DNA from: Sanguibacter keddieii
GTDB lineage: Bacteria; Actinomycetota; Actinomycetes; Actinomycetales; Actinomycetaceae
Assembly (NCBI RefSeq): GCF_001064145.1
Contig: NZ_JVOJ01000036.1
Coordinates: 62,001 to 126,000 of the forward strand
DNA: 64,000 nucleotides
Direction: 5' to 3'
Positions 1 through 64,000 of the stretch are shown here, piece after piece (the first letter of the stretch is position 1; each line of letters starts with the position of its first letter). Both the position numbers and the translations under genes were made by a program. The notes under the pieces are model-generated. The model did not search any database and was not told the DNA's origin. It was given only the letters and a program-made list of their open reading frames with translations.

Positions 1-494
1 CACGCGTCCAGGCGTGCGCGATCGGTGCCTCACGCGAGGAGAACGCACGTCTCATGGCGGGCGTGTACGCGTCGCGCGGGCTCAGCGCGCTCGTGTTCCG
101 TGGCGCGAACACCGGCCTCGACGAGCTGACGACGTCCGACGCGAATCAGGTGTGGCTGGTGTCGGGCGGAGCGGTTGTGGAAACTGAGTTCGATGCGCGC
201 GAATCCCTGGGCATGGCTTCCTCCTCGATCGAGGACCTCGCCGGTGGCGAGGCGGCCGAGAACGCGGCCGTTGCCCGCGATGTGCTCTCGGGTGGCGGCG
301 CGGACGCTGTTCGCGACGCTGTCGCCCTCAACGTCGGTGCCGGCATCCTCGCCTGGGAGGGACTGGACAACCCCGTGACGCAGGCCGACTTTGAGCCGCG
401 TATGCGGGGCGCCGTCGAGCGCGCCCTGGCGGCGTTGGCCGATGGTTCGGGTACCCGACTCGTTGAGCGTTGGGTGGCTGCCTCGAACGCATGA
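1..494 (+). CDS. trpD: Anthranilate phosphoribosyltransferase, C-terminal part (5' truncated by window)
   Basis: The open frame runs in from the window edge (first whole codon at base 3) and stops at 494, leaving about 163 residues. The segment FRGANTGLDELTT followed by a VWLV strand matches the GLDE(L/I)T signature of the TrpD phosphoribosyltransferase core, and the rest (GGEAAENAAVARDVLSG, then an ALNVGAGIL-type helix) is the normal end of the family. TrpD transfers phosphoribose from PRPP to anthranilate in tryptophan synthesis in the cytoplasm. It ends 10 bp from the convergent exonuclease gene. In mycobacteria trpD also neighbours a DnaQ/UvrC-like gene (established knowledge, from memory), which supports the call. 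The N-terminal anthranilate/PRPP-binding half lies outside the window. Confidence 0.85.
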   Translation, partial: RVQACAIGASREENARLMAGVYASRGLSALVFRGANTGLDELTTSDANQVWLVSGGAVVETEFDARESLGMASSSIEDLAGGEAAENAAVARDVLSGGGADAVRDAVALNVGAGILAWEGLDNPVTQADFEPRMRGAVERALAALADGSGTRLVERWVAASNA

Positions 495-504
495 CAACTG
501 CGCG

Positions 505-2238
505 CTAGGCGCGCGCAGACAGACGCTGTTGGGCGGTTGCGTGAGCTAAGAGCTCGCGTAGCCGCCCGTCGCGTAGCGGGCTGGCAACGGGTTGCGCCCA
601 GGGCAGGGGACCGGTCCATTCGACGAGGCGCACTCCCTCGCGGCACAGCTCGGCGCACAGGAGCGACGTCTCCGCCCACGAGGCCACGGTGGCGGCCATC
701 CCGCCGGTGTCGATGGGCTGCGTGGACCTGAGGACATCGATCCACGGGGAGGGGTCGGCGCGCGGGGGAACGATGACGGAGCTCAGATGACGGCCGTGAG
801 AGGCCACGTGCAGAATCCAGCCCGGTTGCCCGCCATCGCGACGCGAGCCCCAGACGATACGCGGAGCCGCCAGGATGGGGCGCATAGTGGAGCGCTCGAC
901 GCCCGCGATGTATGCGCTCAGCTCGTCGCGCACTCCAGCCGCTGCCTCGAACAGCCCCTGCGCGGACAGGCGCTCCATGAGGGAGGTGAGGGCGAGGGGC
1001 ACCGCAGCCGAGGAGGCGGCCACAGCCTCGTCGAGCATGGTGTGCGAGGAGTCGTGATCGGCCTGGGCGAGGACACGTTCGATCGCTCCCGCAGCGCGCT
1101 GAGCGTGCGCGCGCGACCCGAAGGGGCCGAGGGCGCGCGGCAGGTCGTCGAGCGTCACGGATGAAACGACGCTGGGCCGGCCGGCCTCGGCGATGACCCA
1201 GTGCTGGGAGCCCTGACGCCTCGAGGCGGAGTTGTAGAGAGGCGCGAGGGCCTTGATGTCGCGCAGTTCCCGGATCCTTGCCTCGAGAATCGAGGCGGTC
1301 GGATAGGGGCGCACCCCCGCGGCCACGGACACCATGCGCTGCACCTTGGTGCGCTTCTCGCCCTTCGTGTAGTAACTGCCCACGCGCGATCTCAGGGACG
1401 ATGCCGACCCCACGTAGAGGGTGTCTCCCGCGGTGTCGATGAAGTGATAGACCCCGGGAGAGGCGGGTAGGTCCGCGACGAAGTCGGGTGTCGACGGGCG
1501 CCTGGCCGGAGCCTGGTCTGTGAGCGCAATGAGGTCTTCGACGTCGGTGGCGCCGGCCCCGGCGAGCAGGTCGATGAAGCCCAGGAGGATCTCAGCCGTC
1601 GCGCGGGCGTCTCCGAGAGCTCGGTGCTCGGGAACGGTGGCGGTACCGAAGTAGGAGGCGACCGTGCCCAGCTTGTGGTTGCGCACGAGCGGGCGGGGCA
1701 GAGCGAGCCTCGCGAGCACCAGCGTGTCGACGACGCGAACGCGGGGCCACGGACGCGCACAGGCTCGGGCCGCGCGGCGTAGGAAACCCACATCAAAGGA
1801 GGAGTTATGCGCGACGAGGACGGGGGAATCCTGAGCTCCAAGGCCTGACCACTCCATGAAGCGTTCCAGAACGGATGCGATCGGGTCCGCGTCGGCCACC
1901 ATGGCGGGTGTGATGCCCGTCAGAGACGTGATGAACGGCGGGATAGGACGTGAGGGCTTCACGAGGGAAGAAAACTCGTCCACGACCGCGCTGTTGCGCA
2001 CGCGCACGGCGCCGATCTCCGTGATCTCTGCGGCCGCGCCCAGGCCTGTCGTCTCAAGGTCGACGACGATCCAGTGGCCGCTCGAGGCCGGCGTGCCGAC
2101 GGCGTCGAGGCTGGGTTGAAGCTCCACGGACGAGGCCCTCGACAGGGCCGCCGACACCACCGATCGAGCGAAAGGACGAGCCGACTCGCCGGGCGCTATG
2201 GTTTCCTCACAATCGCGCACGGGAGTTCGTTTCGTCAT
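505..2238 (-). CDS. DEDDh 3'-5' exonuclease fused to a UvrC/Cho-type GIY-YIG domain
   Basis: This 577-residue protein has two nuclease-like modules. Residues 55-225 carry the DnaQ-type DEDDh motifs: ExoI VDLETTG (D60, E62), ExoII AHNSSFD (about 143-149) and ExoIII HRALGD (about 205-210). Residues 258-340 carry a UvrC-like GIY-YIG domain (SPGVYHF then LYVGSAS). A UVR-like helix pair (LMERL.AQGLFEAAAGVRDEL) is visible near 418-445. This is the actinobacterial Cho-like exonuclease/endonuclease architecture and suggests a DNA repair role in the cytoplasm; the exact substrate is not known to me. The start is the ATG at 2238. It has no Shine-Dalgarno, and a TAGTAT hexamer lies at 2246-2251, seven bases upstream, so it is probably leaderless. 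It is divergent from the acyltransferase. Confidence 0.85.
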   Translation of the reverse strand: MTKRTPVRDCEETIAPGESARPFARSVVSAALSRASSVELQPSLDAVGTPASSGHWIVVDLETTGLGAAAEITEIGAVRVRNSAVVDEFSSLVKPSRPIPPFITSLTGITPAMVADADPIASVLERFMEWSGLGAQDSPVLVAHNSSFDVGFLRRAARACARPWPRVRVVDTLVLARLALPRPLVRNHKLGTVASYFGTATVPEHRALGDARATAEILLGFIDLLAGAGATDVEDLIALTDQAPARRPSTPDFVADLPASPGVYHFIDTAGDTLYVGSASSLRSRVGSYYTKGEKRTKVQRMVSVAAGVRPYPTASILEARIRELRDIKALAPLYNSASRRQGSQHWVIAEAGRPSVVSSVTLDDLPRALGPFGSRAHAQRAAGAIERVLAQADHDSSHTMLDEAVAASSAAVPLALTSLMERLSAQGLFEAAAGVRDELSAYIAGVERSTMRPILAAPRIVWGSRRDGGQPGWILHVASHGRHLSSVIVPPRADPSPWIDVLRSTQPIDTGGMAATVASWAETSLLCAELCREGVRLVEWTGPLPWAQPVASPLRDGRLRELLAHATAQQRLSARA

Positions 2239-2296
2239 ACAGTTGATACTAATTCGTTCGCGCGCTCGCGCGCCCGTCGAGACTCGAGGAGTGACA

Positions 2297-3109
2297 GTGG
2301 CGTTCTATCAGGCTCTCAAGGCGACCGGCAGCCCCGTTCTCAAGGCGGCCTATCACCCGTGGATCCGCGGCAAGGAGAACATTCCCGCCGAGGGGCCGGC
2401 CATCCTCGCGTCTAACCACAACGCCGTGTGGGACTCGGTGTTCCTGCCGATGATGCTCGACCGCGAGGTCGTTTTCATGGGCAAGGCCGACTACTTTACG
2501 GGCACCGGTCTCAAGGGATGGATGACCAAGGAATTCATGCGCGCAGTCGGCACCATCCCCGTGGACCGCACCGGCGGTCGCGCATCCGAGGCTGCGCTCA
2601 ACGCCGGTCTCAAGCGCCTGCGCGACGGTGAGCTTTTCGGCATTTACCCGGAGGGTACTCGCAGCCCCGACGGGCGCCTCTACCGCGGCAAGACTGGCGT
2701 CGCCCGCCTCGCCCTTCTGTCCGGCGCTCCCGTCATCCCCGTCGCCATGATTGGCACCCATGCAGCCCAGCCCATCGGCCAGAAGATCCCCTCGCGCACG
2801 AACATCGGCATGGTGATCGGTGAGCCCCTGGACTTCTCGCGCTACCGCGGCCTCGATAAGGACCGCTACGTCCTGCGCGCGATCACCGATGAGATCATGT
2901 ACAACCTGATGCTCCTGTCCGGTCAGGAATACGTGGACCTGTACGCTGCCGACGTGAAGGCCCAGCTGGCCGCTGAGGGAGCTTTCGAGGGTCCCGTTCC
3001 CTCCAACGGTCGCCCCGCGCCCGGTGGGCGCACTGCCCCCGAGGTACCCGTGCCGACCGCTCCCGAGGAGGAGGACAACGAGGACGAGAAGGCCTCGGAC
3101 AAGGAGTAA
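2297..3109 (+). CDS. plsC: 1-acyl-sn-glycerol-3-phosphate acyltransferase (PlsC family)
   Basis: The protein of 270 residues transfers an acyl chain to lysophosphatidic acid (or a related lysolipid) at the inner membrane face. The catalytic HX4D box is SNHNAVWD (H41, D46), the substrate-binding YPEGTRS box follows about 75 residues later, and a VPVAMIG strand completes the fold. The start is the GTG at 2297, preceded at six bases by GAGGAG; an in-frame GTG at 2291 is too close to that site. The last 40 residues are a proline- and glutamate-rich tail outside the domain. It resembles the Rv2182c type found near aroG in mycobacteria. No membrane helix is obvious. Confidence 0.88.
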   Translation: MAFYQALKATGSPVLKAAYHPWIRGKENIPAEGPAILASNHNAVWDSVFLPMMLDREVVFMGKADYFTGTGLKGWMTKEFMRAVGTIPVDRTGGRASEAALNAGLKRLRDGELFGIYPEGTRSPDGRLYRGKTGVARLALLSGAPVIPVAMIGTHAAQPIGQKIPSRTNIGMVIGEPLDFSRYRGLDKDRYVLRAITDEIMYNLMLLSGQEYVDLYAADVKAQLAAEGAFEGPVPSNGRPAPGGRTAPEVPVPTAPEEEDNEDEKASDKE

Positions 3110-3149
3110 CAGGGCCGGGCCGTCCACCGATGGTTGGTGCTCGTGATCG

Positions 3150-3201
3150 CGTTTCGTGGGACGGGCGTCCTTGGCGAAACGTGATGTGAGCCAGGTAGAA
3201 T
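3150..3201 (+). promoter_or_regulatory. Candidate pfp promoter overlapped by a nested inverted repeat
   Basis: A TTGGCG box at 3171-3176 and a TAGAAT box at 3196-3201 are 19 bases apart and precede the pfp start by about 60 bases. The -35 region sits inside a symmetrical block: arms CGTTTCG (3150-3156) and CGAAACG (3175-3181) enclose a second palindrome GGACG/CGTCC (3159-3170). This could be an operator or a weak terminator for the acyltransferase gene. Confidence 0.4.
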
Positions 3202-3262
3202 GAACTGTGCCCTGCGCACGCGCGCGGGCCCGTACCTAACCAACCTGAGAAAGGTGACATTC

Positions 3263-4480
3263 ATGTCGGTCCGTCGTGTTGCCCTGCTGACCGCAGGTGG
3301 CTTCGCCCCGTGCCTGTCCTCCGCCGTCGGTGGACTCATCGAGCGCTACAACGAAATTGATCCCACGGTTGAGATCATCGCCTACCAGAACGGCTACCAC
3401 GGTCTGCTCACCGGCAACTATGTGCTGGTCGACGAGGAAGCGCGCAAGCACGCCGCCGTCCTGCACCGCTTCGGTGGCTCCCCGATCGGTAACTCCCGCG
3501 TCAAGCTGACGAACAAGAAGAACCTCGTCGAGCGTGGACTTGTGTCCGAGGATGAGGATCCGCTGCAGAAGGCCGCCGAGCAGCTGCGCGCCGACGGTGT
3601 TGACGTCCTGCACACCATCGGCGGCGACGACACCAACACGACGGCCGCCGACCTGGCCGCCTACCTCGAGGAGCACGACTACCACCTGACCGTCGTGGGC
3701 CTGCCCAAGACGATCGACAACGACGTTGTGCCGATCCGCCAGTCCCTGGGTGCATGGACCGCCGCCGAAGAGGTCTCCGAGTACTCCCAGAACGTTATCG
3801 GTGAGCACCGCTCCAACCCGCGCATGCTCATCATCCACGAGATCATGGGCCGCCACTGCGGTTGGCTGACCGCCGCCGGTTCGAAGCGCTACCACGACTG
3901 GCTGAAGACCCAGGAGTGGGTGCCCTCGATCGGCCTGTCGCAGGAGCGTTGGGACATTCACGCCATCTTCCTGCCCGAGATGAAGATCGACCTGGATGCC
4001 GAGGCCAAGCGCCTCAAGGCCATCATGGACGAGCAGGGCAACGTCAACATCTTCCTGTCCGAGGGCGCTGGCGTCCCCGAGATCATCGCGGAGATCGAGG
4101 CTGCCGGCGGCGAGGTCCAGCGTGACCCCTTCGGCCACGTCAAGCTCGACACGATCAACCCCGGCCAGTGGTTCGCCAAGCAGTTCGCCGAGAAGATCGA
4201 CGCTGAGAAGGTCATGGTCCAGAAGTCCGGCTACTTCTCGCGTTCCTCGCGTGCCAACGCCGACGACCTGCGTCTCATCAAATCGATGACGGACCTCGCC
4301 GTCGAGTGCGCTTTCAAGGGCGAGTCCGGCGTTATCGGCCACGACGAGGAGGACGGCGACCGCCTGAAGGCCATTCCGTTCCCGCGCATCGCGGGCGGCA
4401 AGCCCTTCGACATTTCCGCCCCCTGGTTCGTTGAGATGATGGCCGAAATCGGCCAGACCGTCGAGCCTGCCGGCGAGTGA
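3263..4480 (+). CDS. pfp: Pyrophosphate-dependent fructose-6-phosphate 1-phosphotransferase
   Basis: The 405-residue enzyme phosphorylates fructose 6-phosphate with PPi instead of ATP, a reversible glycolytic step in the cytoplasm. The donor-specificity signature is visible: GGDDT at about 120-124, where ATP-dependent enzymes have GGDGS, and PKTIDND at about 148-154, followed by MGRHCGWLTA. Length matches the roughly 404-residue propionibacterial enzyme. The start is the ATG at 3263 with an AAGGTGA ribosome site; an upstream extension to 3200 lacks one. It is followed 10 bases later by the DAHP synthase gene, so the two probably share a transcript that links glycolytic flux to aromatic synthesis. 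Confidence 0.93.
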   Translation: MSVRRVALLTAGGFAPCLSSAVGGLIERYNEIDPTVEIIAYQNGYHGLLTGNYVLVDEEARKHAAVLHRFGGSPIGNSRVKLTNKKNLVERGLVSEDEDPLQKAAEQLRADGVDVLHTIGGDDTNTTAADLAAYLEEHDYHLTVVGLPKTIDNDVVPIRQSLGAWTAAEEVSEYSQNVIGEHRSNPRMLIIHEIMGRHCGWLTAAGSKRYHDWLKTQEWVPSIGLSQERWDIHAIFLPEMKIDLDAEAKRLKAIMDEQGNVNIFLSEGAGVPEIIAEIEAAGGEVQRDPFGHVKLDTINPGQWFAKQFAEKIDAEKVMVQKSGYFSRSSRANADDLRLIKSMTDLAVECAFKGESGVIGHDEEDGDRLKAIPFPRIAGGKPFDISAPWFVEMMAEIGQTVEPAGE

Positions 4481-4490
4481 GTCGCTTCGC

Positions 4491-5930
4491 GTGATTCCTT
4501 CGATCACTCCCGGACGCGGCGGCGAGCCTGTGCGTAAGCCTCGCTCCCGCCGCGTCCCCGAGCGTCTGTGGTCGCCCGAGTCCGGGGAGCGCGCTCCCTG
4601 GGATACCTGGCGTGGCCTGGATGCAGCCCAGCAGCCTACCTACGCGGACGCGCAGCACCTCAGTGATGTGACGGCGCAGCTGCGCCGTCAGCCGCCGCTC
4701 GTGTTCGCCGGGGAGGTCGACGATCTGCGCACGTGGATGGGTGCGGCTGCCCGCGGCGAGGCTTTCGTCCTAATGGGCGGGGACTGTGCTGAGACCTTCG
4801 CCGAGGCGACGGCGGATCACGTGCGCCTGAAGATTCAGACGCTGCTGCAGATGGCGGTCGTGCTCACGTACGGAGCTTCGCTGCCGGTCATCAAGGTTGG
4901 CCGTATCGCCGGCCAGTACGCGAAGCCGCGTTCTTCGGATATGGAAACGCGCGACGGCGTCACCCTGCCCAGCTACCGCGGCGACGCCGTGAACTCCTTT
5001 GAGTTCACTCCCGAGGCTCGCGAGCCTGACCCGCAGCGCCTGCTATCGCTGTACAACCACGCGGCCTCGACGCTGAACCTGATCCGCGCTTTCACGAAGG
5101 GCGGTTACGCGGACCTGCGTCAGGTTCACCGCTGGAATCAGGGTTTCATGTCGAACCCGGCCTACGCGCGCTACGAGTCGCTGGCGGAGGACATCCACAG
5201 GGCGATCAAGTTTATGGGTGCCGCAGGTGTCGACTTCGAGACGCTTCGCGACGTCGACCTGTATTCGTCGCACGAGGCGCTCCTGCTCGAATACGAGTCG
5301 GCGATGACCCGCATTGATTCGCGGACGGGCGAGCCTTACAACACGTCCGCCCACTTTCTGTGGGTGGGGGAGAGGACACGCGAGGAGGAGGGCGCTCACA
5401 TCGAGCTGCTGTCGCGTGTTCGCAACCCGATTGGGGTTAAGCTCGGCCCGTCGACTACGCCGGATCAGATGCTCTCGCTCATTGATCGCCTCAACCCGGA
5501 TGGTGAGGAGGGACGCCTGTCGTTCATTACGCGCATGGGTGCCGGTCGCATCCGTGAGGCGCTTCCGCCGCTGTTGGAGGCCGCGCGTGAGGACGGCCGT
5601 CCGGTCACGTGGATGACGGATCCGATGCACGGCAACACCATCACGTCGTCCACCGGCTACAAGACGCGTCGCTTCGAGACGGTGATGGATGAGGTCCGTG
5701 GCTTCTTCGAAGCGCACGAGGCCGCGGGAACAGTTCCCGGTGGCCTGCACGTTGAGCTCACCGGTGATGACGTCACCGAGGTGATTGGCGGCAGTGAGCA
5801 CATCGATGACGAGTCGTTGCGCGACCGTTACGAGACGCTCGTGGATCCGCGCCTGAACCACCAGCAGAGCCTGGAGATGGCCTTCCAGGTCGCCCAGTAC
5901 CTGGCGAAGGGTTCCTCCCACGAGGAGTGA
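4491..5930 (+). CDS. aroG: Class II 3-deoxy-D-arabino-heptulosonate-7-phosphate synthase
   Basis: The 479-residue enzyme condenses phosphoenolpyruvate with erythrose 4-phosphate, the first shikimate step. It is clearly the plant/mycobacterial class II type: GGDCAETF with the metal-ligand cysteine near C99, LLQMAVVLTYGAS, GRIAGQYAKPR, SYRGD, and WMTDPMHGNT near the C-terminus. Its length is close to the 462-residue M. tuberculosis enzyme. A GTG at 4491 is used here; a second in-frame GTG at 4530 is a plausible alternative because neither has a strong ribosome site and the first 30 residues are basic and poorly conserved. It lies 10 bp after pfp and ends at a strong bidirectional terminator. 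Confidence 0.93.
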   Translation: MIPSITPGRGGEPVRKPRSRRVPERLWSPESGERAPWDTWRGLDAAQQPTYADAQHLSDVTAQLRRQPPLVFAGEVDDLRTWMGAAARGEAFVLMGGDCAETFAEATADHVRLKIQTLLQMAVVLTYGASLPVIKVGRIAGQYAKPRSSDMETRDGVTLPSYRGDAVNSFEFTPEAREPDPQRLLSLYNHAASTLNLIRAFTKGGYADLRQVHRWNQGFMSNPAYARYESLAEDIHRAIKFMGAAGVDFETLRDVDLYSSHEALLLEYESAMTRIDSRTGEPYNTSAHFLWVGERTREEEGAHIELLSRVRNPIGVKLGPSTTPDQMLSLIDRLNPDGEEGRLSFITRMGAGRIREALPPLLEAAREDGRPVTWMTDPMHGNTITSSTGYKTRRFETVMDEVRGFFEAHEAAGTVPGGLHVELTGDDVTEVIGGSEHIDDESLRDRYETLVDPRLNHQQSLEMAFQVAQYLAKGSSHEE

Positions 5931-5939
5931 GCTCCCCGC

Positions 5940-5989
5940 ATAAGAATTCCCCGGCCTCGTCTGTCATGGACGAGGCCGGGGATTCTTAT
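5940..5989. terminator. Bidirectional terminator between aroG and the PASTA kinase gene
   Basis: A stem of about 21 bp (ATAAGAATTCCCCGGCCTCG with its complement ending in GGGGATTCTTAT) has a short loop at about 5961-5969. It lies between convergent genes and can serve both strands. Confidence 0.85.
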
Positions 5990-6013
5990 GGCGGAGAGTG
6001 GCTCGGGGGGAGG

Positions 6014-7957
6014 TCAGACGATCGTGATCGTGACGACGCTGCCCTTTTTCAGCATTGTTCCGGCGGCGGGGTCGGTCTGTCGGACGGTTCCAAAGAAGCC
6101 GCCGAGGATTGCTTCCTCCTGCACGGTGAAGCCGGCTGCCTCCAGGGCGGCGCGGGCATCCTGGCGTTGGCGGCCGACAACGTCGGGCACAGCGACCTTC
6201 TCAGGCCCCTTCGACACCGTGTAGGCGACGGTGTCGCCACGGTGCAAGATCGTGCCCTCATTGGTCTGCTGCGAGATAACCTGGCCCTGCGCGACCGTGT
6301 CGGAGAACGCCTCCGTCGGTGCCGCCACGAGGCCAAGGCCCTCGATGGCGTTCTTCGCGGCATCGGCGCTCATCCCGTTCAGAGACGGTACAGTGAGGGG
6401 CTCGCGGCCCTTCGACAGCACGACATCGACTGCGCTGTCGTGTGCCAGCTGCGAACCAGAGGCCTGTGATTGCGAGATGACCTGGCCCTGTGGAACGTCC
6501 TCGGAGTATGCGTCGGTGATAGCGCCCAGGGCGAGGCCGGCCTCGGTGAGAGCCTTGCGTGCGTCGTCCTGGCTCTTACCGACGACGTCCGGGACCGTCT
6601 TCATGTCCACGCCCTTGGAGACGTGGAGTTGGACCTCCGCGCGCTTGTGGACGGGTTCGCCGCCTTCCGGATCGGAGCGAGTGATCGAACCAGCGGCGAC
6701 GTCGTCAGAGAATTCCTCCTCAACGGAAGACGCAAGCCCCATCGCATTCAGCTCAGCCTGAACATCCGCGAGGGGACGACCGTCCGTCGTGGGCATGGTC
6801 AGGTAGGAGCCAGGACCGTATTCGGTCCACCACCAGCGTCCGCCAACGACTGCGGCCGCGATGAGCACAACGACGAGGGTGGCCCACAGGGCAGCGCGCC
6901 TGTACGTCTTGGTGCCGGTCGTCTCCGAAGCGTCAGGAAGTGGGGCCGACGTGTGGACAGTGGCGACCGCTGACGATGCCGGAACGGGCAGAGGCCTCGT
7001 AAACTGAGCCGAGATCAGCTCGGTGTTGAGCGCACTCGTTTCTGAGGTGCCTGCCCGGTCAGCCGGCGCGATGTCCGCGCGGCGGTTGGCCAGCTCCGAC
7101 GGAATGGCGGCAGCAGTACGAGTCACGAGGTCGATCGCGTCCGATGCGTCGGCGGGGCGCGAGGCGGGGTCGCGGGCGGTCAGAGCGGCGACGAGATCGT
7201 CGATCTCTCGGGGAATCCACGGCTGGGCCGCCGACGGGCTGGGCACGTCGTCGGAGACGTGATGCGTCGCAATCTGCAACGGCGATTCGCCCGCCCAGGG
7301 GACGGAGCCCGTCAGCATTTCGTAGAGCATGATGCCGACCGAATAAATATCCGAGCGGGCATCGGCCTGAGCGGTCGTCGCAATCTCCGGGGCGATGTAC
7401 GCAACCGTACCGAGCATGTTGCCCGTCGAGGACATCGAGACTTCGGAGGCAGCTCGCGCCAGACCAAAGTCAGTCACCTTCGCCGGGCCGTCGGTTGGAA
7501 CGAGAATGTTCTCGGGCTTGACGTCGCGGTGAATAACGCCGACGCGGTGGGCGGCGCGCAGTGCCTCAAGAATGTCGGTTGTGTAGCGCAGCGCCTGTGG
7601 GATCGTGAAAGCGCCCTGCGCGCGCAGAAGCTGGCGCAGATTGGTGCCGTCGATGAGCTCCATGACGAGGAAACCCTGACCCGTGACCACGCCCTGATCA
7701 AACACGGAGACGACGCCAGGATGAACGATGCGTGCAGCGGAGCGCGCCTCGCGCCGGAATCGGGCGACGAAATCCTCGGAGTCTGCCAAGTGCGGGTGCA
7801 TGACCTTGAGCGCGACGGGCCGATCAAGGCGTTCATCTTGCGCGATGTAGACGGTGGCCATGCCGCCACGCGCCAGCCTGCGCGTCACCCGGTACCGTTC
7901 GTCGACGAGGAGGCCGATCAACGGGTCCGTCTGGTCGAATGCTTGTTCATCGCTCAC
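6014..7957 (-). CDS. Membrane Ser/Thr protein kinase with four PASTA domains
   Basis: The 647-residue protein has a cytoplasmic Hanks-type kinase domain (residues 20-280), one transmembrane helix (about 355-376) and four extracellular PASTA repeats (about 380-647) expected to bind muropeptides or lipid II. Visible kinase residues are the glycine loop GRGGMATVY-like segment (28-37), K51 in VALK, HRDVKPEN with D145, DFG at 163-165, and an APE-type segment. The domain plan is that of PknB/StkP. Position next to aroG and a Rv2175c homologue corresponds to mycobacterial PknL, which itself lacks PASTA domains as I recall, so the symbol is left blank. It starts at GTG 7957, exactly seven bases after a TAGAAT box, with no ribosome site: a predicted leaderless mRNA. 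Confidence 0.93.
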   Translation of the reverse strand: MSDEQAFDQTDPLIGLLVDERYRVTRRLARGGMATVYIAQDERLDRPVALKVMHPHLADSEDFVARFRREARSAARIVHPGVVSVFDQGVVTGQGFLVMELIDGTNLRQLLRAQGAFTIPQALRYTTDILEALRAAHRVGVIHRDVKPENILVPTDGPAKVTDFGLARAASEVSMSSTGNMLGTVAYIAPEIATTAQADARSDIYSVGIMLYEMLTGSVPWAGESPLQIATHHVSDDVPSPSAAQPWIPREIDDLVAALTARDPASRPADASDAIDLVTRTAAAIPSELANRRADIAPADRAGTSETSALNTELISAQFTRPLPVPASSAVATVHTSAPLPDASETTGTKTYRRAALWATLVVVLIAAAVVGGRWWWTEYGPGSYLTMPTTDGRPLADVQAELNAMGLASSVEEEFSDDVAAGSITRSDPEGGEPVHKRAEVQLHVSKGVDMKTVPDVVGKSQDDARKALTEAGLALGAITDAYSEDVPQGQVISQSQASGSQLAHDSAVDVVLSKGREPLTVPSLNGMSADAAKNAIEGLGLVAAPTEAFSDTVAQGQVISQQTNEGTILHRGDTVAYTVSKGPEKVAVPDVVGRQRQDARAALEAAGFTVQEEAILGGFFGTVRQTDPAAGTMLKKGSVVTITIV

Positions 7958-7964
7958 TTGCTCG

Positions 7965-8033
7965 ATTCTATGGGAGTTTTCGCGAAATCACTGGAAGTGC
8001 CCACGTCGGTGCGGCGCATGAATGGGGTAGTCT
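7965..8033. promoter_or_regulatory. Divergent leaderless promoter pair for the kinase and the Rv2175c-like gene
   Basis: On the minus strand a TAGAAT hexamer (7965-7970) lies seven bases before the kinase GTG. On the plus strand a TAGTCT hexamer (8028-8033) lies seven bases before the ATG at 8041. Neither start has a Shine-Dalgarno. The two -10 boxes are 57 bp apart, so the promoters must overlap in their upstream parts and could be co-regulated. Confidence 0.5.
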
Positions 8034-8040
8034 TGCGCTT

Positions 8041-8394
8041 ATGACCAGTGTTGATATCACCGTGCTGTCCACCGACGAGGTCTGCCGTCTCCTCGGCATC
8101 GAGGAACGCCGCCTCAAGCAGCTGATCCGCGACCGCGAACTTATCGAAGCGCGCGACGGCAGCGGGGCGCGCGGCGTCCCGCAGGACGTGATCGTCAAGG
8201 GTGACAATGGCTGGGAGCCGCTTCCGTCCCTGCAGGGCACGCTGACGCTGCTTGCCGATGATGGCTTCACGGCCGAGGAAGCGGTGGCGTGGCTGTACAC
8301 CGTGCAGGACGAGCTGGGTGAACGACCGATCGACGCGCTGACGTCGGGCCGTCATCACCGAGTCAACCGCATCGCCTCGACGTTGGCCTTCTGA
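8041..8394 (+). CDS. Rv2175c-family winged-helix DNA-binding protein
   Basis: This small protein of 117 residues has a MerR-like helix-turn-helix start (STDEVCRLLGIEERRLKQLIRDREL) and the C-terminal LRD-type signature of the family (PSLQGTLTLLADDGFTAEEAVAWLYT...ALTSGRHHRVNRIASTLAF). In M. tuberculosis the homologue Rv2175c binds DNA and is phosphorylated by the neighbouring kinase PknL (established knowledge). The divergent PASTA kinase gene suggests the same enzyme-substrate pairing here. The start at 8041 is chosen because a -10-like TAGTCT lies seven bases upstream and the family begins here; an upstream extension to 7939 would cross the kinase promoter. It converges on the polyprenyl synthase with a 15-bp gap. 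Confidence 0.85.
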   Translation: MTSVDITVLSTDEVCRLLGIEERRLKQLIRDRELIEARDGSGARGVPQDVIVKGDNGWEPLPSLQGTLTLLADDGFTAEEAVAWLYTVQDELGERPIDALTSGRHHRVNRIASTLAF

Positions 8395-8409
8395 GGCCAG
8401 GCGGCCTTC

Positions 8410-9513
8410 TCAGGCCCGCCGGGCGGTCAGGATCGAGCACAGTTCGCGCAGCATAGCGCGAGCATTCTCATCGAGGGGGCTCGCTTCGACAGTGGCGTCT
8501 CCGTCGGCCACGAGGCTCGCAATCTCAGCCTCGTGGGCGGCGCGCCCGTTGCGTTCCACGATGTCGGTAGCAGTCGCGATCTGCTGCGCCGAGGCCTCGG
8601 CCACCCCAAGAACGTCGGTGAGGGCGCGTCGCTCGGCGGGGGAGGAGGCCTCCCACGTGAGTGCCAGGAGTGCAGTGCGCTTCCCTTCGCGCAGGTCGTC
8701 GCCGGCGGGCTTGCCGGTCACTGCCGGGTCTCCGAAGACACCGAGATCATCATCGCGCAGCTGGAAGGCCAGGCCCCACGGCGTCAGAATCGTCTCGAGG
8801 ACATCGAGCAGGCCAGCGACGTGATCGAACGATGGCGCTGCGCAGATCGCTCCGAGGAGTGCCGGGTGGACGACCGAGTAGTGAGCTGACTTGTGCAGTG
8901 CCACCTCAAGCGAGTCGCTCATCCTGAGTGCATCCGTGTGCTCTGGGTCAAGCGGGGTCTGCTCGGCGGAGATGTCGAGGTACTGCCCCAGTGCGACCTC
9001 CGCGTGCATGTCGGCGAATCGGCGGGCAAAAGCGTGGGCGCAGTCCTCGGGCAGCGTCAGGGCCTGCTCGTCTGCGGCAGCCGTTGCCGCCGAAAAGAGG
9101 AAGTCACCGACCAAGATGGCGCTGTGCCGACCGAAATCCGTCGACGATCCGATCCACGACTGCGCGGCGTGGTGATCCGCGAGCGTGCGGTGAGGGGTGG
9201 GCATGCCGCGTCGTTCGTCCGCTTTGTCGATGATGTCGTCGTGGACGAGGGCGCTCGCCTGATAGAGCTCCAGCGCCGCGCTGAGATGGGGGAGCGACAC
9301 GTCCTCGATGGGAGTCGCGGAACTGAGCGCGTAGCCCACGTGCGCCATGAGAGCACGGAATCGCTTCCCCCCAGAGACCGACGCAAGGACAGCGCGAGAG
9401 AACTCCTCGGATCGGCCGGAACCTCCTGCGCGGGCGAGGAGATGGGCGAGGCTGGTGGCCGTCGCCTCGTCGATTGATGGACGCAGCGTTGCGAAACTGT
9501 CGCTCAGAGTCAT
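8410..9513 (-). CDS. Polyprenyl diphosphate synthase (geranylgeranyl-PP synthase type)
   Basis: The 367-residue trans-isoprenyl diphosphate synthase condenses IPP with allylic diphosphates. The first aspartate-rich motif is VHDDIID (D92, D93, D96) and the second is QLRDDDLGVFGD (about 251-262); GGKRFRA near 48-54 is the IPP-binding part. It resembles the mycobacterial IdsA2 type found in the same neighbourhood. Likely products are prenyl chains for menaquinone, carotenoid or polyprenyl carriers; chain length cannot be read safely from sequence. It starts at ATG 9513, six bases after a TAGAGT hexamer (9520-9525) and without a ribosome site, so it is probably leaderless. It is divergent from the sigma factor gene. 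Confidence 0.88.
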   Translation of the reverse strand: MTLSDSFATLRPSIDEATATSLAHLLARAGGSGRSEEFSRAVLASVSGGKRFRALMAHVGYALSSATPIEDVSLPHLSAALELYQASALVHDDIIDKADERRGMPTPHRTLADHHAAQSWIGSSTDFGRHSAILVGDFLFSAATAAADEQALTLPEDCAHAFARRFADMHAEVALGQYLDISAEQTPLDPEHTDALRMSDSLEVALHKSAHYSVVHPALLGAICAAPSFDHVAGLLDVLETILTPWGLAFQLRDDDLGVFGDPAVTGKPAGDDLREGKRTALLALTWEASSPAERRALTDVLGVAEASAQQIATATDIVERNGRAAHEAEIASLVADGDATVEASPLDENARAMLRELCSILTARRA

Positions 9514-9674
9514 ACGCTCACTCTAACTGAGGAACGAGTGAGCGGGTGCGCCCAAGGCGGGGGATCCTCACACCTACCGTCAGGAAAACTAAACGGCAAG
9601 GCACTAGACTTGGCGCTGGTATGCCGATTTGCAATCGGCTCCGTTGTGCATGCCCATCAATGAAAGGGACCCGT

Positions 9675-11273
<1,599 letters not shown>

Positions 11274-11290
11274 CGCGCTTTCTACACCTC

Positions 11291-11322
11291 CGAGGGCCGG
11301 GAACAATCGTTCCCGGCCCTCG
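11291..11322 (+). terminator. rpoD terminator hairpin
   Basis: A near-perfect stem (CGAGGGCCGGGAAC with GTTCCCGGCCCTCG) begins 17 bases after the sigma factor stop. There is no T-tract, as is common in high-GC actinomycetes. Confidence 0.8.
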
Positions 11323-11399
11323 TGACAACATCGTCACAATGCGTGTGTGTGCGGGTGGCATCCTCGCGTATTGAGGTTCTCGTGAGGCAGGATAATCAC

Positions 11400-11798
11400 A
11401 TGCTTGAGGGTGCTCTGATTCTTGTTGTGACCGTCGTTCTGGTCCTCGTCGTCGCGGGTGGCGTCGTCGCCGTCTTGGCGCTGTCTCGGCGCAGCGCGGA
11501 CGAGTGGAAGGGCGTCATCAAGCGAGAGAGTGAGGAGATCGCCGACGAGGTGAAGACCCATCACTCGCTTCCCAAGCGTGCCTCCTCGTCGCCCGACGGG
11601 CCCGTGGTTCCTCGTACGGCGTCCCTGCAGTCGCTCCTGCAAAGCGCTGAGTCGAAGAGCGCCTACTTCGACGCTGACCGTCTGCCCGGCATCGACCGCC
11701 TCGAAACGGTGACTGATCGCGTGAGCGTGCGCTTCGACCGTGGCCGCCGCAGCGCTGACGGCGGCGGGCAGTCCGCGCAGGAGTCAACGCAGCCGTAA
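11400..11798 (+). CDS. Small single-pass membrane protein, function unknown
   Basis: The 132-residue product has an N-terminal transmembrane helix (residues 3-25, ALILVVTVVLVLVVAGGVVA) and then a charged cytoplasmic tail rich in serine and arginine. The tail carries two short hydrophobic segments (TASLQSLLQSAESKSAYFDADRLPGIDRLETV). I do not recognise the family. The ATG at 11400 is used; GTG 11382 in frame is possible, since the GAGG at 11384-11387 fits neither start well. Its partner downstream is ftsY, also a membrane-tethered protein, 58 bp away. A perfect palindrome in that gap may end this transcript. The gene is short but has clear actinomycete codon use and hydropathy, so it is probably real. 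Confidence 0.6.
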   Translation: MLEGALILVVTVVLVLVVAGGVVAVLALSRRSADEWKGVIKRESEEIADEVKTHHSLPKRASSSPDGPVVPRTASLQSLLQSAESKSAYFDADRLPGIDRLETVTDRVSVRFDRGRRSADGGGQSAQESTQP

Positions 11799-11830
11799 GA
11801 CAGTGATGCCGCACTCAGGTTTTCTGTCAC

Positions 11831-11866
11831 AAGCGTCCATAGGGGATAATGACCCTATGGACGCTT
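11831..11866. promoter_or_regulatory. Perfect 14-bp inverted repeat spanning the ftsY -10 box and start codon
   Basis: Arms AAGCGTCCATAGGG (11831-11844) and CCCTATGGACGCTT (11853-11866) are exact complements around an eight-base centre GATAATGA. The centre holds a -10-like GATAAT (11845-11850). The ftsY ATG at 11857 lies inside the right arm, six bases after that hexamer. The right arm continues into TTATTT. The block can be read as an operator on a leaderless promoter, as an RNA hairpin hiding the start codon in read-through transcripts, or as an intrinsic terminator with a T-rich tail for the upstream gene. Confidence 0.7.
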
Positions 11867-13098
11867 TTATTTCCACCCTCCAATCGCCGTGGGCGGTCGT
11901 TATCGCCCTGGCCGTCGCCGTGCTTATCGGCGTCGTTATTCGCTTGGCCGTGAGTTCGCGTCGGCGTTCCGGCCAGGACGTGACCCCTCAGCCTCAGGCG
12001 CAGGCTCCCGTCGAGGCCCTGCCCGACACACCTGCCGAGGCGTCGCTTGATAACACGGACCAGCCTCGAGCAGGTCCGGCAGATACCGTTGAGCCCACGC
12101 CTGACCAGAGCCCTGAGGCTCCCGCAACCCCGGCCTCGTCCATCGAGCGCCCCGAACCCGTGCGCGGACGCATGGAGCGTCTGCGCGAACGTCTCGCGTC
12201 TTCCGGCTCGCTGGGCCGGGCGATCCTCGGTGTTCTCAGCCGCGGGCAGCTCGGTGCCGCCGACTGGGAGGAGATCGAGGAGTCTCTCCTCATCGCTGAC
12301 CTCGGCCTTGAGGCCACCGACACGCTGATGGAAGCCCTCAAGCGTCGCGTCGCGGTCGAGTCGGTGACGGACGAAGCGCGCATCCGCGAGATCCTTCGCG
12401 AGGAGCTCCTGGCCCTCGTTGATCCCTCCATGGATCGCTCTCTCAACCTTGAGCGCCCTGAGGTCGACGGTTCCGCTAAGCCTGCCGTCGTCCTGATGGT
12501 CGGTGTGAACGGCACCGGAAAGACCACGACTGTCGGCAAGCTCGCACGCATCCTCGTTGCGGAAGACAAGTCTGTGATCCTGGGTGCCGCCGATACCTTC
12601 CGTGCCGCCGCCGCCGACCAGCTAGCCACGTGGGGCGAGCGAGTTGGCGTTGATGTCGTGCGCAGCGACCGCGAGGGTGCCGACCCGGCCTCCGTCGCGT
12701 TTGAAGCCGTGCGTGAGGGCGTTGAGCGTGACGTCGACGTCGTTCTCGTCGACACTGCGGGACGCCTGCAGAACAAGTCCACGCTGATGGACGAGCTCGG
12801 CAAGATTAAGCGCGTCATGACCAAGCAGGCACCGGTCTCCGAGGTCCTTCTGGTGCTTGATGCCACTACCGGCCAGAACGGCATGAAGCAGGCCGAGGTC
12901 TTCGCGGAGGCCACCGGCGTGACCGGCATCGTTCTGACGAAGCTCGACGGCTCCGCCAAGGGCGGCATCGTCGTCTCCGTCCAGCGTGCGCTGGGCGTTC
13001 CGGTGAAGTTCGTTGGCCTCGGCGAGGGTGCCGACGATCTGGCACCCTTCGATCCGCAGGGCTTCGTCGACGCGATTGTGGGTTCCGCGCAGGGCTGA
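11857..13098 (+). CDS. ftsY: Signal recognition particle receptor FtsY
   Basis: The 413-residue GTPase is the membrane receptor for SRP-bound ribosomes. An N-terminal membrane segment (residues 11-33, WAVVIALAVAVLIGVVIRLAV) is followed by an acidic, proline-rich linker to about residue 110, then the N domain and the G domain. G-domain motifs seen are GVNGTGKTTT (about 216-225), the insertion-box DTFRAAAADQL, DTAGRLQNKSTLMDELGK, and TKLDGSAKGG. Start ATG 11857 is chosen because the membrane helix begins directly after it; the upstream in-frame extension is basic and unlike the family. AGGGGA lies 10 bases upstream, but a -10-like GATAAT six bases away suggests leaderless initiation within a 14-bp palindrome. 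Its partner gene ffh follows after a terminator. Confidence 0.94.
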   Translation: MDAFISTLQSPWAVVIALAVAVLIGVVIRLAVSSRRRSGQDVTPQPQAQAPVEALPDTPAEASLDNTDQPRAGPADTVEPTPDQSPEAPATPASSIERPEPVRGRMERLRERLASSGSLGRAILGVLSRGQLGAADWEEIEESLLIADLGLEATDTLMEALKRRVAVESVTDEARIREILREELLALVDPSMDRSLNLERPEVDGSAKPAVVLMVGVNGTGKTTTVGKLARILVAEDKSVILGAADTFRAAAADQLATWGERVGVDVVRSDREGADPASVAFEAVREGVERDVDVVLVDTAGRLQNKSTLMDELGKIKRVMTKQAPVSEVLLVLDATTGQNGMKQAEVFAEATGVTGIVLTKLDGSAKGGIVVSVQRALGVPVKFVGLGEGADDLAPFDPQGFVDAIVGSAQG

Positions 13099-13118
13099 AC
13101 CCCACCACCATGACGCGT

Positions 13119-13155
13119 ACCTCGGCCCCGGTGAGACGACTCCCGGGGCCGAGGT
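13119..13155 (+). terminator. ftsY terminator hairpin
   Basis: Arms ACCTCGGCCCCGG and CCGGGGCCGAGGT pair around a loop of about ten bases, 21 bases after the ftsY stop. This separates ftsY from ffh transcription. Confidence 0.8.
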
Positions 13156-13200
13156 GCGCTAACCTGTGCCTAGTACAGCCGCCATCTTGGGAGTAAACAC

Positions 13201-14784
13201 GTGTTTGGAAACCTGTCAGATCGTCTGAGCCAGTCGTTCCGTAGCCTGCGCAGCCGCGGCGTCCTGACCGAGTCGGACGTTGATCACGCGATTTCCGACA
13301 TTCGTCGCGCCCTCATCGACGCCGACGTTGCGCTTCCCGTCGTTCGCCAGTTCACCACGCAGGTGCGCGAAAAGGCCTATGGTGCGGCCCGCTCGAAGGC
13401 TCTCAACCCGGGTCAGCAGGTTGTCTCCATCGTGCACGAGGAACTCGTCGAGATCCTCGGCGGTGCCACGCGTGAGCTGACCTTCGCCCAGTCCGGTCCC
13501 ACCGTTTTCATGCTCGCTGGCCTCCAGGGTGCCGGTAAGACCACCCTCGCCGGAAAGCTGGGTAAGTGGCTGCGCGAGGAGGGCAAGACCGTCCTGCTCG
13601 TCGCCTCCGACCTCCAGCGCCCCAATGCCGTCCAGCAGCTTCAGGTTGTCGGCGAGCGCGCCGGCGTCAAGGTGTGGGCGCCCGAGCCCGGCAACGGCGT
13701 CGGCAACCCCGTCGAGGTCGCGCGCAGCGGCGTCGAGTTTGCCCGCCAGAGCGGCATCAACGTGGTCATCGTCGATACGGCCGGTCGCCTCGGCGTCGAC
13801 CAGGAGATGATGGACCAGGCGATCGCCATCCGCGACGCCGTCAACCCCCACGAGATCATGTTCGTCCTCGACGCCATGGTCGGTCAGGACGCCGTCTCCA
13901 CCTCGACGGCGTTCCGTGACGGCGTCGGTTTCACGGGCGTCGTCCTGTCCAAGCTGGACGGCGACGCGCGCGGCGGTGCCGCGCTGTCCGTTCGCGGCGT
14001 GACCGGCGCGCCGATCCTGTTTGCCTCGACGGGCGAGGGCCTCGACGACTTTGAGCGCTTCCACGCCGACCGTATGGCCGGCCGTATCCTCGACATGGGT
14101 GACATCCTCACCCTTATCGAGCAGGCCGAAAAGAAGATGGACGCCGAGGAGGCCGAGAAGGTCGCGGCCAAGGCGATGGCCGGCCAGCTCACCCTCGCCG
14201 ACTTCCTGAGCCAGCTTCAGCAGATCAAGAAGCTCGGATCGATGAAGAAGATGCTCGGTATGATCCCGGGTGCCGCGCAGATGCGCGAGCAGATTGAGAA
14301 CTTCGACGAGCGCGAGGTCTCCCGCGTCGAGGCCATCGTTCGCTCGATGACCCCTGCCGAGCGCGAGGACGTGTCGATCCTTAACGGCTCGCGTCGCGCG
14401 CGTATCGCCCGCGGTTCCGGTACCACAGTGACCGAGGTCAACCAGCTCGTGCAGCGCTTCGAGGCCGCGCGCGAGATGATGGCGCAGATGGGCCAGATGG
14501 GTGGCGGCGTTCCCGGCATGGGTGCACTGCCCGGCCGTGGTGGCAAGGCCAAGCAGAAGGCCAACGCGCGTAAGGCGCAGGCCCAGCGTGCTCGCATGAA
14601 GAAGAGCGCGCGCTCGGGTAACCCCGCGAAGCGCCGCCAGCAGGAGCTCGAGGCCATGCTGCCCCCGTCCGAGCGCAGCGCGCCTGCGGGCTCGTCCTTC
14701 GGCGTTGCCCAGGAGGCACCGGCGCCGCGTCCGACGATTGACGATCTGCCGGACGACGTCAAGCGCATGCTCGGCCAGCTCTGA
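13201..14784 (+). CDS. ffh: Signal recognition particle protein Ffh (SRP54)
   Basis: The 527-residue protein binds signal peptides and 4.5S-type RNA and docks with FtsY. The N domain (1-100) precedes a GTPase domain with GLQGAGKTTLAGKLG (about 102-116), SDLQRPNAVQQL, DTAGRLGVDQEMM and SKLDGDARGGAAL. The methionine-rich M domain (about 300-460) includes KKMLGMIPGA and the RNA-binding SRRARIARGSGTTVTEVNQL segment. The C-terminal tail is longer than in E. coli and basic (KAKQKANARKAQAQRARMKK), as usual in actinomycetes. It starts at GTG 13201 after GGGAG. The stop at 14784 is three bases before the amidohydrolase start, so the two genes are co-transcribed. Confidence 0.95.
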   Translation: MFGNLSDRLSQSFRSLRSRGVLTESDVDHAISDIRRALIDADVALPVVRQFTTQVREKAYGAARSKALNPGQQVVSIVHEELVEILGGATRELTFAQSGPTVFMLAGLQGAGKTTLAGKLGKWLREEGKTVLLVASDLQRPNAVQQLQVVGERAGVKVWAPEPGNGVGNPVEVARSGVEFARQSGINVVIVDTAGRLGVDQEMMDQAIAIRDAVNPHEIMFVLDAMVGQDAVSTSTAFRDGVGFTGVVLSKLDGDARGGAALSVRGVTGAPILFASTGEGLDDFERFHADRMAGRILDMGDILTLIEQAEKKMDAEEAEKVAAKAMAGQLTLADFLSQLQQIKKLGSMKKMLGMIPGAAQMREQIENFDEREVSRVEAIVRSMTPAEREDVSILNGSRRARIARGSGTTVTEVNQLVQRFEAAREMMAQMGQMGGGVPGMGALPGRGGKAKQKANARKAQAQRARMKKSARSGNPAKRRQQELEAMLPPSERSAPAGSSFGVAQEAPAPRPTIDDLPDDVKRMLGQL

Positions 14785-14787
14785 GGC

Positions 14788-15894
14788 ATGGCGTTCTCCG
14801 GCCTCGCCCTGTGGGCGGATAACGTGTCCGAGCGCCCATCGTGGGTGCGCGGCACATGGTGCGTCGACGGGGGAGTGATCCGGCGCGTCTCCGACGAAAC
14901 GGAGGCTCCTTCGGTCGGTGTCATTGTGCCCGGCATGGTGGATACGCACTGCCACATCGGCTACTCGGAGACCGGTTCGGTGTCCGAAGATGAGATGGTG
15001 GAGCAGGCTCGGATAACGCTCGGCAGTGGCGTGACCGTCGTACGCGACTGTGGCGTGCCGGTTGATAACTCGCCAGCGGCTCGCGCAACCGGCCTGCACC
15101 TGATCCGCTGCGGTCGCCATGTTGCGCGCCCGAAGCGCTACATGCGAGACCTGCCTCTTGACGTCGACGATCAGCGCGAGCTCCCCGCGGTGCTCGCCTC
15201 GATGGTGCACTCCTCCGACGGGTGGGTCAAGATCGTCGGAGACTGGATCGACCGCAGCGCCGGGGCGGACTCGGACCTCATGCCCCTGTGGGACCCCGCC
15301 GTGTTGACGGACGCTGTTGCCGCAGTTCACGAGGCCGGGGCGAGGATCGCCGTCCACGCGTTCTCGCACCGCGTCATCGACTCGCTCATCGAGGCCGGCG
15401 TTGACGACATCGAACACGGCAGCGGTATCGATGCGGATCAGGCCAGCGAGATTGCCGCACGAGGCATCGCGGTGACGCCAACGCTGCGCCAGGTCGAGAT
15501 CTTCAAGAACTTTGCCGCCCAGGCGGGGGCGAAGTACCCCGTCTATGCGGAGACGATGCAGGGCATGTACGACGCGCGGCGCGCCCACTTCCAGATGCTC
15601 GTCGACTCTGGCGTCCTTCTCCTCATGGGAACCGACTCAGGAGGTTATCAGGAGCACGGCACGATCGCCGGCGAGCTTGACCTGTGGCTCCAGTGGGGCG
15701 CGCCCGCCCAGCTCACGATCGATGCCGCGACGTGGGTGAGCCAGCGCTACCTTGGCTACCCCGGCCTCGTCGAGGGCGGTCCCGCTGATTTCCTCATCCT
15801 GGACGAGGATCCGAGGGACAACCCGACGATCCTCGCGAAGCCCGTGCGCGTCACGGTGGGGGGAACGTCTGTGTGGGAGCGGCCGTCCGCCTGA
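14788..15894 (+). CDS. Metal-dependent amidohydrolase (imidazolonepropionase/prolidase-like)
   Basis: The 368-residue protein belongs to the amidohydrolase superfamily. The metal-binding HxH is DTHCH (H54, H56) after the typical VPGMVDTH strand. A second-shell IAVHAFSH and DIEHGSG supply the two further histidines, and MGTDSGG supplies the final aspartate. Members hydrolyse amide or C-N bonds of small molecules; the substrate cannot be deduced. It starts three bases after ffh and ends in the promoter region of rpsP. Insertion of a catabolic-looking hydrolase into an SRP/ribosome gene run is typical of some actinomycetes, so it may only share the ffh promoter. Confidence 0.85.
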   Translation: MAFSGLALWADNVSERPSWVRGTWCVDGGVIRRVSDETEAPSVGVIVPGMVDTHCHIGYSETGSVSEDEMVEQARITLGSGVTVVRDCGVPVDNSPAARATGLHLIRCGRHVARPKRYMRDLPLDVDDQRELPAVLASMVHSSDGWVKIVGDWIDRSAGADSDLMPLWDPAVLTDAVAAVHEAGARIAVHAFSHRVIDSLIEAGVDDIEHGSGIDADQASEIAARGIAVTPTLRQVEIFKNFAAQAGAKYPVYAETMQGMYDARRAHFQMLVDSGVLLLMGTDSGGYQEHGTIAGELDLWLQWGAPAQLTIDAATWVSQRYLGYPGLVEGGPADFLILDEDPRDNPTILAKPVRVTVGGTSVWERPSA

Positions 15895-15949
15895 GCTCGT
15901 GGCAGTGATCGAATTAACCGATCCGCGGGACACGGCACTCGCTCCTGAC

Positions 15950-15979
15950 TTGGGATTGAGCGGCGAAATGTGGCATAAT
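15950..15979 (+). promoter_or_regulatory. Promoter of the rpsP operon
   Basis: TTGGGA (15950-15955) and CATAAT (15974-15979) are 18 bases apart. The predicted leader to the rpsP start is about 125 nt. Within it, GTCCCG (16029-16034) can pair with CGGGAC (16064-16069), so a regulatory structure is possible. Confidence 0.6.
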
Positions 15980-16110
15980 CGCTAGCTGTACCCGGCGGTT
16001 CGTAGACCCTCTCACTGCGTGCCGTCGTGTCCCGGTCCGATGCGACCCCTGTGTTTCCCACCTCGGGACGCAAAGGTCCACACCAATTCTGAAATGGAGA
16101 GACCACTCAA

Positions 16111-16578
16111 GTGGCAGTTCGAATTCGCCTGAAGCGCGTGGGTAAGATCCACGCCGCCCAGTACCGTGTTGTCGTCGTCGATTCGCGCAAGAAGCGTGAC
16201 GGCCGCGTCATTGAAGAGGTCGGTTACTACGATCCTCAGCCCAACCCGTCGATCATCCGCATCGACTCTGAGCGTGCCCAGTACTGGCTCGGTGTTGGCG
16301 CTCAGCCTTCCGACCAGGTCCGCAAGCTGCTGGTCCTGACCGGTGACATCGCCAAGTTCAACGGCAAGGCCGACGCTGTTTCCCGCGTCATCGTCTCCGA
16401 GGCCGACAAGGCCGCCCAGGCCGAGCAGGCCATCAAGGACGCCGAGGCTGCGGCCGAGAAGTCCAAGGCCGCTGCTTCCGCCAAGAAGGCCGAGGAAGAG
16501 GCCGCCGCTGCCGCAGCCGCCGCTGAGGCTGAGGCCGGCGAGCAGGCTTCCGACGAGGCCGCCGGAGAGGATGCCTGA
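16111..16578 (+). CDS. rpsP: 30S ribosomal protein bS16
   Basis: The 155-residue protein begins with the standard bS16 sequence ([31 protein letters not shown]...[12 protein letters not shown]) and has the [18 protein letters not shown] segment. It helps assemble the 5' domain of 16S rRNA. The core ends near residue 110; the remaining 45 residues are an alanine/glutamate/lysine-rich helix-like tail, a length seen in actinobacterial bS16. Start GTG 16111 has GGAGAG 10 bases upstream. It heads the cluster rpsP-khpA-rimM-trmD-rplS found across bacteria. Confidence 0.96.
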
Positions 16579-16580
16579 GC

Positions 16581-16820
16581 ATGCTCGCCGACGCGTTGGA
16601 GCACCTGGTCAGCGGCATCGTTGACCACCCCGAAGATGTCGAGGTGACGCCTCGTTCCATGCGACGTGGCCAGCTTCTTGAGGTTCGCGTGAACCCCGAG
16701 GATCTGGGTCGCGTCATCGGACGCGGCGGTCGGACGGCTCGCGCGCTGCGCACCGTCATGGGTGCGTTGTCCACGCGTGGCACCGTCCGCGTTGATGTCG
16801 TCGACACGGATCGCGAGTAA
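16581..16820 (+). CDS. khpA: KH-domain RNA-binding protein KhpA
   Basis: The 79-residue protein is a single KH domain. The GxxG-type loop is in LGRVIGRGGRTARALRTVM, preceded by the VEVTPRSMRRGQLLEVRVNPEDLG strand-helix. KhpA (YlqC/Rv2908c type) binds RNA broadly, often with KhpB/Jag, and affects cell elongation in Gram-positive bacteria. It begins two bases after rpsP and is translationally coupled to it. Confidence 0.93.
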   Translation: MLADALEHLVSGIVDHPEDVEVTPRSMRRGQLLEVRVNPEDLGRVIGRGGRTARALRTVMGALSTRGTVRVDVVDTDRE

Positions 16821-16837
16821 GACTCGCACACGTCACG

Positions 16838-16866
16838 GAGGGGTCCGGCACTGCCGGGCCCCTTCG
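16838..16866 (+). terminator. Hairpin between khpA and rimM
   Basis: GAGGGGTCCGGC pairs with GCCGGGCCCCTTC around a short ACT loop, 18 bases after khpA, followed by TTCGTTGT. It may partly terminate or attenuate before rimM; the cluster is otherwise compact. Confidence 0.6.
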
Positions 16867-16909
16867 TTGTATCCTTCGGGGGAGTCCCCGTTTATCGTCA
16901 GGAGAACAC

Positions 16910-17422
16910 ATGCAGCTCACAGCCGCTATCGTCGGCCCCGCCCACGGTTTGCGAGGCGAGGTCATCGTGGACGTGCGCAGCGACGATCCCGAGGTGTTGG
17001 CACCCGGATCGCGCTTGGACATTGCGGGAGACCAGCGCACCCTGACAGTGCACAGCGTTCGCGTGCACAAGGATCGCGTGCTCGCTTCCTTCGAGGAGTG
17101 CTCGACCCGCGAGGAAGCGGAGGCCCTGCGCGGCGCCCGCCTGCTTGTCGACGCTCATCCCGAGGAGGATGCCTGGTACCCGCATGAGCTCAAGGGTCTT
17201 CAGGCGCGCACTCCGTCCGGCGATGTTCTCGGTACCGTTAGCGGACTGACCCCGGGTGCGGCTCAGGATTTACTCCTTGTTTCCACGGATAGCGGCACTG
17301 TCATGGTTCCCTTCGTGACGGCGCTCGTTCCGACGGTCGACGTTGAGGGAGGGGTCGTTGTGATCGACGCGCCTCCCGGCCTGTTTGACGACGATGCGGT
17401 GTCGGAACGCGAGGACAACTGA
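16910..17422 (+). CDS. rimM: Ribosome maturation factor RimM
   Basis: The 170-residue protein assists 30S head maturation through bS19. The N-terminal RimM beta-barrel shows IVGPAHGLRGEVIVDVRSDDPE and RVHKDRVLASFEECSTREEAEALRGARLLV. The PRC-barrel follows with DAWYPHELKGLQARTPSGDVLGTVSGLTPGAAQDLLLV and VPFVTALVPTVD. Start ATG 16910 follows CAGGAG. It is in the usual place directly before trmD, with a four-base gap between its stop and the trmD start. Confidence 0.95.
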   Translation: MQLTAAIVGPAHGLRGEVIVDVRSDDPEVLAPGSRLDIAGDQRTLTVHSVRVHKDRVLASFEECSTREEAEALRGARLLVDAHPEEDAWYPHELKGLQARTPSGDVLGTVSGLTPGAAQDLLLVSTDSGTVMVPFVTALVPTVDVEGGVVVIDAPPGLFDDDAVSEREDN

Positions 17423-17426
17423 CACC

Positions 17427-18779
17427 GTGCGCTTCGATCTCATCTCGATTTTCCCTGACTATTTTGCGCCCCTTCGCCTGTCGCTGATGGGGAAAGCGGA
17501 GGACGCTGGCCTCGTGCATCTGCAGGCACACGATCTGCGCGATTGGGCTACTGGCAAGCATCGCAGCGTCGACGACACGCCCTACGGCGGTGGCGCGGGC
17601 ATGGTGATGCGTGCCGATGTGTGGGCTCGTGCCCTGGACGATGTACTGTCCGTTCCGCTTGCCGATGGTATCGACGAAGGTGCCCATGCTTCGCCGCGTC
17701 GCATCCTCGCGATTCCGACGCCGTCCGGCACACCGCTGACTCAGCCGCGCGTGGAGGACCTCGCGCGCGCCGACCAGATCATCGTGGCGTGCGGGCGCTA
17801 CGAGGGTATCGACGCGCGTGTCGCCGAGCACTACCGCAGCGTCGGCGTCGAGGTTGTCGAGTTCTCGATCGGCGACTATGTCCTCAACGGCGGCGAGGTC
17901 GCCGCAATGGTTCTCACCGAGGCAGTCGCGCGCCTCCTCGACGGCTTCATGGGGAACCCGGACTCCCTCGTCGAAGAGTCGCACTCGGGCGCGGGACTCC
18001 TCGAATACCCGGTGTTCACCAAGCCGAGGGAGTTTCGCTCGCTTGAGATTCCCGGGGTGCTTCTCGGCGGCAATCACGCAGCGATTGAGCGATGGCGCCG
18101 CGACCGAGCGATTGAGAAGACAGCTCGCGTTCGCCCAGATCTCGCGCTGTCGCTGGATGCTTCGTCCCTGACGCGCGAGGACCGTGCGATGCTGGCCCGC
18201 TGCGGTGTTGCCTACCCGCGAGCTGGAGCGGCGGAGCCGCTCGACGTGCGACAGGCTGAGCTTGAGGACGTCGTCGCAGTCAGCGAGCTTGCGGCGCGCA
18301 CGTTCCCGGATGCTTGCCCGGAGAACCTGCCCGAGGAAGCGATTGCGGAGCACATCGCCACGCAGCTCAGCGCCGACGTGTTTGACGCTCTTATTTCCGA
18401 TCCTGAACGTCACCGTCTGTTCGTCGCCGAGGTCTGGGGTGGCCTCGTCGGTTACGTGCTCACCCACGTTGGACCCGATGCGCTGCCGAGCGATCTCGTA
18501 TGTCCCGGACGCGTCGATGCGGGCAGCGCATACCTGTCCAAGTGCTATGTCGACCGGGCGTGGCGGGGCAGCGGTGTTGCGGACGCGCTCATCGAGCGTG
18601 CCATCGCCGATGCGCAGGACTTGGGGCATGCCGCTCTTGTGCTCGGCACCAATCGCGGTAACAAGGAGGCCCAGGCCTTTTACAAGCGCCACGGATTCCG
18701 GAAGCGATCGAGCCGTACCTTCGATGTGGGCGGTGTACGCAACTACGACGTCGTCATGGTGCGTGATCTCACCGCATAA
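17427..18779 (+). CDS. trmD: tRNA (guanine37-N1)-methyltransferase TrmD fused to a GNAT acetyltransferase
   Basis: Residues 1-255 are a full TrmD: FDLISIFPDYF at the start, DTPYGGGAGMVM, the SAM-binding trefoil-knot segment ACGRYEGIDAR (about 121-131) with FSIGDYVLNGGEVAAM, and the helix-rich LLGGNHAAIERWRRD. It methylates G37 to prevent frameshifting. Residues 260-450 add a GNAT N-acetyltransferase domain with the acetyl-CoA loop DRAWRGSGVADALIERA (about 376-392) and the C-terminal NKEAQAFYKRHGFRK segment. Usual TrmD length is about 230-270, so the fusion adds 190 residues. No stop or frameshift separates the parts. Start GTG 17427 has GAGGACA upstream. The acceptor of the acetyl group is unknown. 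Confidence 0.93.
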   Translation: MRFDLISIFPDYFAPLRLSLMGKAEDAGLVHLQAHDLRDWATGKHRSVDDTPYGGGAGMVMRADVWARALDDVLSVPLADGIDEGAHASPRRILAIPTPSGTPLTQPRVEDLARADQIIVACGRYEGIDARVAEHYRSVGVEVVEFSIGDYVLNGGEVAAMVLTEAVARLLDGFMGNPDSLVEESHSGAGLLEYPVFTKPREFRSLEIPGVLLGGNHAAIERWRRDRAIEKTARVRPDLALSLDASSLTREDRAMLARCGVAYPRAGAAEPLDVRQAELEDVVAVSELAARTFPDACPENLPEEAIAEHIATQLSADVFDALISDPERHRLFVAEVWGGLVGYVLTHVGPDALPSDLVCPGRVDAGSAYLSKCYVDRAWRGSGVADALIERAIADAQDLGHAALVLGTNRGNKEAQAFYKRHGFRKRSSRTFDVGGVRNYDVVMVRDLTA

Positions 18780-18813
18780 CACGGTGGCGCACTAGCCCTG
18801 GTGCGTCCTGCTG

Positions 18814-18822
18814 TGGGATAAT
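18814..18822 (+). promoter_or_regulatory. Extended -10 promoter of rplS
   Basis: TGGGATAAT gives a TGn extended -10 with hexamer GATAAT at 18817-18822 and no convincing -35. Transcription would begin near 18829, giving a leader of about 120 nt. Confidence 0.55.
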
Positions 18823-18846
18823 AGCCGGGATTGTGCGCGGTTCATC

Positions 18847-18933
18847 CTGCCGCAGGGGGACACCAAGGCGCACGATCACACGTCAAGTGAGCGGGTTCGA
18901 CCCGCCCAACCAGGCGCTTCCGACCTGCGGCAG
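18847..18933 (+). promoter_or_regulatory. Structured 5' leader of rplS (candidate L19 autoregulatory element)
   Basis: CTGCCGCAGG (18847-18856) is exactly complementary to CCTGCGGCAG (18924-18933). The ten-base-pair stem encloses 67 nt that contain a second hairpin, GCGGGT/ACCCGC with a TCG loop at 18891-18905. The stem ends just before the AAGGAG ribosome site at 18940, so folding or ligand binding could control translation. Autogenous L19 leaders are known in Firmicutes and Flavobacteria; I cannot say this belongs to either class. Confidence 0.55.
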
Positions 18934-18951
18934 AGGCGTCAAGGAGAAGAA

Positions 18952-19308
18952 ATGCAGAAGCTGGACGCCGTTGATGCGGCTTCGCTGCGCGATGACATCC
19001 CCTCGTTCCGAGCTGGCGACACCCTCAAGGTGCACGTCAAGGTCATCGAAGGCAACCGCTCTCGTATCCAGGTCTTCCAGGGTGTCGTGATCGCTCGTCG
19101 CGGTCACGGTGTGTCCTCCACGTTCACCATCCGCAAGGTTTCCTTCGGCGTGGGCGTCGAGCGTACCTTCCCGGTTCACGCCCCCACGATCGACCACATC
19201 GAGGTCGTCACCAAGGGCGACGTGCGTCGCGCCAAGCTCTACTACCTGCGTGAGCGTCACGGCAAGGCCGCGAAGATCAAGGAACACCGTTCCGGCAAGT
19301 CCGCATGA
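18952..19308 (+). CDS. rplS: 50S ribosomal protein bL19
   Basis: The 118-residue protein sits at the 30S-50S interface. The family pattern is plain: [35 protein letters not shown], then [30 protein letters not shown] and the C-terminal [18 protein letters not shown]. An AAGGAG site precedes ATG 18952. It is the last gene of the rpsP-trmD region but has its own promoter and structured leader, and a strong hairpin follows. Confidence 0.97.
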
Positions 19309-19345
19309 GGCTTGCCAGGCATACGCCTTGGCATTTTTCACGGAA

Positions 19346-19376
19346 AGGCCCGACACCGCGCGCCGGTGTCGGGCCT
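19346..19376 (+). terminator. rplS terminator
   Basis: AGGCCCGACACCG and its near-exact complement CGGTGTCGGGCCT form a stem around a loop of about four bases, 38 bases after the bL19 stop. Confidence 0.85.
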
Positions 19377-19426
19377 CGCCGTATCCTGGGATGGTTGACG
19401 CTATGACAAGGAGACAAGGAGATTGG

Positions 19427-20173
19427 ATGACCCCGACAGCAGGACCGTCGCTCGGCCCACTGCATTCGCCTTCTCTTCGGGATCGTGATCGCGCGGAGGC
19501 CCGCGCTCGGCGCAATCCGCTCGTGTGGCTGCGCGAGATCCTCGTGATCATTGTCGTCGCTCTCGTGATCTCGTCGCTGCTGCGCGCCTTCATCGTTCAG
19601 GTTTTCTGGATCCCCTCACCCTCGATGCACAACACGCTGGTGGAGGATGACCGCATCGCCGTCTCACGTATCGATGCACTGCGTTCAAACGTGCAGCGCG
19701 GGGATGTCGTCGTCTTCGATGACACGCTCGGTTGGCTGGGTTCGTCGCAGGCGACTTCTCCCTCAGTGCTGCGCCGCCTGGGCGAGTTCACCGGTTTCGT
19801 CCCGGGTGGTAGTGAGCAGACGCTCGTGAAACGCGTCATCGGCGTCGGAGGCGATCGCGTGTCGTGCACCAGCGCGAACGGCAAGGTGAGCGTCAACGGA
19901 GTTGAGCTCGACGAGACCTATGTGCCCGATGGCCAGGTGCCGTGTGGCGAGCGTACTTTTGACGTCGTCGTTCCCGAAGGGCACCTGTGGGTGATGGGTG
20001 ACAACCGTTCGAACTCTGCCGATTCCCGCTACCACATGGGATCGGGGCAGTCTCCCTACGTGCCTGTTTCCTCGGTCGTCGGTACCGTTCAGGCGGTTAT
20101 CTGGCCGACGTCGCGTTGGACGACGGATATTGCGCACCACGAGGTATTCGCGTCTGTTCCGGACGCCTCATGA
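19427..20173 (+). CDS. lepB: Signal peptidase I
   Basis: The 248-residue membrane protease removes signal peptides from secreted proteins. A single membrane helix (about 37-58, EILVIIVVALVISSLLRAFI) is followed by the catalytic serine in IPSPSM (S66) and the lysine general base in LVKRVIGVGGD (K135). The GDNRSNSADSR box lies near the C-terminus. Start ATG 19427 is chosen for its AAGGAG five bases upstream; ATGs at 19391 and 19403 are in frame but less well placed. It follows the SRP genes functionally and overlaps rnhB by four bases. Confidence 0.93.
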   Translation: MTPTAGPSLGPLHSPSLRDRDRAEARARRNPLVWLREILVIIVVALVISSLLRAFIVQVFWIPSPSMHNTLVEDDRIAVSRIDALRSNVQRGDVVVFDDTLGWLGSSQATSPSVLRRLGEFTGFVPGGSEQTLVKRVIGVGGDRVSCTSANGKVSVNGVELDETYVPDGQVPCGERTFDVVVPEGHLWVMGDNRSNSADSRYHMGSGQSPYVPVSSVVGTVQAVIWPTSRWTTDIAHHEVFASVPDAS

Positions 20174-20841
20174 CGACCGCCTCGCGCGACCTCGAGGTCT
20201 GCCTCGCGCGCCGCTGGGGGATCGTTGCTGGAATGGACGAGGTGGGGCGTGGGGCTCTCGCGGGCCCCGTCGCCGTGGGCGTGGCTCTCGTTGGTGTCGA
20301 CGCCGCACCGGTTCCGGAGGGTCTCACCGACTCGAAAGCGCTGACTGCTCGTCGACGCGAGGCCCTCGTTGACCCCGTGCGTGAATGGGCGTTGGCCAGC
20401 GCAGTTGGCTACGCCTCCCCACAGGAGATCGATGACTGGGGCATCATTGCCGCGCTTCGCCTGGCGGGCCGCCGCGCTCTGGCCGAGGTAGCCAGCCACG
20501 GCCTCGTTCCGGGCGGCGTCCTGCTGGACGGCTCCCACGATTGGCTCTCCGCACCCGGTGACCTGTTCGGGGCCATCGACGGGCCCGACGATCCTTTTGG
20601 CGTCGATCTGCCCGTCCAGATGCAGGTGAAGGCCGACGCGTTCTGTGCGGTCGTCGCCGCAGCCTCCGTCCTTGCGAAGGTTGAACGCGACCACCTCATG
20701 CAGGAGCTCGAGGATCCGGGCTACGGATGGGCATCGAACAAGGGGTATGGGTCGGCCGCTCACACTCGCGCGATCGTCGAGCTTGGCGTGTCGAAGCATC
20801 ATCGTCGCTCGTGGAAGATGCCAACGCAGGCCACAAAGTAG
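20170..20841 (+). CDS. rnhB: Ribonuclease HII
   Basis: The 223-residue enzyme cleaves the RNA strand of RNA-DNA hybrids and single ribonucleotides in DNA. The catalytic DE pair is in GMDEVGRGALAGPVAV. DSKALTARRREAL, the VKADAFCAVVAAASVLAKVERD metal-site helix, and GYGSAAHTRAI complete the signature. ATG 20170 overlaps the lepB stop (ATGA), so it is translationally coupled. The final residues HHRRSWKM are a typical substrate-handling tail. Confidence 0.95.
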   Translation: MTTASRDLEVCLARRWGIVAGMDEVGRGALAGPVAVGVALVGVDAAPVPEGLTDSKALTARRREALVDPVREWALASAVGYASPQEIDDWGIIAALRLAGRRALAEVASHGLVPGGVLLDGSHDWLSAPGDLFGAIDGPDDPFGVDLPVQMQVKADAFCAVVAAASVLAKVERDHLMQELEDPGYGWASNKGYGSAAHTRAIVELGVSKHHRRSWKMPTQATK

Positions 20842-20895
20842 GGCGCGCCGGGGTGGCGTGACCCAGCGCGGCGCGCGGCCCGGCATGATGGTGGC

Positions 20896-21195
20896 GTGAG
20901 CGAAGAAATCGAAGGTTACGAAAACAATCTGGAGCTGGAACTCTTTAAGGAGTACCGCGACGTCATCGGGTTGTTCAAGTACGTCGTGGAGACCGAGAGG
21001 CGTTTCTACCTGTGCAATCACGTTGACGTGCAGGCACGCCCGGTCGGTGGCGACGTCTTTTTCGAGCTGACGCTGTCCGACGCGTGGGTGTGGGACATCT
21101 ACCGCTCGTCGCGCTTCGTGCGCTCGGTGCGCGTCATCACCTACAAGGACGTCAACGTCGAGGAGCTTTCCAAGCCGGAGCTCGACATCCCATAG
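20896..21195 (+). CDS. DUF2469 family protein
   Basis: The 99-residue acidic protein (SEEIEGYENNLELELFKEYRDVIGLFKYVVETERRFYLCN...) is the well-conserved actinobacterial DUF2469 family, always found near rnhB and yraN. It has no known function and no visible catalytic motif. The start is GTG 20896. A -10-like CATGAT (20884-20889) ends six bases before it and no ribosome site is present, so it may have its own leaderless transcript rather than relying on rnhB. Confidence 0.92.
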   Translation: MSEEIEGYENNLELELFKEYRDVIGLFKYVVETERRFYLCNHVDVQARPVGGDVFFELTLSDAWVWDIYRSSRFVRSVRVITYKDVNVEELSKPELDIP

Positions 21196-21322
21196 TTCGT
21201 GATCGCCCGGTCCTGGGTTATCCACAGGCCTTTTTGTCAACCGCTCCCTATCCACAGGGGGCGGTTTTCGCATTGTGGAACTGATTGCCGCGGGCGCACT
21301 GTGGGTGCGGAGGTGATCCGTG

Positions 21323-21763
21323 ATGGGATGCTCAACACGGCCCGATCGTCGGGCCTTGGGTGCCGCGGGCGAATATACCGCCCGGCTGGTGCTCGAAGAT
21401 GAAGGCCTACGCCTTCTTGATACCAACTGGCGCGATGGCCGTCGGGGCGAGCTCGATATCATCGCGCGCGACGAGACCGATCCTTTGCGTTCCTGGACCG
21501 TGATCGTGGAGGTGCGCACCAGGGTGGGACGTCGAAAGGGGAGTGCCCTCGCTTCGGTCGACCATCGCAAGGTCTCGCGGCTCCGGGCTCTGACGGGTGC
21601 GTGGTGCAGGGCTCATGGTCACCTTGCTTCGCGCGTGCGCATTGACGTCGTTGCTATCACGGTGGACGCGCGGACGCTGGGGTCGTGGCCGGGCCCCATG
21701 GACGAGGCCGTGGATCTTCGCGCTCTGGGGGCGCAGGTTGTGTGGTTGCGGGGTGTGCAATGA
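21323..21763 (+). CDS. YraN/UPF0102 family nuclease-like protein
   Basis: The 146-residue protein has the restriction-endonuclease-like core of the YraN family: RRALGAAGEYTARLVLEDEGLRLLDTNWRDGRRGELDIIARD and then TVIVEVRTR. The E-x-D-I and E-V-R residues correspond to the D...ExK-type site; arginine replaces the usual lysine of VEVKxR, which is seen in other actinobacterial members. The cellular role is unclear; it is usually linked to DNA recombination genes, and here it precedes comM and dprA. ATG 21323 is preferred because GGAGGTGA lies six bases upstream; GTG 21320 is too near. Its stop overlaps the comM start. Confidence 0.88.
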   Translation: MGCSTRPDRRALGAAGEYTARLVLEDEGLRLLDTNWRDGRRGELDIIARDETDPLRSWTVIVEVRTRVGRRKGSALASVDHRKVSRLRALTGAWCRAHGHLASRVRIDVVAITVDARTLGSWPGPMDEAVDLRALGAQVVWLRGVQ

Positions 21764-23307
21764 GAGGCCCGGGGCTTGCACGCACGTATTCCATGAGCAT
21801 CGTCGGCATTGAGGGACACCTGGTCGATGTGGAGACGTACGCTGGGTCGGGCCTCGTGGCGTTTACGCTCGTTGGCTTGCTCGACACGTCTGTGCGCGAG
21901 GCCCGTGATCGCGTGCGCGCTGCGTTCGAGTCGTGTGGCCTGGACGTGTTGGACCAACGGATCACCGTGAATCTGTCCCCAGCTGGTATTCCGAAGTCAG
22001 GGTCGGCTTTCGATCTGTCGATCGCGGCGTCCATTGCTTTGGCGACTGGCCTCGTGTCGCCCGTGGCTTTTGAAGATGCGGTGCTCGTTGGTGAGCTTGC
22101 GTTGGATGGGAGTATCCAGCCTGTGCGCGGCGTCCTGCCGGCTGTTCTCGCAGCGCGTTCGCGGGGCGTGCGCCGCGTGATCGTTCCGTCGGCATGTGCT
22201 CAGGAGGCGCGGCTGGTCAGCGGCATTGACGTGATTGACTTCGCGCATTTGGCGGACCTGATCGCATGGGCGGGGGGAGAGGCCGAAAAGGCTCCGTTCC
22301 ACGGGAGGATGGGCATCCGCCGCGAGGGGGAAGGCAACGATGAACCAACGTTCGTAGACATGGCGGACGTGCGCGGTCAGCCGGAAGCAGTCGCGGCGAT
22401 GGAAGTTGCGGCTGCCGGCGGGCACCACGTGTTTCTTGTGGGAGAGCCCGGATCCGGAAAGACGATGCTGGCGTCCCGACTCCCGACGATACTTCCAGAT
22501 CTCGACGCCGACACCGCTCTCGTGACAACCTCGTTGCATTCCGTGGCGGGCCTGTTGCCATCCTCGATGTCACTGATGACACGGCCTCCGTTCCAAGCCC
22601 CGCACCACTCGGTGACCATGCCGGCGCTGATCGGTGGCGGCACGCGTACGCTCGTCCCTGGAGCGGCGTCTCTTGCGCACGGAGGGATTCTCTTTCTCGA
22701 CGAGGCCGCCGAATTCGCTCCCTCCGTCCTCGATTCCTTGCGCGAACCCCTTGAATCGGGTGTCATCCATGTTCACCGCTCCGGCGTTCAGGCACGGTAT
22801 CCCGCCGCATTCCAACTGGTGATGGCATCCAATCCCTGCCCGTGCGGAGGCGGACACGGTGGGCGTCGGTGCACTTGTTCGTCGATCAACCGACGCAGGT
22901 ATCTCGCGCGATTGTCCGGGCCATTGCTGGATCGAATGGACATCCGTATCGACGTCCATACCCCCACTCGGGCGGATCTAGCGGCGAGGCATACGGACGA
23001 CTCTGCGTCGATCCGCCAGCGCGTGATTGAAGCTCGAGCGAGGGCGCGCAAGCGGCTCCAGGACACGCCGTGGACCGTGAACGCGCAACTTCCGGGAGCG
23101 TGGCTGCGCCACCACTCAGGCATCGATGCCTCGCTCATTCATGAACTCGATCGACTCGTCGATTCCGGTCACTCGTCCATGCGCGGAATCGACCGGATGC
23201 TACGGCTGGCATGGACGCTCGCCGATCTCGAGGCTGCGCCTCGGCCAACTTTCGACCATATCGTCGCAGCACAGCAGCTGCGGAACGGAGCGGACCACTA
23301 TGAATGA
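21760..23307 (+). CDS. comM: ComM/YifB family Mg-chelatase-like AAA+ helicase
   Basis: The 515-residue protein has an N-terminal Lon-like fold (ARTYSMSIVGIEGHLVDVETYAGSGLVAFTLVGL), then an AAA+ domain with Walker A GEPGSGKTML near 228, Walker B GILFLDEAAEF, sensor MASNPCPCGG, and the C-terminal Mg-chelatase part. ComM promotes branch migration during integration of transformed DNA in Vibrio (established knowledge). Its position directly before dprA fits a DNA-uptake or recombination role. ATG 21760 overlaps the yraN stop. No uptake pilus genes are in the window, so natural competence is not shown. Confidence 0.93.
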   Translation: MRGPGLARTYSMSIVGIEGHLVDVETYAGSGLVAFTLVGLLDTSVREARDRVRAAFESCGLDVLDQRITVNLSPAGIPKSGSAFDLSIAASIALATGLVSPVAFEDAVLVGELALDGSIQPVRGVLPAVLAARSRGVRRVIVPSACAQEARLVSGIDVIDFAHLADLIAWAGGEAEKAPFHGRMGIRREGEGNDEPTFVDMADVRGQPEAVAAMEVAAAGGHHVFLVGEPGSGKTMLASRLPTILPDLDADTALVTTSLHSVAGLLPSSMSLMTRPPFQAPHHSVTMPALIGGGTRTLVPGAASLAHGGILFLDEAAEFAPSVLDSLREPLESGVIHVHRSGVQARYPAAFQLVMASNPCPCGGGHGGRRCTCSSINRRRYLARLSGPLLDRMDIRIDVHTPTRADLAARHTDDSASIRQRVIEARARARKRLQDTPWTVNAQLPGAWLRHHSGIDASLIHELDRLVDSGHSSMRGIDRMLRLAWTLADLEAAPRPTFDHIVAAQQLRNGADHYE

Positions 23308-24460
23308 CATCGAACGATGGGAGGCCGCCTGGTGGTCTGCCGTCGCCGAGCCGGCAGACCCCTGCGCACGCGTCCTTCGTCAGGCCTTAGGGGATCGAGA
23401 TGCGCGCGCATGGCTGATTGGAAGCTGGTCGGCACCGCCGTCGTCGCTTGCCTGTCACCCGAGGATTGACTGGCGCACGCAGTGGAACCGGTGGAGGCAG
23501 CGCGCTCTCTCGGTCAATATCGACAGTGAGCTCACCCGCGTCGCTCATGCGGGTGGCGGATTCATGACACCTGGCGATCCGCGCTGGCCCGAGCACCTTG
23601 CGTGCCTGGGGGAGGAGGAGCCGATGGGGCTGTGGTTCCTCGGCGACCTGCCGCAGGTGCCGCGTGCGGACCGTCATCTGTCCATCGTGGGTGCTCGCGC
23701 CTCCACCGGAGCTGGAAACAGGTGTGCCCGCAACATGGCGGCATTCGTCGCTGCGGCGGGGGTGACGGTGGTATCTGGGGGAGCGATCGGCATTGATATT
23801 GAGGCTCACCGCGGGGCCCTGTCCGTGCGTGGGCACACGATCTGCATCCTCGCTGGCGGCGTGTGTAATCCCTACCCCGCGTGCCACGGCGGCGATTTTC
23901 GCGCCGTCATTGATGGGGGCGGTGCCCTTATCTCGGAGGTTGCACCGACCGCCAGGCCAGCGAAGTGGCGTTTTCTGACGCGAAACCGCCTGATTGCCGC
24001 ATGGAGCGGAGCAACCGTGGTCGTTGAGGCGGGAGCGCGCTCAGGTGCCCTTGCGACGGCGCGCCGTGCCATGGAATACGGGCGTGAGCTAGGCGCAGTG
24101 CCCGGCGCGGTCGATGCTCCGATGTCGGTCGGGTGCCTCGAGCTTGCGCGCAACGGAGCGACGATCATCCGCGACGGGCGCGATGCCCTCGAACTTGTTC
24201 GCCCGGTGAGCTCTGACGGCACCGAGCCTATCTTCGGCATGCCGGTTGACGAGGATCGCGGCGTTGATGCTCTGGAACCGACCCAGCGTCGGGTGTGGGA
24301 GGCGCTTCCTAGGAGTGCTCCTGCATCGGTTGAAGCGATCTGCGTCGCTGCGGCACTGTCACGCGACGAAGTCAGCCACGCGCTCATGGATCTGTCGGTT
24401 GCTGGTTTAGTGTCGGGCTCGACGCGTGGCTGGACGCGAACAGGCGGAGGCAGACCGTAG
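23300..24460 (+). CDS. dprA: DNA-processing protein DprA (Smf)
   Basis: The 386-residue protein loads RecA on incoming single-stranded DNA. The Rossmann-like DprA core shows LSIVGARASTGAGNRCARNMA, VVSGGAIGIDIEAHRGAL, ILAGGVCNPYPACHG, ISEVAPTARPAKWRFLTRNRLIAAWS and VVVEAGARSGALATARRA. A C-terminal winged-helix-like part follows (about 320-386). The GGAIGID and AHRGAL residues correspond to the nucleotide-binding GARGID motif. It overlaps comM by eight bases and its stop codon lies inside the xerC -10 box. Confidence 0.94.
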   Translation: MNDIERWEAAWWSAVAEPADPCARVLRQALGDRDARAWLIGSWSAPPSSLACHPRIDWRTQWNRWRQRALSVNIDSELTRVAHAGGGFMTPGDPRWPEHLACLGEEEPMGLWFLGDLPQVPRADRHLSIVGARASTGAGNRCARNMAAFVAAAGVTVVSGGAIGIDIEAHRGALSVRGHTICILAGGVCNPYPACHGGDFRAVIDGGGALISEVAPTARPAKWRFLTRNRLIAAWSGATVVVEAGARSGALATARRAMEYGRELGAVPGAVDAPMSVGCLELARNGATIIRDGRDALELVRPVSSDGTEPIFGMPVDEDRGVDALEPTQRRVWEALPRSAPASVEAICVAAALSRDEVSHALMDLSVAGLVSGSTRGWTRTGGGRP

Positions 24461-24469
24461 GATAGCGGC

Positions 24470-25381
24470 ATGACACGCAACGTGGGGGAGCGCTGGGAAG
24501 AGTACCTGCGCCTTGGGCGGCGGATGAGTCCCCACACTATCTCCGCGTATCTCGCGGATCTGCGCTCGCTGTTGGATTTCCTGTCGCTTCAGCTGGACGC
24601 TACGGAGGAACAGTTGCGCGATGCGCTGACACAGCGAGCCATTCGTTCGTGGCTCGCTCAGACGCTGGCGCAAGGCGGAGCGCGCTCGACAATCGCGCGC
24701 CACACCGCCGCCATTCGCAACTTCACCTCCTGGGCGATGCGTGAAGGGATCCTGGCGAGTGACCCCGCGGCGCTGCTGTCCTCACCGCGTGCTGATCAGC
24801 GTCTGCCGTCTCCGCTCGACGAATCCGATGCGAGAGTGCTTCTCAATGCTGCGCGGGATGAGGCCGCAGCAGGAGGAGCCTCCCAGATCCGCAATTGGGC
24901 GATCCTCGAACTCACGTATGCCTGCGGGCTTCGCGTCTCCGAAGTCTGCGCCCTCGACATCTCATCGTTGAACCGCGAGTCCCTTACCGTGCGAGTCCTC
25001 GGCAAAGGAAACAAAGAACGGGTGGTTCCCTACGGGCCTCCCGCTGCCGACGCCCTCGACCACTGGTTGGTTCGAGGCCGTCCCCAGTTGGCCGGGGAGC
25101 GCAGCGGGCACGCGCTCTTTCTGGGCGATAGGGGTGGCCGCATCGATCCGCGTATCGTACGTTCGATGGTGCACAAGATGGCAGCGCGAGCAGGCGTGCA
25201 CGATATCGCGCCACACGGGCTCCGACATTCTACGGCGACACACCTGCTGCAGGGGGGAGCCGACCTGCGCGCGGTTCAGGAGATGCTCGGACACTCGTCG
25301 CTGTCAACCACCCAGCGCTACACCCACGTCGATACTGCCCGCCTGAGTGCGATCTACCAGCGGGCGCACCCGCGCGCCTAG
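24470..25381 (+). CDS. xerC: Site-specific tyrosine recombinase XerC
   Basis: The 303-residue recombinase resolves chromosome dimers at dif with XerD. The N-terminal SAM-like domain (YLRLGRRMSPHTISAYLADLRSLLDFL) is followed by the catalytic set: R in CGLRVSEV (about 154), K in GKGNKERVVP, H-x-x-R in HGLRHSTATHLL, H in LGHSSLSTTQ and the nucleophile Y in RYTHVD. Its place after dprA is standard for actinobacteria, so it is the chromosomal Xer enzyme and not a phage integrase. ATG 24470 lies six bases after TAGGAT (24458-24463), which overlaps the dprA stop; this suggests an extra leaderless promoter. Confidence 0.93.
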   Translation: MTRNVGERWEEYLRLGRRMSPHTISAYLADLRSLLDFLSLQLDATEEQLRDALTQRAIRSWLAQTLAQGGARSTIARHTAAIRNFTSWAMREGILASDPAALLSSPRADQRLPSPLDESDARVLLNAARDEAAAGGASQIRNWAILELTYACGLRVSEVCALDISSLNRESLTVRVLGKGNKERVVPYGPPAADALDHWLVRGRPQLAGERSGHALFLGDRGGRIDPRIVRSMVHKMAARAGVHDIAPHGLRHSTATHLLQGGADLRAVQEMLGHSSLSTTQRYTHVDTARLSAIYQRAHPRA

Positions 25382-25447
25382 CAACCGTGGCCTGGGATGT
25401 GCCGTCTCGTCGGCGATCGCCGCCCACGTTCAGCAGTTCGCATGCGG

Positions 25448-26044
25448 CTACCGCGCGGGCGCACCGTCCCAGGGGAGAAGGCGTGGGCGTCCGAGCGTCA
25501 GACGTATTGGATCGCTGTACTCACGTCTGCTGGTCTTCGCGCCCCAGTGCAGCGTGGGTGAATCCCCTTCGACGATGCCGATGAGGTCCCCTTTCTCGAC
25601 GCGATCGCCAACGGCAACGGATGGGGTCACCGGCAGATACGTCGACCAGATAACGCGGCCGTCGATGTCGTGACGAATCGAGATGACGCCCCGGCCCGCG
25701 ATGGAACTAGCGACGGTCACGGTCCCCGATGCGCACGCATACACCGGAGATGGTGCCGGATACTGCAACGTCACTCCGCGGCGCCCGGGAAGCCAGTCGT
25801 GGGCGGGTGGGGCGAATCCTTCGACGACGGGCACTGGCTCACCCGTGGGCCACTGCCACCGTTCGCGGTGCGGGGTTGCTACTCCTGGCGGTGTCGCGAT
25901 GATGAGCAGTGCGCCGACGAAGGCGGCGATGATTGAAAGCGCGCCGAAGCGGCTGCGTTGGGGGATTGCAGAGGACATGCCATCAGCGTGCGTGGAGATG
26001 GTGATTCGGTCTAGTCGGCCGGGGTTGGTTGTGGATACAGCCAT
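25448..26044 (-). CDS. Secreted M23-like (LytM) domain protein, probably catalytically degenerate
   Basis: The product has an N-terminal signal or anchor (SALS-type hydrophobic stretch FGALSIIAAFVGALLIIAT) and an M23/LytM fold: VYACASGTVTVASS, GVISIRHDIDGRVIWSTYLPV, VAVGDRVEKGDLIGIVEGDSPTLHW. Active M23 enzymes use H and D in an HxGxD segment plus an HxH. Here the first segment reads GRRGVTLQYP, lacking both ligands, and the second is LHW with only one histidine. It is therefore likely an activator or binding protein for peptidoglycan hydrolases. Its place between xerC and rpsB matches the mycobacterial M23 gene Rv2891 (from memory). The start is uncertain: ATG 26044 (AGGGG upstream) gives 198 residues, and ATG 25978 would begin just before the signal. 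Confidence 0.7.
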   Translation of the reverse strand: MAVSTTNPGRLDRITISTHADGMSSAIPQRSRFGALSIIAAFVGALLIIATPPGVATPHRERWQWPTGEPVPVVEGFAPPAHDWLPGRRGVTLQYPAPSPVYACASGTVTVASSIAGRGVISIRHDIDGRVIWSTYLPVTPSVAVGDRVEKGDLIGIVEGDSPTLHWGAKTSRREYSDPIRLTLGRPRLLPWDGAPAR

Positions 26045-26385
26045 GACGTGAAATGCCCCTGTGGATAACGAGAGACGACAGGGTATGTGAGCGGGGCTGC
26101 CCCGGCCTCGTCCATGGTGCATCCAGTAGGCAACGTCTCATCGCGCTGGCTTCGGACATTTGCCCACTTGTGAGGTAAGATGGCGGGGCACTTGCCCTGT
26201 GCAGGTGACTTCGCGTGCCATTATCGCGACCCACGGGAAACCGCCAGGGGAGCGAGGCGCGGCGGCTTCGGTCCCTTCGGGGATGGTCGCCGGTCATGGT
26301 ACCAGGGTGCGCAACGCACACAGCAAACCGATAACCCGGGGGAAACCCCACTGATCACTCGCGACTTGCGGGGAAAGGACGAACC
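26045..26385 (+). promoter_or_regulatory. Intergenic region with rpsB promoter and long leader
   Basis: This 341-base gap holds no supported gene. A -10 TAAGAT at 26176-26181, with a weak CGGACA at 26153-26158 (17-base spacing), would start a leader of about 200 nt before rpsB. The leader contains two small hairpins, GTGCG/CGCAC near 26309-26321 and GGGG-GAAA-CCCC near 26339-26350. The latter is about 30 bases upstream of the GGAAAGGA ribosome site. A role in autogenous control by bS2 is possible but not shown. Confidence 0.4.
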
Positions 26386-27204
26386 ATGGCAGTCGTTACC
26401 ATGCGTCAGCTCCTCGAGTCCGGTGTCCACTTCGGTCACCAGACTCGCCGTTGGAACCCGAAGATGAAGCGCTTCATCCTCACCGAGCGCAACGGCATCT
26501 ACATCATCGACCTGCAGCAGACCATTGCTGACATCGATGTCGCTTTCGACTTCGTGAAGCAGACCGTCGCCCACGGCGGCACGCTGCTCTTTGTTGGCAC
26601 CAAGAAGCAGGCCCAGGAAGCTGTGGCCGAGCAGGCCCAGCGCGTCGGCATGCCCTACGTGAACCACCGTTGGCTCGGCGGCATGCTCACCAACTTCTCG
26701 ACTGTTGCCACCCGTCTGCAGCGCCTGAAGGAACTCGAGCAGATCGACTTCGACGACGTGGCCTCCTCCGGTCACACCAAGAAGGAACTGCTCATGATGC
26801 GCCGCGAGAAGGACAAGCTCTCGCGCACCCTGGGCGGCATCCGCGACATGACCAAGGTTCCCTCGGCCGTGTGGATCGTCGACCCCAAGAAGGAGCACCT
26901 CGCGGTCTCCGAGGCTCGCAAGCTGCGCATCCCGATCGTCGCCATCCTCGACACCAACGCGGATCCGGACGAGGTCGACTACCGCATCCCCGGCAACGAT
27001 GACGCCATCCGCGCCGTCGCGCTGCTGACCCGCGTGATCGCCGACGCCGTCGCCGAGGGCCTGATCGCTCGCTCCGACGTCCGCAAGGGCAAGGGCGAAG
27101 ATGCCGCCGCTGAGCCGCTGGCTGAGTGGGAGCGCGAGCTCCTCGAGGGCGAGGTCAAGGCTGACGAAGCTGCTGCCGCCGCCGAGGCCGCCAAGCAGGA
27201 CTGA
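26386..27204 (+). CDS. rpsB: 30S ribosomal protein uS2
   Basis: The 272-residue protein starts with the classic [30 protein letters not shown] and contains [36 protein letters not shown] and the [31 protein letters not shown] block. It binds near the 30S platform with bS1. The C-terminal 40 residues are an acidic, alanine-rich tail. It is followed by tsf after 26 bases, the usual pair. Confidence 0.97.
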
Positions 27205-27230
27205 ACGTTTTAACTGAGAGGAATCATCCG

Positions 27231-28058
27231 ATGGCGAATTTCACCGCTGCAGATGTGAAGGCGCTGCGTGAGCAGACCGGCGCCGGCATGATGGATGTCA
27301 AGAAGGCTCTGACCGAGGCTGACGGCGACGCCGAGAAGGCTCTTGAGATCATCCGCCTGAAGGGCCTGAAGTCCCTGTCCAAGCGCGAGGGCCGCCAGGC
27401 CTCTGCCGGCCTGCTGGCCGCGCAGACCGACGGTACCGTCGGCGTCCTGGTCGAGGTCAACTCCGAGACCGACTTCGTCGCCAAGAACCAGAAGTTCATC
27501 GACTTCTCCAACGAGGTTCTGGCCGCCGCCGTCGCTTCCAAGGCTGCCGATCTGGATGCGCTGCTCGCCGCCCCCATGGGCGAGGGCACCGTCAAGGACC
27601 GCCTGGACGCCTTCGCCGCCGTCATCGGCGAGAAGCTGCAGGTTGGCCGCATCGTGCGCGTTGAGGGCGAGAACGTCGACCTCTACCTGCACCAGACTAA
27701 CCCCGACCTGCCCCCGCAGGTTGGCGTCTTCGTCGTCACCGACGCCGCCGGCAAGTCCGTTGCCCACGACATCGCGATGCACGTTGCCGCTTACATGCCC
27801 GCCTACCTCGATCGCGATTCGATTCCGGCCGACGTGCTCGACAAGGAGCGCGCGACCCTCGAGAAGATCACGCTCGAGGAAGGCAAGCCCGCCAACATCG
27901 TTCCGAAGATCGTTGAAGGCCGCCTGAACGCGTTCTACAAGGACAACTGCCTCGTCGACCAGGCCTTCGCGCGCGACCCCTCGAAGTCCGTCGGCCAGGT
28001 CCTCAAGGAGGCCGGTGCCAAGGTCACCAACTTCGTGCGCGTGCACGTTGGTGCCTGA
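27231..28058 (+). CDS. tsf: Elongation factor Ts
   Basis: The 275-residue factor exchanges GDP on EF-Tu. The N-terminal UBA-like module ([39 protein letters not shown]) is followed by [17 protein letters not shown], the diagnostic core strand, and by the [11 protein letters not shown] dimer-domain segment. A GAGAGGAA ribosome site precedes ATG 27231. It is co-transcribed with rpsB and ends at a hairpin with a T-run. Confidence 0.97.
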
Positions 28059-28088
28059 TCTGGCCACGTCGTCAGCTTGCTGACAAAT

Positions 28089-28127
28089 GGGAGCGGTCCC
28101 GCCGAATGGCGGGGCCGCTTCCCTTTT
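28089..28127 (+). terminator. Rho-independent terminator after tsf
   Basis: A GGGAGCGGTCCCGCC arm pairs with GGCGGGGCCGCTTCCC around GAAT and is followed by TTTT. This is the most textbook-like terminator in the window. Confidence 0.9.
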
Positions 28128-28189
28128 ACCAGGTAGTATGGTTCTTAACCGTTCCGCCCTTCCCGGGGCCGTTACAAAGGAGAAGCGTC

Positions 28190-28900
28190 ATGTCGACGAA
28201 CCGCCGCGTTTTGCTCAAGCTGTCCGGAGAGGCATTCGGGGGTGGATCGATCGGTGTGGACCCCAAGGTTGTCCGTAACATCGCGGAGCAGGTGGCGACG
28301 GCTGTGCGCGGGGGCATCCAGGTGGCGATCGTTGTCGGTGGCGGCAACTTCTTCCGCGGTGCGCAGCTCGCCCGCGAGGGGCTTGAGCGCTCGCGTGCGG
28401 ACTACATGGGCATGCTCGGTACTGTTATGAACGCGCTCGCACTCCAGGACTTTATCGACCAGTCCGGCGTTCCTGCTCGCGTGCAGACGGCCATCACGAT
28501 GGCTCAGGTCGCCGAGCCCTACCTGCCGCTTCGAGCGATTCGTCACCTGGAAAAGGGACGCGTCGTTGTTTTCGGTGCTGGTGCGGGTCTGCCGTACTTC
28601 TCGACGGACACGGTGTCTGCTCAGCGCGCCCTCGAGATTCACTGCGACGAACTTCTCGTCGCAAAGAACGGTGTGGACGGCGTGTACGACGACGATCCGA
28701 ACAAGAACCCCGATGCTCACCGCTTCGATACCCTGACGTATTCCGAGGCGCTGCGACGCGATCTCAAGGTGATCGACGGTTCGGCGCTGGCGCTGTGCCG
28801 CGACAACGGGCTGACCACGCGCATCTTTGGCATGGGTGGCGACAGCACCGTGACCCGCGCGCTGATGGGCGATGAAATCGGTACTCTAGTGACGGCGTGA
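28190..28900 (+). CDS. pyrH: UMP kinase
   Basis: The 236-residue enzyme phosphorylates UMP with ATP. The amino-acid-kinase fold shows [54 protein letters not shown] and [23 protein letters not shown] 28190 with an AAAGGAG site is chosen; the 28-residue upstream extension runs into the tsf terminator. A -10-like TAGTAT lies near 28134. It leads the run pyrH-frr-cdsA-rlmN. Confidence 0.96.
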
Positions 28901-28938
28901 TATAACCTTCACAGACCACTGACTTAAAGGAGCACATA

Positions 28939-29496
28939 GTGATCGACGATATTCTCCTCGAGGCTGAGGAAAAGATGGACAAGGCCGTGGAAGCGGCCAG
29001 CCACGAGTTTTCGAACATTCGTACCGGACGCGCGATGTCCTCGATGTTCGAGCAGCTTCTGGTGGACTACTACGGCGCTCCGACGCCGATGCAGCAGCTT
29101 GCTAGCTTCCAGATTCCCGAGGCCCGCACCGTCCTGATTTCTCCCTTCGATCGCACCGCGACCCAGGAGATCATTCGTACGCTGCGTGAGTCGGATCTCG
29201 GTGTGAACCCGACCGACGACGGCAACGTTGTTCGCGTCGTTCTGCCCGCACTGACGGAGGAACGCCGTAAGGAGTACGTGAAGCAGGCCAAGAGCAAGGC
29301 CGAGGACGGTCGCGTGTCCGTGCGTGGCGTGCGTCGTAAGGCGAAGGATCAGCTCGATCGGCTGAAGAAGGACGGCGAGGCCTCTGAGGACGACGTTGAG
29401 CGCGCGGAAAAGCAGCTCGATGCCGTCACGAAGGCCCACACCGAGCAGATCGACAAGATGCTCGCGACGAAGGAAAGCGAACTGCTGACGATCTGA
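28939..29496 (+). CDS. frr: Ribosome recycling factor
   Basis: The 185-residue factor splits post-termination ribosomes with EF-G. The pattern EEKMDKAVEAASHEFSNIRTGRAMSSMFEQLLVDYYG, FDRTATQEIIRTLRESDLGVNP, LTEERRKEYVKQAKSKAEDGRVSVRGVRRKA is complete. GTG 28939 has AAAGGAG upstream. Its stop overlaps the cdsA start by one base. Confidence 0.97.
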   Translation: MIDDILLEAEEKMDKAVEAASHEFSNIRTGRAMSSMFEQLLVDYYGAPTPMQQLASFQIPEARTVLISPFDRTATQEIIRTLRESDLGVNPTDDGNVVRVVLPALTEERRKEYVKQAKSKAEDGRVSVRGVRRKAKDQLDRLKKDGEASEDDVERAEKQLDAVTKAHTEQIDKMLATKESELLTI

Positions 29497-30407
29497 TGGC
29501 GTCGACGGATCGTTCACTTCTTGCCCGAGTCTTCTCCCCGGGCCCCGCTCGCGACAATCATCCCGCGGGTGGGGCAACGGGGAAGGCCGGACGTAATCTT
29601 CCGCAGGCGATCACGACCGCTGTTGTCCTGATCGCTGCGGTTGCCATCCCTCTGTTCACGTCGCTGCCCGCGTTTGTCGGCGTTATTGCTTTCGTGTGTC
29701 TCGTCGGCATTTGGGAGCTCGCGGGCGCGTTCGCGCGCATGGGCATCACCCTGACGGTCACACCGTTGTACGTCGGCGCTATCGGTATGGTGACCTGCGC
29801 GTGGTGGTTGGGCACGGAGGGCATGCTCTTCGCCCTGTACATCACCGTGTTTGTCTGCGCGGCGTGGCGACTTCTGGACCGTCGTCAAGAGTCCCGGATG
29901 AGCGACGTCGTGTCGTCAACGTTTGCAGCCGTCTATGTGCCGTTCCTGGCCTCATTTGTTGTGCTCATGATGGCGGCATGGCACAACGCCTGGGTCTTCG
30001 TCGTCTTTGAGCTCATGGTCATCGCTAACGACACTGGAGGCTGGGCTGCCGGCGTCTTGTTCGGCAAGCACCCCATGGCTCCCGCCCTGTCCCCGAAGAA
30101 GTCGTGGGAAGGCTTTGCGGGTTCCGCCCTGACGGCCATCGCCGTTGGCGTGCTCGGGCTGTGGCTGCTGGGAGCTTCCTGGTGGTGGGGTGTCGTTGCG
30201 GGTATCTCCATTGCCTTTGTGGGTACGATGGGCGATCTGACCGAGTCGCTCATCAAGCGTGAGTCTGGTCTGAAAGACATGTCGCAGATCCTGCCGGGCC
30301 ACGGTGGTGTTCTCGACCGAGTGGACGCGCTGCTCATGAGCGCGCCGGTCGCCTACTTCATTTTTGCGTGGGCGCTGCCGGGTATTTCTTGGGAGTCTAG
30401 CCATTGA
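29496..30407 (+). CDS. cdsA: Phosphatidate cytidylyltransferase
   Basis: The 303-residue integral membrane enzyme makes CDP-diacylglycerol from phosphatidate and CTP. About seven to eight hydrophobic helices are visible from residue 35. The C-terminal family signature is present: [13 protein letters not shown], then [34 protein letters not shown] with the metal-binding aspartates. The first 35 residues are a polar cytoplasmic tail. It overlaps frr by one base (TGATG) and rlmN by four, so translation is coupled along the run. Confidence 0.94.
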
Positions 30408-31684
30408 GCCAATTGACGAAGGGGCCCCGCGGGGCGCAGGCACATAAGCCGAACGCCGACGAGGTGTCGGATCTTCAGCGTCGCAGCCTGCGCCGTGAGG
30501 TTCGTCCGACCGATCAGCCGCCGGAGGGTGCGACGCACAAGGATGCTAAGCCGGTCCTGTCGTTCAACGCGAAGCGGCGTGGCAAGGCACCGTCGCACCT
30601 TGCTGACCTGGATGCCGCAGGTCGCAAGCAGGTACTCAAGGACCTGGGGCTGCCCGTTTTCCGTGCGGATCAGTTGTCGCGCCATTACTTCACGCATTTT
30701 GAAGCCGATCCGGCGAACATGAGCGATATTCCAGCAGGGATGTGTGACGCGGTGTCGGAGGCGCTCCTTCCGAACCTCGTGACCAAGGTCGTGTCGCTGG
30801 AGGCTGACGGAGGGCGCACGATCAAGGATCTGTGGAGCCTGTACGACGGCGCTCAGGTTGAGTCGGTCCTCATGCGCTACCCCCAGCGAACGACGCTGTG
30901 CGTCTCGTCGCAGGCGGGCTGTGGCATGGCGTGCCCGTTCTGCGCGACCGGACAGATGGGACTGACTCGTAACCTTTCGACGGCGGAGATCGTCGACCAG
31001 GTTCGCGAGGCCCAGGCGTCGTGCCGCGACGGAAAGCTCGCAGGCGGGCCCACGAAGCTCTCGAATGTCGTCTTCATGGGTATGGGGGAGCCTCTTGCGA
31101 ACTACAAGACGGTTGTCGCCGCGCTTCACCGTTTGATTGATCCGGCACCGGAGGGTTTCGGTATGAGCGCCCGCAACATCACCGTCTCCACGGTGGGCCT
31201 CGTTCCTGCGATCAAGAAACTGGCGGGGGAGGGCATGCCGGTGACGCTTGCGGTTTCGCTTCATGCGCCGGACGACGATCTGCGTGACGAGCTGATCCCG
31301 ATCAACTCGCGGTGGAAGGTCGGTGAGCTCCTTGATGCGGCGCGCGGCTACTTCCTCGCGACGGGTCGGCGTGTGTCGATCGAGTACGCGCTCATCAAGG
31401 ACATGAACGATCAGGAATGGCGTGCGCAGTTGTTGGCCGATGAGCTGAACAAGCGCGGACACGGGTGGGTGCACGTCAATCCCATTCCTCTGAACCCGAC
31501 GCCCGGCTCCATTTGGACGGCATCGACGCGGGCCGCTCAGGAGGCATTCGTCAAGCGTCTGCAGGACAACGGTATCGCGACGTCGATCCGTGATACGCGC
31601 GGCTCCGATATCGACGGCGCGTGCGGACAACTGGCCACGGCGGTTTCCGAGGGACGCAGGTCCGCCGGTGAGGAGCACGCATGA
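30404..31684 (+). CDS. rlmN: Dual-specificity 23S rRNA/tRNA adenine-C2 methyltransferase RlmN
   Basis: The radical-SAM enzyme methylates A2503 of 23S rRNA and A37 of some tRNAs. The iron-sulfur CxxxCxxC is CGMACPFC near 171-178, followed by [13 protein letters not shown] and the substrate segment [15 protein letters not shown]. The C-terminal [14 protein letters not shown] contains the conserved mechanistic cysteine. The start shown is TTG 30404, overlapping the cdsA stop; no better start occurs before the conserved region. The extra N-terminal 60 residues are basic and low in structure. It is 426 residues, a little longer than the usual 350-390. Confidence 0.94.
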
Positions 31685-32442
31685 GTACGACCGATTTTTC
31701 GCGCACGTTCTTGCGCGAGGGCTACGACATGAGCGAGGTGCGCGCATTCCTCGCCGATGTTGAGCGCACAATCAGGGGGCAGGCGAGCGAGCCGGATCAG
31801 ATCGTGACCGCCCGCAAGGCTGAGGAGATAGAGTTTTCCGTCAAGTTCCGTGGCTTCAACATGGACCAGGTGGACGCCGAGATCGATCGCTTGATCGGCG
31901 TGTTGAGGGAGCTTGATCGCCAGCGCGAGTGGGCGGCGGAGCGCGCCGCGGCGTCCGAGGCCTCCGCTGCGGCCCCCGACGACAAGGCCGAGACCTCTGA
32001 GGCCGCGTCCGTCTCCGAGGCTCCCGTCACGGCCGCGTCCGTCTCCGAGGGTCCCGTCACGGCCGCGTCCGTCTCCGAGGCCCCCGTCACGGCCTCGTCC
32101 GTCTCCGAGGCCCCCGTCACGGCCTCGTCCGTCTCCGAGGCCCCCTCCCAGGGCATCGCGGCCGAGCAGCCGGGCGCGGTCGTTCCCGAACCCGACCACG
32201 GTGAGACCCCCGACGCTGAGGCCGACTGCTTGATGCCTCCGGTGCAGGTGCCGCAGGTGCCCGCCCAGCCCGCGTCTGCACTAGCCCCACTCCTGCCGGG
32301 GTCGGATTCGGATCCCGCAACCGAGCAGTGGGCTGATGATGTCCCGACCGCTACGGTCGTGGACAGGGTCGCTGCTAGTTTTGGCACGCAGGAGGCCGTT
32401 GATGAGATTCTTCGTTCTATGACGCAGAGTAAGGAGCAATGA
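31681..32442 (+). CDS. DivIVA-repeat protein with a tandem 10-residue repeat linker
   Basis: The 253-residue protein begins with two DivIVA-type motifs: [22 protein letters not shown] (about 9-30) and [23 protein letters not shown] (about 57-79). DivIVA motifs of this kind bind membranes or coiled-coil partners at poles and septa. A linker of five 10-residue repeats ([10 protein letters not shown]) follows at 108-157, then an acidic, proline-rich region and a C-terminal helix ([15 protein letters not shown]). Function is inferred only as cell-pole or division related. It overlaps rlmN (ATGA) and the next DivIVA-repeat gene, so the two are stoichiometrically coupled. Confidence 0.75.
32002..32151 (+). 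repeat. Five tandem 30-bp units (coding minisatellite)
   Basis: Units begin at 32002, 32032, 32062, 32092 and 32122. Units 1-4 each read GCC(G/T)CGTCCGTCTCCGAGG followed by a near-constant TCCCGTCACG-type end; the fifth diverges at its last six bases. Differences among the first four are single bases. The period is ten codons, so gain or loss stays in frame. Confidence 0.95.
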
Positions 32443-32990
32443 TGACTGAGTTTCCTAGGGTTGGTATCTTCTCGAAGGGCTACGACTGCGAACAGGTCGA
32501 TGCGTTCTTCGAAGATGCTCGCCGCGCCTACGAGGGTGGCGTTCCCCCCGAGCAGTTCAGCTCCGAGCAGGTGCGTCTGGCGACTTTCGAACTGAAGAAT
32601 CGCGGCTACAACATCGATGCCGTCGACGGTGCGATGAACCGCCTGGAGGCCGCTTTCGTCAACCGCGATCGCGCGGATTCCGTCGCGGCCGAGGGTGAGG
32701 CAGCGTGGTACGACCGCGTCGCTGACCGCGCGACGACCCTGTACCCGCGTCTGCAGCGTCCTCGCGGTGAGCGCTTCGCGCACCCGACGTCGGGACGCGG
32801 CTATTCCTGCGAGGAAGTCGATGACTTGCTGGATCGTATCGCAGCGTACTTCGACGAGGCCGGGGAGCTGACCGCTGACGAGATCCGTTTGTCGACCTTC
32901 CGCCCTAAGCGCGGCAAGAAGGCCTACATGGAGGGCCCCGTGGACGCCTACCTCGGGCGTGCTGTCGAAATTCTGCTTGCGGTTGACTGA
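32442..32990 (+). CDS. DivIVA-repeat protein (four short DivIVA motifs)
   Basis: The 182-residue protein is almost entirely made of DivIVA-like motifs: IFSKGYDCEQVDAFFEDARRAY, FELKNRGYNIDAVDGAMNRLEAAF, TSGRGYSCEEVDDLLDRIAAYF, and a weaker RPKRGKKAYMEGPVDAYLGRAVEIL. This matches the DivIVA-repeat family restricted to actinobacteria. No long coiled coil follows, unlike Wag31/DivIVA itself, so it is probably an adaptor. ATG 32442 is preferred because AAGGAG lies five bases upstream; ATG 32439 also overlaps the previous stop. It overlaps dxr by one base. Confidence 0.8.
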   Translation: MTEFPRVGIFSKGYDCEQVDAFFEDARRAYEGGVPPEQFSSEQVRLATFELKNRGYNIDAVDGAMNRLEAAFVNRDRADSVAAEGEAAWYDRVADRATTLYPRLQRPRGERFAHPTSGRGYSCEEVDDLLDRIAAYFDEAGELTADEIRLSTFRPKRGKKAYMEGPVDAYLGRAVEILLAVD

Positions 32991-34261
32991 TGCCCGTGTC
33001 GGTGGAGGAGCATACAGCCACGATTCCCGTTGTCCTGCTGGGTTCCACGGGTTCGATCGGTACCCAGGCACGTGAGGTCATTGAGTCTCACCGTGGGCGT
33101 TTCGACGTCCTTGGCTTGAGCGCTGGCGGTGCGTCGATCACTGAACTTGCTGCGCAGATCGTCGCGTTGAATCCCGAGTACGTGGGCGTGGCTCGCGACG
33201 TCCGCGAGGAATTGTTGGCCGCAGTGGAGTCGATGGGCGGCACGTGCCCGGAGGTTTTCGTCGGCGAGAACGCGTCCGTCGAGGTTGTGCGCGCGTGCGT
33301 TGAACGGGCGGCACATCTGTATCCTCGTGCGACGCCGGTGGTGCTCAATGGCATCACGGGCGGCGTGGGGCTGCCGTCGACGCTTGCGGCTTTACAGTGC
33401 GGTGCGCGCCTGGCGCTAGCGAATAAGGAGTCGCTGGTTGTCGGCGGCGCGCTGGTGAAGAACGCGATGCGTTTTCCCGGGCAGATCGTGCCGGTGGATT
33501 CCGAGCACTCCGCGATCGCTCAGGCGTTGACCTCGGGCGTGCACGAACGCGGTCTGACTTCTCCGGTTGTTTCGGGCCGGTCCGAGGTCGCTGACCTCGT
33601 TCTCACCGCTTCGGGAGGCCCGTTCCGCGGTCGGAGGCGCGAGGAGCTGCGCGGCGTGCGCGCCGAGCAGGCGTTGGCGCATCCCACGTGGCAGATGGGT
33701 CCCGTCGTCACGATCAACTCCTCGACGCTGATCAATAAGGGGTTGGAGCTGATCGAGGCTCACTTGCTGTTCGATGTGGCGCCCGAGCACATTGTCGCGA
33801 CCGTTCACCCTCAGTCGATCGTGCATTCGATGGTGACGTGGTGTGACGGTGCGACGACGCTTCAGGCGTCGCCGCCGGACATGCGCTTGCCGATCGCGCT
33901 GGGCCTGACCTGGCCGGAGCGCCTGACGGACGTTGAGAAGCCCCTGACGTGGGCATCCGCCTCCGAATGGACTTTCGAGCCGGTGGATAACGAGACGTTC
34001 CCCGCGATCAACCTCGCTCGCTTCGCGGTCGCGGCCTCGGCGACGCATCCCGCGGTACTCAACGCCGCGAACGAGGTGCTGGTCGATGCGTTTATTGCGG
34101 GGGAGGTGCCGTGGCTCGCCATCGTGGACACGGTGTCGAGGGTCGTGCATGAGCATGAGGGCGTCGCGCACCCCTCGTTGGAAGACATTGTGGCCGCACA
34201 GCGCTGGGCTGATCAGCGTGCGCGCGAACTCGTTCGTGCCGGCCAGTGGAAGGATATGTGA
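32990..34261 (+). CDS. dxr: 1-deoxy-D-xylulose-5-phosphate reductoisomerase
   Basis: The 423-residue enzyme makes MEP, the committed step of the non-mevalonate isoprenoid pathway, using NADPH. The Rossmann motif is LLGSTGSIGTQA near the start. LALANKESLVVGG and VPVDSEHSAIAQAL carry the metal-binding D and E. SGGPFRG and HPTWQMGPVVTINSSTLINKGLELIEA are intact. It is coupled to the DivIVA-repeat gene (TGATG) and to rip1. The order dxr-rip1-ispG is conserved in mycobacteria. Confidence 0.96.
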   Translation: MPVSVEEHTATIPVVLLGSTGSIGTQAREVIESHRGRFDVLGLSAGGASITELAAQIVALNPEYVGVARDVREELLAAVESMGGTCPEVFVGENASVEVVRACVERAAHLYPRATPVVLNGITGGVGLPSTLAALQCGARLALANKESLVVGGALVKNAMRFPGQIVPVDSEHSAIAQALTSGVHERGLTSPVVSGRSEVADLVLTASGGPFRGRRREELRGVRAEQALAHPTWQMGPVVTINSSTLINKGLELIEAHLLFDVAPEHIVATVHPQSIVHSMVTWCDGATTLQASPPDMRLPIALGLTWPERLTDVEKPLTWASASEWTFEPVDNETFPAINLARFAVAASATHPAVLNAANEVLVDAFIAGEVPWLAIVDTVSRVVHEHEGVAHPSLEDIVAAQRWADQRARELVRAGQWKDM

Positions 34262-35505
34262 GCGTGGGATCAGTCGTCGGTATCGTTGTTGTCGTTGTTG
34301 GAATCTTGGCGTCTGTCGCCCTTCACGAGGTGGGGCATATGCTCCCCGCGAAGAAGTTCGGGGTGTTGGTCCCCGATTACGCGGTGGGTTTTGGACCTGC
34401 GCTGTGGAAGAAGAAGATAGGCGACACGACATACGCGCTGCGAGCGATTCTGCTCGGCGGTTACGTCAAGATCGTCGGCATGTACGCGCCGGCGCGTCCG
34501 GGCACCCGGCTTGTGGGGCGGGGCGGTAAGCCGACGCTCGCGCAGGAGGCCCGTGAGGCCTCGGCTGAGGAAATCCCGCAGGGCCAGGAACACCGCGCGT
34601 TCTACCGCCTGAGCGCACCGAAGAAGATTGCGGTCATGCTCGGTGGTCCGCTCATGAATCTGCTGATCTGCATTGTGTTGTCGGCGGTGACGATGATCGG
34701 CATTGGCGCTCCCACGGCCTCACGCACGATTGCGGACGTCCCGGCCACGATCACGAGTGCTTCCGGTGAGGTCCCTTCTCCGGCGTACGAGGCCGGGGTT
34801 CGTCCCGGGGACACGGTTGTCGCGTGGAATGGGCACCCGGTTGCCACCTTTGCTGAGCTGCAGCGCGCGGTCGGGGCCACCCCGGAGGGTGAGTCTGCCG
34901 TGCTGACGGTGGAGCGTGACGGCACCACCGTGGATCTGACGGTGTCTCCGGTGACGGGATCTCAGGGGGCACGCATTGTTGGTGTGACCGCGGGGTACGA
35001 GTACGTTTCTGCGTCGCCTGCCGACGTGGCAGCTGCGAACTGGCAGATGTTTAAGGGGACGACAGCGGTTGTGACCCGGCTGCCCCAGGCAGTGTGGCAG
35101 GTCGGTCGCTCCGTGTTTACCGACGAAAAGCGTGACTCCTCGGGCGTTGTGTCCGTTGTGGGCGTGGGTCGCCTGGCCGGTGAGGTGACGGGTGATTCGC
35201 AGGCACTGGGACTGCGCGACACGCGTCAGGTTGTCGCTGTGCTGCTCAGCCTCCTGGCCTCGCTCAACATGGCTCTGTTCGTCTTTAACCTGATCCCGTT
35301 GCCGCCCCTGGACGGTGGGCACATTCTCGGGGCGATTTACGAGGGCGTGCGCCGATTGGTTGCACGCGTGCGGGGGGCGGAGGATCCCGGCCCGGCGGAC
35401 ACGGCTCGCCTCGTTCCCGTCACCTGGGTTGTTGGCGGTCTGCTCGTCGCAATGAGCGTCATTTTGATCGTTGCCGACATTGTGAAGCCGGTGTCTCTCG
35501 GCTGA
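34258..35505 (+). CDS. rip1: Site-2 protease, RseP/Rip1 family
   Basis: The 415-residue membrane metalloprotease performs regulated intramembrane proteolysis, for example of anti-sigma factors. The zinc HExxH is HEVGH (about 23-27) inside the first hydrophobic segment. A PDZ domain spans roughly 170-245 ([29 protein letters not shown]). The second metal motif is [13 protein letters not shown] near 345. A final helix ends the protein. GTG 34258 overlaps the dxr stop; GTG 34264 is an alternative with better spacing to AGGA. Substrates in this organism are unknown. Confidence 0.93.
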
Positions 35506-35585
35506 GTAGCGGCACGTCACACACATTTGCCCCGAAAAGCGACTCTGACCACGCGTTCGTGGTCCGTGTGGGAAGGAAGGCCACT

Positions 35586-36791
35586 GTGCGCGATAATGAC
35601 ACGGTGAGTGAAATCAATCTTGGTATGCCCGAAGTCGCGGCGTCGCCGTTCCCGCGCAAGCAGACGCGTCGCATTATGGTGGGCGATGTTCCGGTGGGCG
35701 GTGGCGCTCGAGTCTCCGTCCAGTCCATGACGACGACGAAGACGCACGACATCGGCGCGACGCTCCAGCAGATCGCCGAGCTGACGGCCGCCGGCTGCGA
35801 CATCGTTCGCGTCGCCTGCCCGACGGATAAGGACGCGGACGCTCTGCCGATCATCGCCAAGCAGTCGCGCATCCCGGTGATCGCCGACATTCACTTCAAG
35901 CCGAAGTACGTGTTCCAGGCAATCGAGGCTGGCTGTGGCGCGGTGCGCGTGAACCCGGGTAACATCCGTAAGTTCGATGACCAGGTGAAGGACATCTGCA
36001 AGGCCGCCTCCGACCATGGCGTCTCGCTGCGCATCGGCGTGAACGCCGGATCACTCGATCCTCGCCTGCTGAAGAAGTACGGACGCGCCACACCCGAGGC
36101 CCTCGTCGAGTCCGCGATCTGGGAAGCTTCGCTGTTCGAGGAGAACGACTTCCACGACTTTAAGATCTCGGTCAAGCACCATGACGTGGTGACCATGATC
36201 CAGGCATACCGGATGCTCTCCGAGGCGGGGGACTGGCCCCTGCACCTGGGCGTCACCGAGGCCGGCCCCGCCTTCCAGGGCACCATTAAGTCCGTGTCCG
36301 CTTTCTCGGTGCTCCTGGCCGAGGGCATCGGCGATACGATCCGAGTTTCCCTATCCGCCCCTCCGGTCGAGGAGGTCAAGGTGGGCACGAAGATGCTGGA
36401 GTTCATGGGGTTGCGCGACAAGACCCTCGAGATCGTCTCGTGCCCGTCGTGTGGTCGTGCTCAGGTGGACGTGTGGACGCTTGCTGAGGACGTGACTGAG
36501 GGCCTGAAGGACCTGACGGTGCCGCTGCGCGTGGCTGTGATGGGCTGCGTCGTCAACGGCCCGGGTGAGGCGCGCGAGGCCGACTTGGGTGTCGCCTCCG
36601 GCAACGGCAAGGGACAGATCTTTATTCGCGGTGAGGTCGTCGAGACCGTTCCCGAGGATCAGATCGTTGAGACCCTGATTCGTCGCGCGAACGCCCTCGC
36701 CGAGGAACTGGGCCTGGAGCCCGGTTCCGGCAGCGTTGTGGTCGCGCCGATCACCGCCCCGGACGTCAAGCTCCCGGGTATCGACTTCTGA
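35586..36791 (+). CDS. ispG: 4-hydroxy-3-methylbut-2-enyl diphosphate synthase (IspG/GcpE)
   Basis: The 401-residue iron-sulfur enzyme converts MEcPP to HMBPP, the penultimate MEP step. The N-terminal TIM barrel shows [12 protein letters not shown] and [17 protein letters not shown]. The [4Fe-4S] ligands are in [12 protein letters not shown] and [21 protein letters not shown] 35586 has GGAAGGAAGG five bases upstream; GTG 35604 is a weaker alternative. A small palindrome (GACCACG/CGTGGTC, 35547-35564) lies just before the ribosome site. It completes the dxr-rip1-ispG group. Confidence 0.96.
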
Positions 36792-36813
36792 GTTGTTGAT
36801 AAGGACTATACGC

Positions 36814-37317
36814 ATGCGTATTCGCACTCTTGCCGCTCTGTCTCTCGTCGCCGGCGCGTGCGCCGTCGCTGCAACCGGTTTCCCCCGCCGCATCGGCCTG
36901 ACGGCGTCCCAGGCGGACGTGTCGCTCCCGGGCGACCTCATCCTGCCCGGCGCGAATGTCGTGGTTGATCGCGGCATCGCGATCGACGCTCCCGCGTCCG
37001 TCGTGTGGGATGTCCTCGGCCACGTGTTTGAGCCGGAGGACGAGTCCACGATCATCGACATTGAGGACGAGGACCACATCCTCATGCGCGTCGCTCCTCC
37101 GGCTGCCCCCGAAGGCGCCGAGGCCTCGGGCACGTGCGTCATCGCTCTGCTGCCGCTGTCGCCCTCGCGCACGCTTTTGCATATCCGTGAACGTCACGAG
37201 GCACAGGGACGCGACCGCGCGCTTGCGTGGGCGGGCGTCGCAGCCGAGTCGCTGTCGTCGCTGTCAATGCTGCGCGATCTGCGCGATGCATGTGTCGGCG
37301 GGCTCGTTGATGCATGA
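36814..37317 (+). CDS. SRPBCC (START-like) domain protein with N-terminal signal
   Basis: The 167-residue product has a short hydrophobic start (MRIRTLAALSLVAGACAVAATG) and then a START/Bet v1-like pattern, VVVDRGIAIDAPASVVWDVLG, IIDIEDEDHILMRVAP, ALLPLSPSRTLLHIRERHE. The family binds hydrophobic ligands or acts in polyketide-cyclase folds. The signal suggests membrane association or export, which is unusual for this fold. AAGGA lies eight bases before ATG 36814. It follows ispG by 22 bases and may be the last gene of the isoprenoid operon, so a prenyl-lipid ligand is a reasonable guess only. Confidence 0.65.
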   Translation: MRIRTLAALSLVAGACAVAATGFPRRIGLTASQADVSLPGDLILPGANVVVDRGIAIDAPASVVWDVLGHVFEPEDESTIIDIEDEDHILMRVAPPAAPEGAEASGTCVIALLPLSPSRTLLHIRERHEAQGRDRALAWAGVAAESLSSLSMLRDLRDACVGGLVDA

Positions 37318-37353
37318 TTAATCTCGTTGCCGCCGTTTCGGTTGGACATTACT

Positions 37354-37398
37354 CCCCGTTGGTGTTGTAGTATCACCCTGTACGCAACGCCAACGGGG
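37354..37398 (+). promoter_or_regulatory. 14-bp inverted repeat around a TAGTAT box before a membrane protein gene
   Basis: CCCCGTTGGTGTTG (37354-37367) pairs with CAACGCCAACGGGG (37385-37398) at 13 of 14 positions. The 17-base centre begins with TAGTAT (37368-37373), a possible -10 box. It could be an operator or a terminator for the preceding gene. Confidence 0.45.
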
Positions 37399-37424
37399 AT
37401 GTTGCATTGTCCGAAGGGGAACGC

Positions 37425-37841
37425 ATGGTCGCCAACTCCACCGCCGTCATCGCACTGGTTGGTCTCGTCATCGCATCCGTGTGGGCGTGGGCCTGGCTCG
37501 GTTTTGGCGCGACTGCCCGCCGTATGGCAGTGCGCCTGGAGATCGGCGGCGGCAGCGCGGCTGGTGAGATGTCCGCGGTCGTGTGGCCCCTCATGCCTTT
37601 TCTCTCCCTCCTGTGGTTCCTGACGGGGGACCTGATGGCCCGCGAGGCCTCCGGCTTCGACACGGCAGGCCCCTGCACGCTCATCGCGCTCGTTCTTGCT
37701 GCGATGGTGGGCGTCGCCGTGCGCGCCCTGTACCTGGGCGGCCTTCCCGCATGGGCGTACCCGGGCTGGATGGCTCGCCGCTACTACGCGTCGCACCCGG
37801 GTGCTCGTGAGCGTGAGCTCGGTGCCCGCGCGGTTATCTGA
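37425..37841 (+). CDS. Small integral membrane protein, function unknown
   Basis: The 138-residue protein has about three hydrophobic segments: VIALVGLVIASVWAWAWLGFG, VVWPLMPFLSLLWFLTG and LIALVLAAMVGVAVRALYLGG, followed by a basic C-terminus. I do not recognise a family. ATG 37425 follows AAGGGGA; an in-frame TTG at 37407 is possible. It stands alone between the SRPBCC gene and proS, and an inverted repeat lies upstream. Confidence 0.65.
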   Translation: MVANSTAVIALVGLVIASVWAWAWLGFGATARRMAVRLEIGGGSAAGEMSAVVWPLMPFLSLLWFLTGDLMAREASGFDTAGPCTLIALVLAAMVGVAVRALYLGGLPAWAYPGWMARRYYASHPGARERELGARAVI

Positions 37842-37921
37842 GGACGTTACAGACGCCTCGATGAGGGGCTCCACGGCTGTGCCGGTGGCCCCAGGGCCTT
37901 AGCGTGCCGTACTCTTGGAGC

Positions 37922-39730
37922 ATGCTTCGAAATCTCTCGACTTTCTTCCTGCGAACTCTGCGTGAAGACCCGGCCGACGCCGAGGTCAATTCGCACAAGC
38001 TTCTGGTGCGTGCCGGCTATATTCGCCGATCCGCCCCCGGCATCTACACGTGGCTGCCCCTCGGCCTGCGCACGCTGCGCAAGATCGAGGACATCGTCCG
38101 CGAGGAGATGGACGCGATGGGTGCTCAGGAAGTTCACTTCCCGGGCCTGATTCCTGCCGAACCCTACAAGGCGACGAACCGCTGGGAGGAGTACGGCCCG
38201 ACCCTGTTCAAGCTGAGTGATCGCAAGGGCGGCGACTACCTGCTTGCCCCCACGCACGAGGAGATGTTCACCCTGCTGGTGAAGGACATGTACTCCTCGT
38301 ACAAGGACCTTCCCGTGACGCTGTACCAGATTCAGACGAAGTACCGCGACGAGGCCCGCCCGCGCGCCGGCCTGATCCGCGGCCGCGAGTTCGTCATGAA
38401 GGATGCCTACTCCTTCGACATTGACGACGAGGGTCTGAACGCTTCCTACCAGGCCGAGCGCGACACCTACGAGCGCATCTTCCAGCGCCTGGGCCTGCGC
38501 TACGTCATCGTCTCTGCGATGAGCGGCGCGATGGGTGGCTCGCGCTCCGAGGAGTTCCTGCACCCCTCGCCGATCGGTGAGGACACCTTCGTGGCGTCCC
38601 CGGGTGGATACGCGGCCAACGCCGAGGCCGTGACGACCCCCGTGCCCGAGGCTCAGGATGCGTCCGGCGTGGCCGCGCCCCTCGAGGTCCCCACCCCCGA
38701 CGCTCCGACGATCGAGTCGCTCGTTGACCTGCTCAACGAGCAGTACCCGCGCGAGGATCGTCCGTGGAGCGCCGCCGACACGCTGAAGAACGTCGTCGTG
38801 ACGCTCACCCACCCGGATGGTGAGCGCGAGCTCCTCGTCGTGGGTATCCCCGGCGACCGCGACGTCGACATGAAGCGCCTCGAGGCTGCCGTGGCCCCCG
38901 CTGAGGTCGACATGGCCTCGGATTCCGACTTCGAGCCGCACCCCGAGCTGGTTCGTGGCTACATCGGCCCCACGGTTCTCGGACCGAACTCGCCCAAGCG
39001 CGTCGTGGACGAGGAGGGCAACGCCTCCGGTTCGGTGCGCTACCTGGTCGACCCGCGCGTCGTCGAGGGTACCGCCTGGGTGACGGGCGCGAACGCTGAG
39101 CAGCGCCACGTCCTCAACCTGGTCATGGGCCGCGACTTCACGGCCGATGGCACGATCGAGGCCGCCGAGGTGCGCGAGGGTGACCTGGCTCCCGACGGCT
39201 CCGGCCCGCTCCACCTGGAGCGTGGCATCGAGATCGGCCACATCTTCCAGCTGGGTCGCAAGTACGCCAAGGCCCTGGGCCTGACCGTGCTCGACGAGAA
39301 CGGCAAGACCCAGGTCGTCACCATGGGTTCGTACGGCATCGGCGTCACCCGCGTCATGGCAGCCCTGGCCGAGGCCAACTGTGACGACAAAGGCCTGAGC
39401 TGGCCCGCGCAGATTGCTCCCTTCGACGTGCACGTCCTGGCCACCGGCAAGGGCGACGAGGTCTTCTCCACCGCTCAGTCGCTGGGCGAGCAGCTCGACG
39501 CGGCCGGCCTGGACGCTCTCGTCGACGATCGCCGTAAGGTCAGCGCCGGTGTGAAGTTCAAGGATTACGAGCTCGTGGGCGTGCCCTTCGGCCTGGTTGT
39601 CGGTCGTTCGCTGGCCGACGGCGAGGTGGAGATCCGCGTGCGCGCCACCGGTGAGACCATCGTTGTGCCCGTCGAGGAAGCCGTCGAGCGCCTGCGTGAG
39701 GCCCACGCGGCGGCCCTGAAGGGGGAGTGA
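37922..39730 (+). CDS. proS: Prolyl-tRNA synthetase (bacterial type with editing domain)
   Basis: The 602-residue enzyme charges tRNA-Pro. Class II motif 1 is in [30 protein letters not shown], motif 2 in [28 protein letters not shown], and motif 3 in [14 protein letters not shown]. The INS editing domain (about 230-400) lies between motifs 2 and 3, the bacterial ProS arrangement. The anticodon-binding domain ends the protein. ATG 37922 is six bases from TACTCT (37910-37915). GGAG is only three bases away, so leaderless initiation is possible. It is followed by def after one base. Confidence 0.96.
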
Positions 39731-39731
39731 C

Positions 39732-40223
39732 ATGGCTATTCGTCCCATCCGCATCATCGGTGACCCCGTCCTGCGCACCGTCTGTGATCCCATCACTGAG
39801 ATCACGCCGAACGTGAAGGCCCTCGTCGAGGATCTCCTCGAGGGGGTCGACATGGACGGCCGCGCCGGCCTGGCCGCCAACCAGATCGGTGTCAGCCTGC
39901 GCGCGTTCTCTTGGAATATCGACGGCGAGATTGGCTACGTGCTGAACCCCCGCATCGTCGCGCTCAGCGAGGACGAGTACCAGGACGGCGACGAGGGCTG
40001 CCTCTCGGTTCCCGAGCTGTGGTATCCGACCGAGCGCGCCTGGTATGCGCGCTGCGAGGGCACCGACCTGGATGGCAAGAAGGTTGTCGTCGAAGGCGAG
40101 GAGCTCATGGCGCGCTGCATCCAGCACGAGTGCGACCACCTGGACGGTCACATTTACATCGACCGTCTCGATCGGGCGACCCGTAAGAAGGCACTGCGCG
40201 ACATCCGCAACGCGGGCTTCTGA
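39732..40223 (+). CDS. def: Peptide deformylase
   Basis: The 163-residue metalloenzyme removes the formyl group from new polypeptides. The three motifs are GLAANQIGV (about 45-53), EGCLSVPE with the cysteine ligand (about 93-100) and HECDHLDG with two histidine ligands and the catalytic glutamate (about 133-140). The start ATG 39732 lies one base after the proS stop (39730), so translation is coupled. The usual fmt partner is not in the window. Confidence 0.95.
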
Positions 40224-40247
40224 GCATCTGGCCTCGTGCAGGCGTGG

Positions 40248-40282
40248 ACGCGCCGGGGAATGGAGTGCATTCCCCGGCGCGT
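40248..40282 (+). terminator. Terminator after proS-def
   Basis: ACGCGCCGGGGAATG pairs with the complementary CATTCCCCGGCGCGT around GAGTG, 25 bases after the def stop. Confidence 0.87.
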
Positions 40283-40393
40283 TCGACTATCCTGTAACCA
40301 CATCGTGTGCGTCGTCTCGACGCAGATCATTGCGACTCTTGGCAGTTTAGGGCGTAGGGGAAGACGATCCTGACAAAGCCAACAGGAGGAACA

Positions 40394-40897
40394 ATGAGAG
40401 GGTCATACACCCGCGGTGTACTTTTCGTGCACTCAACACCGCCCGCTTTGTGCCCGCACATCGAGTGGGCGCTGGGCACCGCGCTCGGCCAGGAGGTTCA
40501 CCTCCAGTGGTCGGACCAGGAAGCGGCGCCGGGCATGGTTCGCTGCGAGTTCTCGTGGGTCGGACCGATCGGCTCGGGCGCCCGTTTGGCGTCCGCTCTG
40601 CGCGGTTGGGAGCACCTGCGTTACGAGGTGACGGAGGAGGCTACGGCCTCGAGCGACGGCGGTCGTTGGTGCCACACTCCCTCCCTGGGTATCTTCCACT
40701 CGCAGATGGACACGATCGGCAACGTCGTCGTGCCCGAAGACCGAATTCGCGCGGCGCTGGAGTCCGCTACAACGTACGAGGAACTCCGCGAGGGCCTCGA
40801 CCTGGCTCTCGGCCAGGCCTGGGACGACGAGCTTGAATCCTTCCGCCACGCCGGCGCGGGCGCGCCCGTGCGTTGGCTGAACAACCGGGTCGGCTGA
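40394..40897 (+). CDS. DUF3145 family protein
   Basis: The 167-residue protein (MRGSYTRGVLFVHSTPPALCPHIEW..., VRCEFSWVG, GRWCHTPSLGIFHSQMD, DELESFRHAGAGAPVRWL) is the actinobacterial DUF3145 family. In Streptomyces the homologue lies beside the fatty-acid synthase genes fabD-fabH-acpP-fabF (from memory). Biochemical function is unknown. AGGAGGA precedes ATG 40394. It overlaps the following ACP-like gene by one base, keeping the link to acyl-carrier biology. Confidence 0.9.
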   Translation: MRGSYTRGVLFVHSTPPALCPHIEWALGTALGQEVHLQWSDQEAAPGMVRCEFSWVGPIGSGARLASALRGWEHLRYEVTEEATASSDGGRWCHTPSLGIFHSQMDTIGNVVVPEDRIRAALESATTYEELREGLDLALGQAWDDELESFRHAGAGAPVRWLNNRVG

Positions 40898-41268
40898 TGG
40901 GCTCCATCGCCGACCTGCTCGGAGACCAGCTGCGTGCAGGCTTAGCGCAGCTGGTCGACCCTGAGGCTTCCGAGGAGACGCCCGGCGCGGCCCCGGCCTC
41001 GTCCGAAACCGCGGTCGAGACCGCCCAGGACCGCGCGCGCGAGGCCGCGATGGAGGCCGTGCTCGACGAGGCAGAACTGGACCCTGCTCAAGCGCGCGGC
41101 GAGCTGACGCTGCGCTGCGATCTGGACATGGACGATGTGTCCCTCTACGCGGTTGTCGCACGCGTGGAGCGCGAGGCGAAGGTGACGCTTAACGATTCCC
41201 AGGTGGAGGAGTGGGTGACGCTCGCGGACCTGCTTGACGCCGTTTCTGACGCCGCGTCCAATCACTAG
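40897..41268 (+). CDS. Acyl-carrier-protein-like protein with altered phosphopantetheine motif
   Basis: The 123-residue acidic protein has an unconserved N-terminal half. Its C-terminal 65 residues have ACP spacing: LTLRCDLDMDDVSLYAVVARVEREAKVTLNDSQVEEWVTLADLLDAV resembles the helix II-III region of ACP, ending in the typical T(V/L)xDLLxxV helix. Where ACPs have DSL, with the serine that carries phosphopantetheine, this protein has DDVSL, so a serine is present but its context is changed. It may be a diverged or structural ACP. ATG 40897 overlaps the DUF3145 stop. The assignment rests on pattern alone. Confidence 0.5.
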   Translation: MGSIADLLGDQLRAGLAQLVDPEASEETPGAAPASSETAVETAQDRAREAAMEAVLDEAELDPAQARGELTLRCDLDMDDVSLYAVVARVEREAKVTLNDSQVEEWVTLADLLDAVSDAASNH

Positions 41269-41403
41269 CGAAAGACCTTATCAGCGGAGTTTCAACGACG
41301 CATCCAATGTTCGTAAAGTGCCGGAGTTTCGGGCCTACAGGGCCTACCATGGAGGCGCACCTGCCGGAATGAACCGGTCGGCGAAAAGATGGAAGGAACG
41401 ACG

Positions 41404-42816
41404 TTGACCCGCACCGAAGAAGATCTGCTCGGCACCCGCGAAGTGCCCGAGGACGCGTACTGGGGCATCCACACGCTGCGAGCAATCGAGAACTATCAGA
41501 TCTCGGGGCGCACGATCAATGAAGCGCCCGAGCTCATCCGCGCTTTTGCGCAGGTGAAGAAGGCGTGCGCCATGGCGAACATGCAGCTCAAGGCCATGAA
41601 GCCATCCAAGGCCGAGGCGATCATCGCCGCGTGCGACGAGATCATCGAGAACGGTCGCTGCATGGATCAGTTCCCCGTCGACCAGTTCCAGGGCGGTGCC
41701 GGTACCTCCGTTAACATGAATGCGAACGAGGTCATTGCGAACCTGGCGCTTGAGATTCTGGGGGAGGAGAAGGGGCGCTACGACATCATCAACCCCAACG
41801 ACCACGTCAACCGCTCCCAGTCGACGAACGACGCCTACCCGACGGCCTTCCGCATTGCCCTGTGGCGCAAGGTGAACCGCCTGCGCAAGGCCATCGATGA
41901 GCTCGCCGATGCCTTCGACGAGAAGGGCGCAGAGTTCCGCCATATCCTCACGATGGGCCGCACGCAGCTGCAGGACGCCGTCCCGATGTCGCTGGGCAGC
42001 GAGTTCTCCGCTTTCGCGCACACGCTGCGCGAGGAAGATGAACGTCTTGTCAACAACGCCGAGCTGCTCCTGGAGACCAACCTGGGTGCCACCGCCATTG
42101 GTACCGGCCTGAACACCCCGGACGGCTACCAGCAGGTCGTCGTGCGCCACCTGCGCCGCATCACGGGTGCGCGCGTCGTTGGCTCCCCGAACCTCCTTGA
42201 GGCTACGTCGGATACGGGTGCCTACGTGTCCATGCACGCCACGATCAAGCGCAGCGCCGTCAAGCTCTCCAAGGTCTGCAACGATCTGCGTCTGCTGGCC
42301 TCCGGCCCCCGAGCCGGTCTCAACGAGATCAACCTACCGAAGATGGCGGCGGGCTCGTCGATCATGCCCGCCAAGGTCAACCCCGTGATCCCCGAGGTCG
42401 TCAACCAGGTGTGCTTCAAGGTCATCGGCAACGACCAGACCGTCACCATGGCGGCCGAGGCCGGCCAGCTTCAGCTCAACGTCATGGAGCCCGTGATCGC
42501 CCAGGCGCTCATCGAGTCGATCAACCTGCTCGTCAACGCATGCGATACGCTGCGCGAGCGCTGCATCACCGGCATCACGGCCAACGAAGATGTGTGCCGC
42601 GGCTATGTGGAGAACTCGATCGGTATCGTCACATACTTCAACGACGTCATTGGCCACCACCTGGGCGACGTCGTGGGCAAGCGTGCCGCAGCCGAGGGAA
42701 AGACCGTCCGCGAAGTCATCCACGACATGGAGCTCCTGTCAGAGGAGGAGGTCGAACGCATCCTCTCGCCGGAGAACCTCGCTCACCCGAAGTACGCGGG
42801 CACCGAGGAAGAATGA
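41404..42816 (+). CDS. aspA: Aspartate ammonia-lyase
   Basis: The 470-residue enzyme converts aspartate reversibly to fumarate and ammonia. It follows E. coli AspA closely: [82 protein letters not shown], the flexible [28 protein letters not shown] loop with the catalytic serine, and NGIVTYF-like end. TTG 41404 is preferred because GGAAGGA lies six bases upstream; ATG 41389 in frame would add five residues. It lies alone between terminators and may feed fumarate respiration or deamination. Confidence 0.95.
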
Positions 42817-42830
42817 TCGCCTGACGCGTT

Positions 42831-42878
42831 CAAACGACGAGGCCGGGGACCCCGCGTGGGGATCTCCGGCCTTCGTTG
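42831..42878. terminator. aspA terminator, copy A of a 42-bp duplicated hairpin
   Basis: ACGAGGCCGGGGACCCC pairs with GGGGATCTCCGGCCTTCGT around GCGT. Bases 42831-42872 recur at 43517-43558 with one mismatch. It lies between convergent genes. Confidence 0.85.
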
Positions 42879-42890
42879 TGCTTGGCGTCG

Positions 42891-43460
42891 CTAGGGGAGG
42901 AGGGACTCCTTGAACGAGCGCACGAAGGTGCCGAATCGCTCCACTCGGTCGGAAAAGAACCGGTAGATCCGCCTGCGTGCATCGCCCACGTACTCGACGG
43001 TGCGCAGGTCCTCGTAGCGGAAGCGGCCCCGTTCGTCGATGAGCGCCGAGTCGACCAGGCGCTCGGTGATCGCGCAGCGGAAGTGCGTGTAGGTGCCGTC
43101 GTCCGTGGCCTCCAGGACGGTGCACAGCAGGCTCATCTGGGAGCCGTCGAGCACGGGGATGCCGTTGTGGTCGCTCGACGCCAGCTGCGCGTGGCCGAGC
43201 TTGTCGCCGCCCGAGACTGTTCCGGCGTACTCGAAAAGACCCATGGCCTCGGCACCAAACAGATTGAGGGAGCAGACGCCGGAGCGCTTGATCGAGCGGG
43301 CAGCGTGCGTGGTGGAGTCGCAGCCGATCATAACCATCTGTCCGAGTGAATACGAGGACGAACCCGTCGTGATGCCGACGCCGACGGCCTCGTCCGGATA
43401 GGCCAGAATGTAGACCGGAAAGCCGTAGTAGAACTTCTCTGTTTCGTAGGGAACGTGCAT
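42891..43460 (-). CDS. Flavin reductase-like FMN-binding protein
   Basis: The 189-residue protein resembles the split-barrel flavin reductase family: YYGFPVYILAYPDE, GITTGSSSYSLGQMVMIGCDSTTHAARSIKRSGVCSLNLFG and GLFEYAGTVSGGDKLGHAQL. Family members reduce or bind FMN and often pair with monooxygenases. No monooxygenase is adjacent, so the role is open. The start is ATG 43460; a longer reading to 43580 would run through the duplicated terminator. It is boxed in by two copies of the same hairpin, so it is a single-gene transcript that could have been moved or duplicated as a unit. Confidence 0.75.
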   Translation of the reverse strand: MHVPYETEKFYYGFPVYILAYPDEAVGVGITTGSSSYSLGQMVMIGCDSTTHAARSIKRSGVCSLNLFGAEAMGLFEYAGTVSGGDKLGHAQLASSDHNGIPVLDGSQMSLLCTVLEATDDGTYTHFRCAITERLVDSALIDERGRFRYEDLRTVEYVGDARRRIYRFFSDRVERFGTFVRSFKESLLP

Positions 43461-43516
43461 GCATCCATTGTGTGCCGGATATTGGTGGAAAACAGAACCT
43501 ATCCCACCGATTGGCA

Positions 43517-43565
43517 CAAACGACGAGGCCGGGGACCCCGCGTGGGGATCCCCGGCCTCTTTCTC
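43517..43565. terminator. Copy B of the duplicated hairpin, downstream of aceE
   Basis: The stem is as in copy A, with a slightly better right arm (GGGGATCCCCGGCCTC), followed by TTTCTC. On the minus strand it ends aceE transcription before the flavin reductase gene. Confidence 0.85.
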
Positions 43566-43610
43566 ATGACCGCTGGGCACCGCGATGGAGGAGCGCGGGC
43601 CTAGCGACGA

Positions 43611-46355
43611 TTACTCCTCGCCAGCGTGGTCGTTGCCCTGGATCGAGTAGTTGAACAGGTCGTACTTCTCGATCGCCTGCTGGACGACGGACGGGTCAAC
43701 CTGACCCTTGTCGGCGAGAGCGGCGAGCGTGCGCACGACCATCGACTCGGCGTCGATGTGGTACCAACGGCGGGCGGCACGACGGGTGTCGGAGAAGCCG
43801 AAGCCATCCGCGCCGAGCACGTGGTAGTCGCCGGGGATCCACTGACGGATCTGGTCGGGCAGCATGCGGTCGAAGTCGGAGGAGGCCACGAATGGACCCT
43901 CGCGACCCGCGAGCTTCGTCGACACGTAGGGCGTGCGGCGCGGCTCGGTGGGGTGCAGGAAGTTGTGCTCCTCGGCGTCCAGGCCGTCACGGCGCAGCTC
44001 GTTCCACGAGGTCACGGACCACACGGCGGCGTCCACGCCCCAGTCGCGGGCCAGCAGCTCGCGGGCCTCGCGTGCCCACGGCACGCCCACGCCGGAGGCG
44101 AGCAGCTGAGCCTTCGGGCCGCCGAAGTTCTGGTGCTCATCAAGGTTGTAGATGCCCTTGACGATGCCCTCGACGTCCACGTTCTCCGGCTCGGCCGGCT
44201 GGTGAATCGGCTCGTTGTACACGGTGATGTAGTACATGACGTTCGGGTCGCGGTCGCCAGCGTCGCCGTACATGCGCTGCAGGCCATCCGCCATGATGTG
44301 GCGGATTTCGTAGGCGTAGGCCGGATCGTAGGAGACGAACGCGTGGTTGGTGGCAGCCAGGACCTGCGAGTGGCCGTCCATGTGCTGCAGGCCTTCGCCC
44401 GCAAGCGTTGTACGGCCCGCGGTGGCACCGATGACGAAGCCCTTGGTGAGCTGGTCCCCCGCGGCCCAGAACTGGTCGCCCGTGCGCTGGAAGCCGAACA
44501 TCGAGTAGAAGATGTAGATCGGCACCATCGGCAGGTCGTGCGTGGCGTACGCCGTGCCGACGACCTGGAAGGCGGCCGACGAGCCGGCCTCGGTGATGCC
44601 CGTGTGCAGGATGCGGCCCTGCTCGGACTCACGGTAGGACAGCATCATGTCTGCGTCGACGGGCGTGTAGGACTGGCCGGTCGTGTTGAAGATCTTCGCC
44701 GACGGGAAGATCGCGTCCAGGCCGAAGGTGCGGGCCTCGTCGGGGATGATCGGCACGAAGTACTTGCCGACCTCCTTGTCCTTGATGAGATCCTTGATGA
44801 GGCGCACGAGAGCCATGGTCGTGGCGACCTCGAGCTTGCCAGAGCCCTTCGAGAGCGCCTCGAAGGGACGCGTGGGCAGGGCGGGAAGCTTGGGCTGACG
44901 ATCACCTCGGCGCTCGGGCACCCAACCGCCGAGGATCTCGCGGCGCTCCTTCATGTACTGCAGGGCCGGGTGATCGGCCGGCGGCATGTAGTACGGGGGC
45001 TTGTAGGGATCGCGCTCGAGTTCCTCGTCCGTGATCGGGATCTGCAGGCGATCGCGCAGCTGCTTGGCGTCCTCGAGGGTCAGCTTCTTCATCTGGTGCG
45101 TCGAGTTACGGCCGGCGAAGTGCGTGCCGAGGGCGTAGCCCTTAATGGTGTGCGCGAGGATGACGGTCGGCTGGCCGGTGTGGTCCATGGCGGCCTTGTA
45201 GGCGGCGTAGACCTTACGGTAGTCGTGGCCGCCGCGCTTGAGCTCCCAGAGCTGCTCGTCGGTCCAGTTCTTGACCATTTCCTTGGTACGCGGGTCGCGG
45301 CCGAAGAAGTGCTCACGCACGTAGGCACCGTCGTTTGCGCGGAAGGTCTGGTAGTCGCCGTCCAGGGTCTCGTTCATGACGTGGACGAGGGCGTCGTCCT
45401 TGTCAGCGGCGAGCAGCTGGTCCCAGCCACGGCCCCAGATGACCTTGATGACGTTCCAGCCGGCACCCTTGAAGAAGGCCTCGAGCTCCTGGATGATCTT
45501 GCCGTTGCCGCGCACCGGGCCGTCGAGACGCTGCAGGTTGCAGTTGATGACGAAGGTCAGGTTGTCCAGGCGCTGCTGGGCGGCGAGCTGGAGCATGCCG
45601 CGGGACTCGGGCTCGTCCATCTCGCCGTCGCCGATGAAAGCCCACGTGTGCTGCTGCGACGTGTCCTTGATGCCGTTCATGTGCAGGTAGCGGTCGAACC
45701 ATGCCTGGTAGATGGCCTCGGCGGGACCCAGGCCGAGCGAGACCGTGGGGAACTCCCAGAAGTGGTCGAGCTGGCGCGGGTGCGGGTAGGAGGGCAGGCC
45801 GTGCTCCGTGGAGACCTGCTGGCGGAAGCCGTCCATCTGCTCCTCGGAGAGACGACCCTCGAGGAAGGCGCGGGCGTAGGGGCCGGGGGAGGCGTGTCCC
45901 TGGAAGAACACGTGGTCGCCGCCGCCGGGGTGGTCCTTGCCGCGGAAGAAGTGGTTGAGGCCGACCTCGTAGAGGGTGGCAACCGAGGCGTAGGACGAGA
46001 TGTGTCCGCCCACCTTGACGCCGGGGCGCTGGGCGCGCGTCACCTGGACGGCGGCGTTCCAGCGGATCCAGCGGCGGTATTCGCGCTCCATGGCTTCGTC
46101 GCCGGGGAAGTACGGCTCCTGGTCAACGGGGATGGTGTTGACGTAGGGGGTCGTGTATTCCTGGGGGAGCTGAACGCCGTTGCGGCGCGCTTCGTCCAGC
46201 ATGTGCAGCAGGATGTAGCGCGCGCGGGGGCCGCCCTTTTCGTTGATGAGCCCGGACAGGGACTCAACCCATTCGGCGGTCTCCTGGGGGTCGTTGTCGG
46301 GAACCTGAGGAATCAGGCCGTTGACGACGGGGTGGGACTCGTGGAGTTGGCTCAC
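43611..46355 (-). CDS. aceE: Pyruvate dehydrogenase E1 component, homodimeric type
   Basis: The 914-residue thiamine-diphosphate enzyme decarboxylates pyruvate and acetylates the lipoyl group of E2. It is the AceE type, not the two-subunit type: [29 protein letters not shown], the ThDP motif GDGEMDEPE with [27 protein letters not shown], and [23 protein letters not shown] 46355 has AGAAGGT five bases upstream. The lipA and lipB genes about 8 kb away supply its cofactor. E2 and E3 are not in the window. Next to a DUF3052 gene, as in mycobacteria. Confidence 0.95.
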
Positions 46356-46625
46356 GGTGTACCTTCTCGCTTGACTCGGTGCTGCTCGCGCAGCGTGCGT
46401 GAGCGGTGTCCTCTGGCGACACCGCACATATCGGGACCATTGTCCCACTATTGGGGAGGCTTTGCGAGTGTTTGCCTTGCGTATCCACTATGAGGTGCGT
46501 ATCACCGAACGGTGGGCGGGGCGTGCCGGGTAATTCCCCAGCTCAAACGGGGGAGTGTTTGTGGGAGTGTTTCATCGTGGGCTCTCCCTTGCATTCCAGT
46601 AGCTTCAATGCCCTAGGATGAAGGC
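46356..46625. promoter_or_regulatory. aceE upstream region with inverted repeats
   Basis: This 270-base region between divergent units holds no gene. GCGGTGTC (46403-46410) and GACACCGC (46418-46425) form a perfect 8-bp inverted repeat with a seven-base spacer, 48-70 bases before the aceE start. GGGAC/GTCCC (46433-46446) forms a second. Both could be regulator sites for aceE. A -10 TAGGAT for the rightward unit lies at 46614-46619. Confidence 0.45.
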
Positions 46626-46679
46626 GTGAACGTTGATATGACACTGAGCGTCAGCTCGTTGATGGGCGGTGCTGCGTGA
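46626..46679 (+). CDS. 17-codon leaderless ORF coupled to the DUF3052 gene
   Basis: A GTG at 46626 lies six bases after TAGGAT (46614-46619). It opens a 17-codon frame (VNVDMTLSVSSLMGGAA) that ends with TGA at 46677-46679, overlapping the DUF3052 ATG at 46679 (TGATG). No ribosome site precedes the DUF3052 ATG, so translation of the short ORF would be the way ribosomes reach it. It may be a regulatory leader peptide or only a coupling device. Confidence 0.5.
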   Translation: MNVDMTLSVSSLMGGAA

Positions 46680-47080
46680 TGGCAGTGAGCCTGGGTTTTG
46701 CATCCGATGCGATCGTGCAGGAGTTCTACGTCGATGACGACGTGGATCAGGGTGTGCGCGATGCGATTGAAGGGGAGACGGGGCATCCGCTCGTTGACGT
46801 CGATTACGCGGACGTCGTGGACGGTGCGATCGTCTGGTGGCGAGCGGACGACGCCGAGGAAGAAGACCTTGCGGATGTCCTCGTGGACGCGATGTCGAAC
46901 CTGGATGACGGCGGCCTGATTTGGGTGCTGATCCCCAAGCCGGGACGCCCCAACTCCGTGCGCGTGGGCGACGTGGAGGAGGCCGCGGAGATCGCGGGCC
47001 TGCACGCGACGACCTCGACGGCTTTGGGAGATAACTGGGCGGGCGTGCGCTTGACCGCGCGTCCGCGTTCGCGCCGCTAG
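46679..47080 (+). CDS. DUF3052 family protein
   Basis: The 133-residue protein (MAVSLGFASDAIVQEFYVDDDVDQGVRDAIEGETGHPLVD..., GLIWVLIPKPGRPNSVRVGDVEEAAEIAGLHATTSTALGDNWAGVRLTARP) is the actinobacterial DUF3052 family. Mycobacterial Rv2239c also lies beside aceE (from memory). The fold includes an LIPKPGRP-type motif but no catalytic signature I can name. It is translated from ATG 46679 overlapping the short leader ORF; a GTG at 46676 is the alternative. Confidence 0.9.
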   Translation: MAVSLGFASDAIVQEFYVDDDVDQGVRDAIEGETGHPLVDVDYADVVDGAIVWWRADDAEEEDLADVLVDAMSNLDDGGLIWVLIPKPGRPNSVRVGDVEEAAEIAGLHATTSTALGDNWAGVRLTARPRSRR

Positions 47081-47182
47081 TTTCATTGACGAGGCCTGGG
47101 CTCCTCCGCGCTGCCGTGTGCTGTGACGCTCGGCCTCGGATGTGACCGTGCGCGCCTGTTCTGGTAGATTGGCGCGTGCGTG

Positions 47183-47256
47183 GGGCCTTTAGCTCAGTTG
47201 GCTAGAGCGTCTGGTTTACACCCAGAAGGTCATCGGTTCGAGCCCGGTAGGGCCCA
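47183..47256 (+). tRNA. tRNA-Val (anticodon TAC)
   Basis: A complete cloverleaf can be folded. Acceptor GGGCCTT pairs with AGGGCCC. The D arm is GCTCAGTTGGCTAGAGC. The anticodon stem TCTGG/CCAGA holds loop TTTACAC, so the anticodon is TAC and the amino acid is valine. The T arm is ATCGG-TTCGAGC-CCGGT. The discriminator is A and CCA is not encoded. A 12-bp hairpin follows nine bases later. Confidence 0.95.
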
Positions 47257-47265
47257 CAAACACCA

Positions 47266-47294
47266 GGGGCCGGAAGCGATAAGCTTCCGGCCCC
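47266..47294 (+). terminator. Terminator of tRNA-Val; stem shared with the hairpin at 50784-50820
   Basis: GGGGCCGGAAGC (47266-47277) pairs perfectly with GCTTCCGGCCCC (47283-47294) around GATAA. The same 12-base arms recur on the far side of the STAND gene. Confidence 0.85.
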
Positions 47295-47361
47295 AGCCGT
47301 TTGTGAGTTGTACCTGTCGTGCTCTCGTTTCTGTCACCTGCGTCACGGTTGAGGAATCGGC

Positions 47362-50300
47362 TTACTCGAAGCAGGCCATATTGGCGATGATCGCATCGCG
47401 CACGCTCTGGACGGTGGTAACGAGAATGTGGTCCTTACCGTAACACTCAGTATACTCCTCAAGAATCCTATTGAACTCCGTTATCGCATCCTTGCGCGTA
47501 CCCATTCTGCAGTGCGTCAGGGCGAGGTTATTCAGCACGAACATGAACTGGGGGGCGTCGGGTGAAAGGAGGCGCTGGCACTCGCGAAGATTGAGTCGAT
47601 TCTCGTCCAGTGCCCTTGGATAGCTCCCTGATTCTCTATAGACGGTTGCAAGGGTGTTACGAACAACGAGAACCTCGTGGTGGTCCGGGCCAAGAATGCG
47701 GCGGTACTCGCGTATGCAACATCTCAGGAAAGAGATAGATTCTGAGAACTTACATCTCATAAACAGAGCTGATGCGAGGTTGTTGATGATGGTCAGACTG
47801 TAAGGGTGGAGCGGCCCGAGAACGCGAACGTGCTCCCTCAAGTTAAACCTGTGTAGTTCGATTGACTCTTCGGTGCGCCCAGCATCTAGCAACGCGTCGG
47901 CTAGGTTGTTACGCGCTGTGAGTGTGTAAGGATGTTCTAGCGAAAGCAAATCGATGTGACGCTCAAGGCAATCTCGCAGAGTAATAATGGCAGTTGTGAT
48001 GGCTTCTTGGTCGTTTTCTTCTCTACCCTTGTCGCGGAGTGTGAGGGCATAGTTCTCTGTGACTATCAACGTGTGCTGGTGGTTTTGCTGGTGCCGCTTG
48101 AGGATACTCAGTGCTATTTCAAACTCGCGAAGAGAATCATCAAAGCGTCCAAGCTTTCTGTAAGCATAGGCGAGGTTATTTCGTGCTATCTGAGTGTGAT
48201 GGTGCTCTTTGCCCAACAGTGTTCTATACGAGTCCAAGTTCCGTTCCAGAAGGGGAAGTGAATCATGAAGTCTTCCATCATTCTGGTACGCTAGCGCAAG
48301 ACTATTTTGGATGATAAGAGAAATCTCCGCATCGTGGGAAATGGTGGTGAGATCTTCGTGTAAGATCTCCTCAAGGAGCGTGATCGCTGTGGATGTTTGT
48401 CCGGAGTTTTGGTAAGCAAGCGCGAGAGTACTCCGCATGGTGAGTGTGATGCTGGAATGTGAACTAGTTTTCTCTTGCTCTTCCTCCAGAATGCTCTCAA
48501 AACGGTCAACTGCTTCATGGACCCTTCCAGCACGTTGTAAAGCAAGTGCATAGTTCTTCCGAATTATAGGGAGGAGGCCACAGTCCCTTTGTCCCGTTGC
48601 GCACACGTACTCAACTGCAGTAGCTAGTTTCTCTGCCTCGTGGGGCATTTCCAGATAGCAAATGTCTTCGAGGGTATCGGAAAGGACTTTTGCTACATCG
48701 GGACGGTGGAGTTGAGCCCGGGAGTGCTTTTGGATGGAGATTGCGTGTAGTTGTTCGATGATTTCGTTCTTTGTCACCCGAAGCTCTGCTTCGAACTGGC
48801 TGAGATCTGATATTTGTACCAAGCCATCTCGAATCTGTCCCAGCGTTTTCTCCTGGACTGGATGCAGTTCATCAGAATCGGGATGCGCACGCGTTCCGAG
48901 AACTTCCATATTGTCGCGACTTTGCTGACCGACGTGATGCCGGTTGTTTGAACAAGCACTCGAGGTGGGAGGATCGTTGACAGTCGTCAAATAATATGCT
49001 GCGTGATCGTAGAGGTCACCCTCTTGCGTTTCGATCCATTCTTTCCTGATGGTCCGAGCTTGGAGGCGGTGCAGCATGATCGTCGATCCGTCTGCGGATT
49101 GCTGGACGATGGACCTGTGAATGAGTTCTGTGAGCGCGTCATGTGCGTCCTCATCCGTGTCCCGCTGAGTGTCAGGAGACTCGTCGTCATCCAGCTGCTC
49201 AACGGTGGGGTCAAGCCACCGCGTGGGCACACCGGATTCTGCGAGCACCGCGAGCGCACCCAACTGGCGTCGAGCCATCTGCTTCGTACCATTCTTCATA
49301 CTGTCGACGGCGGCTTCGATGGCCATCCACAGTACCGTGGCCACGTCGTCCGTATACTCATCTCCAGGAACAGGGCGAATGACAAGTTCCTCGCCGCGGT
49401 ATTTCAATCGCTTGAGATACCGGGCCAATGACAGGTCTTTGTGACGTGCGGTTGCAGCGGCCTGGGCAATGGCGAGAGGCAAGTCGCCGAGGCGCTCGGC
49501 CAGCGCATCTGCGGCGTCGTGATCGTCGGACTTCGTGACCGTGAGGAGGTAGTTGATCGACTCGCTGCGATCGAATACTCCGACCTTGATGCTGTTCCAC
49601 CCCTGGTCTTCCCAACCCACCTTGTTCGTCGTCGTTGCGACCACGCGCACGCCGTCGCCTTTCGGAATGAGTCCCGTCAGGTGATTTATGTCTTCCACGT
49701 TGTCGAAGACGATGAGCCTGTCGGTGGGAGCGGCGGACTTTAGGTGGTCGAGGCAACGGCGGACGATTACGTCCTGAGCGGGTTGGTCGCTCGTGTCAAT
49801 CTTTAGCCGCTTGGCGAGTTCGACCAGGTCGCTCTGGATAGTATCGGGTGATACCGCGTTTATCCATGCGACGAGGTTCCAGTTTGCATCTTCGCACTGT
49901 TCGGCGAGAGATGTAGCAAGCTGAGTTTTCCCGCAGCCGCGCATGCCCATCAGAACCGTGCGTCGTTGCGTTGGATCAGCGATCAGCGCATTCAAATGTT
50001 CATGCTCGTCTCGCTCGATATAACGATCGCCTGTCACCACTTCCGGTCGGCTACCGAAAAAGACGCGCTCGGTATGGGATGGCTTGCTTAGAGCTTCAAT
50101 TGCTTCTGTTAGGCTCTGAAGTATTTGGAGGATCTGGCTGAACAGTTGACGATTCTCGATTTGACTAGCGTTTAACTGCTCTTTGATGTCAGTGCATTCG
50201 CCGAGCAGTGATTTCAGTGCGATAACAACGAAGCTGTCAGACCAAGGCGCGATTTCAACGTAAGCAGCCGCAACTGCCCTAACGAGCGCGTCAAAATACG

Positions 50301-50727
50301 GTTCGGCTTGCTCCTCGATTTGCTGGCGGTATTTGGCTGCGCGTGTCCTTAAATAATTCTCAAAGCCGGCTGGATCGCGCACAGCAGATAGTACGACGAG
50401 GTCTTGTTCAGCATCAGTTGAAATGAGTGCAGCGACTGCTGTTTCGGCCTGTGTCAGGAGTGAGACATCAACTCCGAGGTCAAGACGTTGCTGACGCGCT
50501 TCCTTGACCTTAATTGTTAGGGCATCCGTGATGTGCTTGCCGAGGGCACTGTGATCCTTGGCAAGTTCCGGTGACGAAGAACCGGCATCCTTCACTGCCT
50601 GCCGGGCTTTGGACACGAGTGTTGCGACGCCGCGGAACGATGGCGCGGCGGCGAAACAAAAGATCTCCAAGACCAAATCCGCGAGAGAAAGGCCGATCAT
50701 AGCCAGTTTGTCAGAACGCGTCACCAT
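47362..50727 (-). CDS. STAND-class NTPase: helical N-terminal domain, NB-ARC domain, nine TPRs
   Basis: The 1121-residue protein has three parts. Residues 1-240 form an N-terminal domain with a hydrophobic start (about 8-30) and long helices, of no family I recognise; it is probably the effector. Residues 240-560 are an NB-ARC-like ATPase: Walker A GMRGCGKT (261-268), Walker B LIVFD (D342), a sensor-like RVVATTTN, and GDLPLAI (414-420), the GLPL-type motif, then a winged-helix-like part. Residues about 720-1095 hold nine TPRs at 42-residue spacing, of the NNLAxAYxxxGRxxEA kind. Such STAND proteins are signal-sensing switches, and many act in antiphage defence by sensing phage proteins and killing the cell. 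The gene is visibly more AT-rich than its neighbours, suggesting transfer. It is a lone gene with its own leaderless promoter. No companion effector is seen. Confidence 0.85.
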   Translation of the reverse strand: MVTRSDKLAMIGLSLADLVLEIFCFAAAPSFRGVATLVSKARQAVKDAGSSSPELAKDHSALGKHITDALTIKVKEARQQRLDLGVDVSLLTQAETAVAALISTDAEQDLVVLSAVRDPAGFENYLRTRAAKYRQQIEEQAEPYFDALVRAVAAAYVEIAPWSDSFVVIALKSLLGECTDIKEQLNASQIENRQLFSQILQILQSLTEAIEALSKPSHTERVFFGSRPEVVTGDRYIERDEHEHLNALIADPTQRRTVLMGMRGCGKTQLATSLAEQCEDANWNLVAWINAVSPDTIQSDLVELAKRLKIDTSDQPAQDVIVRRCLDHLKSAAPTDRLIVFDNVEDINHLTGLIPKGDGVRVVATTTNKVGWEDQGWNSIKVGVFDRSESINYLLTVTKSDDHDAADALAERLGDLPLAIAQAAATARHKDLSLARYLKRLKYRGEELVIRPVPGDEYTDDVATVLWMAIEAAVDSMKNGTKQMARRQLGALAVLAESGVPTRWLDPTVEQLDDDESPDTQRDTDEDAHDALTELIHRSIVQQSADGSTIMLHRLQARTIRKEWIETQEGDLYDHAAYYLTTVNDPPTSSACSNNRHHVGQQSRDNMEVLGTRAHPDSDELHPVQEKTLGQIRDGLVQISDLSQFEAELRVTKNEIIEQLHAISIQKHSRAQLHRPDVAKVLSDTLEDICYLEMPHEAEKLATAVEYVCATGQRDCGLLPIIRKNYALALQRAGRVHEAVDRFESILEEEQEKTSSHSSITLTMRSTLALAYQNSGQTSTAITLLEEILHEDLTTISHDAEISLIIQNSLALAYQNDGRLHDSLPLLERNLDSYRTLLGKEHHHTQIARNNLAYAYRKLGRFDDSLREFEIALSILKRHQQNHQHTLIVTENYALTLRDKGREENDQEAITTAIITLRDCLERHIDLLSLEHPYTLTARNNLADALLDAGRTEESIELHRFNLREHVRVLGPLHPYSLTIINNLASALFMRCKFSESISFLRCCIREYRRILGPDHHEVLVVRNTLATVYRESGSYPRALDENRLNLRECQRLLSPDAPQFMFVLNNLALTHCRMGTRKDAITEFNRILEEYTECYGKDHILVTTVQSVRDAIIANMACFE

Positions 50728-50735
50728 GGATGTAG

Positions 50736-50764
50736 TGTATATCTCTTAGTCCTTGCGTTCTAAA
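50736..50764 (-). promoter_or_regulatory. Promoter of the STAND gene, leaderless
   Basis: On the minus strand TTTAGA (50759-50764) and TATACA (50736-50741) are 17 bases apart. The ATG at 50727 begins eight bases after the -10 box and has no ribosome site, so transcription should start at or within two or three bases of the start codon. Confidence 0.6.
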
Positions 50765-50783
50765 CACTTGTCAGCTATATGAG

Positions 50784-50820
50784 GTGTGGGGCCGGAAGCT
50801 CTTGCTTCCGGCCCCACACC
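50784..50820. terminator. 17-bp perfect hairpin between the STAND gene and ndh
   Basis: GTGTGGGGCCGGAAGC pairs with GCTTCCGGCCCCACAC around TCTT. It most likely terminates ndh transcription, which runs leftward and stops at 50900. Its inner 12 base pairs are the same as in the hairpin at 47266-47294. Confidence 0.85.
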
Positions 50821-50899
50821 ATGCCTGTCTGCCTGTTTGTCAGCGCGCGCTTGCTGTGCCCGCACGCGCGCCAGAGTTGACCGTCAGAGCGTTGGGTGC

Positions 50900-52267
50900 T
50901 CAGGCCTCGTGGATGCGCTCCTCGACGACATCCTCGCCGGCGACGAGCTTGCCGGAGGCACCCGCCCCCAGCTGCTCCATGGCCAGGCGGCCCACCATCT
51001 GCTGGTTCGTCGTCGTGCGCTGCGAACGCGCACCCGACAGGAAACTGAAGAACCAGTTCACGAGCGTGCCCACCTGCGACTTGAAGCCGACGATGTAGAG
51101 CAGGTGCAGGAAACACCAGGCCACCCACGCGGTGAAGCCCGTCATCTTCGTGTTACCCATCTTCACGACCGCCTTGAAGCGCGCGATCGTCGCCATCGAC
51201 CCCTTATCGAAGTAGGAGAACTCCGTCGCCCTCGGCTTACGGCCTGCCAGGCGCGCCGCCACCGTGTCGGCGGCGAAGCGCGCCGACTGGATGGCGCCCT
51301 GCGCGACGCCGGGCACGCCCGGGAACGCCATCATGTCGCCGAGAACGAAGATCTCGGGGTGCCCGGGCAGCGTCAAGTCCTTGTTGACGGTGACGCGCCC
51401 CGCGCGGTCCACCTCGGCGCCCGTCGCCTCGCCCAGGGCCCGGCCCAGCGGGCTCGCAGACACGCCCGCAGCCCACACCTTGCACACGGACTCGATCCGC
51501 TCATCTTCGCCGGACTTGTACTTCAGCGTCACGCCCTCGGAATCCACGTCGGTGACGAATGCGTTCATCTTCATCTCGACACCCAGCTTGGCCAGCGCCT
51601 CCTCGGTCTTATGCCCGAGCTGCTCGCCGAACGGGGGGAGTGGGTGCTCGGCGCCGTCCACCAGGATGACGCGAGCCTTCGTCGGATCGATGTTGCGGAA
51701 CTCGCCCTTGAGCGTGTGAGAGGCGAGCTCGCGGATCTGTCCCGCCATCTCCACGCCCGTCGGGCCCGCGCCCACGACGACGAAGGTGAGGAGCTTGCCC
51801 ACCAGAGCAGGATCGGTCTCGATCTCCGCCAACTCAAAGGCACCGAAAATACGCGCGCGCAGCTCGAGCGCGTCATCGATCGTCTTCATGCCCGGCGCGA
51901 ACACCGCGAAGTGGTCGTTGCCGAAGTAAGACTGGCCCGCGCCCGCCGCCACGATCAGCGTGTCGTACTCGGTGCGCTCATACTTGTTGTGGTTGCGCCA
52001 CTTCACGACGCGAGCCTCGACGTCGATCTCCTCGACGAGCGCCTGCAGGACGGTCACGTTCTTCTGCTTCCGCAGGATCTCGCGCGTCGTGGGGGCGATG
52101 TCGCCCTCGGAGAGGATGCCGGTGGCCACCTGGTAGAGCAGGGGCTGGAACAGGTGGTGCGACGTGCGGGCCAGGATGGTGATGTCGGCGTCGGCCTTCT
52201 TCAGTCGACGAGCTGCCGTCAGGCCAGCGAAACCGGAGCCGATGATGACGATGCGATGGCGGGGCAT
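50900..52267 (-). CDS. ndh: Type II NADH dehydrogenase (NDH-2)
   Basis: The 455-residue flavoprotein passes electrons from NADH to menaquinone without pumping protons. Two Rossmann folds show IVIIGSGFAGLTAARRLKKA for FAD and VVVGAGPTGVEMAGQIREL for NADH. The C-terminal amphipathic and hydrophobic segment (TGFTAWVAWCFLHLLYIVGF...NWFFSF) anchors it to the membrane. ATG 52267 has GGAGAG upstream; an in-frame TTG at 52282 would add five residues but overlaps the ribosome site. A DtxR-like box covers the region before the start, so iron probably represses it. Confidence 0.93.
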   Translation of the reverse strand: MPRHRIVIIGSGFAGLTAARRLKKADADITILARTSHHLFQPLLYQVATGILSEGDIAPTTREILRKQKNVTVLQALVEEIDVEARVVKWRNHNKYERTEYDTLIVAAGAGQSYFGNDHFAVFAPGMKTIDDALELRARIFGAFELAEIETDPALVGKLLTFVVVGAGPTGVEMAGQIRELASHTLKGEFRNIDPTKARVILVDGAEHPLPPFGEQLGHKTEEALAKLGVEMKMNAFVTDVDSEGVTLKYKSGEDERIESVCKVWAAGVSASPLGRALGEATGAEVDRAGRVTVNKDLTLPGHPEIFVLGDMMAFPGVPGVAQGAIQSARFAADTVAARLAGRKPRATEFSYFDKGSMATIARFKAVVKMGNTKMTGFTAWVAWCFLHLLYIVGFKSQVGTLVNWFFSFLSGARSQRTTTNQQMVGRLAMEQLGAGASGKLVAGEDVVEERIHEA

Positions 52268-52282
52268 AAGACTCTCCTTCAA

Positions 52283-52301
52283 TTAAGTAAGGCTAATCTT
52301 A
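52283..52301. promoter_or_regulatory. DtxR/IdeR-like iron box in the ndh promoter
   Basis: TTAAGTAAGGCTAATCTTA agrees with the DtxR consensus TTAGGTTAGGCTAACCTAA at 15 of 19 positions. On the minus strand it contains TAAGAT (52296-52301), a good -10 for ndh. A bound repressor would block the promoter. Confidence 0.6.
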
Positions 52302-52346
52302 CCTAAATGTGGTGCGCATAAATTGTGAAGTCTCGCGCACTCGTCT

Positions 52347-53840
52347 CTAGCGTTCCGACACCGAGAACAGCTCCGCTGCCGCGACCGGATCCGGCTTGCC
52401 TGTCGTCGTGGTTGGGAGCGCCTCGACGACCAGGACACGGCGCACCTTCTCCCACGGTGCGAGTGAATCGCGCAGAGCCTCGGACAGTGCGTCGGCACTC
52501 AGCGACGAGGCCTGGGCGCGGCCCTTTGGAGAGGCGACGATCAGCGCGGCGACGATCTGCCCCCAGCGCTCATCCGGCAGTCCCACGACAAGCGCATCCG
52601 ACACGACGTCCAGCGAGCGTAGAGCCCGCTCGACGCTCGGGGGAGCGACGAGCTCTCCGGCCGTGTTGATCATGCGGTGGGCGCGCCCCACCATGTGCAG
52701 CCACCCGTGGGCATCCCGAGTCGCGAGGTCGCCGGTGCGCAGCCACTCATCGCCGCTCACGACGCCGGGACCGCGCACCCAGATCTCGCCCATCTCATCG
52801 ACGCTGGCCTCGCGCTCGTCGCTGGCCATGACGCGCAGGTCCACGTAGGGGAAGGGAACCCCCAGCGATCCGGCTGGCGCCGAGGAATCGGGCGTGGCAA
52901 CCGTGCCAGCCCCGGAGGTCTCGGTCATGCCCCACACGTGAATGGGGGACAGGCCAACCGCGCGCATCGCCTCCGCGAGGTCCGCCGTCATCGCGTCGCC
53001 ACCGATGAGGGGACGCATCCACGACGACAGGTTCCCGCCGCCGCGCTCAAGCTCGTCGAGGATAGCGCGCACGATCGCGGGCACGGCGAACATCATCGTG
53101 ATCCCATAGCGCTCGATCGCATCGATGACGCCGCGCGCGTCGAAGGAACCAGGGAAACCGAGCGTGACCAGAGTGCCGCCGTGCGTCCACACGTCCATCG
53201 ACGTCCCGTTGAAGCCTCCGATGTGGCTGGCGGGCGCGCACACGCCCACGACCGACGAGGTCGGCGCGTAGTCGAAGCCCTCGCGGAAATTCGTCGACCC
53301 CCACCACATGACCTCGTGGGTGAGCTCGACGGGACGCGGCGTCCCCGTCGACCCGGAGGTGAACAAGATGGCCGCCAGATCGGTGCCGCAGCGCGCGGGA
53401 GCCTCCTCGATGGGCGCGGTGCGATCCGCCCACGCCGCCAGATCCGCGAACGACGCGACCTGCGCGCCCGCGCCGGACAGGGTGGGAGCGTGGGATGCCG
53501 AGGCCTCGTCGTGGAACACCCACGAGACGCCCGCCTGCTCGCACATCGAGGCGAGTGCGGAGGCGGGCATGCGCGGGGAGAGCGGAACCGTCACCGCGCG
53601 CAGCCACGAGGCCGCCACGGCCGCGATGTAGTGCCACGGCGAGTTCGCCCCGACGACGCCGATGCGCGTCCCCTCGCCGATGCCCGCCTTCGCGAAGGCA
53701 CGAGCCAGTCGAGCGACCGTATCGGCGGCCTCTCGCACGCTCCACTCGTCGCCGGTGGCCGCATCCACCAGGGATAGGCGGTTCGGGTGGCGGCGAGCCG
53801 CTGCGAGGAGCGCCCGCGCAGGGGAATAATCGGGGGTCAC
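52347..53840 (-). CDS. AMP-forming acyl-CoA ligase-like (ANL superfamily) enzyme
   Basis: The 497-residue protein is an adenylate-forming enzyme of the ANL superfamily. Motifs are [18 protein letters not shown] (the ATP loop, where the usual lysine of the TSGTTGxPK box is replaced), [28 protein letters not shown], and the C-terminal TTTTGKPD with the catalytic lysine. It could activate a fatty acid, or O-succinylbenzoate as in MenE. The first reading is not excluded because it overlaps lipA (GTGA) at GTG 53840 in the operon lipB-lipA-ligase, which suggests octanoate or lipoate handling. The function is inferred. Confidence 0.8.
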
Positions 53841-54901
53841 GAGGCCGAGGAGGCCCTGGCGGCCATCGCCGCGTGACGCTCCGAGCGCTCCTTCAGACGC
53901 GCCAGGACGGAGCCAGCCTCCTGCAGCGTCGAACCGGAGTTCTCAATGTGGCGCAGCTGCTCGGGGATCTCGAAGCCGCGAGCGCGCATGCCCTTGGCCC
54001 ACAGCAGGCCCGCGCGGTACGAGGAACGCACGAGGGGCCCCGCCATGACGCCCGCGAAGCCCATCTCCTCGGCCTCGGCGGCCAGCTCGACGAACTCCTC
54101 GGGGTGCACCCAGCGGTCGATCGGGTGGTGCAGGGGAGAGGGACGCAGGTACTGCGTGAGGGTCAGCAGGTCACAGCCCGACGCGTGCAGGTCACGCATG
54201 GCGGCGCTGATCTCCTCGCGCGTCTCGCCCATGCCGAGGATCAGGTTCGACTTGGTGACCATGCCGCCGTCGTGGGCACGCTTGATCATCGCAAGCGAGC
54301 GATCGTAGTTGAAGGCGGGGCGAATCTTCTTGAAGATGCGCGGCACAGTCTCCAGGTTGTGCGCGAATACCTGCGGGCCGGCCTCGATGACCATGTCGAT
54401 CGATTCGGCCTGACCACGGAAGTCATCGACAAGGAGCTCCACGCCCGTGCCAGGGTTGAGCTCGTGGATGAGGCGGCACGTCTGCGCGTACAGCCACGCG
54501 GCGCCGTCGGGCAGATCGTCTCGGGTCACGCCCGTGATCGTCACGTAGCGCAGGTCGAGGTCCCGCACGGACTCGGCGATACGACGCGGCTCATCCTTGT
54601 CGTACTCCGTGGGGCGGCCAGTCGCGATGTCGCAGAAGTCGCAGCGGCGCGTGCACAGCGCACCGCCGAGCAGGAAGGTCGCCTCGCGGTCCTGCCAGCA
54701 CTCGTAGATGTTGGGGCAGCCGGCCTCGGCGCACACCGTGTGCAGGCCCTTGGCGTGCGAGAGCGAGCGCATGTCCTGGTAGTTTTCGCCGGCCTTGGCG
54801 GTCGTGCGGATCCACTCGGGCTTCTTCTCGATCGGAGTTTGCGAGTTACGCACCTCGATGCGCAGGAGCTTGCGTCCTTCGGGATCGGGCAGGGTGCTCA
54901 T
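53837..54901 (-). CDS. lipA: Lipoyl synthase
   Basis: The 354-residue radical-SAM enzyme inserts two sulfurs into octanoyl groups. The auxiliary cluster cysteines are C57, C62, C68 ([12 protein letters not shown]) and the radical-SAM cluster is C83, C87, C90 (CTRRCDFC). The downstream GMGETREEI and [18 protein letters not shown] segments are typical. ATG 54901 overlaps the lipB stop (ATGA); a longer reading upstream would be a shadow of lipB. It serves the AceE-type pyruvate dehydrogenase. Confidence 0.96.
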
Positions 54902-55575
54902 AGCGTTGACCTCGTCGTGTAGGAAACGGAAGTGGGAGCGGTCGCCAGGCAGGGGGAGATGTGCTCCACCATGCGCGGGAGGAGCTCGGATGCGGCGTCG
55001 GAGACGGTCGTGTGGATGCCTTCCCACGACAGGGAGGTCACGTCGGCGTCCGTCAGGCCGCAGGGGATGATTCCCTCGAAGGCGCGGGCCGGGTCGATGT
55101 CGACGTTCAGAGCGATGCCGTGCAGGGTCGCTCCGCGCGCTACCTTCAGGCCGATCGCGCAGATCTTGCGGTCGCGGCGTCCCTCCTCGGTCAACCAGAC
55201 GCCCGCGCGGCCCTCGACGCGGTGAACGGGAAGCTCCCAGACCTCGCGCACGGTATCGATCACCGAGGCCTCTACCGCGCGGATCCACTGTACGAGGTCG
55301 ACGGGCTCGCGCAGGCGAACGACGGGGTAGACGACGACCTGTCCGGGACCGTGCCACGTCGCGGAACCAGCACGATCGGTACGGATGACAGGGATCGTCG
55401 TGGAGGGGATGTCCTGCGGCTTCGTGTGGCGGCCCGCCGTCCACGTCGGCGTGAATTGAGAAACGATGAGCGTGTCCTCGCCGCCGGCGAGGACCTCCTC
55501 GTGCAGGGAGCGCTGCAGCGCGTCAACCTGCGTGTAATCGACCAACCCCTGGTCGAGTAGGCTCAAAATCTGCAC
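54898..55575 (-). CDS. lipB: Octanoyl-[ACP]:protein N-octanoyltransferase
   Basis: The 225-residue enzyme moves octanoate from ACP to lipoyl domains. Visible are [53 protein letters not shown] with the active lysine, and [16 protein letters not shown] with the active cysteine. GTG 55575 is six bases after TATGAT (55582-55587) and lacks a ribosome site, so it is likely leaderless. A longer reading upstream to 56346 would run antisense through nif3. It heads lipB-lipA-ligase. Confidence 0.94.
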
Positions 55576-55581
55576 GTTGTG

Positions 55582-55629
55582 ATCATAGTCGCGGGCAGGG
55601 TCCCTTGCTAGATGGGGGTCCGGTATGCT
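55582..55629. promoter_or_regulatory. Divergent leaderless promoters of lipB and nif3
   Basis: The minus strand has TATGAT at 55582-55587, six bases from the lipB GTG. The plus strand has TATGCT at 55624-55629, six bases from the nif3 ATG at 55636. Neither gene has a ribosome site. Confidence 0.55.
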
Positions 55630-55635
55630 TGACGC

Positions 55636-56550
55636 ATGCAGTCTTCGTCTCACCTCAACGGCCCGACGACCACGGCCGATACGTCCGCATCGAAGTGGAG
55701 CGTTGGCGACGTTATGGCTCTCATGGAGTCCTGGTATCCGGCGGCCACGGCGCAGTCCTGGGATCGCGTTGGACTCATCGTCGGTGACCCGGCATCCCCC
55801 GTGCGGTCGATTCTCCTCGCTCTCGATCCCACCGCGGCTATTGCTCAGCAGGCCGTTGCCGGTCCGTCCGGTAACGGGCAGCCCTACGACATGGTGATCA
55901 CGCACCATCCGCTGCTCCTGCGCGGCGCGTCCTTCCTGCCTGTGACCGACCCGAAGGGCGGCGTTGTCACGACTCTCATCCGCTCCGGTATCGCCCTGTT
56001 CAACGCGCACACCAACGCGGACGTCGCCTGTGACGGCGTCGCGACGGCGCTCGCCGACCTGATCGGGCTGCGCGATACCGTGCCGCTGGAGCCGTGTGGA
56101 ACCGACGCCGAGGGACACAACATCGGCCTGGGGCGCGTCGGCACCGTCGACGAGACGACGCTCGGCACCTTCGCTGACCACGTCGCATCCGTGCTGCCTG
56201 CGGGCCCCTCCGGTCTCTTTGTTGGTGGCGATGAGAGCGCCACGGTGCAGCGCGTAGCCGTGCTGGGCGGCGCGGGGGATAGCGCGCTCGAGGCGGCTCG
56301 CGCCGCTGGAGCTGACGTGTACCTCACGGCGGATCTGCGCCACCACCCCGCCTCAGAACACCTCGAGGGCGGCGCTCCCGCGTTGCTGTGCGGATCCCAC
56401 TGGGCCACGGAGTCCCCGTGGCTCCCCGTCCTCGCACGCAAGATTCGTCAGGCCGCCCGCGCCGCCGATGTGGAACTTCGTGTGGAAGTCTCTACGATTG
56501 TCACCGAGCCATGGACCAGCCACCGAGTCACCCAGGGAGAACTAGCGTGA
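55636..56550 (+). CDS. Nif3/DUF34 family dinuclear metal-binding protein
   Basis: The 304-residue protein belongs to the Nif3-like (YbgI/YqfO) family once annotated as GTP cyclohydrolase 1 type 2. Metal ligands are in VITHHPLLLRG and ALFNAHTNADV, with further histidines in DLRHHPASEH and CGSHWATE. Its biochemical function is unsettled. Mycobacterial Rv2230c has the same neighbour, a zinc-ribbon protein (from memory). ATG 55636 follows TATGCT by six bases. It overlaps the next gene by four bases. Confidence 0.92.
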   Translation: MQSSSHLNGPTTTADTSASKWSVGDVMALMESWYPAATAQSWDRVGLIVGDPASPVRSILLALDPTAAIAQQAVAGPSGNGQPYDMVITHHPLLLRGASFLPVTDPKGGVVTTLIRSGIALFNAHTNADVACDGVATALADLIGLRDTVPLEPCGTDAEGHNIGLGRVGTVDETTLGTFADHVASVLPAGPSGLFVGGDESATVQRVAVLGGAGDSALEAARAAGADVYLTADLRHHPASEHLEGGAPALLCGSHWATESPWLPVLARKIRQAARAADVELRVEVSTIVTEPWTSHRVTQGELA

Positions 56551-57290
56551 AAGCATCGCACACCGACCAGCTCGAGCTTCTCGAGCTCCAGAAGCTCGAC
56601 CAGAAGGAGTCGGCGCTGCACCACAAGCGCGATTCTCACCCCGCGCACGCGACGGTTCGCGAGTTCGCCGGCCGTGTCGCTGACCTGCAGCGCGCCGCGA
56701 TCAGCCAGAGTGCTGTCATTGCGGACACGATGCGCGAGGTGACCCGCATCGAAGACGAGATCGCGAAGGTTTCTGAGCGTCGCAAGCGCCAGCAGAGCCG
56801 TATCGACAACAACCAGGTGCCCCTGCGGGACATCTCGGCCTTGGAACACGAGATCGCCCAGATGGACCGCCGCCTCGCCAAGCTCGAGGACGATCAGGTG
56901 GAGGCCGAGGAACGCGTCGAGGCCGCCCGCGCGGCCCAGGAGCAGATGAAGGCCGAGGCGCAGGCTATCGCCGCCGACATCGAGGCGCTCAAGGCCCAGT
57001 TCGAGGCCGACGTCGCCGACGCGGATGACGAACTGCGCCGCGTCATCGCCACCCGCCGCGAGCTCGCCGATCGCCTGCCCGCAGACCTGCTTGAGGAGTA
57101 CGAGGATGCGCGTCGCCGCAACGGCGCTCTCGCCGTCATCGAGGTCCGCGACGGCTACGGCATCGGCGTCGCCGCCGACCTGAGCCCGATGGAACTCGAA
57201 CGCATTCGCCTCACGCCCGCCGACGAGGTGTTCCTGACCGAAGACACGGCACAGATCGTCGTGCGCACGGCGGCGAACACGCCGCGCTGA
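56547..57290 (+). CDS. Coiled-coil protein of the C4 zinc-ribbon family with lost cysteines
   Basis: The 247-residue protein is a long coiled coil (about 10-195: LLELQKLDQKESALHHKRD..., RIEDEIAKVSERRKRQQSRIDNNQVPLRDISALEHEIAQMDRRLAKLEDDQVEAEERVEAARAAQEQ) followed by a short C-terminal module. The family ends in a zinc ribbon with two CxxC pairs. Here the matching positions read GYGIGVAADLSPMELERIRLTPADEVFLTEDTAQIVVR and contain no cysteine, so zinc is not bound there. The surrounding LSPMEL and VVR residues remain, so this is a diverged family member. It overlaps nif3 (GTGA) as in mycobacteria. Function is unknown. Confidence 0.85.
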   Translation: MKASHTDQLELLELQKLDQKESALHHKRDSHPAHATVREFAGRVADLQRAAISQSAVIADTMREVTRIEDEIAKVSERRKRQQSRIDNNQVPLRDISALEHEIAQMDRRLAKLEDDQVEAEERVEAARAAQEQMKAEAQAIAADIEALKAQFEADVADADDELRRVIATRRELADRLPADLLEEYEDARRRNGALAVIEVRDGYGIGVAADLSPMELERIRLTPADEVFLTEDTAQIVVRTAANTPR

Positions 57291-57293
57291 GCC

Positions 57294-58631
57294 TCAGGCC
57301 TCGATCACGTAGGCGTCCGCCAGGTAGAATCCCTGCCTACTCTTCGTGACCGTCACCCGTACCTGGGTGGCGGTCACGGGCTTTTCCAGGGTGAGAATGC
57401 GCCGGTAGCCCACGCAGTGCACGCGAGCGATCTCGCGCTCAACGTCGCCGTCGACGCATGCGGTCACCACGGCCTCGTCGACGCGCTGTCCCTGGGCGAT
57501 GTCCTCCTCGAGAACGATCGCGCCAACCGCGCGCGGCGCGTCAAAGCGCAGGGTGACGGCGTCACCCTCGTCCTCGCGGGATGCCTCGATCCGGCGCGAG
57601 CGGAAGTCAGCGATCTTTTCGCCGAGGCGCGCCAGGACCTCGACGTCGGCATCTGCGAGGAGGCCGTCGCGGTTCGGGGGAACGTTCAAAAGGAAGGTGG
57701 CATTACCGCCGACCGAGCCCTTCCAGATCGAGAACAGCTCGTCGACACTGCGCACCTGGGAGTCTTCGACGTCATGGTGGAACCAGCCCTTACGCGTGGA
57801 GGTGTTGACCTCTGCGGGGTACCAGGCGAGGGGACCGGAATAGTCGGCCAACGCCTCGCGCGAGCCGAGATCCTCGTCGCCGGAGGCCACCTGACGGGAG
57901 AACTCGCCGTCGTCGGCCTTCTGGGACTTCTCTGCGGTGCGCTCCGCCTCGCGCAGGGAGGCGGGAACGACCGACCACTCGTTGGCTCGAACGGACCCGG
58001 CCTCGTTGCCGCACCAGCGCACGTCCGGGCCACACACGGAGATGACGGCCTCGGGAGCCAACGCGCGGACCGTGTCGTAGATGCGCTGCCAGTCGTAGAC
58101 CTGCACCTTGCCGTTGGTGCCCTCGCCGCACGCGCCGTCCAGCCACACGGAGAAGACCGGGCCGTAGTGGGTGAGCAGCTCGATGAGCTGGTTGATGTAG
58201 AAGTCGTTGTAGGCGTCGCCCTGGCCGTAGGTCGGCTCGGTCATGTCCCAGGGGGACAGGTACACGCCGAACTTGAGGCCGTGACGCGCAGCCGCGTCGG
58301 ACACCTCGCGCACGAGGTCGCCGCGCCCGCCCTTCCACGGCGAGGACTCCACCGAGTGCTTCGTGTAGGCCGACGGCCACAGGCAAAAGCCGTCGTGGTG
58401 CTTGCACGTGAGGATCACGCCGCTCATGCCGGCGCGCACCAGGGCGCGCATCCACTGATCGACGTCGACGTTGCCCGGGTTGAACAGGGCCGGATCCTCG
58501 TGGCCCTCGCCCCACTCGCGGTCCGTCATCGTATTCATGCCGAAGTGGATGAACGCGTAGATCTCCATTTTCTGCCACTGGAGCTGACGGTGGGTAGGCC
58601 GAATATTGGCCAGGTAGTCCTCGTTGATCAT
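57294..58631 (-). CDS. Alpha-L-fucosidase, glycoside hydrolase family 29
   Basis: The 445-residue enzyme hydrolyses alpha-L-fucosyl linkages on glycans. The GH29 pattern is clear: QWQKMEIYAFIHFGMNTMTDREWG, GVILTCKHHDGFCLWPSAYTKHSV, FGVYLSPWDM, and the nucleophile aspartate in VFSVWLDGACGEG. A C-terminal beta-sandwich region follows about residue 340. There is no signal peptide, so it acts inside the cell on imported fucosides. This fits a host-associated organism using mucin or milk glycans. It converges on the coiled-coil gene with a three-base gap. Confidence 0.93.
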   Translation of the reverse strand: MINEDYLANIRPTHRQLQWQKMEIYAFIHFGMNTMTDREWGEGHEDPALFNPGNVDVDQWMRALVRAGMSGVILTCKHHDGFCLWPSAYTKHSVESSPWKGGRGDLVREVSDAAARHGLKFGVYLSPWDMTEPTYGQGDAYNDFYINQLIELLTHYGPVFSVWLDGACGEGTNGKVQVYDWQRIYDTVRALAPEAVISVCGPDVRWCGNEAGSVRANEWSVVPASLREAERTAEKSQKADDGEFSRQVASGDEDLGSREALADYSGPLAWYPAEVNTSTRKGWFHHDVEDSQVRSVDELFSIWKGSVGGNATFLLNVPPNRDGLLADADVEVLARLGEKIADFRSRRIEASREDEGDAVTLRFDAPRAVGAIVLEEDIAQGQRVDEAVVTACVDGDVEREIARVHCVGYRRILTLEKPVTATQVRVTVTKSRQGFYLADAYVIEA

Positions 58632-58710
58632 GCCTATGGTTTCCGCTTGATGGCCGATGCGTCGGCCGGTCCTGCACCCTGCAGGTTCCGGAAAAAGGAT
58701 AGCCTACCTC

Positions 58711-59523
58711 TCAGTGCGTGACCAACGTTACTGTGCGTGTCGATCCGCCCATTTTCGTCTGCTTTTCGGGGCCGAATTCCACGTTAGTCACGCGGTGTTC
58801 GTTGCCCTTCGCGTCCCCCAGTGACAGCGAGTACGCGGCCTCCTCCAGGGCCTTCTCTGCCGCCGCCGTTTCCTCCGCCTCGTAGCCCCCGGAGGCGAGC
58901 AGCAGGCCCGTGATGGCACCGCGCCAACGCTTCGCGTCGTGGGAGATCACCGAGCGTTTACCGTCCGCCTCACGCACGACGCGCAGCTCCCAGACGCGCG
59001 CCCACGGGGCCTTGCACGCGGCGCGATACGGGCCGGATCGGCCATCGATGATGATGCGCTCCGATGCCTCGGTGGACAGCGCCTCGTCAAGGCGCGGCGC
59101 CCACCAGGTCGACAGGACACCGAGGCCGGGCAGCGACACGCCCATTGCAAGACGGTGGTCGGGAACGATGTCGCTAGGGGAGAGGACTCCAAAGAGTCCA
59201 GAGAAGATCGACACGTGCGCTGCGCCTGCGCTCGACCATGCGCCCGGCGCGCACTCCTCGATCGCCTCGTAGAACACTCCGGTGAACAGGGACGAGGCTG
59301 GGGCGCAGGGGGCTGAATTGAGCGCGGTGTTGACGGACAGGTCGATCCGCACGCCAACCTTGAGGATGGCAGCCGCTTCAGGGCCGTCCCCGAGAGCAGC
59401 GAGCGTGTCGCACACGGTGCGACGGCTCGCCGCAAGGCCGGCGCGCGAGAGCGCGTTGACGTCCAAAGACGGGCCCTGCGCGGGCGCGTTCTTCCCCTCC
59501 GACGGGGGCAACCAGATCAGCAT
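58711..59523 (-). CDS. yaaA: Peroxide stress protein YaaA (DUF328)
   Basis: The 270-residue protein has the YaaA opening LIWLPPSEGK, the HVSIFSGLFGVLSPSDIVPDHRL segment and the WAPRLDEAL and DGRSGPYRA motifs. YaaA lowers free intracellular iron and protects from peroxide in E. coli. ATG 59523 lies seven bases after TAGGGT (59531-59536) with no ribosome site; an upstream GTG at 59532 is unlikely. It stands divergent to rnpB, with its promoter in the same 50 bp. Confidence 0.88.
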   Translation of the reverse strand: MLIWLPPSEGKNAPAQGPSLDVNALSRAGLAASRRTVCDTLAALGDGPEAAAILKVGVRIDLSVNTALNSAPCAPASSLFTGVFYEAIEECAPGAWSSAGAAHVSIFSGLFGVLSPSDIVPDHRLAMGVSLPGLGVLSTWWAPRLDEALSTEASERIIIDGRSGPYRAACKAPWARVWELRVVREADGKRSVISHDAKRWRGAITGLLLASGGYEAEETAAAEKALEEAAYSLSLGDAKGNEHRVTNVEFGPEKQTKMGGSTRTVTLVTH

Positions 59524-59572
59524 GGTGACCACCCTATCGCGGGGGCGCGGCCATGCGCGCTATGATCGATGC

Positions 59573-59938
59573 GGATCTGTCGGCTGGGCGGCCGCGCGCG
59601 GAAACGCTCGAGGAACGTCCGGGCTCCACAGGGCAGGGTGATGGCTAACAGCCACCCGGGGTAACCCGCGGGACAGTGCCACAGAAAACAAACCACCGGT
59701 GCGCATGCGGCGGTAAGGGTGAAAAGGTGAGGTAAGAGCTCACCAGCGGCGCGGGTGACCGCGTCGGCTAGGTAAACCCCACCCGGAGCAAGACCGAGCA
59801 GCAGGCAGGGCGGCCCGCCTCATGCCTGCGGGTAGGTTGCTGGAGGCCGTCGGTAACGACGGTCCTAGATAGATGGTCGCCACCGCACGACCGGTAACGG
59901 CGTGCGTGACAGAACCCGGCGTATAGGCCGACAGATGC
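59573..59938 (+). ncRNA. rnpB: RNase P RNA (type A)
   Basis: The catalytic RNA of RNase P trims tRNA 5' ends. Conserved cores are present: GAGGAACGTCCGGGCTCC (J and P4 left), ACAGTGCCACAGAAAACA, GGTAAGGGTGAAAAGGTG, and GACAGAACCCGGCGTATA (P4 right). Ends ATCTGTCGG and CCGACAGAT form P1. A TATGAT -10 box at 59561-59566 fits a start at about 59573. The tRNA-binding GGTAA-type loop of the L15 region is visible near 59718-59722. The precise ends are estimates. Confidence 0.95.
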
Positions 59939-59972
59939 CAGAAGGACCCCGACTCGTGTCGGGGTCCTTCTG
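59939..59972. terminator. Terminator of rnpB, also usable by ppgK
   Basis: CAGAAGGACCCCGAC pairs perfectly with GTCGGGGTCCTTCTG around TCGT, directly after the RNase P RNA. It lies between convergent transcripts. Confidence 0.88.
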
Positions 59973-59992
59973 CGTGCCCGGTGTGCCCGCGA

Positions 59993-60745
59993 TCAGGCGC
60001 TGTGCTGCGCCGCGTAGTAGGCGGCACCGACGATGCCGGCGGTGTTGAGCAGCTTCGCGGGGATCATTGGGGTCTTCAGATCCAGGAGCGGCATGAACTT
60101 CTCGTGGTTTTCAGACACGCCGCCGCCGACCACAAAGAGGTCGGGGTTGAGCAGGAACTCGACGTGGCTGTAGTAGCGCTGGAGGCGCTGCGCCCACTGC
60201 TCCCAATTCAGGCCTTGGAGGGTCTTCTGACCCGAGGATGCGTTCTTCTCCGCGTCGGTGCCGTCGATCTCGAGGTGGCCGAGCTCGGTGTTGGTCAGTA
60301 GCGTGCCATTGACGATGATTGCCGAGCCGATGCCGGTGCCCTGGGTGGTGAAGACGATGACGCCGTCGCGGCCCTTGGCTGCGCCGTAGGCGACCTCGGC
60401 GATGCCCGCCGCGTCCGCGTCGTTGAGCGCGACGACGGCACGGCCGAGGTAGCGCTCCATGAGCTCGTCGACGTCGACGTTGACCCACGACTGGTCGAGG
60501 TTCGCCATGTAGGGAATGACGCCGCCAAAGACGGGGGCAGGGAAAGTCACGCCGATCGGAACACCGACCTTCACGCCGAGCTGGTCGACGACCTCGCGGC
60601 ACACCGCCGCGACGGCGTCGGGTGTCGCAGGGTTGGGTGTGGGGATTCGAACCTGATCGCCGATGTACTCTCCGGTTTCCAGATCAACGAGCGCGCCCTT
60701 GACGCCCGATCCGCCGATATCGATGCCGCATGCGACCTGAGCCAT
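59993..60745 (-). CDS. ppgK: Polyphosphate glucokinase (ROK family)
   Basis: The 250-residue enzyme phosphorylates glucose with inorganic polyphosphate (and usually ATP). The phosphate motif GIDIGGSGVKGA opens the protein. VVALNDADAAGIAEVAYGAA and FTTQGTGIGSAIIVNGTLLTNTELGHLEIDG carry the glucose-binding residues, and NPDLFVVGGGVSENHEKF closes the ROK fold. It lacks an N-terminal DNA-binding part. ATG 60745 has GAGGAGGGG. It pairs conceptually with PPi-dependent phosphofructokinase in the same window: both spare ATP in sugar use. Confidence 0.92.
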   Translation of the reverse strand: MAQVACGIDIGGSGVKGALVDLETGEYIGDQVRIPTPNPATPDAVAAVCREVVDQLGVKVGVPIGVTFPAPVFGGVIPYMANLDQSWVNVDVDELMERYLGRAVVALNDADAAGIAEVAYGAAKGRDGVIVFTTQGTGIGSAIIVNGTLLTNTELGHLEIDGTDAEKNASSGQKTLQGLNWEQWAQRLQRYYSHVEFLLNPDLFVVGGGVSENHEKFMPLLDLKTPMIPAKLLNTAGIVGAAYYAAQHSA

Positions 60746-60832
60746 GACCCCTCCTCGGGTGATGAAATCTTGTTGTCCGCGGGCCCCTGAAGCCCGTCGT
60801 ACCCGAATTGTATGGGATGTCACGACTAATAG

Positions 60833-60873
60833 CGAGGCCCGCCTCAGACTGTGAGAGTCGGAGGCGGGCCTCG
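60833..60873 (-). terminator. Terminator of map
   Basis: GAGGCCCGCCTC (60834-60845) pairs perfectly with GAGGCGGGCCTC (60861-60872), with an inner GACT/AGTC. It lies 12 bases beyond the map stop on the minus strand. Confidence 0.85.
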
Positions 60874-60884
60874 AAGTATCTGTG

Positions 60885-61769
60885 TCACGGAAGGGTGAGG
60901 ATTTCGGCCCCATCCTCGGTGACGACGATCGTGTGCTCGAACTGGGCCGTGCGCGAACGATCGGCGGTGACGATCGTCCAGTCGTCGTCCCACTGCTCCC
61001 ACTCGACCGTGCCGAGAGTCAGCATCGGCTCGATCGTAAAGACCATGCCGGGTTCCATCACCGTGTTGTAGGCAGGTGCTGCGTCGTAGTGGGGGATGAT
61101 CAGGCCCGAGTGGAACGCCTCGCCGACGCCGTGTCCGGTGTAGTCGCGCACCACGCCGTAGTCGAAGCGTTTCGCGTAGGCCTCGATAACGCGTCCGATC
61201 ACGTTGATCTCGCGGCCCGGGCCAACGGCCTTGATGCCGCGCATCATGGCGTTCTTCGTGCGTTCGACGAGCAGGTGGGATTCTTCGTCGACGGTGCCGA
61301 CCTCGAACATTGCGCAGGTGTCGCCGTGGACGCCATCCTTGTAGGCGGTGATGTCGATGTTGATGATGTCGCCGTCTTCGAGCGGGCGGTCGTCTGGGAT
61401 GCCGTGGCAGATGACCTCGTTAATGGAGGTGCAGATGGACTTGGGGAAGCCCATGTAGCCCAGGCACGAGGGGTAGGCGTCGTGCGCGATGAGGAACTCG
61501 TGGCCGATGCGGTCAAGCTCCTCGGTGGTGACGCCGGGTGCGATGGCTGAGCCGACGGCCTCAATCGCGCCCGCCGCGATACGTCCGGCCTCGCGGATCT
61601 TCGCGATGGTGTGGGGGCTCTTGATCTCCGAGGCGGTGACGCGCTCGGGGCCGTCGTGGAACATGTATTCGGGGCGCTCGATGTGCTCGGGAACCGCGCG
61701 CATTGGTGAGACGCGGCCGGGCTTGAGCGTGCCGAGGGGCGCGCGACGGGCGAGTGCGGATGCTTCCAT
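60885..61769 (-). CDS. map: Methionine aminopeptidase, type I
   Basis: The 294-residue metalloprotease removes initiator methionine. The five ligands are in [17 protein letters not shown] (two D), GHGVG (H), TIEPM (E) and the C-terminal QFEHTIVV (E). About 45 N-terminal residues precede the catalytic domain and include [11 protein letters not shown], which is the PxxP-like linker seen in mycobacterial MapB and not the zinc-finger of plant/yeast types. ATG 61769 has AGAGGA seven bases upstream. It follows panB after 26 bases. Confidence 0.94.
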
Positions 61770-61795
61770 GTGTTGTCCTCTTCTCAGCGGGAGCG

Positions 61796-62656
61796 TCAGT
61801 CGTTCTTGTAGTTGTCGGGGCCAGGGAAGGAGCGCTCGCGTACAGCCTCCACGTAGTCGGACGCCGCCTCGCGCAGGGCCTGACCGAGCTGGCCGAAGGT
61901 ACGAACGAACGACGGCGTCCACTCGGAGTAGCCGGCCATATCGGACCAGACCAGCACCTGGCCGTCCGTGTGTGGGCCCGCGCCGATACCGATGGTCGGG
62001 ATGTTTAGGCTCTGGGTCAGTTCAGTGGCGATCGAAGCAGGCACCATCTCGAAGACGACGGCGAAGGCACCGGCCGTTTCGACGGCTTCGGCGTCTCGGC
62101 GAAGCGCATCGGCACCGGCTCCTCGGCCCTGCATACGGGGTCCGCCCAGGGTGTTTTCCGACTGGGGCGTGTAGCCCAGGTGTGCGCACACGGGGATACC
62201 AGCCGAGACGAGGCCAGCGATGATATGGGCGCGGCTGCGCCCGCCCTCAAGCTTGACCGCGTGCGCGCCAGCCTTCATCAGGCGAGAGGCGGAGGCAAAA
62301 GCGTGCTCGACCGTGTCCTCGTATGTGCCGAAGGGCAGATCGGCCACGATCATGGCGCGGGAGGTTGAGCGAGCAACGGCGGCGGTGGCGCGCTCCATGT
62401 CCTCCAAGGTAACGGGCAGCGTCGAGCTATGGCCAAGAATCACGTTGCCGAGTGAATCGCCGACGAGCAGCATGTCCACGCCCGCGGCCTCGAGGATGGG
62501 CGCGGTGAGAGCATCGTAGGCGGTGAGCATCGTGAGGGGGATGCCCTCGGCCTTGGCGCGCGCGATGTGCTGGACGCGCACGCGCTTAGCGGAAAACAGG
62601 GCTGGCATCTGCGACGAGGCCGGGGCGCCGCCCTCCGGTTGTGTAATGTGGGACAC
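61796..62656 (-). CDS. panB: 3-methyl-2-oxobutanoate hydroxymethyltransferase
   Basis: The 286-residue enzyme makes ketopantoate with methylene-tetrahydrofolate in pantothenate and CoA synthesis. The TIM barrel shows [64 protein letters not shown], and [22 protein letters not shown] 62656 has AAAGGA six bases upstream. It is first in the map operon and divergent from pheS. Confidence 0.93.
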
Positions 62657-62794
62657 GGAAATCCTTTGGTGAGCGAATGGAGCGCGAGAGCGCATTCACG
62701 TCTTACAGGGTAGCGCGCCCGTGGGTCCGGTGAGCTGTGAGGATAGGCGAACGGGTAGGATGGTGGGCGGTGCGCGTGATGCGCGCAGGAATGA

Positions 62795-63910
<1,116 letters not shown>

Positions 63911-63911
63911 C

Positions 63912-64000
63912 ATGCCTATGGTTCCGCTGAGCTGGCTGTCTGACCACGTTGACGTCCCCGAGGGTACGGACGCGCAGGCGCTCGCCGCTGCCCTCGTGAA
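63912..64000 (+). CDS. pheT: Phenylalanyl-tRNA synthetase beta subunit, 5' end only
   Basis: The first 29 residues (MPMVPLSWLSDHVDVPEG...) match the start of PheT, which normally opens with a VPLSWL(K/R)-type segment. The gene runs off the window edge. It begins two bases after the pheS stop, giving the standard pheST operon. Confidence 0.85.
   Translation, partial: MPMVPLSWLSDHVDVPEGTDAQALAAALV

Follow-up and report, generated by a model that had tools for sequence, protein, structure and literature searches.

TrmD fused to a GNAT acetyltransferase domain of predicted PaiA/LcGNAT type in Actinomycetaceae and two related families

The window, that is, the whole 64,000-nucleotide stretch of DNA that was analysed, encodes a protein in which the tRNA (guanosine(37)-N1)-methyltransferase TrmD, together with its native C-terminal extension, is continued by a full GNAT domain. 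The trmD-GNAT fusion gene (17427..18779, + strand, as are all window features given below) is one open frame of 450 amino acids that runs from a GTG start to a TAA stop. We propose, with a probability of about one in two, that the gene of an actinobacterial amine N-acetyltransferase was captured by trmD and has been kept as an active enzyme tethered to the methyltransferase, a reading that draws on sequence comparison and on a predicted structure.

The uninterrupted TrmD-GNAT frame described in an earlier note on this DNA is confirmed, and both domains lie above their Pfam cut-offs: residues 21-237 match tRNA_m1G_MT (PF01746; 173.7 bits, cut-off 27.3) and residues 317-424 match Acetyltransf_1 (PF00583; 54.7 bits, cut-off 20.7). 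Behind TrmD, the Pfam scan (E up to 0.001) returned three GNAT families and a bpX6 match below its cut-off. An AlphaFold2 model of the window protein, computed with 53 relatives and as a single chain, has a mean pLDDT of 88.6 and a pTM of 0.76, with values of mostly 93-98 in the GNAT part and of 92-97 in the link. In a fold search with this predicted model, mycobacterial TrmD was matched by residues 1-243 (Z about 21-23), and the TrmD of Corynebacterium diphtheriae aligns up to residue 262; therefore, what looks like a linker is mostly TrmD's own extension, and the GNAT starts just after it. The range of residues 1-255 that the earlier note had given for TrmD is near enough to these borders. 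The protein is thus made up of the TrmD catalytic part (residues 1-242; 17427..18152), the native TrmD C-terminal extension or link, which is a predicted feature (residues 243-269; 18153..18233), and the PaiA-subclass GNAT domain, assigned by Pfam and by profile and fold comparison (about residues 270-450; 18234..18776). The stretch WRGSGVA (residues 379-385), which had been read as an acetyl-CoA loop, indeed fits the R-x-x-G-x-A acetyl-CoA loop of the GNAT superfamily, and the pyrophosphate loop motif itself, R-G-S-G-V-A (residues 380-385), is encoded at 18564..18581. In-frame start codons are present at residues 255 and 274 of the fusion protein; the Met at residue 255 is absent in all 21 aligned relatives.

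The N-terminal half is recognized as TrmD by the NCBIfam profiles TIGR00088 (216.2 bits, cut-off 195) and NF000648 (278.5 bits, cut-off 220). It shares active-site residues, operon position and fold with ordinary TrmD, from which the window protein differs by about 180 extra residues that are predicted to form a second enzyme domain. The active-site acid, the arginine and the general-base acid are present as E126, R169 and E184 (Glu for Asp; Glu184 at 17976-17978), which we take, by motif, to be the probable equivalents of E116, R154 and D169 of the Escherichia coli enzyme. For E. coli TrmD, these three residues are described as acid, arginine and general-base acid of the active site (PMC1829167, partial text). 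Glu occupies the general-base position in 111 of 112 fused rows (one was missed by the search pattern), in 12/12 unfused rows and in 36/40 other actinobacterial TrmDs, the four with Asp being class relatives; Asp is found in all five aligned actinobacterial structures. Since Glu is ordinary in the phylum, we rejected the idea that the exchange is a peculiarity of the fusion. Judged by its family membership and its intact active-site residues, the N-terminal TrmD would methylate G37 of tRNA as usual. TrmD is an essential bacterial enzyme, and many inhibitor-bound TrmD structures exist (entries from Mycobacterium abscessus were among the fold-search matches).

The gene order in the window is rpsP-KH-rimM-trmD(-GNAT)-rplS. 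The gene for ribosomal protein S16, rpsP (16111..16578), is followed by a gene of 79 amino acids (16581..16820) with a GRVIGRGG motif, found by eye, that is presumably of the KH type, and by rimM (16910..17422), whose stop lies 4 bases upstream of the GTG of trmD; rplS, encoding ribosomal protein L19 (18952..19308), follows 172 bases downstream of the fusion gene. With S16, RimM and L19 identified by Pfam and the KH gene by eye, the location of the fusion inside the rpsP-rplS cluster is borne out. Between rpsP and a frame that we presume to be ffh-like lies a further frame (14788-15894) with a VDTHCH motif, seen by eye, which is presumably amidohydrolase-like.

The fusion is present as one frame in 33 of the 35 genomes of the genus; therefore, a sequencing error or a lost stop codon between the domains is ruled out. 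One of the two exceptions (G021, 70% complete) gave no TrmD match; in the other (G010, 84% complete), about residues 218-388 are missing in frame and an N marks the joint, near position 4476 of its locus L026, which we judged to be an assembly fault. In 297 genomes sampled from the order, for which both the GNAT alignment and the whole-fusion alignment served as queries, the fusion was found in 23/24 genomes of the window's own family (f1) and in 2/2 and 23/23 genomes of two further families (f12 and f13), together 48/49; for f13, 22 of the 23 cases were read at the locus and one, G328, at a contig end. Among the TrmD matches listed, none was fused in the 248 genomes of other families; five genomes gave no TrmD match, and the order search may have missed a trmD joined to a GNAT of very diverged sequence. 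An unfused relative of the GNAT (E up to 1e-25) was found in 63 of these 248 genomes; five of the matches, all in family f3, have weak E values (1e-27 to 1e-29) and are possibly paralogues. Unfused status was judged from the contig and position of both matches, from open frames that are too short to hold both domains, or from the locus itself. The earlier note had named relatives with separate, unlinked genes as evidence against its reading, and this applies in part: in the other families, the related GNAT, where found, is a gene of its own. Across the phylum (396 genomes), the window's own genome was the sole fused case among the matches listed.

The GNAT part is 95% identical to that of a record named Schaalia and 78% identical to that of a record named Actinomyces, and family f13 appears to include Ruania, as suggested by an identical GNAT sequence (L115 and L058). 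A contig titled Xylanimonas cellulosilytica (JVKM01000016.1, L071) also has a 95% identical GNAT part; its genome was placed in the window's genus, and the title looks wrong. The fused genomes of the order sample have no second close GNAT copy except G328, in which two partial GNATs lie at contig ends (L254 and L255), one of them fused to TrmD. These two have 83% DNA identity over 296 bases, which is too low for a simple contig overlap; the second one may come from another strain in the assembly or may be a second copy. In the genome of the window, one distant GNAT paralogue was found at the threshold (4.5e-26). In genome G071 (locus L151, minus strand, 2884-4089), one TrmD from the window's own family ends in about 160 extra C-terminal residues, possibly an eroded GNAT, in which a GNAT is unrecognisable; because of this extension, the GNAT domain appears to be dispensable.

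By sequence profile and predicted fold, the GNAT domain belongs with the PaiA and LcGNAT amine acetyltransferases and not with RimI. In a profile search of solved structures, its best relatives were LcGNAT of Lactobacillus curiae (8osp, E 4.3e-29) and PaiA, the spermidine/spermine N1-acetyltransferase of Bacillus subtilis (1tiq, E 2.4e-27), with the best RimI entry far behind (E 1.5e-9). In the fold search, residues 271-450 of the predicted model matched 1tiq with a Z of 23.9 (rmsd 1.9, 172 residues aligned, 21% identity), the nearest fold among the GNAT matches listed, and the GNAT part matched 8osp with a Z of 23.2; the best 50 rows were mostly TrmD, and the absence of RimI and TmcA among them proves nothing. 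RimI, the alanine N-acetyltransferase of ribosomal protein S18, has the superfamily in common with the window GNAT, but the domain reaches only 33.5 bits with the RimI profile TIGR01575 (cut-off 86.4), and a separate, true RimI (109.8 bits) is encoded on contig 32 of the same genome (G000). The analogy to RimI-type enzymes drawn in the earlier note is thus not supported, and we rejected this assignment.

The likeness to PaiA and LcGNAT has its limits. With 41.8 of the 250 bits needed, the domain is far below the cut-off of the PaiA equivalog NF053587. Residues were matched to LcGNAT by profile alignment, after it had been worked out by hand that chain and paper numbering differ by three residues. 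Both active-site tyrosines are found, Tyr374 (18546..18548) at the position of LcGNAT Tyr97 and Tyr419 (18681..18683) at that of the catalytic Tyr142 of LcGNAT and PaiA, but the position of Glu92, the proposed general base, is taken by Tyr369 (18531..18533). As reported for LcGNAT, the exchanges E92Q, Y97F and Y142F each lower activity, and the enzyme acetylates canavanine and not arginine (PMC10416765, partial text). Hence, the window enzyme retains two of the three residues tested there. It further differs from PaiA in being fused to TrmD and in coming from a genome without a spermidine synthase match, and from LcGNAT in that the latter stands alone and is associated with a guanidine riboswitch (PMC10416765, partial text).

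Residues were counted in 96 fused sequences (the faulty G010 included) and in 81 of 82 free ones, each distinct by its exact GNAT sequence. Tyr419 and Asn412 are present in 96/96 fused and 81/81 free sequences, Asp441 in 96/96 and 80/81, and Tyr374 in 95/96 and 81/81, the single gap being that of the G010 assembly. Gly383 of the loop is found in 86/96 fused sequences (it is changed in 9 of the 95 readable ones) and in 76/81 free sequences. At the position of LcGNAT Glu92, Glu is present in 42/96 fused and 67/81 free sequences, and Tyr in 51/96 fused ones, the window included. In eight pairs of near relatives of the window, which are mutually non-independent, dN/dS was 0.11-0.15 in the GNAT part and 0.04-0.09 in TrmD; four of five other pairs gave 0.03-0.23 and 0.02-0.13, respectively, and one was saturated. 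The value was higher in the GNAT than in TrmD in all 12 computable pairs. Because of these values, purifying selection on the GNAT is clear, with a constraint weaker than that on TrmD. The fusion described in the earlier note is genuine and, given its occurrence in the genus and in the three families and the dN/dS of the near relatives, also old and selected. When the window was compared with a relative (L002), synonymous divergence was 0.65 in the TrmD part and 0.21 in the GNAT, a hint that close relatives may have recombined within the fusion gene.

How often the fusion arose was addressed with quick trees of the GNAT, built from thinned sets of 45 of the 96 fused and 64 of the 82 free sequences; for the AU test, seven free rows that were long or unsure were left out, so that 57 remained. 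Eight f13 sequences with a short link of 2-5 residues formed a GNAT clade of their own (SH-aLRT 99), apart from the other fused GNATs, and in the first GNAT tree one further f13 sequence (L157) stood beside an unfused one. A single fused clade was not rejected (AU p 0.333). In a TrmD tree of 53 rows, some unfused TrmDs of family f8 were placed between fused groups, with weak support. One origin of the fusion is the simplest count; there may have been one gain with a loss, or two gains. In our model, a separate actinobacterial gene would have become attached behind trmD, in the simplest case a single time, in the ancestry that Actinomycetaceae share with the two related families.

The unfused copies show in which surroundings the GNAT gene is found apart from trmD. 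At all 61 unfused loci, rpsP, rimM and rplS are absent from the flanks covered, and two of these loci lie near rplA. In Arthrobacter sp. GMC3 (L113, 3183-4534), the unfused GNAT is next after rplA, in the stretch from rplK-rplA to L7/L12, with a terminator-like hairpin, seen by eye, between rplA and the GNAT; in a Micrococcales MAG (L132), it is about 3.3 kb from rplA. A gene for an AFG1/ZapE-like ATPase (the family was named from one locus) accompanies 30 of 53 clustered unfused loci, mostly of Mycobacteriales, and other unfused copies adjoin malate synthase or further genes. The unfused GNAT of Mycobacteriales shares the TFPxACP, LSK-x-Y, N, Y and D positions with the fused domain and is an apparent unfused relative of it, differing as a separate gene away from trmD. 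Going by the gene order, the copy beside the AFG1/ZapE-like gene is probably Rv2669 of Mycobacterium tuberculosis. Rv2669 is listed as an acetyltransferase of unknown substrate (PMC10407107, partial text) and is counted among the acetyltransferases of M. tuberculosis (PMC6923341, partial text).

According to our preferred reading, the C-terminal GNAT would be an enzymatically active member of the PaiA/LcGNAT subclass, an amine N-acetyltransferase that transfers the acetyl group of acetyl-CoA to a small primary amine, as suggested by the predicted fold, the CoA loop and the catalytic Tyr. The replacement by Tyr of the very Glu whose exchange (E92Q) weakens LcGNAT speaks against it; because this replacement is found in the window and in about half of the fused sequences, the chemistry may differ from that of LcGNAT. 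No match to spermidine synthase (PF01564) was found in the window's genome, and therefore, a home-made polyamine is unlikely as the substrate; imported polyamines, amino-acid analogues and other amines remain as possible substrates. By the fusion, the acetyltransferase may have gained steady expression from a ribosomal operon and a tie to an essential enzyme. We consider such co-expression and tethering more likely to be the benefit than the hand-over of one tRNA between two active sites.

A role of the GNAT in translation, as raised in the earlier note, is possible but rather unlikely. The fusion would place the GNAT at its target, which could be the TrmD-bound tRNA or an aminoacyl-tRNA, but also a ribosomal protein or translation factor; the location in the rpsP-rplS cluster, the long retention and the purifying selection would fit this, as would the two unfused copies near rplA. 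Consistent with such a role, a suggested task of the related LcGNAT is to prevent the entry of canavanine into protein (PMC10416765, partial text). However, the 59 of 61 unfused loci away from rplA and the lack of rpsP, rimM and rplS in the flanks of all 61 argue against it, as do the varied neighbours of the other copies and a GNAT sequence that is not RimI-like. TrmD is more acidic than the GNAT in net charge, which is uninformative on RNA binding. It is quite unlikely, though imaginable, that TrmD-GNAT is a dedicated translation-fidelity enzyme: once TrmD has marked G37, or during this step, the tethered GNAT would acetylate a decoding partner such as a ribosomal protein or an amino acid, mischarged or toxic, located on or close to the tRNA, and the change from Glu to Tyr in the window's lineage would reflect a new substrate.

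The capture might also have been accidental, with a GNAT that has an unrelated metabolic job and is retained because an essential gene encodes it. That the unfused gene is patchy (63/248) and almost never lost once fused (48/49), and that the neighbourhoods of unfused copies vary between lineages, would be in line with this. A stop after TrmD could easily delete the GNAT, yet erosion is seen in G071 alone of 49 genomes, and the GNAT part is clearly under selection; hence, we consider mere persistence unlikely. It is very improbable that the GNAT is no longer catalytic and mainly stabilises TrmD or aids tRNA binding, as might be read from the changed loop Gly383, the exchange of the general-base Glu in about half of the fused sequences and the unrecognisable extension retained in one lineage, for Tyr419, Asn412 and Asp441 are invariant in all fused sequences, TrmD works without a GNAT in most families sampled, and the loop Gly is lost in 5/81 unfused copies, too. 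Loop decay was also rejected as proof of a dead domain in view of LcGNAT, whose acetyl-CoA loop is degenerate although the enzyme is active, as is often so in polyamine acetyltransferases (PMC10416765, partial text).

Our literature search, outside of which lay most subscription papers and the automatic domain databases, found no description of a TrmD-GNAT fusion. A structure of a TrmD-Tm1570 protein from Calditerrivibrio nitroreducens is, we assume, PDB entry 8b1n. Fusions of the TrmD-Tm1570 type have been described (PMC1829167 and PMC11187310, partial texts), and the C. nitroreducens protein has in common with ours a second enzyme domain at the C terminus of TrmD (PMC11187310, partial text). 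Its second domain is a SPOUT methyltransferase (PF09936), whereas that of the window protein is a GNAT, and the Pfam scan of the window protein (E up to 0.001) found no PF09936 behind TrmD.

A large lineage that includes Actinomyces and Schaalia species probably makes TrmD as a two-enzyme protein. The genome with the unrecognisable extension, G071, offers a natural test of whether the GNAT domain matters. Beyond this lineage, the fusion gives access to a GNAT that is uncharacterised and occurs widely in Actinobacteria, for where the two are fused, the acetyltransferase half is separately removable.
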